Below are positions 1 to 64,000 of a DNA stretch of 64,000 nt, in pieces. The notes below the pieces were generated by a model, which saw only the letters and a list, made by a program, of their open reading frames with translations, had not been told where the DNA came from and searched no databases. Within the stretch, counting starts at the first letter, position 1. The number at the start of each line of letters is the position of its first letter. Source of the DNA: Pseudonocardia alaniniphila (GTDB lineage Bacteria; Actinomycetota; Actinomycetes; Mycobacteriales; Pseudonocardiaceae); contig NZ_JAKXMK010000023.1 in NCBI RefSeq assembly GCF_022524485.1, forward strand, positions 62,001 to 126,000, written 5' to 3'. The position numbers and the translations under genes are program-made.

Positions 1-314
1 CGGTCGTCGAACGTGGCCACGAGGACGAGACGGGTGCCCTGGTCGTCCGGGTGCAGCTCCCAGCGCAGGTGGTGGTCGCCCCAGGTGTAGGCGAACAGCC
101 GCGGCGGGTCGAGGTCGGTGACCGTGCCGCTGCCCTCGGACCCGAAGTCGACCGTCCCACCGGGACGCAGCTCGGGCGTCATCGTGGACGGGAACCAGTC
201 GGCCAGCCGCTCGGGTTCGGTGATCGCCCGCCAGACCTTCTCCGGTGGGTGCTTCAGCCGGCGCTCCATGGTGAGCACGGAATGGCCGTCGGCGGTGTCC
301 AGGGTCTCGGTCAT
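1..314 (-). CDS. SRPBCC (AHSA1-like) domain protein, partial at window edge
   Basis: The N-terminal part of a START/AHSA1-fold protein; its C-terminus lies beyond position 1. The visible region has the family hallmarks, RRLKHPPEKVWRAITEPERLADWF near the N-terminus and later LFAYTWGDHHLRWEL. Such proteins bind hydrophobic ligands and are commonly paired with an ArsR regulator. The ATG at 314 overlaps the TGA of the upstream ArsR gene (ATGA junction), so the two are translationally coupled in one operon. The ligand cannot be inferred from the sequence. Confidence 0.85.
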   Translation of the reverse strand, partial: MTETLDTADGHSVLTMERRLKHPPEKVWRAITEPERLADWFPSTMTPELRPGGTVDFGSEGSGTVTDLDPPRLFAYTWGDHHLRWELHPDDQGTRLVLVATFDD

Positions 315-628
315 GATTCCTCCGGGCTGTCGGCATCGAGGTGGCGTTCGAGGGCGTCGAGCCGGTCCGCCCACATCCATCGGTAGGGCGCCAGCCACGC
401 GTCCACCTCCGCGAGCGGCGCGGGATCGAGCTCGTACCAGCGCCGCTGTGCTTCGGCCCGCACCTTCACCAGGCCGGCGTCGCGCAGCACCCGCAGATGC
501 TTCGACGTGCCGGGCTGGCTCAGCCCGAGCTCGGCAGACAGTTCCCCGACCAGCCGGGGTCGATCCCGGAGCAGGTCGAGGATGCGCCTGCGCGTCGGCT
601 CGGCGAGCACCTCGAACGTCACGTCCAT
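311..628 (-). CDS. ArsR family winged-helix transcriptional regulator
   Basis: A 105-residue winged-helix protein starting MDVTFEVLAEPTRRRILDLL. The recognition-helix region GLSQPGTSKHLRVLRDAGLV (about residues 38-57) is typical of ArsR regulators. No clear metal-binding Cys cluster is visible, so this is probably the SRPBCC-associated, non-metal type. I chose the ATG at 628 over an in-frame start further upstream because family members begin at this point. It heads an operon with the overlapping SRPBCC gene and probably represses its own promoter. Confidence 0.88.
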   Translation of the reverse strand: MDVTFEVLAEPTRRRILDLLRDRPRLVGELSAELGLSQPGTSKHLRVLRDAGLVKVRAEAQRRWYELDPAPLAEVDAWLAPYRWMWADRLDALERHLDADSPEES

Positions 629-631
629 AAC

Positions 632-649
632 ATACCGAGAGCGGCATAT
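632..649. promoter_or_regulatory. Possible ArsR operator just upstream of the regulator start
   Basis: An imperfect inverted repeat, ATACCG-agag-CGGcATAT, lies 4 bp upstream of the ArsR start codon in an AT-richer patch. Its placement and ATA/TAT ends fit an autoregulatory site, but the symmetry is imperfect and no second copy was seen. Confidence 0.3.
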
Positions 650-665
650 AACCGCAAGGGCATGT

Positions 666-1490
666 TCAGAGGTAGGCGTCCGGCCGTCGCTCTCGCAGGT
701 GCACGAGGACCCTGCGGGCCGCCGCCACCGACTCCTCGACATCGACCTCGGCCACCGCGATGCCCGCCTTGGACCACGTGCGCGCCAGGATCTCCCCGTC
801 CGGGCCGACGACCTTGGCCTGACCCAGGAAGCGCATCCGGCCCGCCACGCCGGTCAGGTTCGACGACACGAGCACCACCTGGTTCTCCGCCGCCCGCGAC
901 CGGTCGTAGAGGTCGAAGAGCTTGGCTTGCCGGTCGTCGGCCATCCGGGGCGCCCGGTTCGTGATGCTCGTCGGCCAGGCCGAGAGGCAGGCGAGCACAT
1001 GCGCCCCGTCGAGTGCGAGGCTGCGAGCGGACTCCGGGAACGTCTTGTCGTAGTCGACGAGCATGCCGATCCGCCCGACGGGTGTGTCGATCGCGCGGAA
1101 CTCCGACCCCGCCGCGTAGACCCGCGACTCCCCGGGGGGCTGATGCACCTTGCGGTGCAGGCCCAGCACCCCGTCCCCGGTGACGCACACCGCCGTGTTG
1201 TAGCGCAGGTCGCCGTCCGCCTCGCAGAACCCGACGCACACCACCATGTCCCCGGCCTGCTCCACGACCGCCTTCACCTCGGGCCCGTCCGGGTCGAGCG
1301 CGGGCGGCAGGGAGCGCGGGTCGGGATCGGTGATGTCGTCGAGGTAGCCGCCGAGCGCGGCGTCAGGCAGCACCAGCAGCCGCACACCGTCGCGGCGTGC
1401 GTGATCCACCAACGTCGCGACGCGCGCGAGATCGAATGCCACGTCCCTGCCGAAGGATGCCGCCACGGCTCCGATGCGGATGGAACCCAT
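666..1490 (-). CDS. Carbon-nitrogen hydrolase (nitrilase fold) lacking catalytic residues
   Basis: A 274-residue nitrilase-superfamily protein, clearly paralogous to the gene just upstream (1503-2354). The family triad is Glu-Lys-Cys. Here the Glu position is Asp43 (LVLPDAALGG), Lys114 is kept (HRKVHQP), and the Cys position is Asp146 (GMLVDYDKTFPE). In the paralogue the same places read LPEACLGG, YRKVHQP and ICYDKAFPE. The overall fold and flanking motifs are well preserved, so this is not simple decay. Hydrolysis by the usual thioester mechanism is not expected, and a structural or regulatory partner of the active paralogue is plausible. It starts 12 bp after the paralogue's stop and is the last gene of the minus-strand operon. 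Confidence 0.9.
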   Translation of the reverse strand: MGSIRIGAVAASFGRDVAFDLARVATLVDHARRDGVRLLVLPDAALGGYLDDITDPDPRSLPPALDPDGPEVKAVVEQAGDMVVCVGFCEADGDLRYNTAVCVTGDGVLGLHRKVHQPPGESRVYAAGSEFRAIDTPVGRIGMLVDYDKTFPESARSLALDGAHVLACLSAWPTSITNRAPRMADDRQAKLFDLYDRSRAAENQVVLVSSNLTGVAGRMRFLGQAKVVGPDGEILARTWSKAGIAVAEVDVEESVAAARRVLVHLRERRPDAYL

Positions 1491-1502
1491 TCGAAAGATT
1501 GT

Positions 1503-2354
1503 TCAGGCGGCCGCGGGGCTCGGGGCCGCCGCCGCGCCGTACGTCTCCGGTCGCAGGTCCCGCAGGTAACCCATCGCCCGCCGGGCCGACTCCACCGCCG
1601 CCGCGACGTCGAGATCGGCGACCGCCGTGCCTGCGGTGACGCCCGTGGTGGCGAGCACCTCGCCTCCGGGATCGACGATCTTGGCGCCCGCCGCGAACCG
1701 CAGCGAGCCGAACGTGCCCGACTGGTTGGCAGCGAGCCAGACGATCTGGTTCTCCAGCGCTCGGGCGCGGTCGAAGAGGTCGAAGCGGCGGGTCCACCGG
1801 TCCTGAGCCGGATCGGGATGCGGATCGGTGGCGCTCAGCGGCCAGGCCGAGACCGAGACGACGATCTCGGCCCCGTCGAGCGCGAGCGCGCGCGCCGCCT
1901 CGGGGAACGCCTTGTCGTAGCAGATCTGCAGGCCCAGCCGGCCGACCGGCGAGTCGAACGCGGCGAACCGGTCGCCCGCCCGGTAGCTCGCGTCCTCGCG
2001 CAGCGGCTGGTGCACCTTGCGGTAGTTCGCGAGCACGCCGTCGCCCGTGACGCAGACCGCGCTGTTGTAGCGGACGCCCGAACCGTCCAGCTCGCAGTAG
2101 CCCGCCACCACCACCATCTCGCGCGCCAGCGCGGCCAGCCTGCGGATCTCGGGCCCGTCGCAGCGGAGGGCAGGCGGGAGGTCCTCCGGACCGTCGAGGC
2201 TCGTCAGATAGCCGCCGAGGCAGGCTTCGGGCAATGCGAGCAGCCGGACGCCCGCCGCGCGCGCCTCGGACATCAGCGTGGAGATCCGCGCGAAGTCCTC
2301 CTCGAGGTCGCGACCGAAGGGGGCCGCGACAGCCGCCATGCGCAGCGTCGCCAT
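1503..2354 (-). CDS. Carbon-nitrogen hydrolase (nitrilase/amidase superfamily), catalytic triad intact
   Basis: A 283-residue nitrilase-fold hydrolase with an apparent triad of Glu43 (LPEACLGG), Lys113 (YRKVHQP) and Cys145 (ICYDKAFPE). Such enzymes hydrolyse nitriles, amides or carbamoyl compounds; the substrate here is unknown. I chose the ATG at 2354 because it aligns with the start of the downstream paralogue and follows a GGACGGAG-like ribosome site. A GTG at 2402 would add 16 unconserved residues. Its neighbours are MSMEG_0572- and MSMEG_0569-type genes and an amino-acid permease, suggesting nitrogen scavenging. Confidence 0.9.
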   Translation of the reverse strand: MATLRMAAVAAPFGRDLEEDFARISTLMSEARAAGVRLLALPEACLGGYLTSLDGPEDLPPALRCDGPEIRRLAALAREMVVVAGYCELDGSGVRYNSAVCVTGDGVLANYRKVHQPLREDASYRAGDRFAAFDSPVGRLGLQICYDKAFPEAARALALDGAEIVVSVSAWPLSATDPHPDPAQDRWTRRFDLFDRARALENQIVWLAANQSGTFGSLRFAAGAKIVDPGGEVLATTGVTAGTAVADLDVAAAVESARRAMGYLRDLRPETYGAAAAPSPAAA

Positions 2355-2482
2355 CTCTCGTGCTCCGTCCTGTGAGTCCTCGGTGATCGCTGTGGTGGTC
2401 ACGCACGCGCGGCGACGAAGGGGCGGGGGTCGCGTCCCCCTGGCGACCCCCGCCCCCGCCCGTCGTGCGCGAAGCCGACCGT

Positions 2483-2995
2483 TCAGAACATGTAGGTGGA
2501 GTTGATGATCGCTCCCTTGCGGGCGTAGTGGATCAACGCGTCCTGGACGTCGAGCGGGTGCGTCGGGATGACGCCCTCGATCAGGTCCTCCTCGCGAGCG
2601 CCGTGGAGCGAGAGCCCGAAGCGGCAGCAGTAGACCTTGCCGCCCTCCTGGATGAACGTCGCGAGGGAGTTGTTGATGTTGTGCTCACCAGGGAAGGCCG
2701 AGTTGCCCGTGGTCGGGAAGCCGCGGGTGGCCAGGCAGTTGAGGGATCCAGGGCCGTAGAAGTAGATCGCCGACTCGAAACCCTTCCGCAGCGCACGGGT
2801 GGCCTGCAGGATCGCCACGAAGCTCACCGACGACTCGTGCGCGATGCCGTGCACGAGGGTGAAGTAGGTCTCGCCGTTCTCGGCCTGGTAGTCGGGGAAG
2901 ACCTTGGTGCCCCCGTAGATCGTCGAGCCCTCCGGCAGCGCCGGGTGCTGGATCTCCTCGAGGCTCTGCTTCTCGAGATCGGTCAGATCGGCCAT
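2483..2995 (-). CDS. MSMEG_0572 family nitrogen-starvation-response protein
   Basis: A 170-residue protein. From memory it closely resembles the MSMEG_0572 family, through segments such as IYGGTKVFPDYQAENG, LVHGIAHESSVSFVA, YFYGPGSLNCLATRGFP and GEHNINN. The C-terminal half (VYCCRFGLSLHG, THPLDVQDALIHYARKGAIINSTYMF) recalls a DsrE-like fold with a conserved Cys pair. The biochemical role is unknown; the family is named for induction under nitrogen starvation and for its position in nitrilase-containing (Nit1C-type) clusters. A strong AAGGAG ribosome site precedes the ATG at 2995. It sits between the flavoprotein and the two nitrilase-fold genes. Confidence 0.85.
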   Translation of the reverse strand: MADLTDLEKQSLEEIQHPALPEGSTIYGGTKVFPDYQAENGETYFTLVHGIAHESSVSFVAILQATRALRKGFESAIYFYGPGSLNCLATRGFPTTGNSAFPGEHNINNSLATFIQEGGKVYCCRFGLSLHGAREEDLIEGVIPTHPLDVQDALIHYARKGAIINSTYMF

Positions 2996-3044
2996 CGGTA
3001 CTCCTTCTGGTGGGTGGTGCGGACGGGCCGGCGACGCCGACGGT

Positions 3045-4409
<1,365 letters not shown>

Positions 4410-4466
4410 GCAGACGATTACAACGAGCGTTGATCACCGGGGCGTTTCCCCCGGAACACGCCGGTG

Positions 4467-5984
4467 TTAGGGCGTGTTGCCGGCTTCTTTCCGAACGCTC
4501 ACACCCTCGGCGTCGGCTCCCCCGCGCAGCCCCAGCCGGGAGTGCGTACGCCCGTAGAACGCGTAGACGACGATGCCGATCAGCATCCAGATCACGAACC
4601 GCAGCCACGTCTCGACGGACAGGTTGATCATCAGCCAGAGGCAGGCGAGCACCGAGAGCACGGGTACCAGGGGCACCAGCGGGGTGCGGAACCCGCGGGG
4701 CAGGTCCGGCCTCGTCCGGCGCAGCACCACGACACCCACCGACACCAGTACGAAGGCGAACAGCGTGCCGATGTTGACCATTTCCTCGAGCGCCCCGATC
4801 GGGAAGAACGTGGCGCCGGCCGCCACCACGACCCCGACGAGGATCGTGGCCCGGGCGGGCGTGCCCCGCTGCGGGCTCGTGCGGGCGAGGCCGCGAGGCA
4901 GCAGCCCGTCGCGCGACATCGCGAACAACACCCTGATCTGGCCGAGCATCAGCACCATGACCACGGTGGTGAGCCCGGCCAGCGCGCCGAACGCGATGAT
5001 GGTGGCCGCCCAGTTCACGCCGAGCGACTCGAACGCCGTGGCCAGGGTGGCCCGGGTGCCGTCGGGCTGGGTGCGCAGCTCCGTGTAGCTGACCATGCCG
5101 GTGAGCACCAGCGCGACGCCCACGTAAAGCGCGGTGACGATCGCGAGCGACCCGAAGATGCCGCGCGGCAGCGACCGCTGCGGGTCGCGCGTCTCCTCCG
5201 CCGTGGTGGCGACGACGTCGAAGCCGATGAAGGCGAAGAAGACCAGAGAGGCGGCGGCGAGCAGGCCGTAGATCCCGTAGGTGCTGGTGGCGCTGCCACC
5301 GAAGATCGACAGCAGCGACTGCTGCAACCCGCTGTCCGCGGCTGCCCCCTCGGCGGCAGGCGGGATGAACGGGCTGTAGTTGGCGGCGTTGATGTAGAAG
5401 AGGCCGAGGAGGATCACCAGCAGCACGATCGCCACCTTGATCGTGGTGAAGACCAGGCTGACCCGGCTGGAGAGCTTGGTGCCGAGCGCAAGGAGCACCG
5501 TGAGCACGCCGATGAGGAACAACGCGCCCCAGTCCAGTGTGACCGGGCCGAGGTGTATGTCGGTGCTGATGTCGGCCCCGAGGAGCCCCAGCACGTTCGC
5601 CAGGTATTCCGACCAGCCCTTGGCCACCACCGCGGAACCGACTGCGAACTCCAGCACGAGGTCCCAGCCGATGATCCAGGCGATGAACTCGCCGAAGGTG
5701 GCGTAGGAGAAGGTGTAGGCGCTGCCCGCCACCGGCACGGTGGAGGCGAACTCCGCATAGCACAGGGCGGCGAGCCCACACGCGATCGCGGCGAGCACGA
5801 ACGCCAGCGACACCGAAGGCCCCGCGACGTCCCCTGCGGTGCTGGCGGAGAGGGTGAAGATGCCCGCCCCGACCACCACGGCCACGCCGAAGACGATCAG
5901 GTCCCAAGTGCCGAGGTCTCTCCGGAGCCGGCTGCCGGGCTCGTCAGTGTCGGCAATGGACTGCTCTACGGACTTGGTCCGCAT
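4467..5984 (-). CDS. APC superfamily amino acid permease
   Basis: A 505-residue membrane transporter with about 12 predicted hydrophobic segments. The N-terminal APC motif DLIVFGVAVVVGAGIFTLSA and the stretch AGLTTVVMVLMLGQIRVLFAMSRDG resemble cationic or neutral amino-acid permeases of the CAT/YfnA type. I chose the ATG at 5984 because the protein then begins with a short cytoplasmic tail before the first APC motif; upstream reading adds unconserved sequence. As first gene of the locus, it probably imports the amino acid or amine used by the downstream flavoprotein and hydrolase. Substrate specificity cannot be read from the sequence. Confidence 0.9.
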   Translation of the reverse strand: MRTKSVEQSIADTDEPGSRLRRDLGTWDLIVFGVAVVVGAGIFTLSASTAGDVAGPSVSLAFVLAAIACGLAALCYAEFASTVPVAGSAYTFSYATFGEFIAWIIGWDLVLEFAVGSAVVAKGWSEYLANVLGLLGADISTDIHLGPVTLDWGALFLIGVLTVLLALGTKLSSRVSLVFTTIKVAIVLLVILLGLFYINAANYSPFIPPAAEGAAADSGLQQSLLSIFGGSATSTYGIYGLLAAASLVFFAFIGFDVVATTAEETRDPQRSLPRGIFGSLAIVTALYVGVALVLTGMVSYTELRTQPDGTRATLATAFESLGVNWAATIIAFGALAGLTTVVMVLMLGQIRVLFAMSRDGLLPRGLARTSPQRGTPARATILVGVVVAAGATFFPIGALEEMVNIGTLFAFVLVSVGVVVLRRTRPDLPRGFRTPLVPLVPVLSVLACLWLMINLSVETWLRFVIWMLIGIVVYAFYGRTHSRLGLRGGADAEGVSVRKEAGNTP

Positions 5985-6150
5985 GATCCCGCTCTGCCTG
6001 CCCCGCACGGCCATGTCCGCTACATAGCCCAGCGGAGTCGGCCCGAAACACTGCGGACAGCCACCCCCTGCCGAGGAGATCACGAGAACGACTCGCGGGC
6101 GCCACGCTGCCGCAGCGGAACCGACATGCGCATGCGGGAGAAACCGGACC

Positions 6151-7491
6151 GTGAGCGCACCCGTGTCGGATCCGAGCACCACCCCGCTGATGACGGTTCG
6201 CGTGGATCGTCGCAGAGGGAGGCGGGTCACAGCAGGTAGGACGGTCGCGGTGCTGTGCCTGGCCGCAGTGTTGCTGGAGGCCACGGCGGACCTGCTGCCC
6301 GACGAGCCGGTGGTATGGATACTGACCCCCGTCCGGCTGGTACTGGGCGCAGGGCTCGTCGCCACCGCGGTCGCGGGAGTGCGTCCCGGACAGTGGCGGA
6401 CCCCGCTGGATCCGGCGATCGGCGCACTCCTGCTGGCCGCGGCCCTGGGCACCGTGCTGGCCGGACAGCCGTGGGCCCCGTGGCGCGGGGTGCTCACTGC
6501 GGTGGCGGCGTACTACCTGATGGTCGGCGTTCGCCGGTCCGTTCCCGACGCCGGCCCGGCCCTCGGCCTGCTGGCGCTCGTCGGGGTGGCCGTGGCCGGC
6601 ACCGTCGCAGCCAGGCAGGCGGCCGCCGGAACCGCAACGGGGTTCTGCCGCGGCGCCATCGACGGCTCGGCCGACGTCTGTGGTCCGGACGCCGTGATCC
6701 GCGCGGTCGGCACCTTCTCCAACCCGAACCTGCTGGCGGCGTTCCTCGTGCTGCTCCTGCCCGTGGCCGCGGCCGGTGCGGCACAGCTCGCCGACCGGAC
6801 GTCGCGGCTGGCGGGTACGGCGCTCGTCGTGGTCGGGTACGCGGCCGTGCTGCTGACAGCCTCCCGAGGCGGCATCGTCGCCGCAGTGGCCGGAGCCGCC
6901 GTGTTCGTCGCGCTCCGGCGCGGCCACGGTCGCGCTCTCCCGGTCGGCGGGAGGCTCCGGCCGGGCCGGGCGGTCGTCGCCCTCCTCGGGGTGGGCGGCG
7001 TGGTCGCGGCCGGTCTGCTCCTACTGGCCCCCGCGCTCTCCGTGGGGGTGCGCGCCGACGTCTGGACGGCCGCGGCCGGGCTGGTGGCACAGCACCCGCT
7101 GGGCGTAGGGCCCGGTCGGGCTGGTGCACTGCTCGACGCGGCGATCGCCGGTGACGAGGCGTTCCAGCACGCCCACAACCTCTGGCTCAACTGGGCGGTC
7201 GAGGCCGGCGTACCCGGACTCGTGGCCGTACTGACGATCACCGTGGGCGCAGTGATCGTCACCCGCCGCGCCGCCCTGGCGGGGTCGGCCACGGCCGTTG
7301 CTGCCGGGGCAGGGCTGGCCGGGTTCGCGGTGATGAGCCTTGCCGACCACCCGGCGAACGCGATCCGCGTGTCGATCGCCGTGTGGATCGTGCTGGCGCT
7401 CGTCGCGGCCGAGTCGGCGCCGCGGACGCTCGCTCGGCGCCGCTCCGGTCAGCCCGCCACAGGGGTGCGGTCGAGGTCCGGTTCGAGGTAG
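6151..7491 (+). CDS. O-antigen ligase (Wzy_C) family membrane protein
   Basis: A 446-residue multi-spanning protein with about 10-12 hydrophobic helices and the Wzy_C-type region (GTFSNPNLLAAFLVLLLPVA, VVGYAAVLLTASRGG, HPLGVGPGRAG, HAHNLWLNWAVEAGVPG). Family members ligate or polymerise polysaccharide or attach glycans to lipid carriers and proteins. No glycan-assembly cluster surrounds it, so its substrate is open. The start is a GTG at 6151 (an ATG at 6190 is possible). Its 3' end overlaps the convergent metal-transporter gene by 43 bp. Confidence 0.8.
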   Translation: MSAPVSDPSTTPLMTVRVDRRRGRRVTAGRTVAVLCLAAVLLEATADLLPDEPVVWILTPVRLVLGAGLVATAVAGVRPGQWRTPLDPAIGALLLAAALGTVLAGQPWAPWRGVLTAVAAYYLMVGVRRSVPDAGPALGLLALVGVAVAGTVAARQAAAGTATGFCRGAIDGSADVCGPDAVIRAVGTFSNPNLLAAFLVLLLPVAAAGAAQLADRTSRLAGTALVVVGYAAVLLTASRGGIVAAVAGAAVFVALRRGHGRALPVGGRLRPGRAVVALLGVGGVVAAGLLLLAPALSVGVRADVWTAAAGLVAQHPLGVGPGRAGALLDAAIAGDEAFQHAHNLWLNWAVEAGVPGLVAVLTITVGAVIVTRRAALAGSATAVAAGAGLAGFAVMSLADHPANAIRVSIAVWIVLALVAAESAPRTLARRRSGQPATGVRSRSGSR

Positions 7492-8369
7492 ATGACCCGG
7501 GCCTCGGGCACCGCCTCCCGGATGCGTTGCTCGGCCTCGTCGATGCTGCGGGCGACCTGCTCGAGGGGCAGGCCCGGGGGCAGCGCGATCTTCGCGGCGA
7601 CGAGCAGCTCCTCGGGCCCGAGGTACTGGGTCTTGATGTGGATGACGCGCTCGACACCACCGGCCTCGAGCGCCGAGACGATCTTCGCGAGCACCGGCTG
7701 GGTGGCGCCCTCCCCGACGAGCAGGCTCTTCATCTCGATGATCAGGATGATGGCGATGACGCCGAGCAGCACGCCGATGCAGATGGTGCCGAGCGCGTCG
7801 AACACCGAGTCGCCCGTGAGCACGGTGAGCCCGACGCCGAGGAGCGCGAGCACCAGGCCGACGAGCGCGCCGAGGTCCTCGAGCAGCACGACGGGAAGCT
7901 CGGGCACCTTCGACTGACGGATGAACTGCCACCACGTACCCGAGCCCTTGAGTGGCCGGGACTCGTGGATCGCGGTGCGGAACGAGAACGACTCCAGACC
8001 GATCGCGACGACCAGGATCACGACCGCGACCAGTGGCGACGTGAGCGGCTCGTGCGACTCCAGCTTGTGGATGCCCTCGTAGAGGGCGAACACCGAGCCC
8101 AGCGTGAAGAGCAGCAGCGCCACGACGAAGGAGTAGAAGTACCGGTCGCGGCCGTACCCGAACGGATGCTCCGGGGTGGCCGCGCGCCGCGCGGTGCGGC
8201 CACCTAGCAGCAGCAACCCCTGGTTGGACGTGTCGGCGACCGAGTGCACGGCCTCGGCCAGCATGGAGGACGACCCTGTGACCAGGAAGCCGATGAACTT
8301 GGCGATCGCGATTCCCGCGTTGGCGAGCAGCGCCGCCACGATCGCCCGGGTTCCACCACTCGCTGCCAC
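7449..8369 (-). CDS. Cation diffusion facilitator (ZnT9-like) transporter
   Basis: A 306-residue CDF-family protein. The transmembrane II metal site appears as HSVAD and helix V carries LLEDLGALVG, an ED variant of the usual HxxxD; this pairing fits the ZnT9/SLC30A9-like subgroup. A C-terminal cytoplasmic domain of about 90 residues (VERVIHIKTQYLGPEELLVAAKI and on) matches the CDF dimerisation domain. It probably exports a divalent cation by proton antiport. The GTG at 8369 follows a GAGGAGAG ribosome site. It is convergent with the O-antigen-ligase-like gene and overlaps its end. Confidence 0.88.
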   Translation of the reverse strand: MAASGGTRAIVAALLANAGIAIAKFIGFLVTGSSSMLAEAVHSVADTSNQGLLLLGGRTARRAATPEHPFGYGRDRYFYSFVVALLLFTLGSVFALYEGIHKLESHEPLTSPLVAVVILVVAIGLESFSFRTAIHESRPLKGSGTWWQFIRQSKVPELPVVLLEDLGALVGLVLALLGVGLTVLTGDSVFDALGTICIGVLLGVIAIILIIEMKSLLVGEGATQPVLAKIVSALEAGGVERVIHIKTQYLGPEELLVAAKIALPPGLPLEQVARSIDEAEQRIREAVPEARVIYLEPDLDRTPVAG

Positions 8370-8408
8370 TGCACTCTCCTCGACCCACGGCCCGATGCGG
8401 CCCGGACC

Positions 8409-9002
8409 CTAGCGTCTTGTCGGGGACCCATGAACCGCGGGCAGGATCGCCTGATCGACGATTTCGGCGAGGCGCTGGGGCGTCGGTTCTTGCCCGGTGT
8501 CGATCGCGTGCTTTATCACCAATGCCTCGCCGATGTCCTCCACCACGGGCGTGATCAGGCCGGGATCGAGCTGCCCGACCTCGGCGTAATGATGCAGCAC
8601 GGTGGCGGTGAATCGGCGACCGGCCGGTTCGAACACGCGGGAGTAGAGGGCGTCGACGAGCTCGGGGTGGCGGTGGCGCTCGGCGAGGACGGCCCGGACG
8701 GCACGCGACGTGGGATGGCGTGACCACTCGATCATCAACTCGAGGGCGCGGATCAGATCGCCGCGCAGATCGTCGGCCGCGGGCGAGGGCACCTCGACCG
8801 GAAAGGCGGCCGCGATCGCGTCCAGCAACAGTTCCTCGGGGCTCGGCCAGCGCCGGTACAGCGAGGTCTTCGCTGTCTCGGCGCGACGGGCGATTCCCTC
8901 CATGGTCAACCGGCCGAGGCCGACCTCGTCGAGCTCGTCGAGCACCGCCTGGTGGACGACGGCGAGCAGCGCGTCCCCCCGTCTGCGCGTCCGGCCGCCC
9001 AT
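8409..9002 (-). CDS. TetR family transcriptional regulator
   Basis: A 197-residue TetR regulator. The helix-turn-helix is in the N-terminal 50 residues (GRLTMEGIARRAETAKTSLYRRWPS) and is followed by a TetR_C-type ligand domain (HPTSRAVRAVLAERHRHPELVDAL). I chose the ATG at 9002, preceded by AGGGGG, over a GTG at 9020 that lacks a ribosome site. It is divergent from the DUF418 membrane protein, with two strong palindromes between them, so it probably represses both genes. Confidence 0.9.
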   Translation of the reverse strand: MGGRTRRRGDALLAVVHQAVLDELDEVGLGRLTMEGIARRAETAKTSLYRRWPSPEELLLDAIAAAFPVEVPSPAADDLRGDLIRALELMIEWSRHPTSRAVRAVLAERHRHPELVDALYSRVFEPAGRRFTATVLHHYAEVGQLDPGLITPVVEDIGEALVIKHAIDTGQEPTPQRLAEIVDQAILPAVHGSPTRR

Positions 9003-9028
9003 CGTCCCCCTCACGATCACCCTTGCCC

Positions 9029-9046
9029 AGCTACGGATGCGTAGCT
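9029..9046. promoter_or_regulatory. TetR operator candidate 1
   Basis: Perfect inverted repeat AGCTACG-gatg-CGTAGCT located 26 bp upstream of the TetR start. It shares the core TACG-N4-CGTA with the neighbouring site at 9053-9086; the two centres are 32 bp apart, about three helical turns. It is likely one of two operators of the divergent TetR gene. Confidence 0.6.
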
Positions 9047-9052
9047 TATCTT

Positions 9053-9086
9053 CCTCTTTAAGATACGCACCCGTATCTTAAAGAGG
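9053..9086. promoter_or_regulatory. TetR operator candidate 2, overlapping the DUF418 ribosome site
   Basis: A perfect 15-bp inverted repeat, CCTCTTTAAGATACG and its complement, separated by the 4-bp spacer CACC. It contains the same TACG-N4-CGTA core as the site at 9029-9046. Its right arm supplies AAAGAGG, which runs into the purine-rich ribosome site of the DUF418 gene (ATG at 9099). Repressor binding would therefore cover the promoter or start region of that gene. Confidence 0.7.
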
Positions 9087-9098
9087 GGGAGGGCTCGA

Positions 9099-10247
9099 AT
9101 GTCGACAACCGGATCGCTACCACCGCCCACTGCTCGGGCTCGGGCCCTCGCCCCAGATCTCGGCCGCGGGGCAATGCTGGCGTTGATCGCGCTGGCGCAC
9201 GCGCAGGTGCTGGCCCGCGGCAGCGGCCCACTGACGAACGCCGTGGACGCGGCAGCGCAGACGGCGCTGACGTTGTTCGTGGACAGCAGGGGCTACCCGA
9301 TGTTCGCCGCCCTGTTCGGCTACGGGATGGTGCACATCCTGCGCCGGCAGACGGCAAACGGTGGGTGGGAGCAGGCACGCAGCGTGCTCCGCCGCAGGGG
9401 CGGCTGGCTGGTGCTCTTCGGGTTCGCCCACGTCCTGCTGCTGTTCCCCGGCGACATCCTCGCCTCATACGGGCTGCTCGCCGTGTGCCTGGTCGGTGCC
9501 CTCCGGTGGCGGGACGCACGACTGCTGACCGTCGCGTGCGTGGCCGGCGCGGTGGGCGCCCTGGTCTACGGCGCGGTGCTGACCGTGCCCTTCCCCGACT
9601 CAGCGGGAGCACCGGTCGACCCGTTGCTCTCCGCTGCCATCCGCGTGGCGTCGTTTCCGGTGCTCACACCCCTGAACGCGGTGATGGCGGCAGGCCCCGT
9701 GCTCGTCGGCGTATGGGCCGCCCGGCGCCACCTGCTCGACGAGCCCGAACGACACCGGCGGCTGCTGAGCCGTATCGCCGGGGTCGGCATCGCGGTCGCG
9801 GTGGTCGGTGCGCTACCCCAGATGCTGGTGACGACCGGACAGTGGGAGCCGGCGGGCGGGCTCCTCCTCGCCGCCGGGGCGCTGCACACCGCCACCGGGT
9901 ACGCGGGCGGGCTGGGATACGCCGCGCTGATCGGCGTCGTGGCCGCTCGGCTGAGCCGGACAGCCCGGCAGCACCGGCGTGACGGGCGAATCGTCACCGC
10001 TCTGCGTGCCTGTGGGCAGCGTTCGATGAGCTGCTACCTGGCGCAGTCCATCGCCTGGCTGGTGCTGTTCGAGCCGTACCTGGCCGACCTCGGTGGGCAG
10101 CTCGGGGTGGCCGCCGCTGCCGCCGTCGGACTCGCCGTGTGGGCGCTCACCGTGGTGGCCGCCGACCTGCTGCACCGCCTCGGCCGGCCCGGACCAGCAG
10201 AGACCCTGCTGCGCAGGCTCACCTACGGCAGCGCCGTGCACACCTAG
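9099..10247 (+). CDS. DUF418 family membrane protein
   Basis: A 382-residue integral membrane protein of the DUF418/acyltransferase-3-like type. It has about 9-10 hydrophobic helices, an early LALIALAHAQVLARG segment, FAALFGYGMVHILRR, and the DUF418 C-terminal block RACGQRSMSCYLAQSIAW. The function of the family is unknown; several members sit under TetR control. It is transcribed away from the TetR gene across two palindromic operators. Its TAG stop is shared as a CTAG with the stop of convergent manA. Confidence 0.85.
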   Translation: MSTTGSLPPPTARARALAPDLGRGAMLALIALAHAQVLARGSGPLTNAVDAAAQTALTLFVDSRGYPMFAALFGYGMVHILRRQTANGGWEQARSVLRRRGGWLVLFGFAHVLLLFPGDILASYGLLAVCLVGALRWRDARLLTVACVAGAVGALVYGAVLTVPFPDSAGAPVDPLLSAAIRVASFPVLTPLNAVMAAGPVLVGVWAARRHLLDEPERHRRLLSRIAGVGIAVAVVGALPQMLVTTGQWEPAGGLLLAAGALHTATGYAGGLGYAALIGVVAARLSRTARQHRRDGRIVTALRACGQRSMSCYLAQSIAWLVLFEPYLADLGGQLGVAAAAAVGLAVWALTVVAADLLHRLGRPGPAETLLRRLTYGSAVHT

Positions 10248-11458
10248 CCGAGGCCGTCGCCGGCGAGGAAGAGCTGGGTGCCTTCCACCAGCGGCTGCAC
10301 GGACAGCGCCGTCTCATGGGCCGCGAGCCACAGCGACCCACCACGGGTGATCTTCAGCTCCGTTCCAGGGGCACGCACGCAGGCCGAACCCGCCGTGCAC
10401 AGCAGAATCCGCGGACCGCCGTCGGGCACCGCCACCACCGCGCCATCGTCGCCGTCGGCCAGGCGGCGCAGGAGGAACTCCTTCGCGGGAGTGTCGTAGC
10501 GGATCCAGCCGGCGTCGGGCTCGCCCGTGAGCACCGGCGGAGGCCCGGCCGCGAAGTCGAGCACCCGGAGCAGTTCGGGCACGTCCACGTGCTTGGGCGT
10601 GAGGCCGCCGCGCAGGACGTTGTCGGAGTTGGCCATCAGTTCGATCCCGGCGCCCGACAGGTAGGCGTGCAGGTTCCCGGCGGGCAGGTACAGCGCCTCG
10701 CCCGGCGCCAGAGTGACACGGTTGAGCAGCAGCGCTGCCAGCACACCGGCATCCCCCGGGTAGCGCTCCGAGAGCTCGAGCACCGTGCGTGCCTCGGCGT
10801 GGAACTCGCCCCCGCTGCCGGCCAGCCGGATACAGCCGTCCTGCAGCGCGGGGACCAGCGTGTCGAGCATCGACTGTGGCAGGGTGATCCACGTGGTGAA
10901 CAACGCCCGGAGGCCGTCCTGGTCGGGCTGCGCGGCGAGCAGCTCGGCGTGCCCCGCCAGCTCCGGAACCTCGAGCTCGCGCAGCAGCCGCACCGTGGCT
11001 TCCAGCTTGCGGAACCCGACGAGAGCGTGGAACTCGGTGAGCGCGCAGATCAGCTCGGGCTTGTGGTTGGCGTCCCGGTAGTTGCGGTCGGCGGCGTCGC
11101 GCGGGATGCCCGCGGCGTCCTCGTGCGCGAAGCCCGTGCGCGCCTGCTCGATGCTCGGGTGCGCCTGAAGGGAGAGCGGCTCGTCGGCCGCGAGCACCTT
11201 GAGCAGGAACGGCAGCGTGGCGTCCCAGTGACCGCTGCGGTCCGTGCCGAGTAGGCGCTCCGGGTCGTCGCGGAGGGCGTCGAGGAGGGACGTGTGCGAG
11301 CCGTCCTCGTGCACCAGTCGCGACGGATCGGCCGGGTGCGCGCCGAACCAGAGCTCGGCCTGCGGATGTGGAGACGGCACTTCCTGGCCAAGAAGCTCGG
11401 CGATCACGGTTCGTGAGCCCCATGCATAGGCCCGTACCGGGTTGTCCAGCAGCTCCAC
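10244..11458 (-). CDS. manA: Mannose-6-phosphate isomerase, class I
   Basis: A 404-residue type I phosphomannose isomerase converting fructose-6-phosphate to mannose-6-phosphate, the entry to GDP-mannose and mannosylated cell-wall lipids. Family motifs visible are AYAWGS near the start, AELWFGAHP, PLSLQAHPS (metal ligands Gln and His), NHKPELICAL, and YLPAGNLHAYLSGAGIELMANSDNVLRGGLT. I chose the GTG at 11458 because homologues begin MELL-x-YAWGS and GAGGAGAG precedes it; a GTG at 11488 is possible. Synteny matches Rv3255c, downstream of the Rv3256c-like gene. Confidence 0.95.
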   Translation of the reverse strand: MELLDNPVRAYAWGSRTVIAELLGQEVPSPHPQAELWFGAHPADPSRLVHEDGSHTSLLDALRDDPERLLGTDRSGHWDATLPFLLKVLAADEPLSLQAHPSIEQARTGFAHEDAAGIPRDAADRNYRDANHKPELICALTEFHALVGFRKLEATVRLLRELEVPELAGHAELLAAQPDQDGLRALFTTWITLPQSMLDTLVPALQDGCIRLAGSGGEFHAEARTVLELSERYPGDAGVLAALLLNRVTLAPGEALYLPAGNLHAYLSGAGIELMANSDNVLRGGLTPKHVDVPELLRVLDFAAGPPPVLTGEPDAGWIRYDTPAKEFLLRRLADGDDGAVVAVPDGGPRILLCTAGSACVRAPGTELKITRGGSLWLAAHETALSVQPLVEGTQLFLAGDGLG

Positions 11459-11465
11459 GGTCTCG

Positions 11466-12599
11466 TCAGCTCTCCTCACGTCCGGCACCGGTGGAAAGGT
11501 GCCCCGGATCGATCGAGCGGGTGGCCAGCCCGAGGTACACCGCCGCCACGTCGAAACGCGACGCGAGGAGGCCGGCCCTCAACAACGGTGCGTGCGGCAC
11601 CCCGCGGGCGATCTCGTCCACCGGATGCACCACATCGGCCGACTGCCACATGCGGCCGGCGCGGCGGAGCGTCACCTGGCCAGGGTCCTCCTCGACGGTG
11701 GCGAGCAGGACCAGTCGCGGCGGGGGTGCCTCCGCACCACCGTCCGGGTCGTCGAACGGGTCGTGGAAGACATCCGACTCCCTGGCCGCGTGGTCGATCG
11801 CGCGGAGCAGGCCGGTGGCGGTGGCGGCCCGGCCGACCTCGTCGGCGTGGGCCACCACACCGGCGTGCGTGGCCAGTGCACCGGCCGCGTGGACGGCGGC
11901 GGCCGCGCCGAGTGGGTCGGTGCCCCACAACAGCGGAGTGCGGTCGGCGAGACGCAGTGCGAGCGACTTCGCGGGGTTCATGAACGGCTCGTGGGCCGGC
12001 TGGTTGCGTTCCGCCTCGGTGTCGAGTTGGTCGGCCAGCGCGTCGAGACCTGGGTCCAGCGGACTGGAGAGCAGTTCGAGGGAACCCACCACCGAGAGCC
12101 CGACGGCCAGCGCCCGCGGAAGGTCGAGCCCCGGAGGAACGGGTATGCGCTGCTCGACAAGCCGGGCGCGGCCCGCTCCGGCCGAGGCGACCGGGCCGTC
12201 CGTCGGCGCGGAGAGCACGACCTCCGCACCCCGGCGCACCGCGAACGCCACCCCGTCGGCGAGGTCCACGTCGTCGGCGTCGGCCGTGTGGGCGACCACC
12301 ACGTCGAGCGGTCCGATCCAGGACGGCACGGTGTCCACCACGACGACCGGGACCGGAGACGACGGGCCGAGCACCGCGGTGAGCAGCCCTGCGGCCGGGC
12401 CGGAAGCACCCGGCCTGCGCACGAGCACCAGCGCCCGCGGACGCGCGCCCGCGAGGTCGCCGACCCTGGCGTCGGCCGCGCCCTGCGCTGCTGACCGGAC
12501 CTGTGCGCCCGCCGTGGCAGCACCACGCAGCACGCCTCCCGTGTCGAGAGCCGTGAGCGCCCGCGGATCGGCGAGCAGGATGTCGTCGAGCACCGTCAC
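11466..12599 (-). CDS. Rv3256c/TobH-like SIS-type protein
   Basis: A 377-residue homologue of the conserved actinobacterial protein between ManA and phosphomannomutase (Rv3256c position). It resembles a phosphosugar-isomerase (SIS) fold: an N-terminal region with LVLVRRPGASGPAAGLL and VVVVDTVPSWIGPLDVVVAHT, and a C-terminal half with ALRLADRTPLLWG. The typical catalytic residues of phosphoglucose or phosphomannose isomerase are not obvious, so catalysis is uncertain. Its GTG overlaps the Trm112 stop (GTGA), showing translational coupling. A role in mannose-phosphate metabolism is inferred from context. Confidence 0.8.
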   Translation of the reverse strand: MTVLDDILLADPRALTALDTGGVLRGAATAGAQVRSAAQGAADARVGDLAGARPRALVLVRRPGASGPAAGLLTAVLGPSSPVPVVVVDTVPSWIGPLDVVVAHTADADDVDLADGVAFAVRRGAEVVLSAPTDGPVASAGAGRARLVEQRIPVPPGLDLPRALAVGLSVVGSLELLSSPLDPGLDALADQLDTEAERNQPAHEPFMNPAKSLALRLADRTPLLWGTDPLGAAAAVHAAGALATHAGVVAHADEVGRAATATGLLRAIDHAARESDVFHDPFDDPDGGAEAPPPRLVLLATVEEDPGQVTLRRAGRMWQSADVVHPVDEIARGVPHAPLLRAGLLASRFDVAAVYLGLATRSIDPGHLSTGAGREES

Positions 12600-12817
12600 A
12601 CGCCGACCACGCCGGAATCAGGGGGGTCGGCCGGCATGATCGCCTCGTCGAGCAGCAGCACCGGCACGCCGTCGACCACCGGGAAACCTCGGCCGCACGA
12701 CGTGCAGGTGAGCACGTCGGCGGAGGGGTCACCGGGAGTGCCTGCCCGCAACGGCGCGTGGTCGTCGGACGGGCAGGCCAGGATGTCCATCAGCTGTGGG
12801 TCGAGCTCTACGGCCAC
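12596..12817 (-). CDS. Trm112 family small zinc-ribbon-like protein
   Basis: A 73-residue Trm112-type protein with ILACPSDD, LTCTSCGRGFPVVDGVPVLLLDEA. Only three of the usual four zinc-ribbon cysteines are present, since CPxC is replaced by CPSD, so metal binding may be altered. Members act as small activators or partners of methyltransferases, but here the gene is embedded in the mannose operon as in mycobacteria. The GTG at 12817 follows AGAGGAAG. The stop overlaps the next gene's start. Confidence 0.85.
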   Translation of the reverse strand: MAVELDPQLMDILACPSDDHAPLRAGTPGDPSADVLTCTSCGRGFPVVDGVPVLLLDEAIMPADPPDSGVVGV

Positions 12818-12937
12818 GGTCTTCCTCTTTCTCTGCGGGCGGCTCCGCGGGCAGATCCGTACCCCGCGATGCTGCCAGGGCGAAGCGCGGAGCGCCGGGT
12901 CCATCCGACAGCCATTTTGTGCCCCCGGAGGAGCTCG

Positions 12938-14299
12938 CTATGCGCGGATGACCGAGAGGACCTCGTCACGCAGGACGGCGACGGCGGCGTCGTCGGCCGC
13001 CTCGACGTTGAGCCGCAGCAACGGCTCGGTGTTGGAAGCGCGCACGTTGAACCAGGAACCGTCGGGAAGTGCGACGGTGAGCCCGTCGAGCTCGTCGAAC
13101 TCGACGCCGTCGCGATCGGAGTAGCGCTGCTTGATGGCGGCGATGCTCGCGGCCTGGTCGGCGACCGTGGAGTTGACCTCACCGGACGCGGCGTACCGCT
13201 CGTAGGCGGACATCAGCTGCGAGATCGGGCGCTCGTCCTCACCCAGCGCAGCGAGCACGTGCAGCGCGGCGAGCATGCCGGAGTCGGCGTTCCAGAACTC
13301 GCGGAAGTAGTAGTGGGCCGAGTGCTCCCCACCGAACACCGCACCGGTCTCGGCCATCGTCTGCTTGATGAACGAATGGCCCACGCGGGTGCGGACCGCC
13401 CGGCCGCCGTGCTCGGCGACGAGCTCGGGGACGGCCCGGGACGTGATGAGGTTGTGGATCACTGCGGCGCCGGGCGCCTTGGCGAGCTCGCGGACGGCCA
13501 CCAGCCCCGTGATGGCGCTCGGGCTGACGGGACCGCCCAGCTCGTCGACCACGAAGCAGCGGTCGGCGTCGCCGTCGAAGGCGAGCCCGATGTCGGCCCC
13601 CTCCTCCACGACCCGCTTCTGCAGGTCCACGAGGTTGGCCGGGTCGAGCGGGTTGGCCTCGTGGTTGGGGAAGGTGCCGTCGAGCTCGAAGTACATCGGC
13701 ACCACGTCGAACGGCAGCGGCACCAGCACGGCGGGCACCGTGAAGCCGCCCATCCCGTTGCCGGCGTCGACCACGACCCGCAACCGGCGACTGCCCGACA
13801 GATCGACGAGCTCGCGCAGGTACTCGGCGTACCCGGCGAGCATGTCGTCGCGCTCGGTGATGCTGCCGCCCCCCGGGCCTGCCGGCACCCCGGCCTCGAC
13901 GGCCTGCCGGATAGCGGCGAGCCCGGTGTCCTGGCCGATCGGCACAGCGCCGGCGCGGCACAGCTTGATGCCGTTGTATCTGGCCGGGTTGTGGCTCGCG
14001 GTGAACATCGCGCCCGGCAGACCGAGCGTGCCGGAGGCGAAGTAGAGCATGTCGGTGCTGGCCAGGCCGATGGAGACGACGTCGAGACCCTGTGCCGTCA
14101 CACCCTCGGCGAACGCGGCCGCCAGCTCGGGGGAGCTCGCACGCATGTCGTGGCCGATCACGACACCGCTCGCGCCTTCCGCACGCATGAGGGACGCCAT
14201 GGCGGCGCCGATGTCCCGGACGGTCGGGCCGTCGAGCTGGTCACCGACAACGCCACGGATGTCGTAGGCCTTCACGATGGCCGACAGGTCAGCTGCCAC
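12938..14299 (-). CDS. manB: Phosphomannomutase/phosphoglucomutase
   Basis: A 453-residue alpha-D-phosphohexomutase converting mannose-6-phosphate to mannose-1-phosphate. All four signatures are present: KAYDIRG near the N-terminus, the phosphoserine loop MFTASHNPARYNGIK, the metal-binding loop FDGDADRCF, and the sugar/phosphate loops GGEHSAHYYF and VRASNTEPLLRLN. The GTG at 14299 is chosen because VAADLSAIVKAYDIRG matches family starts; there is little ribosome-site signal. It is upstream of Trm112, the SIS-like protein and ManA on the same strand. Confidence 0.95.
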   Translation of the reverse strand: MAADLSAIVKAYDIRGVVGDQLDGPTVRDIGAAMASLMRAEGASGVVIGHDMRASSPELAAAFAEGVTAQGLDVVSIGLASTDMLYFASGTLGLPGAMFTASHNPARYNGIKLCRAGAVPIGQDTGLAAIRQAVEAGVPAGPGGGSITERDDMLAGYAEYLRELVDLSGSRRLRVVVDAGNGMGGFTVPAVLVPLPFDVVPMYFELDGTFPNHEANPLDPANLVDLQKRVVEEGADIGLAFDGDADRCFVVDELGGPVSPSAITGLVAVRELAKAPGAAVIHNLITSRAVPELVAEHGGRAVRTRVGHSFIKQTMAETGAVFGGEHSAHYYFREFWNADSGMLAALHVLAALGEDERPISQLMSAYERYAASGEVNSTVADQAASIAAIKQRYSDRDGVEFDELDGLTVALPDGSWFNVRASNTEPLLRLNVEAADDAAVAVLRDEVLSVIRA

Positions 14300-14355
14300 G
14301 GGGGGAGACCCTAGCGGGCTCTGCGCGAGGGGCGCAGGCAGTCGCCCGGGCGCGT

Positions 14356-14712
14356 TCAGTCCTCCACCGGTCCGGGGAGTACGCGCAGATGGCCGCGCCG
14401 CCCGGTGCCTGTGGTGGGGGCGACGTCGACCGGACGGTCCACCCGGCCGGCCTCCCGCACGGCCTCGGCCAGCGCCGTGAGGTCGTCGTTGCTGGGCTGT
14501 GGCGGGGCGAACTCGCCCTCGAACCGCACGACCTCCCAGCCGCGCGGCGCGGTTAGGCGGTGGGCGTGCTTCGTACACAAATCGTATGAATGCGGCTCGG
14601 CCTGGGTGGCCAACGGGCCCACGACCGCCGTGGAGTCGGCGTAGACGTAGGTGAGCGTGGCCACCGCGAGCTCGGTGCACCCGGTCCGCGAACACCGCCG
14701 CACACTCAGCAC
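14356..14712 (-). CDS. DUF3499 family protein (Rv3258c-like)
   Basis: A 118-residue protein with an N-terminal RRCSRTGCTELAVATLTYVY motif and the conserved segment STAVVGPLATQAEPHSYDLC-x2-HA. Cysteines at the CSRTGC and DLC positions could bind a metal. This is the conserved actinobacterial Rv3258c family, of unknown function. Start candidates are GTGs at 14712 and 14703; the longer is given. It lies between phosphomannomutase and the divergent metallopeptidase-like gene, as in mycobacteria. Confidence 0.85.
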   Translation of the reverse strand: MLSVRRCSRTGCTELAVATLTYVYADSTAVVGPLATQAEPHSYDLCTKHAHRLTAPRGWEVVRFEGEFAPPQPSNDDLTALAEAVREAGRVDRPVDVAPTTGTGRRGHLRVLPGPVED

Positions 14713-14804
14713 GCCTCTGACGATAGCGCTTCGACGGTCCTTGATCCCACCGCGACGCGCGGACGTCGCTGGCGGCCGGCGCCCGGAGCCGTAGGATCGC
14801 GCGG

Positions 14805-15284
14805 GTGACCACAGCGCGCCGCACGCTGCGCCGCTCACCCCGTCGGCGGGACCGGCGCGGGCGCGGGTTGCGTGGGCTGATGTACCCGGCCACCACCCCG
14901 GCCTCACGCACCCGGGCCGAGAAGTTCGACGCACTGGTGCTGGAGGCGCTCGAACCGATCGAGCTGCGCTGGGGCAGCGAGCTCGCCGAGCTCGACCTCG
15001 CTGTGGACGAGGTGCCGGAGGTCGACGTGACGTCCCCCGACGAAGTGGTCTGGGGGCAGGGCGTGCTGTCCGACGTCGGAGTGCCGCTCGCCCAGCTGGT
15101 GCCGGCGGGCGTCGACCCCGAGGGCCTCCCGTCACGCGCACGGATCGTGCTCTACCGGCGCCCTCTGGAAGCGCGGGCCCGTGGCGGAGCAGACCTGGCC
15201 GATCTGCTGCACGAGGTGCTCGTGGAGCAGGTGGCGGAGTACCTGAACATCGAGCCGGACGCGGTGGACGGCGGCGCCGAGTAG
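14805..15284 (+). CDS. Metallopeptidase-like (zincin) family protein with degenerate active site
   Basis: A 159-residue homologue of Rv3259. An Arg-rich N-terminal tail is followed by TRAEKFDALVLEALEPIE and RIVLYRRPLEAR, both typical of the small zincin family usually carrying HExxH. At the expected site the sequence reads LHEVLVEQVAEYLNIEP, so HExxH is absent and proteolysis is not supported. Loss of this motif may be general in the actinobacterial branch. The GTG at 14805 starts a gene divergent from DUF3499, with about 90 bp of shared promoter space. Confidence 0.8.
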   Translation: MTTARRTLRRSPRRRDRRGRGLRGLMYPATTPASRTRAEKFDALVLEALEPIELRWGSELAELDLAVDEVPEVDVTSPDEVVWGQGVLSDVGVPLAQLVPAGVDPEGLPSRARIVLYRRPLEARARGGADLADLLHEVLVEQVAEYLNIEPDAVDGGAE

Positions 15285-15435
15285 CGCCGGAAGCGCGGTG
15301 ATCGTCATTTCGGGACGAACACCCGCACAACGCACGGGCTCCGGTCCACAAACAATGATCAAGAAACGACTTCGCGACACTTGATCCGGGAACGTGCCCG
15401 AACTTCCCGCGGCTCTTATCGATCGTCGAAACTCA

Positions 15436-15479
15436 ACCGGCGGGCGCTGCCCCTCCCCCAGGGCAGCGAACCCGCCGGT
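15436..15479. terminator. Strong stem-loop between convergent genes, probable bidirectional terminator
   Basis: In the 373-bp gap 15285-15657 a stem is formed by ACCGGCGGG + CGCTGCCC pairing with GGGCAGCG + CCCGCCGGT, with an 8-nt loop and a 2-nt bulge (aa). All 17 pairs are perfect. It separates the metallopeptidase-like gene (+) from whiB (-), so a bidirectional terminator is likely, although no U-tract follows. A weaker inverted repeat (GATCAAG/CTTGATC at 15357-15386) lies upstream. I see no gene in the rest of the gap. Confidence 0.6.
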
Positions 15480-15657
15480 GTCCGACACGGTGCCCGGCGC
15501 TCGCCCGGAACTGCCGGCCGATCGACTACCCCACCCGGTTCCGTGTCACCTCGGTGGTGACGGATCCGGCGCACGGACGGCTGCTGGCGCCGGCGATGCT
15601 GTTCAGGGTGCTGAGGGCGGCTTCTCCGGTCCGACGAGGCCGGGGACCGTGTGGGGC

Positions 15658-15990
15658 TCAGACAGCGGCGCGGCGCAACCTGCGCCGCTCACGCTCGGAG
15701 AGACCGCCCCAGATCCCGAAACGCTCGTCGTGGGCGAGTGCGTACTCCAGGCACTCGGCCCGCACCTCGCATCCCGAGCAGATCCGCTTGGCCTCTCGTG
15801 TGGAGCCGCCCTTCTCGGGGAAGAACGCCTCCGGATCGGTCTGCGCGCAGAGAGCGCGCTCTTGCCAATCCTGCTCCTCGGCCTCCTCCTCGCCGAGGGA
15901 TACAACCGCCTCTCCGAACGGATCGAGAGCCGGGAACGGCACACCCGCCGTAGTCCCGACCAGCTCCATCGTGGCTGTGATCACGTTCAC
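15658..15990 (-). CDS. whiB2: WhiB family iron-sulfur transcriptional regulator (WhiB2-like)
   Basis: A 110-residue WhiB protein. It has the four-cysteine [4Fe-4S] ligand set: RALCAQTDPEAFFPEKGG, then KRICSGCEVRAECLEYAL. The GIWGG turn and a basic tail (ERERRRLRRAAV) follow, which contact the sigma factor and DNA. The near-identity of the core to WhiB2/WhmD and the synteny with Rv3260c support the assignment; the family controls division and septation genes. The GTG at 15990 has GGGGAGG 7 bp upstream. It is divergent from an M50 protease gene. Confidence 0.93.
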   Translation of the reverse strand: MNVITATMELVGTTAGVPFPALDPFGEAVVSLGEEEAEEQDWQERALCAQTDPEAFFPEKGGSTREAKRICSGCEVRAECLEYALAHDERFGIWGGLSERERRRLRRAAV

Positions 15991-16057
15991 TCGCCTACCT
16001 CCCCGCACCCCGGCGAATGGCTGCCCGCGGGGATCCGTCGGTCCCCCACCCCTGAAT

Positions 16058-16083
16058 AACAGCGATGTAAGTACAGCGCTGTT
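16058..16083. promoter_or_regulatory. Inverted repeat in the whiB2/M50 divergent promoter
   Basis: AACAGCG and its complement CGCTGTT are separated by 12 bp in the 173-bp region between whiB2 and the M50 protease gene, about 70 bp upstream of the whiB2 start. It could be an operator for a dimeric regulator of whiB2, but no family can be named. Confidence 0.35.
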
Positions 16084-16163
16084 AGTCCGGCCTTGGCAAG
16101 CTGAAGCTGCCGTCCGGGTGATGCAGTCCACCCGGTCGGTCGTCCGATCAGCACAATGGTCCG

Positions 16164-16937
16164 GTGCGCCACGTATCGAAGACGGTCAGCCCGTGGTTCC
16201 TACTCCTCCTGGCCGTGACGATCGGGGGCGCTGTACTGACTGTGATCGGTACTCCGCAGATCCTGATCTCCGGAACGTCCGTGCTGCTCACCACGGGTGT
16301 CGTGCTCCTCGTACTGGGTGGCTGGGCGGTGTCGTTGTGCCTGCACGAGTTCGGTCATGCGTACGTCGCCTACCGCGGCGGCGACCTCTCGGTACGCCAC
16401 AAGGGGTATCTGACGCTCGACATCCGCCGCTACACGGATGTCGGACTGTCCTTCGTCCTCCCAATCGTCTTCCTCCTGCTGGGTGGTATTCCGCTACCGG
16501 GAGGCGCGGTGTGGATCGAGCAAGGCGCGATCCGCTCCCGCGCGATGCGGAGCTTGGTGTCACTTGCAGGCCCCTCGATAAATCTCGTGATCGGAGCGTT
16601 ACTCACCGCCGCCGTCGCCCTGGCGCCGATGAGCTACGGACTCGCGGTGGGTCTGTCCTGTCTCGCCTTGATCCAAGTACTCGCGTTCGTCCTGAACATC
16701 CTCCCGATTCCCGGTCTCGACGGTTTCGGGGTACTCGAGCCGTTCCTGTCCATGCCCGCGCGGCGGCTGGCGGCTCAGGTTCGCCCATGGGCACCGATCG
16801 TGCTGTTCCTTCTGATCATCGGCGTACCCGGGGTGTCACAACTGTTCTTCGAGGTCGGCGGTGCGGTCTACTCCGCGATCGGAGGCGACTTCAGCCTCGC
16901 GGCCGACGGCTATGACCAGCTGCTCTTCTGGCGCTGA
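16164..16937 (+). CDS. Site-2 protease family (M50) membrane metalloprotease
   Basis: A 257-residue membrane protein with about 5-6 hydrophobic helices. The zinc-binding motif HEFGH is at about residue 63 within SLCLHEFGHAYVAYRGG, and the third-ligand region ILPIPGLDGF is near residue 180. Both M50 motifs are intact. It lacks a PDZ domain, so it belongs to the short sporulation-IVFB-like group, and its substrate is unknown. The GTG at 16164 starts it divergently from whiB2. In M. tuberculosis, whiB2 is followed directly by fbiA, so this gene and the NUDIX gene are insertions relative to that order. Confidence 0.88.
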   Translation: MRHVSKTVSPWFLLLLAVTIGGAVLTVIGTPQILISGTSVLLTTGVVLLVLGGWAVSLCLHEFGHAYVAYRGGDLSVRHKGYLTLDIRRYTDVGLSFVLPIVFLLLGGIPLPGGAVWIEQGAIRSRAMRSLVSLAGPSINLVIGALLTAAVALAPMSYGLAVGLSCLALIQVLAFVLNILPIPGLDGFGVLEPFLSMPARRLAAQVRPWAPIVLFLLIIGVPGVSQLFFEVGGAVYSAIGGDFSLAADGYDQLLFWR

Positions 16938-16958
16938 CCAGGGCAGGAGCGGGCCCGC

Positions 16959-17510
16959 TCAGCCCACCGATGCGTGGCGCTCGCGGGCGAGGGCGACCAT
17001 CGTCGCCACGGTGTCGGCGTCGTCGGGAAGCGCATCGATCGGCCACCACCGCAGGTCGTCGGATTCGGCGCTGATGCGCGCCACCGCGCCCGCCGGCGCA
17101 CGCACGAGGTACCGGACGTCGAGATGGTGCGTCGGCACGCCGAGCGAGCAGGTGACCGGGTGGACGTTCACGTGCAGTGGCGCCTGGTCGATACGGAGCC
17201 CCTCGATGCCCGACTCCTCCGTCGCCTCGCGCAGCGCCGCGTCCCGCAGCGAGGCGTCCCCGTCCTCGCAGTGACCGCCGAGCTGCAACCACCGCCCGAC
17301 CCGCGGGTGCAGGGTGAGCAGCGTCCGCTCGCCGCCGGCGTCCAGAACCAGCGCCGAGGCCGTCAGATGCCCCGGCACGCACGCCCGCGAGCACGCATCG
17401 TCGGGTCGTGCCGCGAGGAACGCGAGCAGGGCGTGCTGGAGCGCGCGCTGCCCCTCCTGCGCGGGCGCCCAAGCGCGTAGCTCAGCAGCGGCCGTCGCCG
17501 CCGCTACCAC
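16959..17510 (-). CDS. NUDIX hydrolase
   Basis: A 183-residue NUDIX protein. The Nudix box reads [27 protein letters not shown] across residues 77-103, fitting GX5EX7REUXEEXGU. An N-terminal helical segment precedes [28 protein letters not shown]. It would cleave a nucleoside-diphosphate-linked compound; no substrate-selective residues could be assigned. The GTG at 17510 overlaps the fbiB stop by 7 bp, so it is the third gene of the fbiA-fbiB operon. Confidence 0.9.
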
Positions 17511-18865
17511 TCGACCAGTCCGGCGTCAGGGTCCCGCGGCGGCCGGGGTGCCGACGGCTCGAGCGGCATCCCCACGGCGATCGCACCGAGGGGCTGCCAG
17601 TCGGCCGGAAGATCCAGCGCCGCGCGCACGACGTCGGGGGCGAAGATCGTGGATCCGACCCAGCACGACGCCAGGCCCTCGGCGGCCAGCGCAACCAGGA
17701 ACGACTGCACGGCCGCCCCTCCCGCCACCGTGAACATCGTGCGTTCGCCGATGCGGCGGGCGTCGTCCGGGTAGGTGTGCATGCCCTCGCCGGTGCGGAA
17801 GGCCAGCACGAGCTCGGGCGCGCGGCGCAGCAGGTCGCCACGGCGCATCCGGCGCTCGACCTCGTCGGCCGGGCGCCCGTCAGCGTGCAGGTGCTCATGC
17901 CACCGCGCCGCCATCGCGTCCAGCAGAGCGGCGCGGCGGGCGGGGGTGCGCACCCAGGCGAACCGGAACGGGGTGCTGTGGTGCGGCGCGGGCGCGGTGA
18001 GGGCCACGCCGACCGCCCGGCGCAGCGCGGTCTCGTCAACGGGCCCGCCTGCGAAGTCGCGGGTGCTGCGGCGCAGCAACACCGCCTCGCGCCTGCCCTG
18101 GGCGATCGCTTCCTCGGTGCCGAGGTAGAACATGTCCTCGTCGAGCGGCCGGACTAGGTCACGGGCGGTGGATCCGTCGTCCACCGGGCGCATCCCCCGC
18201 ACCACGGCCACCGGCAGGCCGCCCAGCTTGCCCTTCACGAGGTCGGCCGCCCCCGCCACCTCGTCGGCGATCGCGACCTCGGTGACCAGCAGCTCGTTGC
18301 CCTCGGAGTCGGAGGCCCCCGCATAGCGGTGCACCGCTTCGAGACCTGCGGTGCCGATCGCGACGTCGGTCTGCCCGACCCGCCAGCTGCGGCCCATCGT
18401 GTCGGTCACCACCACCGCCACGTCGACGCCGAGCAACCGGCGCAGCTCGGCGCGCAGCTGGGCGGCACTGCTGTCAGGGTCGGCCGGCAGCAGCGCGAGC
18501 TCGTCGCGCCGCACGTTGGAACCGTCGATGCCGGCGGCGGCCTGCACGATCCCGAGCTTCCCGGCGACGATCAGGGTGCGACCGCGCCGCGCGAGCACCC
18601 GCTCGGTCTCGGCGTCCACGAGCTCCCGGCGCAGCGCGTCGCGCGCCTCGGGGTCGGTGGGCGCGGGGACGAGTCGGCCCTCGACCTTGGAGAAGACCTT
18701 CGACGTCACCACGAGGACGTCCCCGTCGACGATCCAGGGCGCCGCGGCCGCGAGGGCCGCACCCAGGTCGTCGCCAGGCCGGAATTCCGGGAGCCCGCGG
18801 ACGGGCAGGACGGTGATGGCGTCGGGAGCGGCGTGGTCGACCGGCAGCTCAGCCAACTGCGGCAC
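17504..18865 (-). CDS. fbiB: Coenzyme F420-0:L-glutamate ligase / dehydro-F420 reductase
   Basis: A 453-residue two-domain FbiB. The N-terminal CofE-like domain (about 1-245) includes [34 protein letters not shown] and [21 protein letters not shown]. The C-terminal FMN nitroreductase-like domain (about 255-453) includes [14 protein letters not shown] and [12 protein letters not shown]. It adds glutamates to F420-0 and reduces the FbiA product dehydro-F420-0. The GTG at 18865 overlaps the fbiA stop and has GGAG upstream; length matches mycobacterial FbiB. Confidence 0.95.
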
Positions 18866-19841
18866 CCGCCAGCTCCAGGGCGCGCCGCGCCATCTCCGCG
18901 GTGGCGTCGACATCGGTCATGAGCAGGGGGATCGATCGCACCTCGGCACCCGGCACGTCGGCGGTGTCGCCGGTGTGCACGAGCCAGCCGTCGAGCAGCC
19001 CGCCCTCGCCGCGACCGCCGTAGTGGCGCCCGACCGCCTCCGCGGTGGTCTCCACGCCGATCGCGGTGAGGCACGCATCGGCCATCCCGCGCAGCGGCCT
19101 GCCGCCGATGATCGGCGAGAGCCCGACGATCTTCGCCCGCGTGTCGCGCAACGCATCGCGGACGCCGGGGACGTCGAGCACGGCACCGATGCTCACCACC
19201 GGGTTCGACGGCGCGAGCAGCACGGCGTCGGCGCCCAGGATCGCGTCGCGGGCGGCGGGCAGCACGCTCGCCTGCTCCGCACCCACCGATGCGAAGCCGT
19301 GGGCATGCGGCTCGGCCTTGTGGCGCACCCACCACTCCTGGAAGTGGATCGCCTTGCGCGCCTGGGGGCTCGTCTCCGGGTCGTCGATCACCACGTGCGT
19401 CTCCACGCGGTCGTCGGTGGCCGGGAGCAGGGTGACGCCCGGCCGCCAGCGATGGCACAGCGCCGCAACGACGTCCGAGAGCGAATAGCCGGCCCGCAGC
19501 ATTCGGGTGCGCACCAAATGGGTGGCGATGTCGCGGTCGCCCAGACCGAACCACGAGGGATCCGCGTCGTAGGCGGCCAGCTCGTCTCGCACGGCCCACG
19601 TCTCCCCGGCGCGGCCCCAGCCGCGGTCCTGGTCGATGCCGCCACCGAGCGTGTACATGCATGTGTCCAGGTCGGGACAGATGCGCAGGCCGTGCATCCA
19701 GACGTCGTCGCCCACGTTCACGACGGCCGTGATCTCGTGTTCCGACTCTCCCGGGCCGACCGCGGGCAACCCCAGCGCCGCCTTCACCCCGAGCAGGAAC
19801 CTGGCTCCGCCGACGCCGCCGACAAGCACCGTCACTCTCAC
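18849..19841 (-). CDS. fbiA: 2-phospho-L-lactate (phosphoenolpyruvyl) transferase of F420 biosynthesis
   Basis: A 330-residue CofD/FbiA protein. It begins [20 protein letters not shown] and continues with [45 protein letters not shown] and the [12 protein letters not shown] loop. It transfers the phosphoenolpyruvyl (or phospholactyl) group to Fo. The start is a GTG at 19841. It is first of the operon fbiA-fbiB-NUDIX. FbiC and FbiD are not in the window. The luciferase-like enzyme at 39.3-40.5 kb might use F420, but that is not shown by sequence. Confidence 0.95.
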
Positions 19842-19899
19842 CCGAACGAGCCTACGCGGGGAGATCGCCCCTCCGGCGCGGTGTCCTGCCCTGAGGACT

Positions 19900-20727
19900 T
19901 CACGCGGACCGCCCGAATGCCGGCGCCTGCTCGGTAGCCCATTCCGTGAACGCCCGGGGCCGGCGGCCGGTCAGGCGCTCCACCGTGTCGGTCGCCGCAC
20001 GGGCCGACGCCGGTGGGTTCGACTGCCAGGCCGCCAGGATCTCGATCAGCTCCTCGGCGTGGCCTGCCGCCCGCCACCGTTCGCGGGCCTGCGCCTCGGT
20101 CAGTTCTACGAACTCGACCGGCCGGCCGATCGCCCGCGCGATGGCGGCCACACGTTGCGGTGGGGTGAGCGCCTCCGGACCCGTGATCGGGTAGGTCCGG
20201 CCGGCGTGACCGTCGTCAACGAGCACCGTGGCCGCGACCGCCCCGACGTCCGCCTCGTGCACCACGGCCAGCGGCACCGCCGCGAACGGCTCCCGCACCA
20301 CGCCCTCGTCCCGGATCGAGGTGGCCCAGCCGAGTGCATTGCTCATGAAGTCGACGGGCTGCAGCCGCGTCCACTCCAGTCCGCTCGCCTCGACGGCCTT
20401 CTCGACGGGCCCGTCCTCGCCGTTCCAGAGCAGGGCGACGCGGCGCACTCCGGCCTTGTGCGCGATCTCGGCGATCTCCGGACCGGTCCGGAGGGTCGCG
20501 TAGTCGTCGCCGCCGACCGTCAACAGGTGGACAGCCGTCACGCCGTCGAAGGCGGGGCCGAGGGTGTCCGGGTCGGTCAGGTCACCGCCCACCACCTCGA
20601 CCCCGGCGGGGAGCGCCGCGTGGTGCGGATGCCTGGTCAGAGCGCGGACGCGCTGCCCCGCACGCACGAGGTGCCCGACAACGTGGCGGCCGGCTCTACC
20701 GGTGGCGCCGGTCACGAGAATCGTCAT
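19900..20727 (-). CDS. NmrA-like NAD(P)H-binding atypical SDR
   Basis: A 275-residue Rossmann protein with TILVTGATGRAGRHVVGHLV at the N-terminus, followed by VVGGDLTDPDTL. There is no YxxxK catalytic pair in the usual place, which fits the NmrA/QOR2-like subgroup that senses redox state or reduces quinones and small carbonyls. It has an ATG at 20727. It stands alone between fbiA and the glycosylase gene, about 40 bp from the latter. The substrate is unknown. Confidence 0.85.
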   Translation of the reverse strand: MTILVTGATGRAGRHVVGHLVRAGQRVRALTRHPHHAALPAGVEVVGGDLTDPDTLGPAFDGVTAVHLLTVGGDDYATLRTGPEIAEIAHKAGVRRVALLWNGEDGPVEKAVEASGLEWTRLQPVDFMSNALGWATSIRDEGVVREPFAAVPLAVVHEADVGAVAATVLVDDGHAGRTYPITGPEALTPPQRVAAIARAIGRPVEFVELTEAQARERWRAAGHAEELIEILAAWQSNPPASARAATDTVERLTGRRPRAFTEWATEQAPAFGRSA

Positions 20728-20767
20728 GATTCGGACGATAGGAGCTAAAGCGGACTTCAGGTCAAGC

Positions 20768-21697
20768 TCAGATCGCGCGGTAGTCCTTCGGCGAGAACCG
20801 CGGCCCGAAGCGCGGTCGCCGGAAGCCCGAAACCTCTACGAACCGCACCGCCCGCTGACGCTGCGGCACGTAGGGCGCGAGCACGCCGAGCATCGCCGCG
20901 TCGTCGATCGGGCGCCCGACGAGGGCCCAGCCGACGAGCGTGGGAATATGGAAGTCCCCGACGCTCACCGCGTCCGCGTCGCCCCAGGCGCGCTGTGCCA
21001 CCTCGGCCGCCGTCCACACCCCGATCCCCGGCACCTTGCGCAACAGCTCCCGGCCGGCCTCGCCGCCGAGCTCGCACGCGGTCTCCAGGCGCTGGGCGAC
21101 GGCAGCGCTCGCGAGGATGGCGCGCCGCCGCGCCGAGTCGACGCCCGCCCGATGCCATTCCCAGTCCGGGATCGCCCGGATCTGCGCCGGAGTCGGCGGC
21201 ACGCGCATCCCGTCGGGGGCCGGACCGGGAGCCGGATCGCCGAAGCGCCGGCACAGCTCCCGCCACGACCGGCGCGCCTCCACACCCGTCACCTTCTGTT
21301 CCAGCACCGCGGGCACGAGCACGTCCCACACCCGCATGGACGCGCCGAACCGCAGGCCCGGCATCCGCCGAGCGGCGTCGGCGACGAGCGGGTGGTGCGC
21401 GACGAACTCCTCCGGCCTGTCGTGCACGCCCAGCAGCGCGGGCAGACCGTCGAGCGACCACTGCGCACCCGGTCCCCACGCCTCGCACACCACGGTGCCG
21501 TCGGAGCGGCGATGCAGTCGAGTGGTCGCCGGTCCGTCCGGGGTGGTGGAGGCTCGCCAGATCGCCGAACCCTCGCCGACCGAGTGCCAGGTGGGGTCGC
21601 CCCGCCCGCGGCGGAGCGGGGCGAGCACACCCGAGAGGTCGAGGCGGTAGGCCGGGCGCCACTCCCGGGCCCCTGCGGGCCCGGGGTGATCAGACAT
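20768..21697 (-). CDS. DNA-3-methyladenine glycosylase (AlkA-like, HhH-GPD)
   Basis: A 309-residue helix-hairpin-helix glycosylase. The HhH motif is LLRKVPGIGVWTAAEVAQRA and the catalytic Asp lies in DAVSVGDFHIPTLVG. It removes alkylated bases. The N-terminal 100 residues (REWRPAYRLDLSGVLAPLRRG) fit the actinobacterial AlkA-like branch. The ATG at 21697 overlaps the upstream pyrophosphorylase stop by 8 bp, so the two are cotranscribed although functionally unrelated. Confidence 0.9.
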   Translation of the reverse strand: MSDHPGPAGAREWRPAYRLDLSGVLAPLRRGRGDPTWHSVGEGSAIWRASTTPDGPATTRLHRRSDGTVVCEAWGPGAQWSLDGLPALLGVHDRPEEFVAHHPLVADAARRMPGLRFGASMRVWDVLVPAVLEQKVTGVEARRSWRELCRRFGDPAPGPAPDGMRVPPTPAQIRAIPDWEWHRAGVDSARRRAILASAAVAQRLETACELGGEAGRELLRKVPGIGVWTAAEVAQRAWGDADAVSVGDFHIPTLVGWALVGRPIDDAAMLGVLAPYVPQRQRAVRFVEVSGFRRPRFGPRFSPKDYRAI

Positions 21698-22763
21698 CCG
21701 GGGAGAACCGCAAACCATGGGGTGGAAGCACGACGTCCGGCCAGATCCGCAGGCCACGGCGCAGCTCGCAGTGGGCCCCGACGACCGCCCTGTCCCCCAC
21801 GACGGTGTCGTTGACCAGCGCGCCTTCCTCGACCCGCGCACCCGCACCGATGACGGCGTGCTCGACGACCGCGCCTTCTCCCACCACGGCACCATCGAAC
21901 AACATCGAGCCTTCGACGCGGGCACCTGCCCCGATCCGGACGCCCCGGCCGACAGTGGTGCCGCCGAAGACCAGCGCGGAGTCATCGACCTCGGCGCCCT
22001 CCAGCACCAGCGACTCGCCGGTCGGCCCCGGCAACGCCGCGGAGGGCGCGACCCCGCGGACCAGGTCGGCCGAGCCGTGGATCAGGTCGGCCGGGGTGCC
22101 CATGTCCCGCCAGTAGGCGTTGTCGACGTGCCCGAAGACCTGCGCCCCGGCCGAGAGCAGCTCGGGGAACGTCTCGCGCTCCACCGACACCGCGCGTCCC
22201 TCGGGGATCGACTCGATCACCGAGCGGCGGAAGACGTAGCAACCCGCGTTGATCTGGTCGGTGGGCGGGTCCTCGGTCTTCTCGAGGAAGTCCAGCACCG
22301 AGCCCGACTCGTCGGTGGGGACGCAGCCGTAGGCGCGGGGGTCCTGCACGCGCACCAGGTGCAGGGTCACGTCGGCGTCGTTGCGACGGTGGGTGTCGAC
22401 GACGGCGCGCAGGTCGGTGCCGCAGAGCACGTCGCCGTTGAAGACGAGGACGTTGTCGGTGGTGAGGTACTTGGCGACGTTGCGGATCCCGCCACCGGTG
22501 CCCAACGGGTGGCTCTCCACCACGTACTCGATCTCGAGGCCGAGTGCGGACCCGTCCCCGAAGTGCTCGGAGAACGTCTCGGCGAGGTACGAGGTGCCTA
22601 GTACGACGCGCCCGACACCCGCGGCTCGGATCCGGGACAGCAGGTGTGCCAGGAACGGCACGCCCGCCGTTGGCAGCATGGGCTTGGGGGCTGAGAGCGT
22701 TAGCGGCCGCAGCCGTGTTCCCTTGCCCCCGACCAGCACCACGGCCTCGACGTCCTGCAGCAC
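21690..22763 (-). CDS. Mannose-1-phosphate guanylyltransferase / NDP-sugar pyrophosphorylase (Rv3264c-like)
   Basis: A 357-residue sugar nucleotidyltransferase. The signature VVLVGGKGTRLRPLT is at residues 8-22, with LVFNGDVLCGTDL (metal-binding Asp) near 110 and WRDMGTPADLIHG around 220. A left-handed beta-helix of hexapeptide repeats fills the C-terminal third (VFGGTTVGRGVRIGAGARVEG and on). It makes GDP-mannose from mannose-1-phosphate, linking to ManA and ManB. Synteny with Rv3264c, next to wbbL, supports this. The start is a GTG at 22763. Confidence 0.9.
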   Translation of the reverse strand: MLQDVEAVVLVGGKGTRLRPLTLSAPKPMLPTAGVPFLAHLLSRIRAAGVGRVVLGTSYLAETFSEHFGDGSALGLEIEYVVESHPLGTGGGIRNVAKYLTTDNVLVFNGDVLCGTDLRAVVDTHRRNDADVTLHLVRVQDPRAYGCVPTDESGSVLDFLEKTEDPPTDQINAGCYVFRRSVIESIPEGRAVSVERETFPELLSAGAQVFGHVDNAYWRDMGTPADLIHGSADLVRGVAPSAALPGPTGESLVLEGAEVDDSALVFGGTTVGRGVRIGAGARVEGSMLFDGAVVGEGAVVEHAVIGAGARVEEGALVNDTVVGDRAVVGAHCELRRGLRIWPDVVLPPHGLRFSPDV

Positions 22764-22808
22764 GCGTTCTCTCCTCCAGCTCCGTACAGCTCGGTTACAG
22801 CTCGGTCT

Positions 22809-23690
22809 TCAGCTCTCGGGAATTCGACTCGCGATGTTTCGGTATGTGCCCCGGCCAGTGAGCGCCACCACCCGATCGGTGAGCGCCAGCAGCAGCCGCG
22901 CCGGGGCCGGGCCGCGCTCGTGTACGTACCGGTGCAGACCGTCCGCGTGGGACGCCAGGATGTCGTGGCCGCCGCGGATCCCGGCGCCTGCCGTGATCAC
23001 GACCCCGGGCACGTGCACCAGCAGCCAGCCTGCGCGCCCCAGCCGGTCGCCGAGGTCGACGTCGGCCATGTCGACGGGCCCGGGGGCGCCGAGGTAGCGG
23101 GCGTCGAAGCCGTCCACGGAATCCCAGGCGGCGCGGCGCACCAGCACGCACGACGTGGAGAGCCAGCCCGTCCTGCCCGAGCCCGCGCCTGTCGGGATCC
23201 GGTCGCGCAGCACCTGCGTGACAGAGGGCAGCGTGCCCGCCGACGGCACCACGGTGCCCGTCGCGTCGGTGAGCCGCGGCCCGAGCAGCGCCGCTCGCGG
23301 GTACCGGGCGGCAGCCGCGAGCAACGAGTCCAGCGCGCCGGGCTCCCAGTGCACCTGCGGGTCGCTGATCACGACCCAGCCGATCGCGGCGTCCAGGCCT
23401 GCCACGGCGCGGTTGATCGCCGCGGGCCGGCCGATGTCCTCGGCGAGCCGCAGCACCTCGACCCCGTCGCCGGAGGTCTCGGATGCCGCGTCCCCCGCCA
23501 CGGTCAGGACGATGCGCAGCGGACGGGTGGTGGCCGCTCGGAGCGTCCCGGCGTCCATGACCGGAGAGGTCGAGCGCGCGACGGTGACCACGGCCAGCCC
23601 GTTGCCGTACTCCCGCTGTGGGTCGCCGCCCGGGCCGGAGCGGCCGAGCGCGCCACGGTTCGGCTCGTCGCGGATCGGATCGCGGCCCAC
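22809..23690 (-). CDS. wbbL: Decaprenyl-PP-GlcNAc rhamnosyltransferase (WbbL-like GT2)
   Basis: A 293-residue GT2 rhamnosyltransferase. The acceptor/metal region appears as VVISDPQVHWEPGALDSLLA, and TGWLSTSCVLVRRAAWDSVDGFDARY plus PVDMADVDLGDRLGRAGW is the typical rhamnosyltransferase block (catalytic ED replaced by MADVD). WbbL adds L-rhamnose to decaprenyl-PP-GlcNAc, forming the arabinogalactan linkage unit. It is immediately upstream of the pyrophosphorylase, as Rv3265c is of Rv3264c. The start is a GTG at 23690. The usual rmlD neighbour is missing here. Confidence 0.87.
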   Translation of the reverse strand: MGRDPIRDEPNRGALGRSGPGGDPQREYGNGLAVVTVARSTSPVMDAGTLRAATTRPLRIVLTVAGDAASETSGDGVEVLRLAEDIGRPAAINRAVAGLDAAIGWVVISDPQVHWEPGALDSLLAAAARYPRAALLGPRLTDATGTVVPSAGTLPSVTQVLRDRIPTGAGSGRTGWLSTSCVLVRRAAWDSVDGFDARYLGAPGPVDMADVDLGDRLGRAGWLLVHVPGVVITAGAGIRGGHDILASHADGLHRYVHERGPAPARLLLALTDRVVALTGRGTYRNIASRIPES

Positions 23691-23765
23691 GGCGGCACCC
23701 TAGTGGCGCCGGACACTGCACCCGCCGCGCCCCACCGGCCGGGTCAAAGCCCGGAACGGGTGCTG

Positions 23766-24617
23766 TTACCCCCAGTCGTCCGGGTCGCCGCCGTCGAGCT
23801 CGATCATCGCCTGCCGCGCCGCCGTATCACCGGAGTCGATCGCGAGCTGCAGATAGGAGCGCGCCTCGTCCGGCCGGTCCTGGTCCAGCAGGAATCGCCC
23901 GAGCGCGTGGGCCCAGCCGGGCTCCTCACGTTGCTCGGCCTCGCGCAGCTCGCGCTCGGCGCCCTCCTGGTCGCCCTGCCCCGCGAGGAACTGGCCGTAC
24001 GCGATGTGGGCGCGCAACGCCCCGAGCTCCCCGGCCTTGCGGTACCACCCGTCGGCGTCGTCGGTCCGGCCCTCCAGCGCCCGGAGGTCGGCGAGCGCCA
24101 CGAGGGTGTCCGGGCGGCTCTCGTCGGCGTAACGCTCGGCGGCCTCCCGCGCCGCCGGCAGGTCGTCTGCATCGAGATGCAGCTCGACGAGGTTGGCCGA
24201 TGCCAGCTCGTCCCCCGCCTCGGCAGCCTGGACGAGCACCTGCACCGCCTCGCCAGGCCTGCCCTCGTCGCGGAGCAGGATCGCGAGATCGTTGGCCGCG
24301 GTGACCTCGCCGGACTCGACGGCGAGCCGCAGCATGCTCTCGGCGCCTGCACGATCACCGAGCTCCGCCCGCGCCACCCCGAGCCGGCCCGCGAACCGCA
24401 CGCCGCCCTGATCCACCACCACGGTCAGCCACTCAGCGGCGGCAAACCAGCTGCCGCTCTCGAAGTAGGCGCGGACCAATAGGTCGGGAGCGGACGGCTC
24501 ACCGACGGCCACGCCCTGGCGCAGCACCTCGACGGCGTCCAGCGGCCGTCCCGCGTCGAGCAGCGCGGAACCTTCGGCAGAAAGGGGTTCAGACGGTGGC
24601 GACGACGGCTGGGTCAT
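23766..24617 (-). CDS. Tetratricopeptide/Sel1-type repeat protein
   Basis: A 283-residue, strongly acidic, all-helical protein made of repeated units such as GDRAGAESMLRLAVESGEV, GRPGEAVQVLVQAAEAGDEL and GRTDDADGWYRKAGELGAL. These are TPR or Sel1-like repeats that mediate protein-protein contacts. No catalytic domain, signal peptide or membrane segment is evident. The ATG at 24617 follows GAGGGGAG. It lies between two glycosyltransferase genes on the same strand; its partner is unknown. Confidence 0.8.
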   Translation of the reverse strand: MTQPSSPPSEPLSAEGSALLDAGRPLDAVEVLRQGVAVGEPSAPDLLVRAYFESGSWFAAAEWLTVVVDQGGVRFAGRLGVARAELGDRAGAESMLRLAVESGEVTAANDLAILLRDEGRPGEAVQVLVQAAEAGDELASANLVELHLDADDLPAAREAAERYADESRPDTLVALADLRALEGRTDDADGWYRKAGELGALRAHIAYGQFLAGQGDQEGAERELREAEQREEPGWAHALGRFLLDQDRPDEARSYLQLAIDSGDTAARQAMIELDGGDPDDWG

Positions 24618-24668
24618 CGGGCTCCCCTCGATCGAATGATCGATGATCCCACTTCGACCCACTGATGA

Positions 24669-25496
24669 TCAGCCTCGATACGTGGCGATCACATTTCGAT
24701 AGGCGATCCGGCGAACCCGCTCCGGGACGAGCCGGTAGCCCCCGCGCACGAGGACGTTGCGCGCGAACTGGCGCCCCGTCGTGAACCCCATCGAGCGGAA
24801 CCGCCACTGAAGGGCGACCTCGACGCCCAGCTGCCGCAGCCCGCCCCGGCGCGCGTAGGCGCCTGCCCCGACGCGGTACTTCACGAGGGGCTCCGCGAGG
24901 TTGGCCACCTGCGCTCCGGCGACGATCATCTTCGCCCAGAGCAGGTAGTCCTCCATCAGCGGAAAGTTGGTGTAGCCGCCGACGGACTGCACCAGCGCAC
25001 GCCGGTAGACCACGGTGGGGTGGTTGAACGGCACGGCGAACCGCGCGCGGGTCCGGATGTCCCTCGGCTCGGTCGGAGGCGTCCGGGTGCCGACGACGTC
25101 GTCGGGGTGCTCACCGAACTCCAGCAGCCCCGAGCCCACGATGTCCGCACCGCCCTCGATGATCGGCATCTGCACGGCGAACCGGTGCGGAAGGGAGATG
25201 TCGTCGGCGTCCATCCGGGCGACGACCGCGTACCGGCAGGCCGCGAGGCCGGCGTCGAGCGCGGGGCCGAGGCCGACGTTGCGCTCCAACGCCACCACTT
25301 CCACGGGCACCGGACTCGTCACGGCGAGCTTCGCGATCCGCTCCTCGAGGACGGCGGGCACGGGGCCGTCACGAACGATGACGACCTCGTCCGGCTGCCG
25401 GGTCTGATCGTCCACTGAGGATCGGAACGCCTCGGTGAGGAAATCGGGCTGGTCACCGGCCCACACGGGCAGCAACAACGACAGCTGTTCGGGCAA
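24669..25496 (-). CDS. Family 2 glycosyltransferase with probable TTG start
   Basis: A 275-residue GT-A glycosyltransferase, beginning LSLLLPVWAGDQPDFL. The nucleotide-sugar motif is in VVARMDADDISLPHRFAVQ (DADD) and a later MEDYLLWAKMI block carries the ED region. The fold resembles amylovoran/EPS galactosyl- or glucosyltransferases. No ATG or GTG lies at the conserved N-terminus; a TTG at 25496 preceded by AGAGGGGG fits. The product is probably a surface glycan step near wbbL and the LCP ligase. Confidence 0.83.
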   Translation of the reverse strand: MPEQLSLLLPVWAGDQPDFLTEAFRSSVDDQTRQPDEVVIVRDGPVPAVLEERIAKLAVTSPVPVEVVALERNVGLGPALDAGLAACRYAVVARMDADDISLPHRFAVQMPIIEGGADIVGSGLLEFGEHPDDVVGTRTPPTEPRDIRTRARFAVPFNHPTVVYRRALVQSVGGYTNFPLMEDYLLWAKMIVAGAQVANLAEPLVKYRVGAGAYARRGGLRQLGVEVALQWRFRSMGFTTGRQFARNVLVRGGYRLVPERVRRIAYRNVIATYRG

Positions 25497-25513
25497 CGAG
25501 GGCCCCCTCTTCT

Positions 25514-25531
25514 CCCGGGCTGCCGCCCGGG
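25514..25531. other. GC hairpin in the GT2 leader
   Basis: CCCGGGC-tgcc-GCCCGGG, a perfect 7-bp stem with a 4-nt loop, lies about 17 bp upstream of the TTG start at 25496, in the divergent region between GT2 and the LCP gene. It might restrict translation of the GT2 transcript. It may also be chance symmetry in GC-rich DNA. Confidence 0.3.
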
Positions 25532-25659
25532 GCCACTGTTCGTGACGAATGTGGACGCGATAACGCTCACCCGCGACACGCGCACCGCCCGAAGCGGACG
25601 AGCGCGCGTCGTGCTGCACCCTAGGAGATCCGACAGCGGCGGCCTCCGGAGGTGCACAG

Positions 25660-27393
25660 GTGCAAGGACGGGGCAATTCCGACGACCGTCCGCGCCGCGA
25701 TCCGCACCGCCCCGTCCGCCGCCAGGACGAACAACGCCGGGACCGCCCGGACCGCTCGGCACGGTACGCGTCCGGCCGCCGGACGACGCCCGAGCCGGGG
25801 GCGTCCGGGACCGCCAGGACACGCGGTGCGCCCCGGGGTTCCGGCGCGCGGACCACCGGCCGATCGGATACGACGGGTTGGACGACCGCGCGCCCGAAGC
25901 GCACGCGCCCGGCCGTGGCCACGCGTGACCCGAAGCCACGGCGCACCGTGAAGCAGCGGATCCAGTTGGTGCTCGTCGTGGCGTCGGTGCTGGTCATGGT
26001 GCTCACCGGCACCGCGTGGGGTCTCTACCGCGACATCACGGCCGGGATCACCACCACCAACGTGATCGCGGGGGGCGACGACGACGACGCGGACAACATC
26101 CTGCTGGTCGGCGTGGACAGCCGCACCGATGCCCAGGGCAACCCGCTACCCCCCGCGTTGCAGCGCCTTCTGAGCAGCGGTCCCGACTCCGGCGTGCTCA
26201 ACTCCGACACGATCATCCTGCTGCACGTGCCGAAGGACGGGGGCGCCGCGGTGGCGTTCTCCATTCCCCGTGACAGCTACGTCAACATCCCCGGCTACCA
26301 GCGGGACAAGATCAACGCCGCCTACCCGGCGACGAAGGCGCTCGCGGCCCAGCAGCTGGTGGCCCAGGGAGTCGAGGATCCCAAGCAGGTGGACGCCGAG
26401 TCGTCCGAGAAGGGCCGCAGCACGCTGATCCAGACGGTGGAGGACCTCACCGGCCTGCACGTCGACCATTACGCCGAGATCAACCTGCTCGGCTTCTACA
26501 ACCTCACCGAGGCGATCGGCGGCGTCGACGTATGCCTCAAGGAGCCGGTGAACGACCCGCTCTCCGGAGCCCGGTTCCAGGCCGGGCCGCAGACGATCTC
26601 CGGCGCCTCCGCGCTCGCGTTCGTCCGGCAACGGCACGGGCTGCCCGAAGGCGACATGTCGCGGATCCGCCGCCAGCAGGTGTTCCTCGCCGCGGTCGCC
26701 GACAAGATCCTCTCCAGCGGCACGCTGACCAACCCGAGCAAGCTCAGATCGTTGATCAGCGCCGCCCAGCAGGCCCTGGTCATCGACTCCGGCTGGGACC
26801 TCCTCAGCTTCGCCCAGCAGGCCTCCGACATCGCAGCGGGGAACCTCGAGTTCCTCACCATCCCCACCACCGGCACCGAGTCGAACGCACGTGGCGATGT
26901 CGTGCTGGTGAATCCGGCACAGGTGAAGACGTTCGTCGACCAGCGCATCGAGGAGCAGCAACGCGCGGCCGAGGAGGAGCAGAAGGCGCCTCCACTGCCG
27001 CCGGCCCGGGTCGACGTGATCGCGTCGCGCTACGTCGTCGACGTGCAGAACGGCTCGAACCTGACCGGGATGGCCGCCGCGGTCGCCCGCCGCATGCGCG
27101 AGCTCGGCTTCGTCTCGGGCACCGTGGACAACACCGGCCCGACACCCACCTCCGTCGTCCGCTACACCGGCTCCGACCGCAAGGCGGCGCAGGCGGTGGC
27201 CGACCAGCTGGGCGGCATCCCGGTGCAGAGCGAGGGCGGTGTGACGCCCGGCCACCTGGCCGTGTTGCTCGGAGCCGACTTCAACCCGGCTACGCTCCCT
27301 GCTGCGGCCGACGACGCCCAGGCCCGCCCGGTCACCGCCCCTTCGGGTGCCGCCGCGCCGATCACGGCAGCGGGCGTGCCCTGCGTCGACTGA
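25660..27393 (+). CDS. LytR-CpsA-Psr (LCP) family glycopolymer ligase with LytR_C domain
   Basis: A 577-residue LCP protein. A long, basic, disordered cytoplasmic tail (about 1-100) precedes one membrane helix (IQLVLVVASVLVMVLTGTAWG). The LCP domain follows: DNILLVGVDSR, NSDTIILLHVPKDG, AFSIPRDSYVNIPGYQRDKINAAY, LTGLHVDHYAEINLLGF and ALAFVRQRH. A C-terminal LytR_C domain (VDVQNGSNLTGMAAAVARRM) ends the protein. It attaches arabinogalactan or related polymers to peptidoglycan, matching the Rv3267 position. The GTG at 25660 follows GGAGGTG. Confidence 0.93.
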   Translation: MQGRGNSDDRPRRDPHRPVRRQDEQRRDRPDRSARYASGRRTTPEPGASGTARTRGAPRGSGARTTGRSDTTGWTTARPKRTRPAVATRDPKPRRTVKQRIQLVLVVASVLVMVLTGTAWGLYRDITAGITTTNVIAGGDDDDADNILLVGVDSRTDAQGNPLPPALQRLLSSGPDSGVLNSDTIILLHVPKDGGAAVAFSIPRDSYVNIPGYQRDKINAAYPATKALAAQQLVAQGVEDPKQVDAESSEKGRSTLIQTVEDLTGLHVDHYAEINLLGFYNLTEAIGGVDVCLKEPVNDPLSGARFQAGPQTISGASALAFVRQRHGLPEGDMSRIRRQQVFLAAVADKILSSGTLTNPSKLRSLISAAQQALVIDSGWDLLSFAQQASDIAAGNLEFLTIPTTGTESNARGDVVLVNPAQVKTFVDQRIEEQQRAAEEEQKAPPLPPARVDVIASRYVVDVQNGSNLTGMAAAVARRMRELGFVSGTVDNTGPTPTSVVRYTGSDRKAAQAVADQLGGIPVQSEGGVTPGHLAVLLGADFNPATLPAAADDAQARPVTAPSGAAAPITAAGVPCVD

Positions 27394-27407
27394 CCTACGG
27401 TGTGCCC

Positions 27408-28130
27408 GTGACGCTCACCGCAGCCCTGCTGGACCCCCTGCGCTCCGGCGCGGCCGCCGCCCGGCCGCTGATCACCTTCTACGACGACGCGACGGGCGAG
27501 CGCATCGAACTGTCCGGCACCACCACCGCCAACTGGGCCGCGAAGACGGCCAACCTCCTCCATGACGAATGCGACGTCGAGCCGGGCGCCCGGGTGGCCC
27601 TCCTGCTCCCCGCGCACTGGCAGACGGCCGCGGTGCTGCTGGGGGCGTGGTCATGCGGTGCGGAGATCGTCGACGCGCCCACCGAGGCGGAGTGGGTGCT
27701 GAGCGACGCCGACCGCATCGATCTCGCGCTGGCCGCGGCTCCGTCGGGCGGCGTGATCGCGCTGTCGCTGGACGCGTTCGGCAAGGGTGTTCCCGGGCTG
27801 CCGTCGGGCGTGATCGACTTCGCCACCGAGGTGCGGCTGCACGGCGACGAGTTCGTCTCGTGGGAACCGATCCCCGACGACACCCCCGCGCTGGCCGGCG
27901 CCACCGTGGCGGAGGTGCTCGCCGACGCCCGCGCCCGGGCCGCGGCGCTCGGGCTCACGGGCTCGGACCGCGTGCTGTCCACACTGGAGTGGTCGACCAC
28001 CGACGGCCTGGGCAACGGCCTGCTCGCGGTGCTGGCCGCCGGGGCGTCCCTGGTTCAGGTCAGGAACCCGGCGGCGGACGCCATGGAGCGCAGGGCGGCG
28101 ACGGAACGAACAACGGTGCGCCTGGCATAG
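27408..28130 (+). CDS. TIGR03089 family protein (Rv3268-like)
   Basis: A 240-residue protein of the actinobacterial TIGR03089 family, which resembles a truncated N-terminal portion of acyl-CoA-synthetase-type (AMP-binding) enzymes. It has RPLITFYDDATGERIELS, NWAAKTANLLHDE, PGARVALLLPAHWQTAAVLLG and a short C-terminal LEWSTTDGLGNGLLAVLAAGAS. The AMP-forming P-loop and the C-terminal domain are missing, so activity is unlikely. The GTG at 27408 (or 27402) starts 15 bp after the LCP gene, probably in one transcript. A strong hairpin follows its stop. Confidence 0.85.
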   Translation: MTLTAALLDPLRSGAAAARPLITFYDDATGERIELSGTTTANWAAKTANLLHDECDVEPGARVALLLPAHWQTAAVLLGAWSCGAEIVDAPTEAEWVLSDADRIDLALAAAPSGGVIALSLDAFGKGVPGLPSGVIDFATEVRLHGDEFVSWEPIPDDTPALAGATVAEVLADARARAAALGLTGSDRVLSTLEWSTTDGLGNGLLAVLAAGASLVQVRNPAADAMERRAATERTTVRLA

Positions 28131-28132
28131 CG

Positions 28133-28193
28133 GCGACATGGACACGTATCGCTGTTCTGTAGGCGCCCGAACAGCGACCTGTGTCCATGACGC
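28133..28193. repeat. Long hairpin after TIGR03089: REP-like palindrome or terminator
   Basis: Immediately after the stop at 28130, ATGGACAC (28138-28145) and CGCTGTTC (28150-28157) pair perfectly with GAACAGCG (28169-28176) and GTGTCCAT (28181-28188). A symmetric 4x4 internal loop and an 11-nt loop containing GGCGCC separate them. The base extends further with C37/G89 and GCG/CGC pairs. It lacks a U-tract. The regular two-block design looks like a dispersed palindromic element, but a terminator is equally possible. Confidence 0.55.
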
Positions 28194-28268
28194 GCCACCG
28201 TGACGAGCTGCTGCTCCGTTCGCCACTACATCTGGGATTGACTCGGCGCCCGACGATCTCCATCATTT

Positions 28269-28284
28269 CACTACTTACTTAGTG
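28269..28284. promoter_or_regulatory. Candidate operator of the GntR (YtrA-type) regulator
   Basis: CACTA-cttact-TAGTG, a perfect 5-bp inverted repeat in an unusually AT-rich stretch, sits about 18 bp upstream of the GntR start. Short YtrA-type regulators generally repress their own operon through such a site. The 171-bp gap 28131-28301 otherwise holds only the hairpin. Confidence 0.45.
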
Positions 28285-28301
28285 CTTTGAGGGTGGATCG
28301 A

Positions 28302-28691
28302 GTGGAGTTTCGGATCGAACGGCGGTCGGGAGTGCCGACGTACCTGCAGATCGTCACGCAGGTGAAGCAGGCGCTGCGACTCGGCACGCTCCAGCCCGGC
28401 GACCGGCTGCCGACGGCCAAGGCCGTCGTGGCGCAGACCGCGGTGAACCCGAACACCGTCCTCAAGGCCTACCGCGAGCTCGAACGTGACGGGCTCGTCG
28501 AACCCCGCCCCGGCGCGGGCACGTTCGTGCTGCAGTCGCTCGCCAGGCCTGGAGCGCACGAGCAGCTGCGAGGGGACCTCGAGGAGTGGATGGAGCGGGC
28601 CACCGCGGCCGGCCTCGACCGCGAGGACGTCGACGCGCTGGTCGCGGACGTGCGTGATCGGCACTTCCGAAGGGAGAGGACGAATGGCTGA
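28302..28691 (+). CDS. GntR family (YtrA subfamily) transcriptional regulator
   Basis: A 129-residue short GntR protein. The winged helix spans VPTYLQIVTQVKQALRLG, PGDRLPTAKAVVAQTAVNPNTVLKAYRELE and DGLVEPRPGAGTFV. The C-terminal extension is only about 50 residues, the YtrA arrangement typical of ABC-transporter operons. The GTG at 28302 with GAGGGTGG upstream gives the usual VEFRIERRSGVP start; TTG 28287 and GTG 28293 are in frame. The stop overlaps the ATPase start by 8 bp, so regulator, ATPase and permease form one operon. Confidence 0.9.
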   Translation: MEFRIERRSGVPTYLQIVTQVKQALRLGTLQPGDRLPTAKAVVAQTAVNPNTVLKAYRELERDGLVEPRPGAGTFVLQSLARPGAHEQLRGDLEEWMERATAAGLDREDVDALVADVRDRHFRRERTNG

Positions 28692-29352
28692 GGCCGAGGG
28701 CTTCGCGCTGCGGCTCGACGGCTTGAGCAGGCGTTATCGCACTCGGTGGGCACTTCGCGACTGCTCGCTCGAGCTGCCCCGCGGGCGCGTGTCGGCGCTG
28801 GTCGGCTCGAACGGTGCGGGCAAGACGACGCTGTTCATGCTCGCCACCGGCCTGCTTCGCCCGACCTCCGGCACGATCGACGTCCTCGGCGCCGACCCGG
28901 CACGCACCGGCATGCCGGCTGGGGCCAGCTTCCTGGCCCAGGACAAACCGCTGTACCGAACGTTCCGGGTCGCCGAGGTACTGCGGGCGGCGGCAGCCCT
29001 CAACTCCCACGCCCGGTGGGACGCCGGGTACGCCGCTCGGCTGATCGACGAAGCGGGCATCGGCCCACAGGATCGCGTCCGCGAACTCTCCCCCGGACAG
29101 AGGGCTCGTGTCGCGCTGGCGGTCGCGCTCGGCCGCCGGCCCGAGCTACTCTCCGGGCACCGCCACCTGGCCGGACCGGCCACCAATCGAGACGACCTCG
29201 CAGGCGCGGCAGTCGTCCACGCTTCGACGGCGGGCCGGCAGACCACCGCGCTCGTTCGCGGTACCGAGGCTCCACCCGCGTTCCGTGCCGAGCGGCCGAC
29301 CCTCGACGATCTCGTGCTTGCCTACCTGCGGGAACAGGAGAGTGCCGCATGA
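28684..29352 (+). CDS. ABC transporter ATPase with internal deletion (no Walker B)
   Basis: A 222-residue ATPase, short for a family of about 290-310. Walker A (GSNGAGKTT, residues 41-49), the Q-loop (LAQDKPLY, Gln86) and the signature (ELSPGQRARVALA, from 134) are intact. After RRPELL (152-156), the expected Walker B, D-loop and H-loop are missing. The frame passes straight to SGHRHLAGP and then to a recognisable family C-terminus (RQTTALVRG, PTLDDLVLAYLREQ). Neither other forward frame contains the missing motif, so this is an in-frame loss of roughly 80-90 codons near 29152, not a frameshift. ATP hydrolysis is not expected. The stop overlaps the permease ATG (ATGA). Confidence 0.88.
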   Translation: MAEAEGFALRLDGLSRRYRTRWALRDCSLELPRGRVSALVGSNGAGKTTLFMLATGLLRPTSGTIDVLGADPARTGMPAGASFLAQDKPLYRTFRVAEVLRAAAALNSHARWDAGYAARLIDEAGIGPQDRVRELSPGQRARVALAVALGRRPELLSGHRHLAGPATNRDDLAGAAVVHASTAGRQTTALVRGTEAPPAFRAERPTLDDLVLAYLREQESAA

Positions 29353-30377
29353 TCTGGCTCGTCTGGCGCCGCCAGCGCGCCGCCCTGCTGACGGTCGCCG
29401 GACTGGTGGCCGTGGTCGCCGTCGTGCTCGCCGCCGGCCGGATCGCCTTCCTCGCCCACATGCGCGCCCACGGCGTCGACCAGACGTGCTTCGAGGTGCT
29501 GTCCGAAGCGTGCCGGCACGACGCGGTGGCCGCGCTCGGAGTGGACCAGCCGTCGGGCTACGGCATGTTCTGGGGTCTGGGCCACTTCGCACTGCTGGCA
29601 CTCCCCCTTGTGGTCGGGCTGCTCGCCGGGGTGGAGGTGTTCCACCGCGAGATCGACGAAAGGACCTACGTCCTCGCCCTGACCCAGGGCGTCACCCCCA
29701 CCCGGTGGTGGGCGACCAACCTGCTGGTGACCGGCGTTCCCGTCGCGGTGCTCCCTGTGCTGCTCGGCGTCGTGGCCGAGTGGGCGTACGCGCCGTTCGA
29801 TCTGATCACCTACTCGTTCAGCCCGCTGGAGACTCCGATCTTCGAGATCTCGGGGATCGTCCCGGCCGCGTACGCGCTGCTGGCGTTCACCCTCGCGGCC
29901 GGCACCGGGCTCGTGGCCGGCGGCCGGCTGACCGCGGTCATCGTCGCGGTCGTCGGCTACGGCGTGCTGATGTTCGTGCTCGCGACGATCGCCCGGCCGG
30001 ACTACCTGCCCGCCGAGACCGTGCGCCAGTCGATCGATCCCACCCGCCCGGACGGCGGGCTCACCGACGTCGCAGGCACCTGGCAGATCGAGCGTCGCTG
30101 GGTCGACGACCAGGGCGTCCCGCGCGTCGCCACCGGCTGCGGCCAGGCCGACGAATACCTGCGCTGCATGCACGACGCCGGCGTGACCGGCTACGAGGTG
30201 CGCACCCAACCGAACAGCCGATACTGGGCGTTCCAGCTGATCGAGACCGCGATCCTCGTGGCGCTGTCGGCGGTGGCTCTCGCGTCGACCAATCCACGGG
30301 TCGCCGCGCGGTGGCGCGACCGGCGAATCACCGCCCCGAGGCGCGCTACGGGGCCGACATCGATGAACTCGCCGTAA
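29349..30377 (+). CDS. ABC transporter permease
   Basis: A 342-residue membrane protein with about six hydrophobic segments (LLTVAGLVAVVAVVLAAGRIAFL, FALLALPLVVGLLAGVEVF, NLLVTGVPVAVLPVLLGVVAEW and others) and a large extracytoplasmic loop (about 220-290) with GTWQIERRWVDDQG. FHREIDERTYVLALTQGVTPTRWW is typical of ABC-2-like permeases paired with YtrA-regulated ATPases. Its ATG at 29349 overlaps the ATPase stop. With its ATPase crippled, the transporter is probably inactive or uses another ATPase. Confidence 0.87.
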   Translation: MIWLVWRRQRAALLTVAGLVAVVAVVLAAGRIAFLAHMRAHGVDQTCFEVLSEACRHDAVAALGVDQPSGYGMFWGLGHFALLALPLVVGLLAGVEVFHREIDERTYVLALTQGVTPTRWWATNLLVTGVPVAVLPVLLGVVAEWAYAPFDLITYSFSPLETPIFEISGIVPAAYALLAFTLAAGTGLVAGGRLTAVIVAVVGYGVLMFVLATIARPDYLPAETVRQSIDPTRPDGGLTDVAGTWQIERRWVDDQGVPRVATGCGQADEYLRCMHDAGVTGYEVRTQPNSRYWAFQLIETAILVALSAVALASTNPRVAARWRDRRITAPRRATGPTSMNSP

Positions 30378-30467
30378 TGTCCAGCTGATCGTGGTGCCTG
30401 CCGCGCTCCCACCGTTGGCGCAAGCCGGGGGTCGGCCTGCCCCACAGCGTTGTCGCTCGGAGGGGCG

Positions 30468-31250
30468 TCAGTGGTGGTGGCCGTTGCGGCCGAGTGTCTC
30501 CACGGGGGTCACGCCGGGTCGGGTCCACTGCGGCACGGGGCGGCTGGTCGGGCCCCAGGTGGGGTTCCCGTCCGCGTCCGAGCGCCAGGACCAGCACGGG
30601 TTCCGCCCCTCGGGCCGGCCCTCGGGGTTGTCCTCCCACGCCTCGCCGCGGCCGTAGGGGGTCATGTCGAGCAGGCCGAGGGACCCGTTGACCCGCTCGT
30701 TGCCACGGCCCGTCGTGGAGTAGGTGAGAAACACGCGGTCGCCGTCGCGCAGGAAACACGTGATGTGGCCCATGTCGCTGCCGACCGGCGCGTCCATGTC
30801 CCGCACCGAGTACCAGGGCTCGGTGTAGCCCATGAACTCGACAAAGGAGGCCACCTCGTCCCACGAGCCCGTGGTCAGGACGGCGAACGAGACGCCGCGC
30901 GCGTTGAGGTAGACCGCGTCCTTCAGGTGCCATGCCGTGGTGGTGCAGCCCTCGCACTGCCCCTGGTGCGGCGCGCCGTCGTACCACATGTGCTTGTAGA
31001 CCACGAGCTCGTCACGGCCCTGGAACAGGTCCCGGAACGGGACCGGGCCGTCGGGTCCGACGACCTCGACCGTCCCGTCGAACTCCACCATCGGCAGCCT
31101 GCGGCGGGCCGCGGCGAGGGCGTCGCCCTCGCGCGTGTACGCCTTCTCGCGGACCAGCAGCTCGTCACGGGCGGTCTGCCAGGTGGCCAGGTCGACGACG
31201 GGCGGGCGGCCGGGAAGCGCGGCGGCCAGGTCGTCCGGCGTGGTCGTCAT
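30468..31250 (-). CDS. DUF899 family thioredoxin-like protein
   Basis: A 260-residue DUF899 protein. Characteristic segments are LPMVEFDGTVEVVGPDGPVPFRDLFQ near residue 55, VVYKHMWYDGAPHQGQCEGCTTTAWHLKDAV around 83-113, and HITCFLRDGDRVFLTYSTTGRG. The family adopts a thioredoxin-like fold; its CxxC (CEGC) could be redox active, but no reaction is established. The ATG at 31250 follows GGAGGACACC. It is monocistronic, convergent with the ABC permease gene. Confidence 0.88.
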   Translation of the reverse strand: MTTTPDDLAAALPGRPPVVDLATWQTARDELLVREKAYTREGDALAAARRRLPMVEFDGTVEVVGPDGPVPFRDLFQGRDELVVYKHMWYDGAPHQGQCEGCTTTAWHLKDAVYLNARGVSFAVLTTGSWDEVASFVEFMGYTEPWYSVRDMDAPVGSDMGHITCFLRDGDRVFLTYSTTGRGNERVNGSLGLLDMTPYGRGEAWEDNPEGRPEGRNPCWSWRSDADGNPTWGPTSRPVPQWTRPGVTPVETLGRNGHHH

Positions 31251-31377
31251 GGTGTCCTCCGTGGTGTCTCCTGCCGGGGAGCGTCGTACTACGACGGTCA
31301 GCAGAACAGACCCGCGACCCGGCCGGAACTCATCGCGGCCGGGCGCCCTCGGAGGTCGGGCAGACGAGTTCGGTGGT

Positions 31378-32535
31378 CTAGTCCCTGAGCAGCGCTCGGG
31401 CCATCACCAGGCGCTGGATCTGGTTGGTGCCCTCGTAGATCTGGGTGATCTTCGCGTCGCGCATCATGCGTTCCACGGGGAAGTCCTTCGTGTACCCGGC
31501 CCCGCCGAGCAGTTGCACGGCGTCGGTGGTGACGCTCATCGCGGTGTCGGACGCCAGGCACTTGGCCGCGCTCGAGATGAAGCCGAGGTTCGCCTCGCCC
31601 CGCTCCGCGCGGGATGACGCCACGTAGACCAGCTGGCGGGCCGCCTCCACCTTCATCGCCATGTCGGCGACCATGAACTGGAGGCCCTGGAACTCCGCGA
31701 GGTGCCTGCCGAACTGCTTGCGTTCCTTGACGTACGCGATGGCGACGTCCAGCGCCCCCTGCGCAATGCCGACGGCCTGCGCGCCGATCGTGGGGCGGGT
31801 GTGGTCCAGCGTCCGCAGAGCCGTCTTGAAGCCGGTGCCCTCCGCACCGATGATGCGGTCGGCCGGGATCCGGCAGTCGGTGAAGTAGATCTCCCGGGTG
31901 GGTGAGCCGCTGATGCCGAGCTTGCGCTCCTTGGGCCCCACCTCGAAGCCCGAGTCGTCCCGGTGCACCACGAAAGCCGAGATGCCGTTGGCCCCGCGCT
32001 CCGGGTCGGTGGACGCCATCACCGTGTACCAGGTGGACTCTCCCGCGTTGGTGATCCAGGCCTTGGTGCCGTTCAGCACCCACGAGTCGCCGTCGCGGCG
32101 TGCGCGCGTCTTCATCGACGCGGCGTCGGAGCCGGCCTCCCGCTCCGAGAGGGCGTAGCTGATCATCGCCTCGCCGGTGGCGATCGACGGGAGCACCTGC
32201 TTCTTCAGCTCGTCGGACGCCGAGAGCAGGATCGGGGTGAGACCCAGCCCGTTGACGGCAGGCACCAGCGACGACGACGCGCAGACGCGCGCCACCTCCT
32301 CGATCACGATGCAGCCCGCGAGCTCGTCGGCGCCCTGGCCGCCGTACTCCTCGGGGATCGTGACGGCGTGGAACCCGGCCTTTACCAGCGCGGCGCGCGC
32401 TTCCACCGGGTAGCGGCCCTGCTCGTCCACCTCGGCGGCGTACGGGGCGATCTCCTTCTCCGCCAGCGCACGCACGGCGTCGCGGAGCGCCTCGTGCTCG
32501 TCGCTGAGCCGATACGTGTCGAACTGGGGATCCAT
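31378..32535 (-). CDS. fadE25: Acyl-CoA dehydrogenase (FadE25-like)
   Basis: A 385-residue flavin acyl-CoA dehydrogenase. Hallmarks are YALSEREAGSDAASMKTRA (FAD/substrate loop), WITNAGESTWYTVMA, KERKQFGRHLAEFQGLQFMVADMA and the C-terminal GGAGYTKDFPVERMMRDAKITQIYEGTNQIQR, whose Glu is the catalytic base. It introduces the 2,3-double bond into acyl-CoAs. The ATG at 32535 has TAGAAT centred about 10 bp upstream, suggesting a leaderless transcript. It is divergent from a TetR gene with a palindromic operator; synteny is Rv3274c. Confidence 0.93.
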   Translation of the reverse strand: MDPQFDTYRLSDEHEALRDAVRALAEKEIAPYAAEVDEQGRYPVEARAALVKAGFHAVTIPEEYGGQGADELAGCIVIEEVARVCASSSLVPAVNGLGLTPILLSASDELKKQVLPSIATGEAMISYALSEREAGSDAASMKTRARRDGDSWVLNGTKAWITNAGESTWYTVMASTDPERGANGISAFVVHRDDSGFEVGPKERKLGISGSPTREIYFTDCRIPADRIIGAEGTGFKTALRTLDHTRPTIGAQAVGIAQGALDVAIAYVKERKQFGRHLAEFQGLQFMVADMAMKVEAARQLVYVASSRAERGEANLGFISSAAKCLASDTAMSVTTDAVQLLGGAGYTKDFPVERMMRDAKITQIYEGTNQIQRLVMARALLRD

Positions 32536-32549
32536 GGGCGGTATTCTAA

Positions 32550-32564
32550 TGGCACTGCGTGCCA
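32550..32564. promoter_or_regulatory. TetR operator between fadE25 and its divergent regulator
   Basis: Perfect palindrome TGGCAC-tgc-GTGCCA, 14 bp upstream of the fadE25 start and 30 bp upstream of the TetR start, beside the presumed fadE25 -10 box. The half CTGCGTGCCA recurs at 32586-32595, overlapping the TetR start codon. Both fit autoregulation and repression of fadE25. Confidence 0.6.
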
Positions 32565-32594
32565 CCAATCAACCCGATTGCTACCCTGCGTGCC

Positions 32595-33281
32595 ATGACT
32601 GTCGCCACCCGCCGGGGCCGCTCGCCCGAGGGACGCGCCGAGGTCCGCCGCGACCTCGTGGCGGCCGCCGTCGAGCTGTTCCGGGAGCGCGGCTACGAGG
32701 ACACGACCGTCGACGACATCGCCGCTGCGGCAGGAGTCGGGCGGCGCACGTTCTTCCGCTACTTCCGCAGCAAGGAGGACGCGGTCTCTCCCGACCACGA
32801 GGCGGCCCTCGCCCGGGTGGCGGAGATCTTCGAGACGGCCCACCCCACCGAACCCGCCACCTCGCTCGCGCTGCGCGCAGGCGAGACCGTGTTCGACATC
32901 TACGCGGACGATCCGAAGCTGTCGGTGGAGCGTTACCGGCTCACCCACGCCGTCCCCGTACTGCGCGACCGGGAGTCGGCGAGCGTCGACCACTACCGCC
33001 GCATGTTCACGCGCTACCTGCGCCTGCGCTTCGACGGCGACCCGGACGGCGACCTGCGCGCGGCGGTCATCGGGGCGGCCGTGGTGGCGGCACACAATCT
33101 GGCACTACGGGCCTGGCTCGCCGCCGGGGCCCCGGAGGACGGGATGGAGGCCTCCCTCCACCGCTTCAGACAGGTGGCAGAGATGCTCCCCGGAGAACCA
33201 TCGAACGGCCTGCACGAGGTGACTCAGCGCTTGGAGCAAGCGGTGGTCCGCCTGGAGCGGACCACACCACCGGCCGAATGA
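32595..33281 (+). CDS. TetR family transcriptional regulator (divergent from fadE25)
   Basis: A 228-residue TetR protein. The DNA-binding domain is VRRDLVAAAVELFRERGYED, TTVDDIAAAAGVGRRTFFRYFRSKED. The long C-terminal ligand domain has HAVPVLRDRESASVDHYRRMF and ends in a Glu/Arg-rich helix. I chose the ATG at 32595; an in-frame ATG at 32559 would start inside the operator. It probably senses an acyl-CoA and controls fadE25. It is followed by a 304-bp gap with structured DNA. Confidence 0.9.
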   Translation: MTVATRRGRSPEGRAEVRRDLVAAAVELFRERGYEDTTVDDIAAAAGVGRRTFFRYFRSKEDAVSPDHEAALARVAEIFETAHPTEPATSLALRAGETVFDIYADDPKLSVERYRLTHAVPVLRDRESASVDHYRRMFTRYLRLRFDGDPDGDLRAAVIGAAVVAAHNLALRAWLAAGAPEDGMEASLHRFRQVAEMLPGEPSNGLHEVTQRLEQAVVRLERTTPPAE

Positions 33282-33330
33282 CCCGCTCGCCGGGCTGGCC
33301 CGAGGCGCAGCGTGAAGGGGTCCGGACATG

Positions 33331-33398
33331 CGTGATCCCCGGGCCGCACCAGGGGGGTGCGCAAGCCGAGCTGGACGAGCTCGGGCCCGGGGATCACG
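33331..33398. other. 68-nt three-way-junction structured element in convergent gap
   Basis: In the 304-bp gap 33282-33585, CGTGATCCCCGGGCC (33331-33345) pairs perfectly with 33384-33398. Inside this 15-bp stem are two further perfect hairpins: GCACC-agggg-GGTGC (33346-33360) and CCGAGCT-ggacg-AGCTCGG (33366-33384, sharing one G with the outer stem). Either strand would fold into a three-way junction. It sits between TetR (+) and purE (-). A terminator, small RNA or mobile palindrome are all possible. More short palindromes flank it (GTCCGGAC before, GCCGG/CCGGC after). No gene is seen in the gap. Confidence 0.6.
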
Positions 33399-33585
33399 GG
33401 TGACTGCCTGGAATTCGCCGGCACCACACCGGCTTCCACTTGGCCGTCGGAGAACGTGTCCTGTGGTGCTAGCGGACAGCCACCTCACGAGTCCTGTAGC
33501 TAATCAACGCTGGACCACCTCCTCTCACGTGTACCGCCACAGTACGGGCGAAGAGCAACAGCTCGCCACGCAATTTCGAGTGGCG

Positions 33586-34089
33586 TCAGCCATGCCCCAC
33601 GGAGGCGCGCAGAGCCGTGTCCTTCGCGAGCACCGACTCAGCCAGCTCGGCCTGGAAGCGCTCCATCCAGGCCAGCAGCGCGGGATCGCCCGCCGCCAGG
33701 ATCCGCACGGCCAGCAGGCCCGCGTTGCGCGCGCCGCCGACCGCCACGGTGGCCACCGGAACACCGGCGGGCATCTGCACGATCGACAGCAGGGAGTCCA
33801 GTCCGTCGAGCCGGGCGAGCGGCACCGGCACGCCGATCACCGGCAGCGGGGTGGCCGCCGCGACCATCCCGGGCAGGTGCGCGGCACCGCCTGCCCCGGC
33901 GATCACCACCCGGAGCCCGCGGCCCGCCGCGGCCGTCGCGTAGTCGAGCATGCGCTGGGGAGTGCGGTGGGCGGAGTACACGCCTACCTCGTAGGGCACC
34001 TCGAACTCGGCGAGGGCGAGGGCCGCGGCCTCCATCACCGGCCAGTCCGAGTCGCTGCCCATGATCACGCCGACCAACGGCTCAGACAC
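33586..34089 (-). CDS. purE: N5-carboxyaminoimidazole ribonucleotide mutase
   Basis: A 167-residue class I PurE. The conserved [17 protein letters not shown] is at the N-terminus, followed by [19 protein letters not shown] and [20 protein letters not shown], which carry the catalytic Asp/His residues. It converts N5-CAIR to CAIR in purine synthesis. The GTG at 34089, with GAGGTG upstream, overlaps the purK stop by 8 bp, so the pair is translationally coupled, as in M. tuberculosis (Rv3275c/Rv3276c). Confidence 0.96.
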
Positions 34090-35302
34090 GCTGCACCTCT
34101 CGTTCGATCGCGCCGCCGGCATGCGGCGACCATCCGTCGGGCCACTCCGCCGTGGACAGCCAGGCCGCGGCGAGCCCGGCCCGGCGGCGGACCTCAGCCA
34201 TGTCGGTGCCCAGCGCCGTGACGTGCCCGACCTTGCGTGCCGGTCGCTCCGCCTTGCCGTACAGATGCACCTTGACGTCCGGGAACCGCGCGAAGAGGTG
34301 GTGCAGCCGCTCGTCCACGCTCATCGCGGGCGGCTGCACGGCACCCAGCACGTTGGCCATCACCACAGCGGGAGCGGTGGGTGCGGTGGCCCCGAGCGGG
34401 TAGTCGAGCACCGCTCGAACGTGCTGCTCGAACTGTGACGTGCGCGATCCCTCGATCGTCCAGTGCCCCGAGTTGTGGGGCCGCATCGCCAGCTCGTTGA
34501 CGACCAGGACGCCGTCGGTGCGCTCGAACAGCTCGACGGCCAGCAGGCCCGTGACGCCCAGCTCGGACGCGATGCGCAGGGCGAGCTCCTGGGCCTCCAC
34601 GGCCACGTCCTCGGGCAGGCCCGGCGCCGGGGCCAGCACCTGCACGCACTGGCCGTCCTCCTGCACCGTCTCGACCACCGGCCACGCCGCCGCCTGCCCG
34701 TAGGGCGAGCGCGCCACCAGCGCGGCCAGCTCGCGGCGCATCGGCACGGACTCCTCGGCCATCAGGGGCGTGCCCGCGGCCAGCAGCTCGTCGACCTGCG
34801 CGGGCGCCGGACCGTCGAGCATCCAGACGCCGCGCCCGTCGTAGCCGCCGCGTACGGCCTTGAGCACCACGGGCCACCCGTGCTCGGCGCCGAACCGATC
34901 GACGTCGCCGGCCTCGCGGATCTCCGCGAACCTCGGCACGGTGGCGAGCGCTTCGAGCCTGCGCCGCATCACCAACTTGTCCTGGGCGTGCAGGAGCGCG
35001 TCGGGGTGCGGGTGGACGGTGACCCCCGCATCGACGAGCGCGCGCAGGTTCTCCTGCGGCACCTGCTCATGGTCGAAGGTGACCGCTGCGCATCCGCGCG
35101 CGAACTCGCGCAGGGCCGCCAGGTCGGTGGCAGCCCCGGCGCGCACGTCGGCGCACACCAGTGCGGCGGGGTCGTCAGGGCGCTCCGCGAGTACACGGAG
35201 CGACTGGCCCAGGGCGATGGCGGCCTGGTGCGTCATGCGGGCCAGTTGGCCGGCGCCGATCATGCCGACGACGGGAAGGGGGCGAAAGTCGGGCGAGTCC
35301 AC
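34082..35302 (-). CDS. purK: 5-(carboxyamino)imidazole ribonucleotide synthase
   Basis: A 406-residue ATP-grasp enzyme. It has [22 protein letters not shown] at the N-terminus, [27 protein letters not shown] (ATP-binding Lys) and [33 protein letters not shown] (metal-binding Glu/Asn). It carboxylates AIR with bicarbonate and ATP, feeding PurE. The start is a GTG at 35302, divergent from the GtrA gene with a 57-bp shared promoter region. Confidence 0.96.
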
Positions 35303-35359
35303 GATGCGGAAAGCCTACCTGCGGGCGCCCGACTACTGACGTCTGGCACGATCGAGCAG

Positions 35360-35869
35360 GTGCCATTGGTCGAGTCGGTGCTGGCCGCCATTCCGCAGCC
35401 CTACCGTGACGCCGCTGTGAAGCATCGTGAACTGGTGAAGTTCGCGGTGGTCGGCGGCAGCACCTGGGTTATCGATACAGCAATCTTCCTGTTCCTCAAG
35501 AGCACCGTGCTCATCGACAAGCCGATCACGGCCAAGGTCATCTCGGTGCTGGTGGCGACGATCGTGTCGTACGTCCTGAACCGCGAGTGGTCTTTCCGCA
35601 CGCGCGGCGGGCGGGACCGTCATCACGAGGCCGCGCTCTTCTTCATCATCAGCGGCGTCGGTATCGCCGTTTACACGGCCCCGCTGGCGATATCCCGCTA
35701 CATACTCGATCTCAAGGTGCCCGGCGTGAGCCTGGTCACCCAGGAGATCGCCGATTTCGTGAGCGGCCAGATCATCGGGGTACTCGCGGGAATGGCGTTC
35801 CGCTGGTGGGCCTTCCGCCGCTACGTCTTCCCCGACGAGAACGCACGCCGCAAGGTGCCCGCAGCCTGA
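35360..35869 (+). CDS. GtrA-like family membrane protein (Rv3277-like)
   Basis: A 169-residue GtrA/DPMS-like protein with four hydrophobic helices, including ELVKFAVVGGSTWVIDTAIFLFL, VISVLVATIVSYVLNREWSF (the GtrA N-R-x-W motif), a third around GVGIAVYTAPLAISRYIL and a C-terminal one ending FRWWAFRRYVF. Such proteins help flip polyprenyl-linked sugars in cell-wall synthesis. The GTG at 35360 has little ribosome-site signal. It is divergent from purK, as in mycobacteria. Confidence 0.9.
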   Translation: MPLVESVLAAIPQPYRDAAVKHRELVKFAVVGGSTWVIDTAIFLFLKSTVLIDKPITAKVISVLVATIVSYVLNREWSFRTRGGRDRHHEAALFFIISGVGIAVYTAPLAISRYILDLKVPGVSLVTQEIADFVSGQIIGVLAGMAFRWWAFRRYVFPDENARRKVPAA

Positions 35870-35893
35870 GCGGCTGAGGGCCCGCCGGAGCGG

Positions 35894-37180
35894 TCAGCGC
35901 GGGGTGGTCACGGGGCGCGGGGCGCCGACCACGTCGTCGGCCCGCGCCACCGGCAGGAAGATCGTGAACATCGGCGGACGGGCCCGGGACAGCTCGAGGC
36001 GCCCGCCGTCGGCTTCGACGAGGGCGCGGGCGAGCGCGAGCCCCAGCCCTGTGGAGGACCCCACCGAGACGCCACGGTCGAACACGTGGGGCACCAGTTC
36101 CTCCGGCACGCCGGCACCCGCGTCGCTGACCTCGATGAGCAGGCTGTTCTCGGCCGCCCTGGCGCTAAGCGTGACGGTGCCTGCGCCGTGCTGGATCGCA
36201 TTCTCGACGAGCGCGCCGACCGCCTCCCGGATCCGCGCCGGTGTCACCCTGGCCAGGAGCCCGGCGGGCACCCGCAACTTGAGCGACCGCCCGGCGGCGC
36301 GCAGCGCGGGGCGCCACTCGTCGGCCACGGTGCTGAGGCCCTCCCGCAGGTCCTGCAGCTGCGCTCCCGCCGCACGGGCCGCACGGGCGGCCTCCAGCAG
36401 CTCGTCGAGCACTCCGGAGAGCCGCTCGGCCTGCTCGAGGGCCGCGAGGGCCTCCCGGCGGGCACTGGGGTCGGGGTGGGAGGCGAGCTCGTCGAGCCGC
36501 AACTGCAGCGCGGTGAGCCGGCTGCGCAGCTGGTGCGACACGTCACCGACCAGTGCGCGCTCCCGCTGCACCAGTTCGGACAGCGCCGTGGCCGAGGTGT
36601 CGAGGACGTCGGACACCGCGTCGAGCTCCGGGATGCCGTGCCGTTCAGGGGCCGAGCGGAAGTCACCGGCGCCGAGCCGGGCCGCCCGTTCGGCGACGCC
36701 GCGCAACGGCTCCGCCAGCCGCCGGGCGGTGACGGTGGCCACCACGGCCCCGGTGGCGACCGACAGCACCACCAGTAGCGCGACGACCAGCGTGACCTGA
36801 ACCTGCTCGGCCCGTAGGACGAGGTGCGGCTCCTCGAGCGTGATCGACCCGCCCGGTCCGAAGGGGATCGTCTCCGTCACCGGGTTCGCTCCCGGGTCGG
36901 GCCCGATCACCCGGGGCGGCTGCCCGGCCTGCTGCAGCACGAGCCGGCCACCCGCCGGAATCGCGAGTTCGAGCGCCCGCATGTCGATGCCCGAGAGGTC
37001 CCCGTTCGCGCCGGACATCGTTGCGTCCAGCCGTCCGGCCACCCGTTCGAGGCTGGACGTGAGCTCACCGCGGGTGAAGTCCTCGACGAGCCGCCAGGTG
37101 GTGATCGTCAGCGGCCCGCCGAGCACGAGTGCCGTGATAGCGACGACGAGCAGTGTCGACTGCAGGATGCGACGGCGCAC
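35894..37180 (-). CDS. Two-component sensor histidine kinase
   Basis: A 428-residue sensor kinase. An N-terminal membrane helix (LLVVAITALVLGGPLTI), an extracytoplasmic domain of about 100 residues, a second helix (VTLVVALLVVLSVATGAVVATV), a HAMP region and the phosphoacceptor block LVGDVSHQLRSRLTALQLRLDEL (His near 240) follow in order. The ATPase has ALVENAIQHGAG (N box), VSDAGAGVP (G1) and GSSTGLGLALARAL (G2). The signal is unknown. It is encoded 12 bp downstream of its response regulator. Confidence 0.93.
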   Translation of the reverse strand: MRRRILQSTLLVVAITALVLGGPLTITTWRLVEDFTRGELTSSLERVAGRLDATMSGANGDLSGIDMRALELAIPAGGRLVLQQAGQPPRVIGPDPGANPVTETIPFGPGGSITLEEPHLVLRAEQVQVTLVVALLVVLSVATGAVVATVTARRLAEPLRGVAERAARLGAGDFRSAPERHGIPELDAVSDVLDTSATALSELVQRERALVGDVSHQLRSRLTALQLRLDELASHPDPSARREALAALEQAERLSGVLDELLEAARAARAAGAQLQDLREGLSTVADEWRPALRAAGRSLKLRVPAGLLARVTPARIREAVGALVENAIQHGAGTVTLSARAAENSLLIEVSDAGAGVPEELVPHVFDRGVSVGSSTGLGLALARALVEADGGRLELSRARPPMFTIFLPVARADDVVGAPRPVTTPR

Positions 37181-37192
37181 CGAACGAGCCGA

Positions 37193-37849
37193 TCAGTCGT
37201 GGTTGAACCGGAAACCGACGCCGCGCACAGTCGCGATCCGGCGCTCACCGCCGATCTTGCGGCGCAACCACGACATGTGCATGTCGAGCGTCTTCGACGT
37301 CTTCATCTCCGGGTCGTTCCACACCTCGCGGAGAATCTCCTCGCGGGTGACGACCTGGCCGGCGCGCAGCAACAGCACCCGCAGCAGCTCGAACTCCTTG
37401 TTCGCGAGCCCCACCTCGGCGCCGTCGACCAGTACCCGGCGACCGGACAGCTCCATGCGTACGCCGCCCACCTCCACCGACTCCGGAGTGAGCCGCCTCA
37501 GTAGCGCTCGAACCCTGGCGAGCAGTTCGGCGAGCCGAAACGGTTTGCCGACGTAGTCGTCGGCGCCGGCGTCGAGACCGACGACGAAGTCGACTTCGTC
37601 GGTGCGCGCGGTGAGCATGAGAACAGGCAGGTCAGGTGCGTCCAACCGCACGCGGCGGCACACCTCCAGCCCGTCCATTCCGGGTAAACCCAGATCGAGG
37701 ACGAGCAGGTCGACCTGCCCGAGCCGCACTCGGTCGAGCGCGGCAACGCCGTCGACGGCGACGTCCACGTCGTACCCCTCGCGCTGCAGCGCGCGTGACA
37801 AGGGTTCGGCGATGGCGGCGTCGTCCTCGGCCAACAGGACGGTGGTCAC
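37193..37849 (-). CDS. OmpR-family response regulator
   Basis: A 218-residue regulator. The receiver domain has VLLAEDD, the phosphoacceptor Asp in VDLLVLDLGLPGMDG, VLMLTAR and DYVGKPF. The C-terminal winged helix carries VGLANKEFELLRVLLLRAGQVVTREEIL and the recognition segment TLDMHMSWLRRKI. The GTG at 37849 has TAGACT about 8 bp upstream, so transcription may begin close to the start codon; an in-frame TTG at 37870 is less likely. It is first of the two-gene operon with the kinase. Confidence 0.93.
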   Translation of the reverse strand: MTTVLLAEDDAAIAEPLSRALQREGYDVDVAVDGVAALDRVRLGQVDLLVLDLGLPGMDGLEVCRRVRLDAPDLPVLMLTARTDEVDFVVGLDAGADDYVGKPFRLAELLARVRALLRRLTPESVEVGGVRMELSGRRVLVDGAEVGLANKEFELLRVLLLRAGQVVTREEILREVWNDPEMKTSKTLDMHMSWLRRKIGGERRIATVRGVGFRFNHD

Positions 37850-37884
37850 GACATACAGTCTAGGCTGCAAACTGACGCACGGTC

Positions 37885-37895
37885 TGACAATGTCA
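37885..37895. promoter_or_regulatory. Palindrome upstream of the response regulator
   Basis: TGACA-a-TGTCA, a perfect 11-bp palindrome 36 bp upstream of the regulator start, in the position of a -35 region. It could serve autoregulation, but OmpR regulators generally favour direct repeats, so the assignment is weak. Confidence 0.25.
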
Positions 37896-38037
37896 CAGGC
37901 ACCGATGGCACCACGGCCCCGAAAACCCCCATTTCGTCGAAAATGGCATAAATGTTCTTGGGCCGACTAGCCCGGTAGTGCTAAAGCTTCGGGAGCAGAT
38001 CGACGGTGTCAGCAGCGTGTGAGGCAGGCTCTCGTCC

Positions 38038-38832
38038 GTGGACAGCGATCTCGAGCTCGCCCTGCACCTCGCCGACACCGCCGACGCGATCACCCTCGAC
38101 CGGTTCCGCGCCGCGGACCTGCGCGTGACGCGCAAGCCCGACCGCACACCGGTCACCGACGCCGACACCGCCGCCGAGGACGCGATCCGTCGAACCATCT
38201 CCACGGAACGGCCCGGCGACGCGGTGCTCGGCGAGGAACGCGGGGGTGACGTGCCGCCGTCCGGCCGCGGCTGGGTGCTGGATCCGATCGACGGCACGAA
38301 GAACTTCTCCCGCGGTATGCCTGTGTGGGCCAGCCTGATCGCACTCGCCGTGAACGGCGAACCGGTCGTCGGAGTCGCGAGCGCTCCCGCGCTGGGCAGG
38401 CGGTGGTGGGCGGCCCGCGGCGAGGGCGCGTGGACCACGGACACACCGGGCGGGCAGCCGAGGCGCATCGCCGTCTCCGGTGTGACGGACCTGGGCGACG
38501 CGTACGTCTCCACAACGGACATCCGGACGTTCGAAGAGCTGGGACGCCGCGAGCACTACCTGCGCCTCGTCGACGCGTGCTGGGAGAGCCGCGCATTCGG
38601 TGACTTCTGGCAGCACTGCCTGGTCGCCGAGGGCGTGATCGACGTAGCCGTCGACGTCCTCGCGAACACATGGGACCTCGCCGCGCTGATGCCGATCCTC
38701 GTCGAGGCGGGCGGCGCGCTCACCGACCTCGGCGGGGTCGCCACACCCTCAGGCGGGGACGGGATCACGTCGAACGGTGCTGTGCACGACGCCGCGCTGG
38801 CGATCATCGGACGAGAGAAGCTCGCCCCGTGA
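38038..38832 (+). CDS. hisN: Histidinol-phosphatase (inositol monophosphatase family)
   Basis: A 264-residue IMPase-fold phosphatase. It has TPVTDADTAAEDAIR, the metal site LGEERGG, the signature WVLDPIDGTKNFSRG (metal-binding Asps) and NTWDLAALMPILVEAGGALTD. The spacing and the KNF(S)RG loop fit actinobacterial HisN, which removes phosphate from histidinol phosphate. The GTG at 38038 starts it; the stop overlaps the MaoC start (GTGA). No other his gene is nearby, as is common for hisN. Confidence 0.9.
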   Translation: MDSDLELALHLADTADAITLDRFRAADLRVTRKPDRTPVTDADTAAEDAIRRTISTERPGDAVLGEERGGDVPPSGRGWVLDPIDGTKNFSRGMPVWASLIALAVNGEPVVGVASAPALGRRWWAARGEGAWTTDTPGGQPRRIAVSGVTDLGDAYVSTTDIRTFEELGRREHYLRLVDACWESRAFGDFWQHCLVAEGVIDVAVDVLANTWDLAALMPILVEAGGALTDLGGVATPSGGDGITSNGAVHDAALAIIGREKLAP

Positions 38833-39299
38833 CCGAACTGGCCTATGAGGACTTCACGCCGGGACGGACCTTCGACCTGGGCACGACGGTCGTGGTTCGG
38901 GACGAGATGCTGGCGTTCGCCCGCCGGTTCGACCCGCAGCCCTTCCATGTCGACGAGGAGGCGGGGGCCGCGTCGATCTTCGGCGGCCTCGCGGCGTCCG
39001 GCTGGTTCACCGCAGCGCTCTGGATGCGCGCCTACGTGGACGGTCTGCTTGTCCGGTCCGCATCCGTCGGCTCACCCGGCGGCGAGGAGATCCGGTGGCC
39101 TGCGCCGGTCTTCGCGGGCGACGAGCTCCGCGCGTCCGTGGAGGTGCTGGGCGCACGGCGCTCCCGCAGCCGCCCCGGCGTGGGGCTGGTGCGGCTGCGG
39201 GCGCTCCTGCATCGCGGGGACGAGCTGGTCTACACCAGCACGCTGACCGGGATGTTCGCCGCGCGTGACACCGTCGACGCGGTCCAGGGCGAGCCCTGA
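38829..39299 (+). CDS. MaoC/hot-dog family dehydratase
   Basis: A 156-residue hot-dog protein. The MaoC motif appears as ARRFDPQPFHVDEEAGAASIFGGLAASGWFTAALWMR (catalytic Asp and His), followed by RWPAPVFAGDELRASVEV. Enzymes of this type hydrate 2-enoyl-CoAs. The GTG at 38829 overlaps the hisN stop. The functional link to HisN is not obvious; the overlap suggests simple cotranscription. Its stop is 16 bp from the convergent luciferase-like gene. Confidence 0.9.
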   Translation: MTELAYEDFTPGRTFDLGTTVVVRDEMLAFARRFDPQPFHVDEEAGAASIFGGLAASGWFTAALWMRAYVDGLLVRSASVGSPGGEEIRWPAPVFAGDELRASVEVLGARRSRSRPGVGLVRLRALLHRGDELVYTSTLTGMFAARDTVDAVQGEP

Positions 39300-39315
39300 C
39301 CGATCGCCGCGTGCG

Positions 39316-40485
39316 TCACCCGCGGTCGGCAAGCTCCTTCTGGTACTTCTCCGTCATGTGCGCGACGGCCATGGTCTGCTGTTCCGAAAGGCCTTCGCGC
39401 ACCTCGCCCGCGCGGCGCCGGGCGTCCAGTGTGGGCTGGGCCTGGCCCTGGAACCTCGGCATCACGTGCTGGGCGATGAGCTCGTAGGACCGCCGGGTCG
39501 CCTCCGGGTTTGCCCACTCGTGGGCCAACATCAGCATCGCCCCGAAGCCGCCCGACTGGTCCACGAGCTTCTGCACCTGGGCCGCGGCGTCGTCCGGTGT
39601 GCCGATAGCGCCGATCCCGGCCTCGTTGACGAAGTCGATCATCTCCCGGACGCGGTTGCCCTGCACCGCCATCTGCGGGAAGGCCGCCACCTTCTGGAAG
39701 TACTCGAACCACTGCTCGATGCCGTGCTCGACGTCCTTGTATGCCTGCTCACGGGTCTCCGCGACGTGCATGATCCCGACCAGTCGCCACTTGCTCCGGT
39801 CGACCTGCGTGCCGAACGTGGCGGCCCGTTCCTCCATCACGTTCCAGTGGTGGGCCAGCGCGTCGAAACCCTCCTTTGTCAGCGTGGCGCCGATGGAGAG
39901 CAGCCCGATGCCGTGCCGGCCGGCCAACCGGGGCCCGGTGGGCGAGGCCACCGCGGCGACCGCGACGTCGAACAGCGGGTCGGAGTACGGGCGCAGCTGC
40001 AGCTGGGCGTCCACCAGCGTGTGCGTGCGGGTGGTCGCGTTCACCGGTTCGTCGCCACGCAGCAGCCGCATGACGATGTCGAGGTTCTCCTCGAGCAGCT
40101 CGCGCGTCTCGGTGGGGTTCAAGCCGATCATCGAGGAGTCGGTGGGCAGCGAGCCCGGGCCGACGCCGAGCATCGTGCGGCCGCGGGTCAGGTGGTCGAG
40201 CAGCACCATTCGCTCGGCCACCCACAGCGGGTTGTGGTAGCTCAGCGACGTCACACCGGTGCCGAGCTTGATGTGTCCGGTGCGCTCGGCGGCGGCAGCG
40301 ATGAAGATCTCGGGTGAGCCGATGATCTCCGTACCGGCCGAGTGGTGCTCGCCGATCCATGCCTCGTCGTAGCCGAGGTAATCGAGGTGCTCGACAAGCC
40401 GCAGGTCACGTTGTAGCGCGCTGGTCGGGTTCTCGCCCGCAGCATGGAACGGTGCCAGGAAGATGCCGAAACGCAGTCGGGTCAC
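39316..40485 (-). CDS. Luciferase-like (LLM) flavin-dependent oxidoreductase
   Basis: A 389-residue bacterial-luciferase-family TIM barrel. It has FGIFLAPFHAAGENPT at the N-terminus, YDEAWIGEHHSAG, GHIKLGTGVTSLSYHNPLWVAERM, GRTMLGVGPGSLPTD and a long C-terminal helical part. Substrates in this group are alkanes, amines or aldehydes with FMN; F420 use cannot be decided. The GTG at 40485 with GGAG upstream is preferred over longer forms. It is on the same strand as the HMG-CoA-lyase-like gene and probably follows it in one transcript. Confidence 0.9.
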   Translation of the reverse strand: MTRLRFGIFLAPFHAAGENPTSALQRDLRLVEHLDYLGYDEAWIGEHHSAGTEIIGSPEIFIAAAAERTGHIKLGTGVTSLSYHNPLWVAERMVLLDHLTRGRTMLGVGPGSLPTDSSMIGLNPTETRELLEENLDIVMRLLRGDEPVNATTRTHTLVDAQLQLRPYSDPLFDVAVAAVASPTGPRLAGRHGIGLLSIGATLTKEGFDALAHHWNVMEERAATFGTQVDRSKWRLVGIMHVAETREQAYKDVEHGIEQWFEYFQKVAAFPQMAVQGNRVREMIDFVNEAGIGAIGTPDDAAAQVQKLVDQSGGFGAMLMLAHEWANPEATRRSYELIAQHVMPRFQGQAQPTLDARRRAGEVREGLSEQQTMAVAHMTEKYQKELADRG

Positions 40486-40556
40486 GGAGCACTCCAATCG
40501 TCGGACCGTCATACCGACGGTAGGCATGGTTGTCACCGTTGGCACCCCCACCGCGG

Positions 40557-41504
40557 TCAGGAGTGTGCGAGCGCCCGCACCACGTTCGACGGCGACGGAC
40601 GGCCGAGCTGGGCCGCCATCCAGGTGCTCGTGGCGACGAGCGCGTCGAGGTCCACCCCGTGCCGGATGCCCATTCCGTCGAGCATCCAGACGAGGTCCTC
40701 GGTGGCCAGGTTGCCGGTGGCCGACTCGGCGTAGGGGCAGCCGCCGAGGCCACCGGCGCTCGCGTCCACGGTGGTGACGCCGCGGCGCAGCGCTGTCAGC
40801 GTGTTGGCCAGCGCCTGACCGTAGGTGTCGTGGAAGTGCACCGCGATCTGCCGGATCCGCACCCCGTCCGCCGCGCACGCGTCGAGCACGGCATCGACGT
40901 GCGCAGGGGTGCCCGTGCCGATCGTGTCGCCCAGCGACAGCTGGTCGCAGCCCATCTCGACGAGCCTGCGTCCCACCGCGGCCACCTGCGCCGGAGCGAC
41001 CGCACCTTCCCACGGGTCGCCGAAGCACATCGACACGTAGCCGCGTACCCGCAGCCCTTCCATCCGCGCCCGCTCGACGACCGGGGCGAACATCGCGAAC
41101 TGCTCGTCGAGCGTGCGGTTGAGGTTGCGCTTCGCGAACGTCTCGGTGGCGCTGGCGAAGATCGCGATGTGGCGCACGCCGGCCGCCAGTGCGCGGTCGA
41201 GCCCGCGCTCGTTGGGCACGAGCACCGGGTAGTCGACGCCGTCGACGCGCACCATCGTGCGCAGGAGGTCGGCGGCGTCGGCGAGCTGTGGCACCCAGCG
41301 CGGGTGCACGAAGCTGGTGGCCTCGACGACCTTGAGGCCCGCGCGGGCCAGCCGCTGGAGGAACTCGGCCTTCACCTCGACGGGCACCACCGCCGCCTCG
41401 TTCTGCAGCCCGTCACGCGCACCGACCTCGTAGATCGTGACCTCGTCGGGAAGCGCGGGATCACGGATCACCATCGGAAGTGCACGGGCCCGTCCACCGT
41501 TCAT
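40557..41504 (-). CDS. Hydroxymethylglutaryl-CoA lyase-like enzyme
   Basis: A 315-residue DRE-TIM metallolyase. It has IYEVGARDGLQNEAAVVPVEVK at the N-terminus (R-D-G-L-Q active-site loop), VVEATSFVHPRWVPQLADA, GDTIGTGTPAHVDAV and VHFHDTYGQALANTL (metal-binding His residues). The C-terminal GLGGCPYAESATGNLATEDLVW carries the flexible-loop Cys. It cleaves HMG-CoA or a related 3-hydroxy-3-methylacyl-CoA, consistent with leucine or isoprenoid degradation. An ATG at 41504 or 41474 may start it. Confidence 0.92.
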   Translation of the reverse strand: MNGGRARALPMVIRDPALPDEVTIYEVGARDGLQNEAAVVPVEVKAEFLQRLARAGLKVVEATSFVHPRWVPQLADAADLLRTMVRVDGVDYPVLVPNERGLDRALAAGVRHIAIFASATETFAKRNLNRTLDEQFAMFAPVVERARMEGLRVRGYVSMCFGDPWEGAVAPAQVAAVGRRLVEMGCDQLSLGDTIGTGTPAHVDAVLDACAADGVRIRQIAVHFHDTYGQALANTLTALRRGVTTVDASAGGLGGCPYAESATGNLATEDLVWMLDGMGIRHGVDLDALVATSTWMAAQLGRPSPSNVVRALAHS

Positions 41505-41648
41505 CCGCGCAAGCTTCCCTGTGCTCGGCCGGTGAGGTCAACGACACGACGCCCGAACGGCACAGTCGTCTGATTGGTCCGGTTATGGAGCCGTTCGGCC
41601 AGGTCGGAGCTACATCCCTGGCCAGGCTCCGGCAGAGCGACGGCTGGT

Positions 41649-42563
41649 TCAGGACGGCAGGAGATGCTCGACGAACCAGTCGCGGGCGGCCCCGCTCGCG
41701 ATCTGCGCGCCCGTGCCGCGGTAGGAGGCGAAGTGGTTGCCGGGCACGTTCACGAGCTTCTTGGGTTGCAGCGCCGTCTCGTAGGCCTCGAAAGCCCACT
41801 CTCCGAGGGTGAGTCCGTCGTGCGGGGCGACCACCATCAGGACGGGGGTCGGGGAGATCCGCGGGAGGTACCACCCCGGCTCGTAGCCGGACAGGTGCTC
41901 GACGCTGCGCAGGGTGATCTCGTTCGTCCACTCCGGATCGCGTTCCGCCGCACCGCCGGGCCCGTAGAAGTACTCGTAGGCCGAGGGGACCGGGAGGCCC
42001 GCCTGCACCGAGGGGTCCTGCGCCACCAGCGGGATCACCGCGGGCGCCTCCCCCCGGGCCCGCGCCCGGCGGTCCGCCGCGAACGCCTCCTGGGCTGCGG
42101 CCATGGTGAATCCGACCAGCGCCTGGAACTGGCGGGAGCCACTGATGAACGGCATCTGGCCGACCACCACCTTCACCCGCCGATCGATCGCGGCCACCAC
42201 GAAGGCATGCCCGGCCGAGAAGCTCGATCCCCACACCCCGATGGGCGCGCCGTTCACCTCCGGCCGGTTCTGCGCATGGCTGATCGCGTGCTGGTAGTCG
42301 CGGATCTGCTCCCACGGGTCCGCCTCGTTCCGGGGCTTTCCCGCAGCCACGTCGGAACGGCCCCACCCTCGGTGGTCGTAGAGCAGCACCGCCAGCCCAG
42401 CCCCGGCGAAGACGTCCGCGAAATCGTCGATGAAATGCCGTGCGGTGCCGCCCCACCCGTGGGCCATCACCACGCAGGGCGCGGGCACCGAACCGTTCTC
42501 CGGCGGGTAGAACCACCCCCGCAGCGTCACGCCTTCGGCATCGAACTCGATCTCCTCGCGCAT
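41649..42563 (-). CDS. Alpha/beta hydrolase (dienelactone-hydrolase-like)
   Basis: A 304-residue alpha/beta hydrolase. It has VVMAHGWGGTARHF (oxyanion-hole HG motif), LLYDHRGWGRSD, a nucleophile elbow as GVWGSSFSAGHAF (SxSxG), a catalytic Asp in VVAPHDGL and a His in VNVPGNHFASYRG. These enzymes cleave esters, lactones or epoxides; the substrate is unknown. The ATG at 42563 follows GGAGGGGG. About 85 bp separate its stop from the HMG-CoA-lyase-like gene's promoter. Confidence 0.88.
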   Translation of the reverse strand: MREEIEFDAEGVTLRGWFYPPENGSVPAPCVVMAHGWGGTARHFIDDFADVFAGAGLAVLLYDHRGWGRSDVAAGKPRNEADPWEQIRDYQHAISHAQNRPEVNGAPIGVWGSSFSAGHAFVVAAIDRRVKVVVGQMPFISGSRQFQALVGFTMAAAQEAFAADRRARARGEAPAVIPLVAQDPSVQAGLPVPSAYEYFYGPGGAAERDPEWTNEITLRSVEHLSGYEPGWYLPRISPTPVLMVVAPHDGLTLGEWAFEAYETALQPKKLVNVPGNHFASYRGTGAQIASGAARDWFVEHLLPS

Positions 42564-42673
42564 CGCGCCCCCTCCTCGCTCCTCGCCCACCAGTCTGTGC
42601 GGGTAGCGGAACGCGGAAGTGCCGATTCGTGCAGAGGTCTTGCCGATCCGTGCAAGCCGCGGGGCCAGGAGGG

Positions 42674-43165
42674 CTAGGCCGGAGAGATGTCGGACAGCTC
42701 GTCGTACAGCAGCATGTGGACCTTCTCGACGCCCGGGACGTCGTCGAACTCCAGCGGCTCGTCGGACGCCGACTCGATGATCAGCGTGCCGGAGCCGACG
42801 ATCCGCTCGAAGATCGTGTGCCGGAACTGCACGCTGTTGATCCGCTTCAAGGGGATGTCGATCCCGCGACGGGTGAACACTCCCTCGCGCACCAACACCC
42901 GGCGGGTGGTCACCACGAAGTGCGTGGTGCGCCAGCGCACGACTGGCACCACCGTGAACCGGATGACGAGCCCGAGCGCCACCACCGCGAGCGCCAGCCA
43001 GGCCCAGTGGCCCCACGTCTGGCTGCCTGCCAGTGCGGCGAGGTACGACCCGATCGCCACCACCAGCAACAGCACGAGAACGGGAACGACGAGCATCTTC
43101 CAGTGCGGGTGCTTGTGCATCACGACCCGCTCGCCCTCGACGAGCAGCTCGTCCGGGTAAGCCAC
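42674..43165 (-). CDS. PH-domain (DUF304/YdbS-like) membrane protein (Rv3278c-like)
   Basis: A 163-residue membrane protein. It begins with the short motif AYPDELLVEGERVVMHKHPHWK, followed by two transmembrane helices (LVVPVLVLLLVVAIGSYLAA; WAWLALAVVALGLVIRFTVV) and a bacterial PH domain with VVTTRRVLVREGVFTRRGIDIPL and VGSGTLIIESASDE. The function is unknown. A GTG at 43165 or 43171 may start it. It is downstream of birA with a 16-bp gap, matching Rv3278c/Rv3279c. Confidence 0.9.
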   Translation of the reverse strand: MAYPDELLVEGERVVMHKHPHWKMLVVPVLVLLLVVAIGSYLAALAGSQTWGHWAWLALAVVALGLVIRFTVVPVVRWRTTHFVVTTRRVLVREGVFTRRGIDIPLKRINSVQFRHTIFERIVGSGTLIIESASDEPLEFDDVPGVEKVHMLLYDELSDISPA

Positions 43166-43181
43166 GAACACACGGTACTGC

Positions 43182-43988
43182 TCAATCGGCCTTTCGCAGA
43201 TGCACGACGTCGCCGGCTGCGACGGCCCGCCGGTGGCCCGCCCGGTCGAGGAGCAGCAGCCGCCCGTCGCGGTCGACGTCCTCGGCGATCCCGGTGAGCA
43301 CCGCGCCGCCGGGCAGCTCAACCCGCACCTCGGACCCCAGGCTCGCGCAGCCGGCGCGGTAGTCGGCACGCAGCCGGGTGGCGTCCGGATCGCCACGGGC
43401 GTCGCGCCATTCGGCCTCACGGCGGGAGAGGTGAGTGAGCAACGCCACGAGCACGGCCGTGCGATCGGCGGGACCGCCCTCTGCGGCCAGCGAGGTGGCC
43501 CCCGGCTGGTCCGGGGGCGAGGCGACGACGTTCATCCCGATGCCGACGACCACCGCGGGACGACCGTGGTCGCCCACCTCCGCCAGGATGCCGGCCACCT
43601 TGCGGGGCTCGGCGCCGAGCAGCAGGTCGTTGGGCCACTTGAGGCCGGCGGGCGCGCTGGTTAGCTCGCGGACGGCGTCGAGGGCGGCGAGCCCTGCGAG
43701 CAGTGGCAGCCAGCTGAACCGGGAGGGCGGCACCCCGGTGGGCCGCAGCAGGATGCTGACGGTGATGCCGGAACCGGGTGGCGCCACCCATGTGCGGGCG
43801 AGGCGGCCACGCCCGGCCTCCTGGTGCTCCGCGACGAGCACCGAGCGGTCCGGAGCACCGGCCGCGGCGGCGGCCAGCAGGTCGGCGTTGGTGGAGCCGG
43901 TGCGCTCGACCACGTCGACCTGAGCCCAGAGCCCGACGAGCGACGTGCGCAGCACATCCGCGTCCAGCGGCTGAGCGGTCCGTTCCAT
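43182..43988 (-). CDS. birA: Biotin--[acetyl-CoA-carboxylase] ligase
   Basis: A 268-residue class I BirA without a DNA-binding domain. The biotinyl-AMP site is VVERTGSTNADLL, VLVAEHQEAGRGRLARTWVAPPGSGI (GRGR loop), LKWPNDLLL and VVVGIGMNVV. A C-terminal SH3-like domain follows. It biotinylates the AccA3 lysine encoded at 54.5 kb, so the enzyme and its substrate lie in the same window. The ATG at 43988 starts it, divergent from accD5 with a 186-bp region between them. Confidence 0.95.
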   Translation of the reverse strand: MERTAQPLDADVLRTSLVGLWAQVDVVERTGSTNADLLAAAAAGAPDRSVLVAEHQEAGRGRLARTWVAPPGSGITVSILLRPTGVPPSRFSWLPLLAGLAALDAVRELTSAPAGLKWPNDLLLGAEPRKVAGILAEVGDHGRPAVVVGIGMNVVASPPDQPGATSLAAEGGPADRTAVLVALLTHLSRREAEWRDARGDPDATRLRADYRAGCASLGSEVRVELPGGAVLTGIAEDVDRDGRLLLLDRAGHRRAVAAGDVVHLRKAD

Positions 43989-44174
43989 GGCGTCGGACGC
44001 TACCGGCGGTGCGCCCCCGGCGTGGCCTGCAACGCGAACCCGGCGGCGGACGGACCCCGCGGGGCGGCGGACGCACCCGCTCGAACGGTCGCGAAGTAGC
44101 GAAGACGACATCTTCGCCCCGGCCATGCCGGTTACGGCCGCATTAAGCTGCGCGGCCATGAGCGAGGGACGACG

Positions 44175-45818
44175 ATGAGTGCAGCCATGGAGCCGATCGC
44201 GGACGCGTCCGGCGCCGCAGCCGACGGGCCCGACATCCACACCACGGCCGGCAAGCTCGCCGACCTCTACCAGCGCATCGACGGTGCGGTGCACGCGGGC
44301 AGCGACGCCGCCGTGGAGCGCCAGCACGCGAAGGGCCGCCAGACGGCCCGGGAACGGATCGACCAGCTGCTCGACCCGGGCTCCTTCGTCGAGCTCGACG
44401 CCCTGACGCGCCACCGCTCCACCAACTTCGGGATGCAGGAGAAGCGCCCGTTCGGCGACGGCGTGGTGACGGGCACCGGCACGATCGACGGTCGTCCCGT
44501 CGCCCTGTTCAGCCAGGACGCCACGGTCTTCGGCGGGGCGCTCGGCGAGGTGTACGGCGAGAAGATCGTCAAGGTGATGGACCTCGCCACCAAGATCGGC
44601 TGCCCCGTCATCGGGATCAACGACGGCGGCGGCGCGCGCATCCAGGAGGGCGTGGTCGCGCTCGGGCTCTACGGCGAGATCTTCGTGCGCAACGTGCGCT
44701 CCTCCGGCGTGGTGCCGCAGATCTCGCTGGTGATGGGGCCCTGCGCGGGCGGCGCGGTGTACTCGCCGGCGATCACCGACTTCACCGTGATGGTCGACGG
44801 CACCAGCCACATGTTCATCACCGGCCCGGACATCATCAAGACGGTCACCGGCGAGCAGGTCGACTTCGAGGAGCTCGGCGGCGGCCGCACCCACAACACG
44901 AAGTCCGGCGTGGCGCACTACCTCGCCGACGACGAGGCCGACGCGATCTCCTACGTGAAGGAGCTGCTCTCCTTCCTGCCGTCGAACAACCTCTCCGAGG
45001 CGCCTGCCTACCCGGCCCCGGAGCCCACGGCCGGCGCGCTCGCCGACGGGCTCACCGACACCGACATCGAGCTCGACAGCATCGTGCCGGACTCGCCGAA
45101 CACTCCGTACGACATCCGCGAGGTGATCAACCGGGTGCTCGACGAGGGCGAGTTCCTCGAGGTGCACGAGCTGTTCGCGCCCAACATCGTGGTGGGCTTC
45201 GGCCGGGTCGAGGGCAAGTCGGTGGGCGTCGTCGCCAACCAGCCCACGCAGTTCGCCGGCTGCCTCGACATCGACGCCTCCGAGAAAGCGGCCCGGTTCG
45301 TCCGCACCTGCGACGCGTTCAACATCCCGGTGCTCACGTTCGTGGACGTGCCCGGCTTCCTGCCCGGCACCGAGCAGGAGTGGAACGGGATCATCCGCCG
45401 CGGCGCGAAGCTGATCTACGCCTACGCCGAGGCGACCGTCCCCAAGGTCACGGTGATCACCCGCAAGGCCTACGGCGGCGCGTACGACGTGATGGGGTCG
45501 AAGCACCTGGGCGCCGACGTCAACGTGGCCTGGCCCACCGCACAGATCGCCGTCACCGGCGCTGCCGGCGCCGTGAGCATCCTGTACCGCAAAAAGCTGT
45601 CAGGCCTCGAGGGCGACGAGCTCGCGGCACGCCGGGCCGAGCTGCAGCAGGAGTACGAGGACACCCTCGCCAACCCCTACATCGCGGCCGACCGCGGCTA
45701 CATCGACGGCGTCATCCCCCCGTCGCACACCCGCGGCTACGTCGGGCGCGCGCTGCGCCTGCTGGCCACCAAGCGGGAGGCCGTGCCGGCCCGCAAGCAC
45801 GGGAACATCCCGCTGTGA
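44175..45818 (+). CDS. accD5: Acyl-CoA carboxylase beta subunit (propionyl-CoA type)
   Basis: A 547-residue carboxyltransferase. An N-terminal [36 protein letters not shown] leads to the crotonase-like halves, with [63 protein letters not shown] and [34 protein letters not shown]. It carboxylates propionyl-CoA (or acetyl-CoA) with AccA3. The ATG at 44175 follows GAGGGACGACG. The stop overlaps the epsilon subunit start. Confidence 0.95.
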
Positions 45819-46066
45819 CGCCCTCGGCGACGGAGCCCGGCGAGCCCACACCCGAGGAGCGCCGGGCCGCGTTCCGGATCGTGCGGGGCGCGCCGACCGA
45901 CGAGGAGGTGGCCGCTCTCACCGTGGTGCTGGCGGCGGCCGCCGCCCCGGCGGTGACGACGGCCCCGGCCACGGTTCGCGACCGCTGGTCGGCGCCCGAG
46001 GCCCGGCTGCGCGTGCCACTGCACCCCGGACCAGGCGCCTGGAAAACCTCTACCTGGCCACGCTGA
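45815..46066 (+). CDS. accE: Acyl-CoA carboxylase epsilon subunit
   Basis: An 83-residue protein with the family pattern [25 protein letters not shown] and a C-terminal [24 protein letters not shown]. Epsilon subunits bind and stabilise the AccD hexamer in actinobacterial propionyl-CoA carboxylases. The GTG overlaps the accD5 stop (GTGA), a tight translational coupling that supports equal production. Position matches Rv3281. Confidence 0.9.
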
Positions 46067-46075
46067 GCGGCCGGC

Positions 46076-46669
46076 TCACCGGAAGCGGATCGAGGAGACC
46101 GACTCGTTCGCCGCTGCCAGCCGGTCCGCGTCCGGCGGGCCGATGACGACGAGCACGAACAGCCGCCGCGTGCCGTCCTCGACCACGGTGACCTGCACGT
46201 CGGCGCCGACCTCCGCAGAACCGGACGGCAGCACGCGGTAGCCGGCGACCCACGCCACGCGGCCGTCCACCGTGGTCTCCTCGTCGACGTAGTACTCCCG
46301 CCTGCCGGGCACCGGCAGGAAGAACTCGCCGAGGTCGCCCGCCAGCCGGCGCGTCGCGGTGGTCAGCGGCGGCTCCGCGGCGTCGGACGACGGCGGGACG
46401 ACGCCGATCATCAGCACGGTGCCCGGCTGGGTCCCGTCGAGCATGCCGCCGGACGAGATACCGAACAGGCGTTCCTCGGCCGGCAGGGCGGCCCAGCCCG
46501 CGGGCAGGGTGTAGTCCAGGCCGGCGGTGTCGTCCCGCACGGTCGGCCCGCCGGGATCGGCGTTCCCGGGAACCGTCACGACGACTGTGGTGGCCACGAC
46601 GGCCAGGGCGAGCGTGGAGGTTGTGGTCAGCAGGCCGGGTCGGCGATGGCGCAGCGGTCGCGTGGTCAC
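46076..46669 (-). CDS. Hypothetical secreted or membrane-anchored protein
   Basis: A 197-residue protein with a basic N-terminus followed by a hydrophobic segment (LLTTTSTLALAVVATTVVVTVPG), consistent with a signal peptide or anchor and an extracytoplasmic domain. No characterised family could be recognised; the domain (AGLDYTLPAGWAALPAEERLFG; VTVVEDGTRRLFVLVVIG) is reminiscent of small actinobacterial lipoprotein-like proteins, but no lipobox Cys is seen. The GTG at 46669 is the first in-frame start. It is convergent with accE, separated by about 10 bp. Confidence 0.6.
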   Translation of the reverse strand: MTTRPLRHRRPGLLTTTSTLALAVVATTVVVTVPGNADPGGPTVRDDTAGLDYTLPAGWAALPAEERLFGISSGGMLDGTQPGTVLMIGVVPPSSDAAEPPLTTATRRLAGDLGEFFLPVPGRREYYVDEETTVDGRVAWVAGYRVLPSGSAEVGADVQVTVVEDGTRRLFVLVVIGPPDADRLAAANESVSSIRFR

Positions 46670-46833
46670 CCGTAGAGCGTCGGGGGTTCTGCGCGAACAG
46701 ACATCAGGACTTCTACCGATCTTCCGTGCGGCCGCAGCCTTAATTCCTGCTCAAGAACCTGGCCCGGGCTCCGTGATCACGCACACACTCGCCCGGACGG
46801 CCGATGTTCGGCCGGCGACAAGGGGGTGGCGTG

Positions 46834-47094
46834 ATGAACGACTCGATGGTCGTCGTCGTGGTGATCGGGATCATGGCTCTGGTCGCGCTCGGCATCGTGC
46901 TGGGGTCCCACGCAGGAGGCCCGCCCGGCCCGAAGGCCGCCCCACGCCGGCCGGGGGTCGCAGCTCGGAGCGGGCGCCGGACGTCGAGCGGTGACATCTC
47001 CGGCGTCGTCGTGGCCGGCGCCGACGGCGGCACCGGCTGCGGCTGGGGTGGCGGCGACTCGGGCGGCGGTGACGGGGGCGGCGGGAGCTGCTGA
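46834..47094 (+). CDS. Small single-pass membrane protein with Gly/Cys-rich tail
   Basis: An 86-residue protein. The N-terminus has one helix (VVVVVIGIMALVALGIVLG), followed by a basic Pro/Arg-rich linker and the C-terminal tail GCGWGGGDSGGGDGGGGSC, ending on a Cys. The tail (Cys69 and Cys86) closely resembles the tail of the TIGR04222-type protein encoded at 50.5 kb. AAGGGGGTGG precedes ATG 46834 (GTG 46831 also in frame). I recognise no characterised family. A role as a second substrate for the DUF692 enzyme is an inference. Confidence 0.65.
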   Translation: MNDSMVVVVVIGIMALVALGIVLGSHAGGPPGPKAAPRRPGVAARSGRRTSSGDISGVVVAGADGGTGCGWGGGDSGGGDGGGGSC

Positions 47095-47278
47095 CCCCGA
47101 TCGCGGGTTCGCCCGCATCCTTCCCCGACGGCCGGAACCGGGCCGGGTGACCGATCCACGACTCGCTCACGTTCCTTGTCCTCCTCTCGATCAGCGGTCG
47201 CAAACTGGGGTGACCGGTCGCAGGCGGCGGGCACGCCCGTCCGGACAGGGGGTCCGCGGCCGAGGAGGGGGAATCGAC

Positions 47279-47536
47279 GTGGATCCGATCGTCGGAATCG
47301 GCCTGACCGTGCTGGTACTCATGGTGCTGCTCCGGGTGGCGACGATGCGCGGCCGCTACAGCGCTCGTGGCCGCTCCGCACGCCGGCGAAGCCCCTACTA
47401 CAACCCGGATTTCCACGCCGGTTCCGACCGCAGCGGGGTCCTCCCCGGCTACGACGGCGGCTGGCACGGAGGGCACCACAGCAGCTGGGGTGGCGGCCAC
47501 CACGGGGGTTCGGGCGGCGGGCACGGGAGCGTCTGA
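47279..47536 (+). CDS. Small single-pass membrane protein with Gly/His-rich tail
   Basis: An 85-residue protein beginning with a hydrophobic segment (PIVGIGLTVLVLMVLLRVATM), then a basic stretch, a Tyr/Pro-containing region (SPYYNPDFHAGSD) and a Gly/His tail (GGWHGGHHSSWGGGHHGGSGGG). GGAGGGGG lies about 8 bp before the GTG at 47279. The His-rich tail might bind metal. No characterised family is recognised. It directly follows the Gly/Cys-tailed gene, after a 184-bp gap, on the same strand. Confidence 0.6.
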   Translation: MDPIVGIGLTVLVLMVLLRVATMRGRYSARGRSARRRSPYYNPDFHAGSDRSGVLPGYDGGWHGGHHSSWGGGHHGGSGGGHGSV

Positions 47537-47617
47537 CGCAAGGCACCGGGCCGGGGGATGCGGGCATGCCCTACCGCCACGAGATCGTCGCGGAGTGAAC
47601 GCATAGGGTCGGACGTC

Positions 47618-48250
47618 GTGCGTGTCGTACTGGCTTCCGCCTCCCCCGCCCGGTTGTCGGTCCTGCGGGCCGCAGGGCTGAACCCGATCGTCGAGGTGGC
47701 AGACGTCGACGAGGAGGCGCTGCTCACCACCGTGCCGCACGCGTCACCGGGCGAGAAGGTCACCACGCTGGCGGGCGCGAAGGCCACCACCGTCGCCCGC
47801 CGGATCGCCGCCGCACACCCGGACGCCGTCGTCATCGGCTGCGACTCGATGCTGCACGTCAACTCCGAACTGGTCGGCAAGCCCGCCGACGTCGAGACGG
47901 CCAGGCGGCGCTGGCGGGCCATGGCGGGCCGCTCCGGGGAGCTGGTCACCGGCCACACCGTGCTGCGCATGGCCGACGGGGAGATCGACCGCGTCGCCGA
48001 AGGGCACGCGGTCACGGTCGTCCGGTTCGCCGAGCCGACCGACGCCGAGCTCGACGCCTACCTGGCCACTCGCGAACCACTCGCGGTGGCCGGGGCCTTC
48101 ACGCTCGACGGGCTGGGCGGCTGGTTCGTCGAGGGCATCGACGGCGACCCGTCGAACGTCATAGGAATCAGCCTCCCCCTGACCCGCCGCCTGCTGAGGG
48201 CGGTAGGGGTAGGGGTGACGGACCTGTGGACAAGCGTTTCGGAGCCGTAG
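47618..48250 (+). CDS. maf: Maf/ASMTL-family nucleotide pyrophosphatase
   Basis: A 210-residue Maf protein. It has RVVLASASPARLSVLRAAGLNP at the N-terminus, VIGCDSMLHVNSELVGKP, ELVTGHTVLR and a C-terminal FTLDGLGGWFVEGIDGDPSNVIGISLPLTR. These enzymes hydrolyse non-canonical or ordinary NTPs and link to cell-division arrest. The GTG at 47618 has no ribosome site but TAGGGT about 10 bp upstream, suggesting a leaderless start. Synteny is Rv3282. Confidence 0.93.
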   Translation: MRVVLASASPARLSVLRAAGLNPIVEVADVDEEALLTTVPHASPGEKVTTLAGAKATTVARRIAAAHPDAVVIGCDSMLHVNSELVGKPADVETARRRWRAMAGRSGELVTGHTVLRMADGEIDRVAEGHAVTVVRFAEPTDAELDAYLATREPLAVAGAFTLDGLGGWFVEGIDGDPSNVIGISLPLTRRLLRAVGVGVTDLWTSVSEP

Positions 48251-48321
48251 TGCCGGTACGGGCCTGACGCCGACAACACAAGGGCTCCACAACTGCCGGG
48301 GCTCAGGAATAACGTTGCCGC

Positions 48322-49041
48322 GTGGGTTATTACGAGGACACCATCGCCGCTTTTCGGCGAGGTGAGACGGATCTCGTGGAGCAGCTGAGTCGGCGCGAGC
48401 TCGCGCGTGCTCGCGCGTCCTCCGACGTGGCCACCGAGGTGCAGGCGATCTGCATGCTGGCCAGGGTGGCCGTGCGCGACGGCGACGTGCCCGAGGCCGA
48501 GCGGCTGGGGCGGGTGGCCCGGGCGCTCGCGCGGGTCACGGGCGAAAAGCGACTCGAGCTCGGCCCGACCCACATTCTGGCGGGCTGCGCGCGTATTTCG
48601 GGGAATCTCGCATTCGCCCGCACGCTCTACCAGGAGAGCATCTCGCTCAACGAGACTTTCGGCGAATGGCGCATGGTGGTGGTGGAACTCCACAACCTGG
48701 CATACATCGAGCTCCACGCGGGCGACGTCGATCGCGCCCGGGAGCTGTTCACCACGGCTCTGCGGCGGACGGTGGAACAGGACATCGACGACATGCTCCC
48801 GTACGTCGCACTCGACACAGCCGTGATGGCCGCCACCGACGGCGACCATCTGCGGGCCACCCTGCTTCTCGCCGCGCTCGACAACGCGCTTCGCGCAGCC
48901 GGACAGATCCTGGATCCGGACGACGCGATCGAGCAGACAGCCCTCCGGGAACTGCTGGTCACCACGCTCGGGCGGCCGTCGTTCGAGTCCGTGTACGCGA
49001 CGGGCAGGGGCCTCGGGCTCCGCGACGCACTCGACGTGTGA
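48322..49041 (+). CDS. Tetratricopeptide-like helical protein
   Basis: A 239-residue, mostly helical protein beginning GYYEDTIAAFRRGETDLVEQLSRREL, with TPR-like pairs such as GNLAFARTLYQESISLNETFG, VVELHNLAYIELHAGDVDRARELFTTAL. The C-terminal part is alpha-helical without a recognised domain. It probably binds a partner protein. The GTG at 48322 has no clear ribosome site. It lies between maf and sseA, where mycobacteria have no equivalent. Confidence 0.7.
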   Translation: MGYYEDTIAAFRRGETDLVEQLSRRELARARASSDVATEVQAICMLARVAVRDGDVPEAERLGRVARALARVTGEKRLELGPTHILAGCARISGNLAFARTLYQESISLNETFGEWRMVVVELHNLAYIELHAGDVDRARELFTTALRRTVEQDIDDMLPYVALDTAVMAATDGDHLRATLLLAALDNALRAAGQILDPDDAIEQTALRELLVTTLGRPSFESVYATGRGLGLRDALDV

Positions 49042-49083
49042 ACACCGTTACAACACCGGCCAGAGCGGGACTAGCCTGGGTGT

Positions 49084-49974
49084 ATGGCGCTGCCCAACGA
49101 CACCGACCCCAAGCTCGCCGAGTACGCCCACCCCGAGCGGCTGGTCACCACCGAGTGGCTCGCGCAGAACCTCGGGAGTGAGGGCCTCGTCGTCGTCGAG
49201 TCCGACGAGGACGTCCTCCTCTACGACACCGGGCACATCCCCGGCGCGGTCAAGGTCGACTGGCACACGGAGCTCAACGACCCCGTCACCCGCGACTACG
49301 TGAACGGCGCGCGGTTCGCCGAGCTCTGCGGCGAACGTGGCATCACGCGCGACACCACCGTCGTGTTCTACGGCGACCGGAACAACTGGTGGGCCACCTA
49401 CGCGCTCTGGGTGTTCTCGCTGTTCGGCCACCCCGACGTGCGCATCCTCGACGGCGGGCGGGCCAAGTGGGTCGCCGAGGGCCGCGAGATGACCACCGAG
49501 GCCGCGAAGCCGGCCCAGGTCGACTACCCGGTGATCGAGCGCGACGACGCCACGATCCGCGCGTTCAAGGACGACGTCCTCGCCCACCTGGGAGGGCCGC
49601 TCGTCGACGTCCGTTCGCCGGGCGAGTACTCCGGTGAGCTGCTGCACATGCCCGACTACCCGCAGGAAGGCGCTGTGCGCGGCGGCCACATCCCGGGAGC
49701 GGCGAGCGTGCCGTGGGCCCGCGCCGCCGCCGAGGATGCCACCTTCAAGTCCCGGAGCGACCTGGAGGCCATCTACCTGCAGGAGCAGGGGCTCTCCGCC
49801 GACGACGACGTCATCGCCTACTGCCGCATCGGCGAGCGCTCCAGCCACACGTGGTTCGTCCTCACGCACCTGCTGGGCTTCGGTCACGTCCGCAACTACG
49901 ACGGCAGCTGGACGGAGTGGGGCAACACCGTGCGCGTGCCGATCGTCCAGGGATCGGAGCGCGGCTCGGTATGA
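49084..49974 (+). CDS. sseA: Thiosulfate sulfurtransferase (rhodanese)
   Basis: A 296-residue two-domain rhodanese. The inactive N-terminal domain has [26 protein letters not shown] and [27 protein letters not shown]. The active C-terminal domain ends with the loop [14 protein letters not shown], whose Cys carries the persulfide. It transfers sulfane sulfur to thiophilic acceptors. The ATG at 49084 has TAGCCT about 10 bp upstream, again suggesting a leaderless message. Its stop overlaps the SufE start; order matches Rv3283-Rv3284. Confidence 0.95.
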
Positions 49975-50414
49975 CGACTCTCCCCCCGCAGCTCGCCGAG
50001 CTGGTCGAGGACTTCTCCGAAGTCGGCCCGAAGGACCGGCTGCAGCTGCTCCTGGAACTGTCCCAGGAGCTGCCGGAGCTTCCTCAGCGCTACGCCGACG
50101 CGGCCGACACGATGGAGCAGGTGCACGAGTGCCAGTCGCCGCTGTTCCTGGCGGTGGAGGTCGAGCCCGGCGGCGACCGCACGGTGCACCTGTTCTTCTC
50201 GGCCCCGCCCGAGGCACCCACCACCCGCGGGTTCGCCTCGATCATGCACACCGGGCTGGACGGCGAACCGGCTGCCGAGGTGCTGGCGGTGCCCGACGAC
50301 TTCTACACGCAGCTCGGGCTCGCCCAGGCTGTGAGCCCGCTGCGGCTGCGCGGGATGGCGGCGATGCTCAGCAGGATCAAGAACCAGGTGCGGATGGCCA
50401 CCGCCGCAGCCTGA
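49971..50414 (+). CDS. SufE-like sulfur acceptor protein
   Basis: A 147-residue SufE-family protein with [31 protein letters not shown] at the N-terminus and the conserved acceptor Cys in [14 protein letters not shown] (about residue 53). SufE proteins accept persulfide sulfur and pass it on. The ATG at 49971 overlaps the sseA stop (ATGA), so donor and acceptor are coupled. The MNIO cassette begins 97 bp later. Confidence 0.9.
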
Positions 50415-50511
50415 CTAGGCAACCTCAAGTCCTGGTCAAGAAGGTTTCCTGCGCCACGTGAGGGTGACAACACTGTGAGGCGTCTCATAAGGACGGCTCA
50501 GGAGGTGTGCG

Positions 50512-51432
50512 ATGACCCTCGAAGCGACAGCGGAGACCTGGGGCATCAGCGGTCCGACGTTCCTGCTGGCCTATCTCGTGCTCGCCGTGGCGGTGTGGAT
50601 CGCCGGCACCCAGACGCGCCGGATGCTGGCCGACCCACGGACCACCGGTCCGACCCCCGATGTCACGACACACCCACACGACACCGCGTACCTCAACGGT
50701 GGCACCGAGCTCGCGGTGTTCTCGGCGCTCAGCTCGATGCACCTGCGCGGCACGATCACGTCCTCGCGTGGCGCCGTCCAGTCCACCGGCCGGCTCGATC
50801 CCGGGTCCGACGGGCTGGAGCGCGCCATCCACTTCACCGCTCGGGGCAAGGTGCGCCGCAGCCGTTTGCCGTTCCACCGCCCCGTGATGACCGCCCTGTC
50901 CGAGATCGAGATGCGGCTGGTCGGCGCCGGTCTGCTGCTGTCGGAGGAGCAGCGGCTCCGCATCCGGCGCGTCGGCGTGTGGATGCTGGCCGTCGCCGTC
51001 CTCGGTCTGGTGCGGGTGCTCGCCGGGGTGGCCGAGGCCAAGCCCGTGGGGTTCCTCGTGGCGGCGCTCATCGCCGTCGCGCTCGTGGCGGTCGTGCAGT
51101 TGGCACGGGCCCCGCGGCGCACTCGCCGCGGCGACCGGATGCTCGAGACGTTGCGCATCGAACACCACCTGCTCTCACCCGAGGTGAAGCCCGACTGGTC
51201 GGTCCACGGACCTGTCGGCGCCGCGCTGGGCGTCGGGATCTTCGGGATGGGCGCGCTGTGGGCGTCCGATCCCGCATTCGCCGACGAGCTCGCCGCCCAG
51301 CGAGTCGCTGCGGGCAGCTCGGGCGGCTCGGGTGGTGACGGAGGCGCCGGGGTCAGCAGCTGCGGTGGCGGCGGTGGCGACAGCGGAGGTGGCGGCGGGG
51401 GCTGCGGCGGAGGCGGAGGCTGCGGTGGCTGA
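50512..51432 (+). CDS. TIGR04222-type membrane protein with Gly/Cys-rich C-terminal tail
   Basis: A 306-residue membrane protein. An N-terminal helix (FLLAYLVLAVAVWIAG), a cytoplasmic or periplasmic region with YLNGGTELAVFSALSSMHLRG, and further hydrophobic segments (VWMLAVAVLGLVRVLAGV, VGFLVAALIAVALVAVVQLA, GAALGVGIFGMGALW) precede a tail of Gly, Ser and Asp with Cys284, Cys298 and Cys304 (SSCGGGGGDSGGGGGGC, GGGGGCGG). The domain matches what I remember of TIGR04222 proteins. GGAGGTGTGCG precedes the ATG. The stop overlaps the DUF692 gene start, so it is the likely substrate or partner of that enzyme. Confidence 0.85.
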   Translation: MTLEATAETWGISGPTFLLAYLVLAVAVWIAGTQTRRMLADPRTTGPTPDVTTHPHDTAYLNGGTELAVFSALSSMHLRGTITSSRGAVQSTGRLDPGSDGLERAIHFTARGKVRRSRLPFHRPVMTALSEIEMRLVGAGLLLSEEQRLRIRRVGVWMLAVAVLGLVRVLAGVAEAKPVGFLVAALIAVALVAVVQLARAPRRTRRGDRMLETLRIEHHLLSPEVKPDWSVHGPVGAALGVGIFGMGALWASDPAFADELAAQRVAAGSSGGSGGDGGAGVSSCGGGGGDSGGGGGGCGGGGGCGG

Positions 51433-52270
51433 GACAGCCGCGCCGCTGCCCGCGGGGGTCGGCATCGGCTGGCGACCGGAGATCGCCGGCTGGGTGACAG
51501 GCCGCATCGCACCGGCGTTCTGCGAGGTCATCGCCGAGTCCATCGCTCCCGCAGCTACGCCCCGGGGGGTGGTGGAGCTGCGGGAGCGAGGGATCCCGGT
51601 CGTGCCGCACGGCGTCCGGCTCTCGCTCGGGAGCACCGAGCCCGTCGAGGACCGCCGGGTGGCGCATCTCGCAGCGTGCGCCGCTGCACTGCAGGCCCCG
51701 CTGGTGAGCGAGCACATCGCCTTCGTACGGGCGGGAGGCCGTGAGGTCGGCCACTTGCTTCCGGTGCCGCGCACCCGCGAGGCGCTCGACGTGCTCGCCG
51801 GAAACATCCGGCGCACGCAGGCCGAGCTCGACGTCCCGCTCGCGCTCGAGCCCATCGCGGCGCTGTTCGACTGGCCCGACGACGAGTACACCGAGCCCGA
51901 CTTCCTCACCGACCTGCTGGAGCGCACCGGCGCGTTGCTCCTGCTCGACGTGGCCAACGTCTACGCCAACGCCGTCAACCGCGGGCAGGACCCGGAAGCC
52001 GTGCTCGACCGGTTCCCGCTGGACCGCGTCGCCTACGTCCACGTGGGTGGTGGCGCGGAGCATCCCGACGACCCCGGCCTCTACCACGACACCCACACCC
52101 ACCCGGTGCCCTCAGCCGTGTTGGGCCTGGTCGAACTGCTCGTCGAACGGACGGCCGCGGCCCCGCCGATCATGCTCGAACGCGACGGCCGCTACCCGGC
52201 CGCCGCCGAGCTGGAAGCCGAGCTCGACGCGATCGCGGTGGCGGCAGGCCACCTGGCGGTGGTGCGGTGA
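51425..52270 (+). CDS. DUF692 multinuclear non-heme iron-dependent oxidase (MNIO) family protein
   Basis: A 281-residue TIM-barrel protein of the MbnB/BufB/TglH superfamily. Likely metal-ligand segments are in order: VGIGWRPE (residues 12-19), PHGVRLSLGS, LVSEHIAFV, LALEPIAALF, LLLDVANVYANA, YVHVGGGAEHPDD, YHDTHTHPVP and MLERDGR. His, Glu and Asp candidates for three irons are therefore kept; the usual GxGLRxxH is GIGWRPE here. MNIOs oxidise cysteine residues in ribosomal peptides. The GTG at 51425 overlaps the membrane-protein stop, and its own stop overlaps the partner's start. Confidence 0.9.
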   Translation: MAETAAPLPAGVGIGWRPEIAGWVTGRIAPAFCEVIAESIAPAATPRGVVELRERGIPVVPHGVRLSLGSTEPVEDRRVAHLAACAAALQAPLVSEHIAFVRAGGREVGHLLPVPRTREALDVLAGNIRRTQAELDVPLALEPIAALFDWPDDEYTEPDFLTDLLERTGALLLLDVANVYANAVNRGQDPEAVLDRFPLDRVAYVHVGGGAEHPDDPGLYHDTHTHPVPSAVLGLVELLVERTAAAPPIMLERDGRYPAAAELEAELDAIAVAAGHLAVVR

Positions 52271-52704
52271 CGCCCGCGTCCAATGGCGCGGCCGAGCGGT
52301 CCGGCCTCGCCGCGCGACAGGCCGAGCTGGTGGCAGCGCTCGTCGCCGGCGGAGCCGTCCCACCCGGCTTCGACGCCACCCGCCTCGACGCCACCCGGCG
52401 AGCCCTGGTGCGCAAACGCGCAGGTGAGGCCGCGAAGGCATGGCCACTGCTGGCCGCATCCTGCGGTGCGGACTGGCCGCGCGCCTTCGCCGCCCATCGC
52501 GCCGGCCACGAGCCGGTCGGAGCGCTGCGTGACGGCTGGGACGTCGCACGGGCTCTGCAGCGGCGCGGTGAGCTGAGTGCCGGGGCCGCCGCCGAGCTGG
52601 CCGAACGTGAGTTCGCCTTCCGTTACGACGGACAGGGCGACCCCCGGCCTCGCCGCGGCGTCCGCTTCCGCCGGTCCGTCGCGAAGCTGCGCGCCCGGCG
52701 TTGA
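52267..52704 (+). CDS. MNIO partner protein (SCO6045 C-terminal-like)
   Basis: A 145-residue helical, Ala/Arg-rich protein with LVAALVAGGAVPPGFDATRLDATRRALVRKRAGEAAKAWPLLA and a C-terminal basic tail (RRGVRFRRSVAKLRARR). MNIO enzymes typically pair with a separate partner that recognises the substrate; from memory this region resembles the C-terminal domain of SCO6045-like DUF692 proteins, to which it can be fused. The GTG overlaps the MNIO stop (GTGA). A substrate-binding function is inferred. Confidence 0.75.
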   Translation: MTPASNGAAERSGLAARQAELVAALVAGGAVPPGFDATRLDATRRALVRKRAGEAAKAWPLLAASCGADWPRAFAAHRAGHEPVGALRDGWDVARALQRRGELSAGAAAELAEREFAFRYDGQGDPRPRRGVRFRRSVAKLRARR

Positions 52705-52823
52705 GGGCGATCTCTCGCTATTGCCGGGAGCGGCCGCATGGATCAGCGGCTCGCCACCTCTAAACTCCTCAGTAACAACTGGGCCGGGGCACCCGGTACA
52801 GCACCACCACGAGGAGGCAGACC

Positions 52824-54593
52824 GTGGCGCGCTTGAGCAAGGTTCTTGTCGCGAACCGTGGGGAGATCGCCGTTCGCGTCATCAGGGCCTGCCGGGACGC
52901 CGGACTCGCGAGCGTTGCCGTCTACGCCGACCCCGACCGTGACGCCCCGTTCGTGCGGCTGGCCGACGAGGCGTTCGCCCTCGGAGGCACCACCGCTGCC
53001 GAGTCCTACCTCGTGTTCGACAAGCTGCTCGACGTCGCGAAGCGCTCCGGCGCCGACGCCGTCCACCCGGGTTACGGCTTCCTCAGCGAGAACGCCGACT
53101 TCGCGCAGGCCGTCATCGACGCGGAGCTCACGTGGATCGGCCCCACACCGCAGGCCATCCGCGACCTCGGCGACAAGGTCACCGCACGTCACATCGCCAC
53201 GCGGGCGGGCGCGCCGCTCGTGCCCGGCACCGACGAGCCGGTGAGCGGCGCCGAGGAGGTCGAGGCCTTCGCGGACGAGCACGGCCTCCCCGTCGCGATC
53301 AAGGCCGCGTTCGGAGGTGGCGGCCGGGGCATGAAGGTGGCGCGGGAGAAGAAGGACATCGCCGAGCTCTACGAGTCGGCGGTCCGCGAGGCCGTTGCGG
53401 CGTTCGGCCGGGGCGAGTGCTTCGTCGAGCGCTACCTGGACAAGCCGCGCCACGTCGAGGCCCAGGTGCTGGCCGACACCCACGGCAACGTGATCGTGGT
53501 GGGCACACGCGACTGCTCGTTGCAGCGCCGGTTCCAGAAGCTCGTGGAGGAGGCGCCCGCCCCTTTCCTCAGCGACGAGCAGCGCAGCACGATCCACGAG
53601 GCCGCCAAGGCCATCTGCAAGGAAGCCGGCTACCACGGCGCCGGCACCGTGGAGTTCCTCGTCGGGCAGGACGGGTTGATCTCGTTCCTCGAGGTCAACA
53701 CCCGGCTCCAGGTGGAGCACCCCGTCTCGGAGGAGACGAGCGGGCTCGACCTCGTGCGGGAGCAGTTCCGCATCGCCGAGGGCGAGGTGCTCAACCTGCT
53801 CGAGGACCCGCAGCCGCGCGGGCACTCCATCGAGTTCCGGATCAACGGCGAGGACGCCGGTCGCAACTTCCTGCCCGCACCGGGCACCGTCACGTCGATC
53901 TCCCTGCCTGCCGGGCCTGGGGTGCGGGTCGACGCCGGGGTCGAGTCGGGTTCGGTGATCGGCGGTCAGTTCGACTCGCTGCTGGCCAAGCTCATCGTCA
54001 CGGGCTCGGACCGCGCCCAGGCGCTGGAGCGGTCGCGCCGCGCGCTCGCCGAGTTCCAGGTCGAGGGCATGGCGACCGTGCTGCCCTTCCACCGGCTCGT
54101 CGTGGACGACCCGGCGTTCGCCGCCACCGAGGAGGAGGGCTTCACCGTCCACACCCGGTGGATCGAGACGGAGTGGGACAACACCGTCGCGCCCTTCGAG
54201 GGCGGCGAGGACGCCGAGGAGGACTCGGGACCGCGGCAGACCGTCGTCGTCGAGGTCGGCGGACGGCGGCTGGAGGTCTCGCTGCCCGGTGACCTCGCCA
54301 TCGGCGGAGGCGGAGGCGCCACCAGCAAGGCGGCGCCCCGCAAGCGCGGCGGCGGCCGGGGTGGCGCGAAGGCGTCCGGCGACGCGGTGACGGCGCCCAT
54401 GCAGGGCACGATCATCAAGGTCGCGGTGTCCGACGGCGACTCCGTCTCGGCAGGCGACCTCGTCGTCGTGCTGGAGGCGATGAAGATGGAGAACCCGGTG
54501 CTCGCCCACAAGGACGGCACCATCACCGGCCTCGCCGCCGAGGCCGGCAGCTCGGTGTCGCAGGGCACCGTCATCTGCGAGATCAAGGACTGA
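52824..54593 (+). CDS. accA3: Acyl-CoA carboxylase alpha subunit (biotin carboxylase + BCCP)
   Basis: A 589-residue protein. The biotin carboxylase domain (about 1-450) shows [46 protein letters not shown] (ATP loop), [16 protein letters not shown] and [16 protein letters not shown] linker follows, then a biotinyl domain at the C-terminus with the biotinylation site LEAMKMENP. It carboxylates biotin using bicarbonate and ATP and pairs with AccD5. The GTG at 52824 follows GAGGAGGCAG. Rv3285 synteny holds. Confidence 0.96.
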
Positions 54594-54604
54594 CCGCTCC
54601 ACGC

Positions 54605-55150
54605 ATGGACCCTGTCGAGATCAACGCCGGCTCCTGGTACCTGCGCGCCCTGCGGGCCGACGACCGCGTAGACGACCGGCCTGCCGTGCTGGCGTCCTGC
54701 CGCGATCCGGAGATCCGCCGCTGGCGCGAGCGCCCTCCGCCCACCCAGGAGGCCGCAGGCGACTACGTGCGTCTGTGCGCCCAGCGCTGGACGCACGACG
54801 AGGGCTACACGTGGGCCGTCTGCGAGCCGACCACCGGGGAGATGCTCGGCGAGATCGAGCTGGCAGCCCTCGACCTGGCCACGGGCACGGCCGAGGCGAC
54901 CTGCTGGGCACTCCCGGCAGCGCGCGGGCGCGGCATGATCACCACCGCGCTGTCGGCCGTGCTGCGGTTCGCGTTCGCCGGGCTGGGGCTGCAGCAGGTC
55001 ACCTACGCCGTGGCCGAGGGCAACACGGCGTCGGCGCGCGTGGCGATCAAATGCGGCTTCCGGCCCACGGCAAGGCAGCACTCCGCGTGGGTTTCCGACG
55101 GGCGACGCCAGGACGTCCTCATCACGGCGCGGTCGGCGACGGACAGTTGA
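54605..55150 (+). CDS. GNAT family N-acetyltransferase
   Basis: A 181-residue acetyltransferase of the RimJ/RimL type. The acetyl-CoA-binding motif A appears as CWALPAARGRGMITTALSAVLRFAF, and VTYAVAEGNTASARVAIKCGFRP is the typical C-terminal block. The ATG at 54605 lies 11 bp after accA3, probably in the same transcript. The substrate (a protein N-terminus or small amine) is unknown. Confidence 0.9.
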   Translation: MDPVEINAGSWYLRALRADDRVDDRPAVLASCRDPEIRRWRERPPPTQEAAGDYVRLCAQRWTHDEGYTWAVCEPTTGEMLGEIELAALDLATGTAEATCWALPAARGRGMITTALSAVLRFAFAGLGLQQVTYAVAEGNTASARVAIKCGFRPTARQHSAWVSDGRRQDVLITARSATDS

Positions 55151-55156
55151 CGATCA

Positions 55157-55179
55157 ACGACGGAGCGTTTTACCGTCGT
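55157..55179 (+). terminator. Stem-loop after the GNAT gene
   Basis: ACGACGG-agcgtttta-CCGTCGT, a perfect 7-bp stem with a 9-nt U-rich loop, begins 7 bp after the GNAT stop. It is a possible transcription terminator for accA3-GNAT. I see no gene in the remaining space to 55374. Confidence 0.4.
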
Positions 55180-55374
55180 CGAGCCAGGCGATTCCACAGC
55201 GACCCCGCACCGTGCTGGACAAGTGCATAGCGGAAAGCAGTGACGCAAACCCGTGACCACCACGGGGCCCGGTGACTCCGCCACGCGGAAGTGCCGCGCC
55301 GCGGATCCGTTCGCCACGCCGGCTCAGGCCGCGCCGCGAACACGCCCCCATCCCGACCGGCGACCAGGATCCGT

Positions 55375-55851
55375 ATGCCCCCCGAGATGTTCGTGACCAG
55401 CCACATCCACACCGACGGGCCGATTCCCGGCCCCCACTCCCTACTCACCCTCATCTCCGTCGCGCACACGCTCGACGGGATCCCGACCACGGTGTTCACC
55501 ACCAACGTGCGTGAACTGCCCGGTGCCACCCTGCACCCGGTCGCCCTCCAGACCTGGAGGCGACAGGCGGAGGACTGGCTCTCCACCCGCCGGGCGAGCC
55601 GTCCACCCGCCCTCGCGATGACCGCCTTCGCCCAGTGGATCGATGAGCTCCCTGGACGGCCGGTGTTCGTCGCCGACACCGCAGATCCGGACTACCTGTT
55701 CCTGTACTGGTATCTGCAGCGCTTCGCCGGCCACTGGCCCTTCGCCAGGACCGTCACCGATGCGGATCTCCACGCCCGCATCGACTGCTCCACCCACTGC
55801 CCGCTCGCCGGGTGCCGGATGCCGGAAACGGTGCTGGCGAAGACGAGCTGA
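55375..55851 (+). CDS. 3'-5' exonuclease-like protein with altered active site
   Basis: A 158-residue protein resembling DnaQ-fold exonucleases of the 'xDIEtdGPIPG' type: HIHTDGPIPGPHSLLTLISVAH at the N-terminus, LAMTAFAQWIDELPGRPVFVADTADPDYLFLYWYLQRFAGHWPF in the middle. The first DxE catalytic pair is replaced by His10-Ile-His12; the later Asp in DPDYLF is retained. The C-terminal part is unusual (HCPLAGCRMPE). Nuclease activity is doubtful. I chose the ATG at 55375, with AGGAT upstream; an ATG at 55387 is possible. It stands alone between GNAT and EspG. Confidence 0.6.
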   Translation: MPPEMFVTSHIHTDGPIPGPHSLLTLISVAHTLDGIPTTVFTTNVRELPGATLHPVALQTWRRQAEDWLSTRRASRPPALAMTAFAQWIDELPGRPVFVADTADPDYLFLYWYLQRFAGHWPFARTVTDADLHARIDCSTHCPLAGCRMPETVLAKTS

Positions 55852-56024
55852 TACGAGATCGCCACCAGCGACGGCCGGTGCGGACTGCAGCCGCACCGGC
55901 CGTCGGCGTTCCGGGTCGTTCGCGATCGCACAGCAGATCCCGGGAACGGGCCTGGCGAACGTCCACCCCGGCCTACCGTCGCCCCGAGATCCCGCGCAGA
56001 ACATCCCGCACCGGGGAGGACACC

Positions 56025-56798
56025 GTGGCCGAGCCGGCCCTCCAGCCCGACACCCCGCGGCACGTGCTCACCGCCGTCGAGTTCGACGTGATGTGGGAGC
56101 GGCTCGGGCTGGGCCCCACACCCGTCGTGCTGCGCCTCGCGTCGCCGGGCCGCACTCACGCCGAGCGGCGCGACCTCCAGGAAGCGGGGTGGCAGGCGCT
56201 GCGTCGCCGCGGCCTCGCCGGACCCACCGGCCCCGATCCGGAGCTTGCGCGGCTGTTGCACCTGCTCGCCCGTCCGACCGGCCAGTTGGAGCTGCGCGGC
56301 CGGTGGGAGCGCCGCGTCCGGGCCGTGTCCGCGGGTGCGCCCGGCATGTGTGTGCTGGCCGTGCGGCAGGACGCCACCGTCACCCTCGAAGCCCACGGCT
56401 CGCTCCCGGCAGCGCTGCTCCGCGCGCTCCCCCACGCCGCACCGGGGCCCGGCCGGGCGAGCACGGTTCCGTCCGCCCTGCTCGCCTCGGCCACGGCCCC
56501 CACTTCCGGCACCGGGTTACGGGCAGCGCTTCTCGACGCGGACGTCCCGCCCACCGAGGCCGGTCTCCTCGCCCGCATGCTCAGCGGCATCACAGCCGGG
56601 GCCCAGATCGTCGCGTTGGTCGCCGACCGCTGGGGCGTGCTGCGCCGCTCGGGCGGAGTCCTCGCGATCCTCGACGCGCCGCGCGGGCGCTACCTCCTCA
56701 CCCGCTCCTCGGGCGAGGACGGCGTCGAGTGGACCACGATCGCCCCCACCGACGCCCGCCGCCTGGCCCACCGGATGTCAGAGCTCCTGGCCCCCTGA
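56025..56798 (+). CDS. ESX secretion-associated protein, EspG family
   Basis: A 257-residue EspG-type protein. The N-terminal LTAVEFDVMWERLGLGPTPVVLRL, a central LARLLHLLARPTGQLELRG and the C-terminal GRYLLTRSSGEDGVEWTTIAPTDARRLAHRMSELL fit the family. EspG chaperones PE/PPE-like substrates of type VII secretion. The GTG at 56025 follows GGGGAGGACACC. No EsxA/B, PPE or EccC gene is present, so this is an orphan EspG. Confidence 0.85.
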   Translation: MAEPALQPDTPRHVLTAVEFDVMWERLGLGPTPVVLRLASPGRTHAERRDLQEAGWQALRRRGLAGPTGPDPELARLLHLLARPTGQLELRGRWERRVRAVSAGAPGMCVLAVRQDATVTLEAHGSLPAALLRALPHAAPGPGRASTVPSALLASATAPTSGTGLRAALLDADVPPTEAGLLARMLSGITAGAQIVALVADRWGVLRRSGGVLAILDAPRGRYLLTRSSGEDGVEWTTIAPTDARRLAHRMSELLAP

Positions 56799-56841
56799 CA
56801 CAGGCCGCCCGCGGTCAGCGGTCGGGTCGTCGCGGGTGCGA

Positions 56842-57201
56842 TCAGCTGAGGTCCTTCGGCGTCAGGCCACGGCCCACCACCGCGCCCGCTACGCCGGCCA
56901 CTACCGTGATGCCGGCCAGCAGGATCGCCACCAGGCCGAAACCGCCGACGAGCAGCCCGATCGCCGCCGACGCCGCGCCGACGGCGAGACCCGTGCGGGC
57001 CACCGCCGCGCCGGTGCGGTCGCGCGTGACGATCCGGGCCCCCACGGCCGTGAGGACGATCGCGATCAGCCCGCTCAGCGGCGCGAGCACCGCGACCGGC
57101 GGGAGGACGAGAAACGCGGCATCGTCCACGAGCTGTGCGCCGAAACCGGCGAGCAGGACGGCGCCGACCGGCACACGAGAGGTGACAGACGGAGTGGTCA
57201 T
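56842..57201 (-). CDS. Small hypothetical membrane protein
   Basis: A 119-residue hydrophobic protein with three to four predicted helices (VGAVLLAGFGAQLVDDAAFLVL, AVLAPLSGLIAIVLTAVG, AVGAASAAIGLLVGGFGLVAILLAGITVVAGVAGAVVG), a basic loop between them and a short polar end (LTPKDLS). No characterised family is recognised. The ATG at 57201 is the natural start. It is divergent from the DUF5808 gene and convergent with the EspG gene. Confidence 0.55.
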   Translation of the reverse strand: MTTPSVTSRVPVGAVLLAGFGAQLVDDAAFLVLPPVAVLAPLSGLIAIVLTAVGARIVTRDRTGAAVARTGLAVGAASAAIGLLVGGFGLVAILLAGITVVAGVAGAVVGRGLTPKDLS

Positions 57202-57286
57202 GCCTCGAGCGTGCGCTCCCCGCGGGACGCCGACATCGGGGATCGCCCGGAACCCGCCCCCGAGGTATCCGGCGTAACGTCCTCGC

Positions 57287-57595
57287 ATGGCCATCGGGTT
57301 GGATCACTTCCTGGTCGCGGCGGGCGCAACGCTCCTGGGCGCGGCCGTGCTCACCGAGCTGCGCAAACCCGCAGGCGAGCGCACCTGGCACGGGAACGTC
57401 GTCGGCGTGCCCTACGACCTGCGCCCGCCCACCATGGCTCGGTTGCAGGCCTCCCTGTGGAACGCGGACAACCCCGCGCTGCTCGTGCCCCATGTGTTCG
57501 GGGTCGGCTGGTCGGTCAATCTCGCCGGCCTCGCCCGTCCGCTCGGCCTGGGCCCACAAGCCGCAGGCGCACCGGGGACGAACACCGCGGCGTGA
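57287..57595 (+). CDS. DUF5808 domain protein
   Basis: A 102-residue protein. A short N-terminal hydrophobic stretch (FLVAAGATLLGAAVLTELRKP) is followed by the DUF5808 pattern RTWHGNVVGVPYDLRPPTMARLQASLWNADNPALLVPHVFGVGWSVNLAGLARPLG. The function of the domain is unknown; members are often membrane-associated. The ATG at 57287 starts it. A FAD-monooxygenase gene follows after about 100 bp. Confidence 0.85.
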   Translation: MAIGLDHFLVAAGATLLGAAVLTELRKPAGERTWHGNVVGVPYDLRPPTMARLQASLWNADNPALLVPHVFGVGWSVNLAGLARPLGLGPQAAGAPGTNTAA

Positions 57596-57698
57596 TCTTG
57601 ACGCGGGTGGACCAGAAGATGACCATGGTCTCTTCCCGACCATCTCTTCCCCCCGCGCCGGACTCCTCACCCTCCGCGGGGAGCTGCAGGAGTCTTCT

Positions 57699-59132
57699 GT
57701 GCCGTCCGCATCCCGCGTCTTCGCGGAGCTCAGCACGTCCCGGCGGCCGACCGACCCGAGACCGATCATGGGTCGCGCGGTCGTGCTCGGCGCCAGCATG
57801 GCGGGGCTCCTGGCCGCGCGCGTCCTCAGCGACCATGCCGACGAGGTCGTCGTCATCGAGCGCGACGCGAGCGACACCGGGTACGAGCCCCGGCCAGGAG
57901 TGCCGCAGGGCAGCCAGGTGCACGCGCTCCTGCCGGCGGGCCAGGTCCAGCTCGAACGGTGGCTCCCCGGCTTCGCCGAGGAGGTGATCGCCGCCGGTGC
58001 CGTGGTGCCGCAGGAGTCCGGCACCCGGATGTACATCAACGACGCACTGATGCCACCCCCACCGCGGATCGAGGGGTCGGGCGTCGCGCTGGTGACGACC
58101 CGGCCGTTCCTCGAAGCCATGGTCCGTCGCCGCGTCACGGCCATCGACAACATCCGGATCGTTCACGGGCGCGCCGAGGGCGTGATCTTCACCGGCGACA
58201 GGGCCACGGGCGTGCGGTACCTGCCGACGGACGAGAGCGCCGACGCCGCCCCGGTCACGCAGACGGCGGACCTGGTCGTCGACGCGATGGGCCGGTCGAG
58301 CCGCCTCAGCGACTGGCTCGAGGAGAACGGCTGGGACCGGCCTCCGCTGCGGCGGATGCCTATCAAGCTGAACTACGCCACGGCGATGTTCCGCCGTGAC
58401 GAACGGATCAGCGACGTCGGCGTCGTCGTGTCACAGACCCGCCCCGCCGAGGACCGGGTCGCCCGGATCGCCGGGATCAACTCCGTCGAGGGCGACCGCT
58501 GGATCATGTTGATCTCGGGCTACGCGGACGACCGCCCGAGCCGCGATCCCGCCGACTTCGCCGCCCGTTGCCGGCGGGATTTCCCGTCCGTCTTCGGGGA
58601 CATCGCCGAGCAGGCCGAGATGCTCGGCGACGTCATCACCTATCACCAGGCCGACAGCAGGCGCCGGGAGTTCCACGAGCTGACCCGCTTCCCCGCGGGA
58701 CTCGTGGCGATCGGCGACGCGGTGGCGTCGTTCAACCCCGTCTACGGGCAGGGCATGACCTCTGCCGCGCTCCACGCGTCGTGCCTCTCGGCCTACCTGC
58801 GCGGGGAGCCTCGGCTCGACGAGCCCGCCCGGGAGTACTTCGAGAAGGTGCGGGTGATCGTCGACGCGGCCTGGCAGGTCTCGACCATCGCCGATCTCGC
58901 GCTGCCCCATGTGGACGGCCCCTACCCGCGTGGGTACAAGCTCGTGTCCAAGCTCGGCGACATGGTCCTCGCGATGTCGGCGACCGACCCCGAGATGAAC
59001 CGGCGGATGAGCCTGGTCACCACGATGCTCGCGCATCCGAGCTCGCTGGGCCGGCCCAGTACCCTGCTGCGGGCCATCCGGCTGCGTCTGGTGTCCGGCC
59101 TTCGACGCAGGCCGGCGACCGCCGCGGGGTGA
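57699..59132 (+). CDS. FAD-dependent monooxygenase (squalene-epoxidase/UbiH-like)
   Basis: A 477-residue flavoprotein. The FAD motif AVVLGASMAGLLAARVL is near residue 30, VPQGSQVHALLPAGQVQLERWLPG follows, and the second FAD motif is LVAIGDAVASFNPVYGQGMTSAALHA. These position it in the UbiH/squalene-epoxidase-like group that hydroxylates or epoxidises lipophilic substrates; the true substrate is unknown. The GTG at 57699 follows GCAGGAG. Its stop lies 8 bp from the convergent lpdA stop. Confidence 0.87.
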   Translation: MPSASRVFAELSTSRRPTDPRPIMGRAVVLGASMAGLLAARVLSDHADEVVVIERDASDTGYEPRPGVPQGSQVHALLPAGQVQLERWLPGFAEEVIAAGAVVPQESGTRMYINDALMPPPPRIEGSGVALVTTRPFLEAMVRRRVTAIDNIRIVHGRAEGVIFTGDRATGVRYLPTDESADAAPVTQTADLVVDAMGRSSRLSDWLEENGWDRPPLRRMPIKLNYATAMFRRDERISDVGVVVSQTRPAEDRVARIAGINSVEGDRWIMLISGYADDRPSRDPADFAARCRRDFPSVFGDIAEQAEMLGDVITYHQADSRRREFHELTRFPAGLVAIGDAVASFNPVYGQGMTSAALHASCLSAYLRGEPRLDEPAREYFEKVRVIVDAAWQVSTIADLALPHVDGPYPRGYKLVSKLGDMVLAMSATDPEMNRRMSLVTTMLAHPSSLGRPSTLLRAIRLRLVSGLRRRPATAAG

Positions 59133-59139
59133 CGGCGGC

Positions 59140-60543
59140 TCAGTCCAGGTCGCCGTGGCGCATCAGTTGCCGGCCCGCCTCGGTGATCGAGCCCGACAGC
59201 GACGGGTAGACCGAGAACGTGTGGGCGAGGTCCGCGACCGTCAGGTTGTTCTGCACGGCCATCGCGATCGGAAGGATCAGCTCGCTCGCGACCGGCGCCA
59301 CGACGACACCACCCACCACCACACCGGTGGCGGGACGGCAGAACAGCTTGACGAACCCGCGGCGCAACCCCTGCATCTTCGCCCGGGGGTTGGTGGACAG
59401 CGGCATCATGATCGTGCGCGCCGGCACCTCACCCGCGTCGATCGCACGCTGGCTGATCCCGACGGTCGCGATCTCCGGGCGCGTGAACACGGCCGCGGCC
59501 ACCGTCTTCAGCTTGATCGGCGCCACACCCTCGCCGAGGGCGTGCCACATCGCGATACGGCCCTGCATCGCAGCCACCGACGCGAGCATCAGCAGGCCGG
59601 TGCAGTCGCCCGCCGCGTAGACGCCCGGCACGGACGTGCGCGAGACGCGGTCCACGGGGATGAACCCGCCGCGGCCGGTCTCGACGCCGATCTTCTCCAA
59701 CCCGATGTCCGTGGTGTTGGGCACCGAGCCGACAGTCATGAGGGCGTGCGAGCCGGAGACCGTGCGACCGTCGGCCAGCGTCACGATGACGCCGTCTCCG
59801 TCACGTTTCACGGAGTCGGCGCGTGCTTGCGAGAGGATTTCGACCCCCCGCTCGGCGAACACGTCCTGCAGCACGGCGGCGGCGTCGGCGTCCTCACCGG
59901 GAAGCACGCGGTCGCGGCTGGACACGAGCGTGACCCGCGTGCCCATCTCCACGTACGCGGAGACGAACTCCGCACCAGTGACACCGGAGCCGATGACGAC
60001 CAGGTGCTCGGGCAGCGACTCGAGGTCGTACAGCTGACGCCAGGTGAGGATGCGCTCCCCGTCGGGGACGGCGTCGGGGAGCACCCGGGGTGTGGCGCCT
60101 GTGGCGATCAGCACGACGTCGGCCGGGAGCACTTCCGTGTTCCCGTCGGTTCCCCGTGCCTCGATGATGTGGGGCGCCCGCACGGAGGGCTCGTCGGTGA
60201 ACACGGCCGTGCCGCGGATGATCCGCACGCCTTCGCGCTCCACGCGCGCCCGAACATCCGCCGACTGGGCCAGCGCGAGGCGTCTGACGCGAGCGTTCAC
60301 TGTGGGCAGGTCGACGCCGATGGTCTTCGGGTCGGCAACAATGCCCAGGTCAGGGGCACCATGCAGGTCGACTCGGATGCCGGCCGACGAGATCAACGTC
60401 TTGGACGGCACGCAGTCGTCGAGCACACAGGCCCCACCCATGCCGTCACGTTCGACGACGGTGACGTCGCTGCCGTGCTGGGCTGCCACCAGCGCGGCCT
60501 CGTACCCGGCTGGGCCCCCACCCATGATCACGATGCGCGTCAC
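59140..60543 (-). CDS. lpdA: NAD(P)H-quinone reductase / LpdA-type flavoprotein
   Basis: A 467-residue flavoprotein of the dihydrolipoamide-dehydrogenase fold. It has VTRIVIMGGGPAGYEAALVAA at the N-terminus, GGACVLDDCVPSKTLI, GERILTWRQLYDLESLPEHLVVIGSGVTGAEF and YAAGDCTGLLMLASVAAMQGRIAMWHALGEG. It closely resembles mycobacterial LpdA (Rv3303c), which reduces quinones rather than lipoamide and has an unusual disulfide region; here both Cys of CVLDDC are present. The C-terminal His-Glu pair of true Lpd is absent. The GTG at 60543 follows GGAGGAGG. Confidence 0.92.
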   Translation of the reverse strand: MTRIVIMGGGPAGYEAALVAAQHGSDVTVVERDGMGGACVLDDCVPSKTLISSAGIRVDLHGAPDLGIVADPKTIGVDLPTVNARVRRLALAQSADVRARVEREGVRIIRGTAVFTDEPSVRAPHIIEARGTDGNTEVLPADVVLIATGATPRVLPDAVPDGERILTWRQLYDLESLPEHLVVIGSGVTGAEFVSAYVEMGTRVTLVSSRDRVLPGEDADAAAVLQDVFAERGVEILSQARADSVKRDGDGVIVTLADGRTVSGSHALMTVGSVPNTTDIGLEKIGVETGRGGFIPVDRVSRTSVPGVYAAGDCTGLLMLASVAAMQGRIAMWHALGEGVAPIKLKTVAAAVFTRPEIATVGISQRAIDAGEVPARTIMMPLSTNPRAKMQGLRRGFVKLFCRPATGVVVGGVVVAPVASELILPIAMAVQNNLTVADLAHTFSVYPSLSGSITEAGRQLMRHGDLD

Positions 60544-60615
60544 CGCGGCGTGCCTCCTCCTGATGTCCGGTTCCCCCAGCACCGTACGCGCGCCGTGGCG
60601 CTCTACTCTGTGCCG

Positions 60616-61065
60616 GTGCCCCTGTACGCCGCCTACGGGTCGAACATGGATCCCGCGCAGATGAAGGAGCGTGCCCCGCACTCGCCGATGGCGGGTACCG
60701 GGTGGCTCCTCGGCTGGAGGTTGACCTTCGGCGGCGAGGACTACGGGTGGGAGGGAGCGCTCTCCACCGTGGTCGAGGACCAGGACTCGCAGGTCTTCGT
60801 CGTGCTCTACGACGTCTCGGACCTCGACGCGGCGCAGCTGGACCGATGGGAAGGCGGCGAGCTGGGGCTGCACAAGAAGCTCCGGCTGCGCGTGCACACG
60901 TTGGACGGCGACGTTCTCGCGTGGATCTACGTGCTCGACGCGTACGAGGGCGGCATACCGAGCGCGCGCTACCTCGGAGTGATCGCCGACGCCGCCGAGC
61001 AGGCCGGAGCGCCCGCCGACTATGTGATGGCGTTGCGCAACCGCCCTAGCGGCAAGTCCGTCTGA
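60616..61065 (+). CDS. Gamma-glutamylcyclotransferase-like protein (Rv3304-like)
   Basis: A 149-residue AIG2/GGCT-fold protein beginning PLYAAYGSNMDPAQMKERAPHSP (the YGSN glycine loop), continuing with GWRLTFGGEDYGWEGALSTVVED, VFVVLYDVSDLDAAQLDRWEGGELG and AWIYVLDAYEGGIPSARYL. The fold releases 5-oxoproline from gamma-glutamyl compounds or acts on related amides. A GTG at 60616 (or 60610) starts it. Divergent from lpdA, exactly as Rv3304/Rv3303c. Confidence 0.9.
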   Translation: MPLYAAYGSNMDPAQMKERAPHSPMAGTGWLLGWRLTFGGEDYGWEGALSTVVEDQDSQVFVVLYDVSDLDAAQLDRWEGGELGLHKKLRLRVHTLDGDVLAWIYVLDAYEGGIPSARYLGVIADAAEQAGAPADYVMALRNRPSGKSV

Positions 61066-61119
61066 CGCCGTTCCCTCGTTCCGTTCGGGCGGCGGCCCGC
61101 GGGTTCGCGCACCCGAAAC

Positions 61120-61150
61120 GGGCGACTCGCGGGGTGGCCGCGAGCCGCCC
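61120..61150. terminator. 13-bp stem-loop between convergent genes
   Basis: GGGCGaCTCGCGG pairs with CCGCGAGcCGCCC (one a/c mismatch) around the loop GGTGG, between the glutamylcyclotransferase-like gene (+) and amiA (-). The strong GC stem and location point to a bidirectional terminator without a U-tract, as is common in GC-rich actinobacteria. Confidence 0.6.
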
Positions 61151-61158
61151 GCGGGGCG

Positions 61159-62397
61159 TCAGGAGGTGAGGGCTGTCAGGGCGGACTGGATGAGGACCCG
61201 GACCCCGAAGGGCAGGGCGCGCTCGTCGAGGTCGAACGTGGGCTGGTGGATGTCGCGCATCGGACCGTGGCCCGGCCACACCCCGAGCCGCGCCATGGCG
61301 CCGGGGGCGTGCTCCAGATACCAGGCGAAGTCCTCGCCACCGCTGCTCTGCTCGGTGGTGGTGGAGGCGTCGACACCGCCCACCGTGACCGCTGAGGAGG
61401 CCAGCATGCCTGCGCTCACCGCTTCGTTGACCACCGGTGGCACGCCGCGGATGTGCTCGAGCACATAGCCTGCGCCGGTGGGCGCGAGCAGCGCCGTGAC
61501 CAGTGCGCGGACCTTGGCCTCCAGCTCACCCCACGTGTTGTGGTCGGCAGTGCGCAGGGTGCCCCGAAGGACTCCCTGCTGCGGGATCGCGTTGGCCGCT
61601 TCCCCGGCCTGCACGGCCCCCCAGACCAGCACGGTGCCCGAGCGCGGGTCGACCTGCCGGGTGAGGAGCAGCGGCAGCTGCGTGATGATGACGCCGAGTG
61701 CCTCGATCAGGTCGGCGGTCAGATGCGGTCGTGAGGTGTGGCCGCCCGGCGAGGTGAGCCGGATCTCCAGGACGTCGCAGGCCGACGTGATCGGCCCGAC
61801 CCTCGTGCCGACCTTGCCGACCTCCAGGCGCGGGTCACAGTGCAGCGCGAAGATGCGCTCGACGCCGTCCATGACGCCGTCGGCCACCATGTCGATCGCA
61901 CCGCCGGGCTGGACCTCCTCGGCGGGCTGGAAGAGGAGCCGGACGCGGCCGGGCAACAACGGCGCGGAGGCGAGCGCGAGGCCCGCCCCGAGCAGCATGG
62001 CGGTGTGGGCGTCGTGCCCGCAGGCGTGCATCACGCCGTCGACGGTGGAGGCGAAGGGCAGGCCGGTGTCTTCCTGGAGGGGCAGCGCGTCGAGGTCGGC
62101 GCGCAGCGCGACGCAACGGTCGCCGAAGCCGATGTCGCAGACGAGGCCGGTGCCGCCGGGGAGGGTGCGGGGCTCGAGCCCGGCCGCCATGAGCCGCCGC
62201 GCCACCAACTCGGTGGTGCGGTGCTCGGCGCGTCCGAGCTCCGGGACGGAGTGCAGGGCACGTCGCCAGGCGACGACGTCAGTGCGGTGGGCTTTGAGCC
62301 AGGACTCCAGCCATGCCGGGCCGCTGCCCGCGCCTAGGTCAGTCACGGCCAGCTCCGCCGGTGGCACGAGGTCGGTGTGTGCCTCCAGCAAGGTCAC
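61159..62397 (-). CDS. M20 family amidohydrolase (AmiA1-like)
   Basis: A 412-residue metallohydrolase. The zinc-binding MHACGHDAHTAMLLGAG is at about residue 125, followed by RVRLLFQPAEEVQPGGAIDMVADG (metal Glu) and the lid domain with SPGGHTSRPHLTADLIEALG. The C-terminal SSGGEDFAWYLEHAPGAMARLG contains another ligand. It hydrolyses N-acyl amino acids or hippurate-like amides, and the position matches Rv3305c. The GTG at 62397 is 6 bp from an 18-bp palindrome. Confidence 0.92.
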   Translation of the reverse strand: MTLLEAHTDLVPPAELAVTDLGAGSGPAWLESWLKAHRTDVVAWRRALHSVPELGRAEHRTTELVARRLMAAGLEPRTLPGGTGLVCDIGFGDRCVALRADLDALPLQEDTGLPFASTVDGVMHACGHDAHTAMLLGAGLALASAPLLPGRVRLLFQPAEEVQPGGAIDMVADGVMDGVERIFALHCDPRLEVGKVGTRVGPITSACDVLEIRLTSPGGHTSRPHLTADLIEALGVIITQLPLLLTRQVDPRSGTVLVWGAVQAGEAANAIPQQGVLRGTLRTADHNTWGELEAKVRALVTALLAPTGAGYVLEHIRGVPPVVNEAVSAGMLASSAVTVGGVDASTTTEQSSGGEDFAWYLEHAPGAMARLGVWPGHGPMRDIHQPTFDLDERALPFGVRVLIQSALTALTS

Positions 62398-62402
62398 CGC
62401 AC

Positions 62403-62420
62403 ACCACCGCGCGCGGTGGT
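62403..62420. promoter_or_regulatory. Perfect 18-bp palindrome beside the amiA start
   Basis: ACCACCGCGCGCGGTGGT is exactly self-complementary and lies 6 bp upstream of the amidohydrolase GTG, where a ribosome site would be. It may be an operator or an RNA hairpin that hides the start. With no loop, an operator for a dimeric protein is the better guess. The following gap to 62803 is otherwise described under the next entries. Confidence 0.45.
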
Positions 62421-62504
62421 CCTCCGGCGACCGGTCGCAGCGCGCGTCGTCAGTGACGCGCGCATCGAGGCTGCTCTGCAGTGCATCTGGCCATGGTGCT
62501 CACC

Positions 62505-62754
62505 CGGACGGCGGTGTACCAACCGGAATCGCATGTATGCCTGAAATACGCGCCGAGGTGTTGCGGATCTGCTGCGGGCGGGCACGCAGGCAGTGACGAA
62601 CGGTCGCGTGACACTGAGACAAACGGGGGTAGGCGCCGCTCGTCGCTGGTCGTTGCGAGCCTCACCGAAACACGGTGTGGCGGCGATTCCCCCACAGGGC
62701 TCTCGCGCCACCCACACCGGTTGTGCTGGACGCGATCGGCGGACGGCGGTGTAC
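62505..62754 (+). repeat. 15-bp direct repeat in the amiA/kinase intergenic region
   Basis: CGGACGGCGGTGTAC occurs at 62505-62519 and 62740-62754, 235 bp apart, in the 406-bp gap between amiA and the kinase gene. The second copy is 50 bp from the kinase start. I see no gene in the gap. The repeat may mark a binding site, or may be chance in GC-rich sequence. Confidence 0.35.
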
Positions 62755-62803
62755 ACGCGGGGGGCGGCAGCGGCCGCCGCGTGCGTCCAGGGAGAATGCA
62801 TGG

Positions 62804-64000
62804 GTGTCGCAGGACAGCCCGGGGGACCAGCACGTGCGCCGGATCGGTGGCCGTTACCGGCTCGCCGATCTTCTCGGCAGCGGCGCAATGGGCACGGTGT
62901 GGGCAGGCTACGACGAGGTGTTGCAGCGCCGGGTGGCGGTCAAGGAGCTGAAAGTCCCTCCCGGGGTGCCCGATCACGAGGCGGCGGAGGCCCGGGAGCG
63001 CATCATGCGCGAGGCGCGGGCCCTCGGCGGCCTGTCGCACCCGAACATCATCACCGTGTTCGACGTCGTCGAGGTCGACGGGGCACCGGTGGTCGTCCTG
63101 GAGCTCGTACCGTCGCGCAACCTCGCCACGATGATCAGCGAGCAGGGCACGCTCACGCTGCAGCAGAGCGCTGTGGTCGGCTTCGCCACTGCCGGTGGGC
63201 TGCGGGCAGCGCACCGTAGCGGGATCACGCACCGGGACGTCAAGCCCGGCAACGTCCTCGTGGCCGACGACGGCCGCGTCAAGCTCACCGACTTCGGCAT
63301 CGCCCGCAACGTCGCCGACGCTCCGATGACCAGCGTCGGGCTCGTCCTCGGCTCTCCCGCCTACATCGCGCCCGAGGTCGCGGCAGGCCAGCCGGTCACA
63401 CCGGCGGCGGACCTCTGGGGGCTCGGCGCCACGCTCTTCGCCGCGATCGAGGGCCGTCCGCCCTACGACGTCAACGGCGACCCGGTGTCCACGATCACCG
63501 AAGTGGTGGACGGCGAGGTCCCGCGGCCGCGGTCGTCGAGCCCTGTGGCGGACGTCATCATGGCGCTGATGGTGAAGGACCCCGACGGGCGGATGCCGCT
63601 CGAGGAGGTCCGCCACCGGCTGCGCCCGCTCATCGACGACCCCGACGACCCCCTCTACCCCGGTTCGCCGGACGCCCCGACGATCGGCGCCGGGATCCTC
63701 GTGCCGAGTGCGGCGAGGGCGGCGAACAGCGCCCCCCGCCCCGCACCCCTGCCGCCCGCGCCGACCGGTGGGCGTCCGCTCGCCGACCCCGCCCCGCTCG
63801 CCGCCTCGCCCGGCCCGCTGCCGCAGATGCGGAGCAGGCCACCCACTCCGCCACGGCCGATCGCCGGTTCGACTCCGCGACGGCACGCGGCCACCGCCGA
63901 GCCGCTGACCGGATGGGCCGCGGCAGGGATGGTGGTGGCGGGCGCCGCGGTCGTCCTGGCAGGCGCTTTCGGCGGCTGGACGATCACCCGGCTCCTGGCC
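62804..64000 (+). CDS. Serine/threonine protein kinase, partial at window end
   Basis: The first 399 codons of a Hanks-type kinase, running off the window. It has GRYRLADLLGSGAMGTVWAGYD (Gly-rich loop), RRVAVKELKV (catalytic Lys), THRDVKPGNVL (catalytic loop), LTDFGIAR (DFG) and GSPAYIAPEVAAG, ending its kinase domain near residue 285. A Pro-rich juxtamembrane linker then leads to a membrane helix (AAAGMVVAGAAVVLAGAFGGW) with the extracytoplasmic part cut off. I chose the GTG at 62804, preceded by GGGAGAA. The sensor domain, and so its signal, is not visible. Confidence 0.92.
   Translation, partial: MSQDSPGDQHVRRIGGRYRLADLLGSGAMGTVWAGYDEVLQRRVAVKELKVPPGVPDHEAAEARERIMREARALGGLSHPNIITVFDVVEVDGAPVVVLELVPSRNLATMISEQGTLTLQQSAVVGFATAGGLRAAHRSGITHRDVKPGNVLVADDGRVKLTDFGIARNVADAPMTSVGLVLGSPAYIAPEVAAGQPVTPAADLWGLGATLFAAIEGRPPYDVNGDPVSTITEVVDGEVPRPRSSSPVADVIMALMVKDPDGRMPLEEVRHRLRPLIDDPDDPLYPGSPDAPTIGAGILVPSAARAANSAPRPAPLPPAPTGGRPLADPAPLAASPGPLPQMRSRPPTPPRPIAGSTPRRHAATAEPLTGWAAAGMVVAGAAVVLAGAFGGWTITRLLA

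Follow-up and report, generated by a model that had tools for sequence, protein, structure and literature searches.

A three-gene MNIO unit of Pseudonocardia with the cysteine-bearing tail of a TIGR04222 membrane protein as its presumed substrate

A stretch of 64,000 nucleotides of Pseudonocardia alaniniphila DNA (contig NZ_JAKXMK010000023.1, positions 62,001 to 126,000; "the window" below denotes this whole stretch) was analysed. Three consecutive genes on its forward strand encode a TIGR04222 membrane protein, an MNIO enzyme and a small partner protein, and they are flanked by two genes outside the system. The features are as follows.

49974..50414, + strand: sufE (PF02657, 108.9 bits), the left flank; a housekeeping gene outside the system, used as a landmark of the site.
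50512..51432, + strand: TIGR04222 (near_uncomplex) membrane protein of 306 aa (NCBIfam TIGR04222.1, 132.7 bits), the presumed MNIO substrate.
51268..51429, + strand: Gly/Ser/Asp-rich C-terminal tail of this protein, residues 253-306, ending in CGG and holding its only three Cys residues, as read from the sequence.
51425..52270, + strand: MNIO (DUF692 / MbnB_TglH_ChrH) enzyme of 281 aa with a GTG start (PF05114), which aligns with the solved MNIOs 3BWW, TglH and MbnB.
52267..52704, + strand: partner protein of 145 aa with a GTG start, assigned to PF26136 (SCO6045-like) via its homologues; a candidate PME-type 2 partner.
52824..54593, + strand: biotin carboxylase-type gene (open reading frame), the right flank, outside the system and present at most loci of the genus; presumably accA3-like.

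The three genes had been described in the first-pass annotation as joined by overlapping stop and start codons, and the open reading frame listing confirmed overlaps of 8 nt (51425-51432) between the TIGR04222 and MNIO genes and of 4 nt (52267-52270) between the MNIO and partner genes. The host genome contains one MNIO gene and one TIGR04222 gene above the cut-off. Because 38 genomes of the genus, this one included, carry this gene set at the same site, it is more than a chance association. The Pseudonocardia unit is real, and units of its kind have been proposed in the literature before.

The TIGR04222 match, which covers residues 21-250 against a curated cut-off of 43 bits, places the first protein in this family. 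It contains exactly three Cys residues, at positions 284, 298 and 304 as had been noted earlier, all of them inside the tail and encoded by TGC codons at 51361-51363, 51403-51405 and 51421-51423. In the AF2 model (mean pLDDT 83), long helices were predicted at residues 14-40, 145-173 and 179-198, and the pLDDT fell below 50 at tail residues 272-289, 293-296 and 300-302. A structure search of the PDB with this model gave no useful match. Conservation of the tail Cys had been named beforehand as a point on which the substrate proposal might fail. Their number and spacing did prove variable in the genus, where tails carry 2 to 5 Cys and 53 of 61 Cys spacings are 4-8. On the other hand, a [GS]-C-G context was retained, with Gly after Cys in 95 of 96 cases and Gly or Ser before Cys in 96 of 96, and the Cys were mostly lost together with the enzyme, as described below.

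The PF05114 match of the second protein (259.2 bits against a gathering threshold of 25; E = 4.7e-77) extends over residues 11-271 across the barrel and assigns it to the MNIO superfamily. The closest NCBIfam models were BufB (NF050167, 183.4 bits against a cut-off of 310) and the HvfB type (NF003818, 149.5 bits against a cut-off of 360), and the score was far under the cut-off in each case. The MbnB model gave 42.6 bits against a cut-off of 325, and the methanobactin system MbnBC, whose precursor is a short peptide, is unlike the window in this respect. H62, H97, E142, D175, N178, H206, D222, H224 and E252 are identical to the aligned residues of 3BWW and TglH, in keeping with the earlier statement that the enzyme keeps the His/Glu/Asp segments of the metal site; we take these nine residues to be metal ligands. 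When mapped by motif, N178, D222 and H224 correspond to N175, D242 and H244 of HvfB (PMC13419390). Some MNIOs are described as modifying residues other than Cys (PMC12452194), and the tail Cys might accordingly be imagined as free metal or redox ligands, with the enzyme acting on Gly, Ser or Asp of the tail. However, the nearest models are those of HvfB- and BufB-type enzymes, which act on Cys, and the near-invariant Gly after Cys (95 of 96) also argues against this idea, which was judged very improbable.

No Pfam or NCBIfam match was obtained for the partner protein of the window itself; PF26136 is carried by its homologues, among the matches listed. The AF2 model of the partner (pLDDT 88) is nearly all helical, and comparison with the structures of NGO1945, TglI and MbnC gave a single weak match, to MbnC. 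As a small protein encoded directly after the MNIO gene and lacking a DUF2063 signature, it is a candidate PME-type 2 partner. Profile searches located the partner at 38 of 38 MNIO loci of the genus and directly 3' of the MNIO gene at 86 of 86 MNIO loci of other genera, where none of 50 MNIO-less loci contained it. Judged from these genomes, the partner is apparently a constant companion of the MNIO.

The fate of the tail was followed in 62 genomes of the genus, among which a TIGR04222 match was found in 56 and none in six; a near full-length MNIO was present in 40 of the 62, and any MNIO match in 45. Among the loci at the sufE/accA-like site, 38 were MNIO-intact (the window included), 15 had a TIGR04222 gene with the MNIO gene deleted or broken, and three ran off contig ends (L063, L086 and L087, left out). 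Loci away from this site (L053, L085, L088, L089 and L092) were also left out; the right flank is missing from L081, and additional DNA follows sufE in L060, L064 and L066. All 37 MNIO-intact rows, that is, the 38 loci less L047, a duplicate identical to L046, carried at least two tail Cys; L091, a frameshifted draft, showed two Cys when its second frame was read, and L066, with four copies, was represented by its best copy. In contrast, the 14 readable MNIO-lost tails (L075, with a frameshifted tail and one Cys, was left out) comprised ten with no Cys, two with one (L068 and L083) and two with three (L041 and L058), so that fewer than two tail Cys were seen in 12 of 14 MNIO-lost tails and in none of the 37 MNIO-intact rows. 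The tail ended in CGG at 34 of 35 MNIO-intact single-copy loci, counted without L066, L091 and the window (which also ends in CGG), compared with 2 of 14 MNIO-lost loci. These comparisons indicate that the tail cysteines usually disappear in related genomes when the enzyme is lost.

Parsimony on a 56-row tree built from the flanking genes required nine changes of the MNIO state and seven of the Cys state, suggesting that the MNIO was lost about nine times in the genus. A quarter (25%) of the tree length belongs to MNIO-lost branches, and the probability that all seven Cys changes would fall on them was 7e-5 under a loss-only model. A strict independent-pairs test restricted to well-supported (starred) branches gave a weaker result: it left six pairs, of which four or five differed in the same way, none in the opposite way, and one or two showed no difference (median p 0.06). 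Several loci stand against co-loss. L041 and L058 retain three tail Cys without an intact MNIO. The Cys are gone from L042, although its own genome, G157, has besides this degraded local cassette another, intact MNIO-TIGR04222 cassette elsewhere (L053), which belongs to a different subtype and encodes a Cys tail. G150 (L090) has an MNIO fragment on a separate contig.

A single deletion that removed the tail and the MNIO gene together was considered as the cause of this pattern and judged unlikely for most losses, because N-terminal remnants of the MNIO lie behind the TIGR04222 stop codon. Such remnants were found at 11 of the 15 lost loci at E <= 1.2e-4: the best E value was <= 1e-4 in 10 of 15 loci, 1.2e-4 in L090, 4e-4 in L074 and L082, 1e-3 in L067 and 9e-3 in L079. 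Since a reversed-sequence control gave MNIO E values of 9e-4 to 6e-2, the matches in L067 and L079 are uninformative and those in L074 and L082 weak. For partner remnants the same control reached 7e-6, so that they cannot be judged by E value; larger partner pieces remain in the MNIO-lost loci L041, L062 and L068. The dN/dS of the TIGR04222 body was 0.28-0.60 in five MNIO-lost pairs, not all of them independent, versus 0.19-0.47 in 12 MNIO-intact pairs. The body therefore stays under purifying selection after MNIO loss, and the TIGR04222 protein appears to have some role of its own.

The Cys residues could in principle be mutational noise in a GGC/AGC repeat, with the overlap of the genes incidental, given that a single change turns GGC or AGC into TGC. 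The loss of Cys along with the MNIO, the terminal CGG at 34 of 35 loci and the recurrence of the Cys in other genera speak against noise, and this explanation is hardly credible.

Other elements near the site were also inspected. Across the genus, the interval between sufE and the TIGR04222 gene contains a conserved element like AACCTCAAGTCnnGGTGAAGAACGTTCC, roughly 90 nt before the TIGR04222 start codon (near 50420-50450 in the window). This element was rejected as an MNIO-specific operator, being present at 12 of 14 MNIO-lost loci versus 24 of 36 MNIO-intact loci. Two small open reading frames on the + strand, at 46834-47094 and 47279-47536, lie 3-4 kb upstream in the window. Each encodes a single-TM protein with a Gly-rich tail; the first ends in GTGCGWGGGDSGGGDGGGGSC, and the second is His/Gly-rich. 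They are possibly further tail substrates. Similar short TM-plus-Gly/Cys frames seem to be present in L049, L057, L083 and L054, and the low complexity of these sequences makes their homology uncertain.

The association was followed beyond the genus in 120 genomes of the family and in a class sample of 197 genomes. In the family, at least 56 of 65 MNIO copies lie beside a TIGR04222 gene, and 34 of these 56 linked loci carry two to four TIGR04222 genes. Of the 38 other MNIO genomes in the class sample, 5 were without a TIGR04222 protein above the cut-off. The neighbourhood search suggested by the first-pass annotation, in which frequent occurrence of the MNIO without the membrane protein would have counted against the pairing, came out in its favour. 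A copy with at least two Gly/Ser-flanked Cys was present at 56 of 56 MNIO-linked family loci. Such a tail was found at 13 of 19 unlinked family loci when an MNIO lay elsewhere in the genome, and at 2 of 4 (both in G096) when no MNIO was found. In the class sample, where linkage was assigned from coordinates, 21 of 30 linked loci had a Cys tail; eight of the nine exceptions belong to genus g68 and the ninth, L204, to family f19. One copy of less than 150 aa was left out of these Cys-tail counts for family and class. Among class genomes with a TIGR04222 gene, a Cys tail occurred in 24 of 33 with an MNIO versus 1 of 15 without. Cys-tailed copies in genomes with no MNIO found were seen in G096, G104 (= L058) and G255. 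Tandem arrays were also observed, as in L066 (G172), L108, L131, L144 and others, with up to four TIGR04222 copies and one MNIO; some of the copies lack TM1, and some lack Cys.

The g68 exceptions (L179, L181, L186, L187, L188, L190, L191 and L193) have an MNIO and a partner beside a TIGR04222 protein without Cys. Together with the purifying selection on the body after MNIO loss, these eight loci favour the view that the MNIO modifies a different peptide encoded elsewhere and that the TIGR04222 protein is a carrier, receptor or membrane anchor. Four of the eight exception genomes contain an unlinked relative that has no convincing TM and a single Cys in its Gly-rich tail: relatives of the TM-less L221 in three (G299 itself, G309, and G277 with an internal stop), and L209 in G249. 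In G233, G367, G339 and G329 no possible trans substrate was seen among the matches, of which only weak ones were listed. Reading of the MNIO-strand open reading frames in the gaps of the eight loci revealed no Cys tail and no other Cys-rich Gly/Ser frame, which weighs against a separate peptide there, as do the Cys-bearing copy at 56 of 56 linked family loci and the loss of most tail Cys with the MNIO in the genus. A different peptide as the substrate is therefore considered improbable.

Comparative genomics thus supports the tail as the substrate through the constant partner, the position of the MNIO beside the TIGR04222 protein, and the loss of tail Cys in most MNIO-lost lineages. The claim that the tail Cys are the presumed substrate, made at first from gene coupling and Cys content, is considerably stronger because of this evidence, and the tail Cys are likely the target of the MNIO.

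The side of the membrane on which the tail lies was examined from hydrophobicity and charge. Three clear hydrophobic helices were found in the TIGR04222 protein (about 15-40, 150-173 and 179-198). A fourth segment is of borderline hydrophobicity in the window protein (KD 1.45), and 35 of 119 TM1-bearing family copies pass 1.6 at this segment. The mean number of K+R in 77 homologues was 6.9 in 32 residues after TM3 versus 0.05 in the first 14. The 119 TM1-bearing copies averaged 3.35 K+R ahead of TM2, 3.45 following TM3 and 0.60 within the hairpin loop; for the 24 copies in which no TM1 was scored, the corresponding means were 4.62, 4.58 and 0.29. This pattern suggests that the hairpin loop faces outward and that the 110-residue domain and the residues following TM3 face inward. 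Among the 24 copies, 21 are Cys-tailed and 20 are MNIO-linked, and segment 4 has a median KD of 0.73, with one of 24 above 1.6; start codons were picked by ribosome-site score, so that some of these copies may be misstarted, and two are narrowly under the threshold (1.54 and 1.59). The domain and a Cys tail also occur together in relatives lacking a convincing TM, namely L211 (four Cys), L213, which lies beside its own MNIO, and L209 and L221 (one Cys each).

Because of the TM1-less copies, the TM-less relatives and the positive-inside rule, a cytosolic tail is suggested. The simplest reading of these sequences is that the domain and the tail share the cytosol with the enzyme and that the membrane part serves as an anchor that can be dispensed with. 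A displayed tail was instead the view of Antoine et al. (2025) and of the first-pass annotation. In that reading, TM4 would exist, the enzyme would act before translocation, and the modified tail would be exposed outside. The published topology statement (PMC12452194), the borderline hydrophobicity of segment 4 in the window protein and the acidic, K/R-poor tail agree with such display. However, segment 4 is not hydrophobic in the 24 TM1-less copies (median KD 0.73; 21 Cys-tailed), positive charge flanks the TM2-TM3 hairpin on both sides, Cys-tailed relatives without TMs exist, and the enzyme, which is presumably cytosolic, would need to act before translocation. We consider the exported tail unlikely, and the term "membrane-displayed", taken as outside exposure, is disfavoured by these observations. 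Release of the tail by signal peptidase at the AxA in DPAFA after segment 4 was also rejected, since other genera show a YPD/HPD-type motif there.

The idea of a membrane-protein tail as an MNIO substrate, which had at first seemed novel, was already published in 2025. According to Antoine et al. (PMC12452194), TIGR04222 proteins are found mostly in Actinomycetota, often near MNIO genes, and have Cys-rich tails placed in the periplasm, with a subset proposed as MNIO substrates; PME-type 2 partners are predicted for 10% or more, and a partner is seemingly absent from many clusters. The window resembles these clusters in having a TIGR04222 membrane protein with a Cys/Gly/Ser tail near an MNIO, with a candidate PME-type 2 partner as in some of them, and its TIGR04222 gene with C-proximal Cys lies beside the MNIO gene. 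The present results differ from their account in that no examined MNIO-TIGR04222 locus lacked the partner, a cytosolic position is argued for the tail, and co-loss was tested. The loss series in the genus, the apparently constant partner and the questioned topology are what is added beyond print; in the available parts of the literature on TIGR04222, with or without DUF692, neither a co-loss test nor a cytosolic reading was found.

In 2016, a TIGR04222 peptide with a sulfur transferase was described as a bacteriocin cluster (E) of ant-associated Pseudonocardia (PMC5183585). Like the window, cluster E has a TIGR04222 protein with a sulfur transferase and an accessory protein, and it is probably at the same sseA-sufE site; the word DUF692 is absent from the main text of that paper. 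It was read there as likely antibacterial with a sulfur-transfer modification, whereas here the sulfur genes look like mere flanks. A functional link to sseA/sufE was rejected, as these genes were found by tblastn at 0 of 86 MNIO loci outside the genus.

HvfB makes 5-thiooxazoles in oxazolin (PMC13419390), EGKCG repeats are the modified sites (PMC13097082), and FonBC modified only a two-repeat peptide (PMC13419390; PMC13097082). The oxazolin/HvfBC and fontiphorin/FonBC systems resemble the window in combining an MNIO with a partner, and their Cys-Gly targets (EGKCG) become 5-thiooxazoles; the need of FonBC for two repeats fits, by analogy, the minimum of two tail Cys observed here. They differ in having separate repeat-peptide precursors and PME1 (DUF2063) partners, and the window tail has no Lys before Cys. 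BufB of the bufferin system is the nearest model to the window MNIO (183 bits), yet below its cut-off of 310, and the bufferin precursor is a signal-peptide protein, not a TIGR04222 protein (PMC12452194).

We propose, with a probability of roughly three in four, that a cytosolic complex of the MNIO and its PF26136 partner oxidises the [GS]-C-G Cys in the disordered tail at the C-terminus of the TIGR04222 protein. In this scheme, the tail would lie on the cytosolic face of the membrane, so that the enzyme could reach it directly; the TIGR04222 body would serve both to recruit the enzyme and to hold the product at the membrane, and the MNIO-partner complex would chemically modify the Cys-Gly sites of the tail. 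The product would be a 5-thiooxazole-like group formed by a four-electron oxidation, by analogy with oxazolin, fontiphorin and bufferin 1. The mature protein would be a membrane-anchored ligand for a metal, perhaps copper, with no peptide released; a role for copper is a guess from these relatives. More tentatively, the system may represent a RiPP-type modification on a cytosolic, non-released tail, in which the MNIO and its PF26136 partner make intracellular, membrane-tethered thiooxazole metal ligands from [GS]-C-G; the helices would be an optional anchor, as soluble versions exist, and the anchored protein would be the final product.

A cytosolic tail would remove the puzzle of how a cytosolic enzyme reaches a tail outside the cell. 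With the loss series in Pseudonocardia, the published guess can be put to a direct test in ordinary soil bacteria, and the three proteins to be co-expressed follow from the constancy of the partner. Copper-binding groups on small peptides are what MNIO enzymes are known to make; if the TIGR04222 tails are true substrates, the same chemistry would act on integral membrane proteins across actinobacteria.
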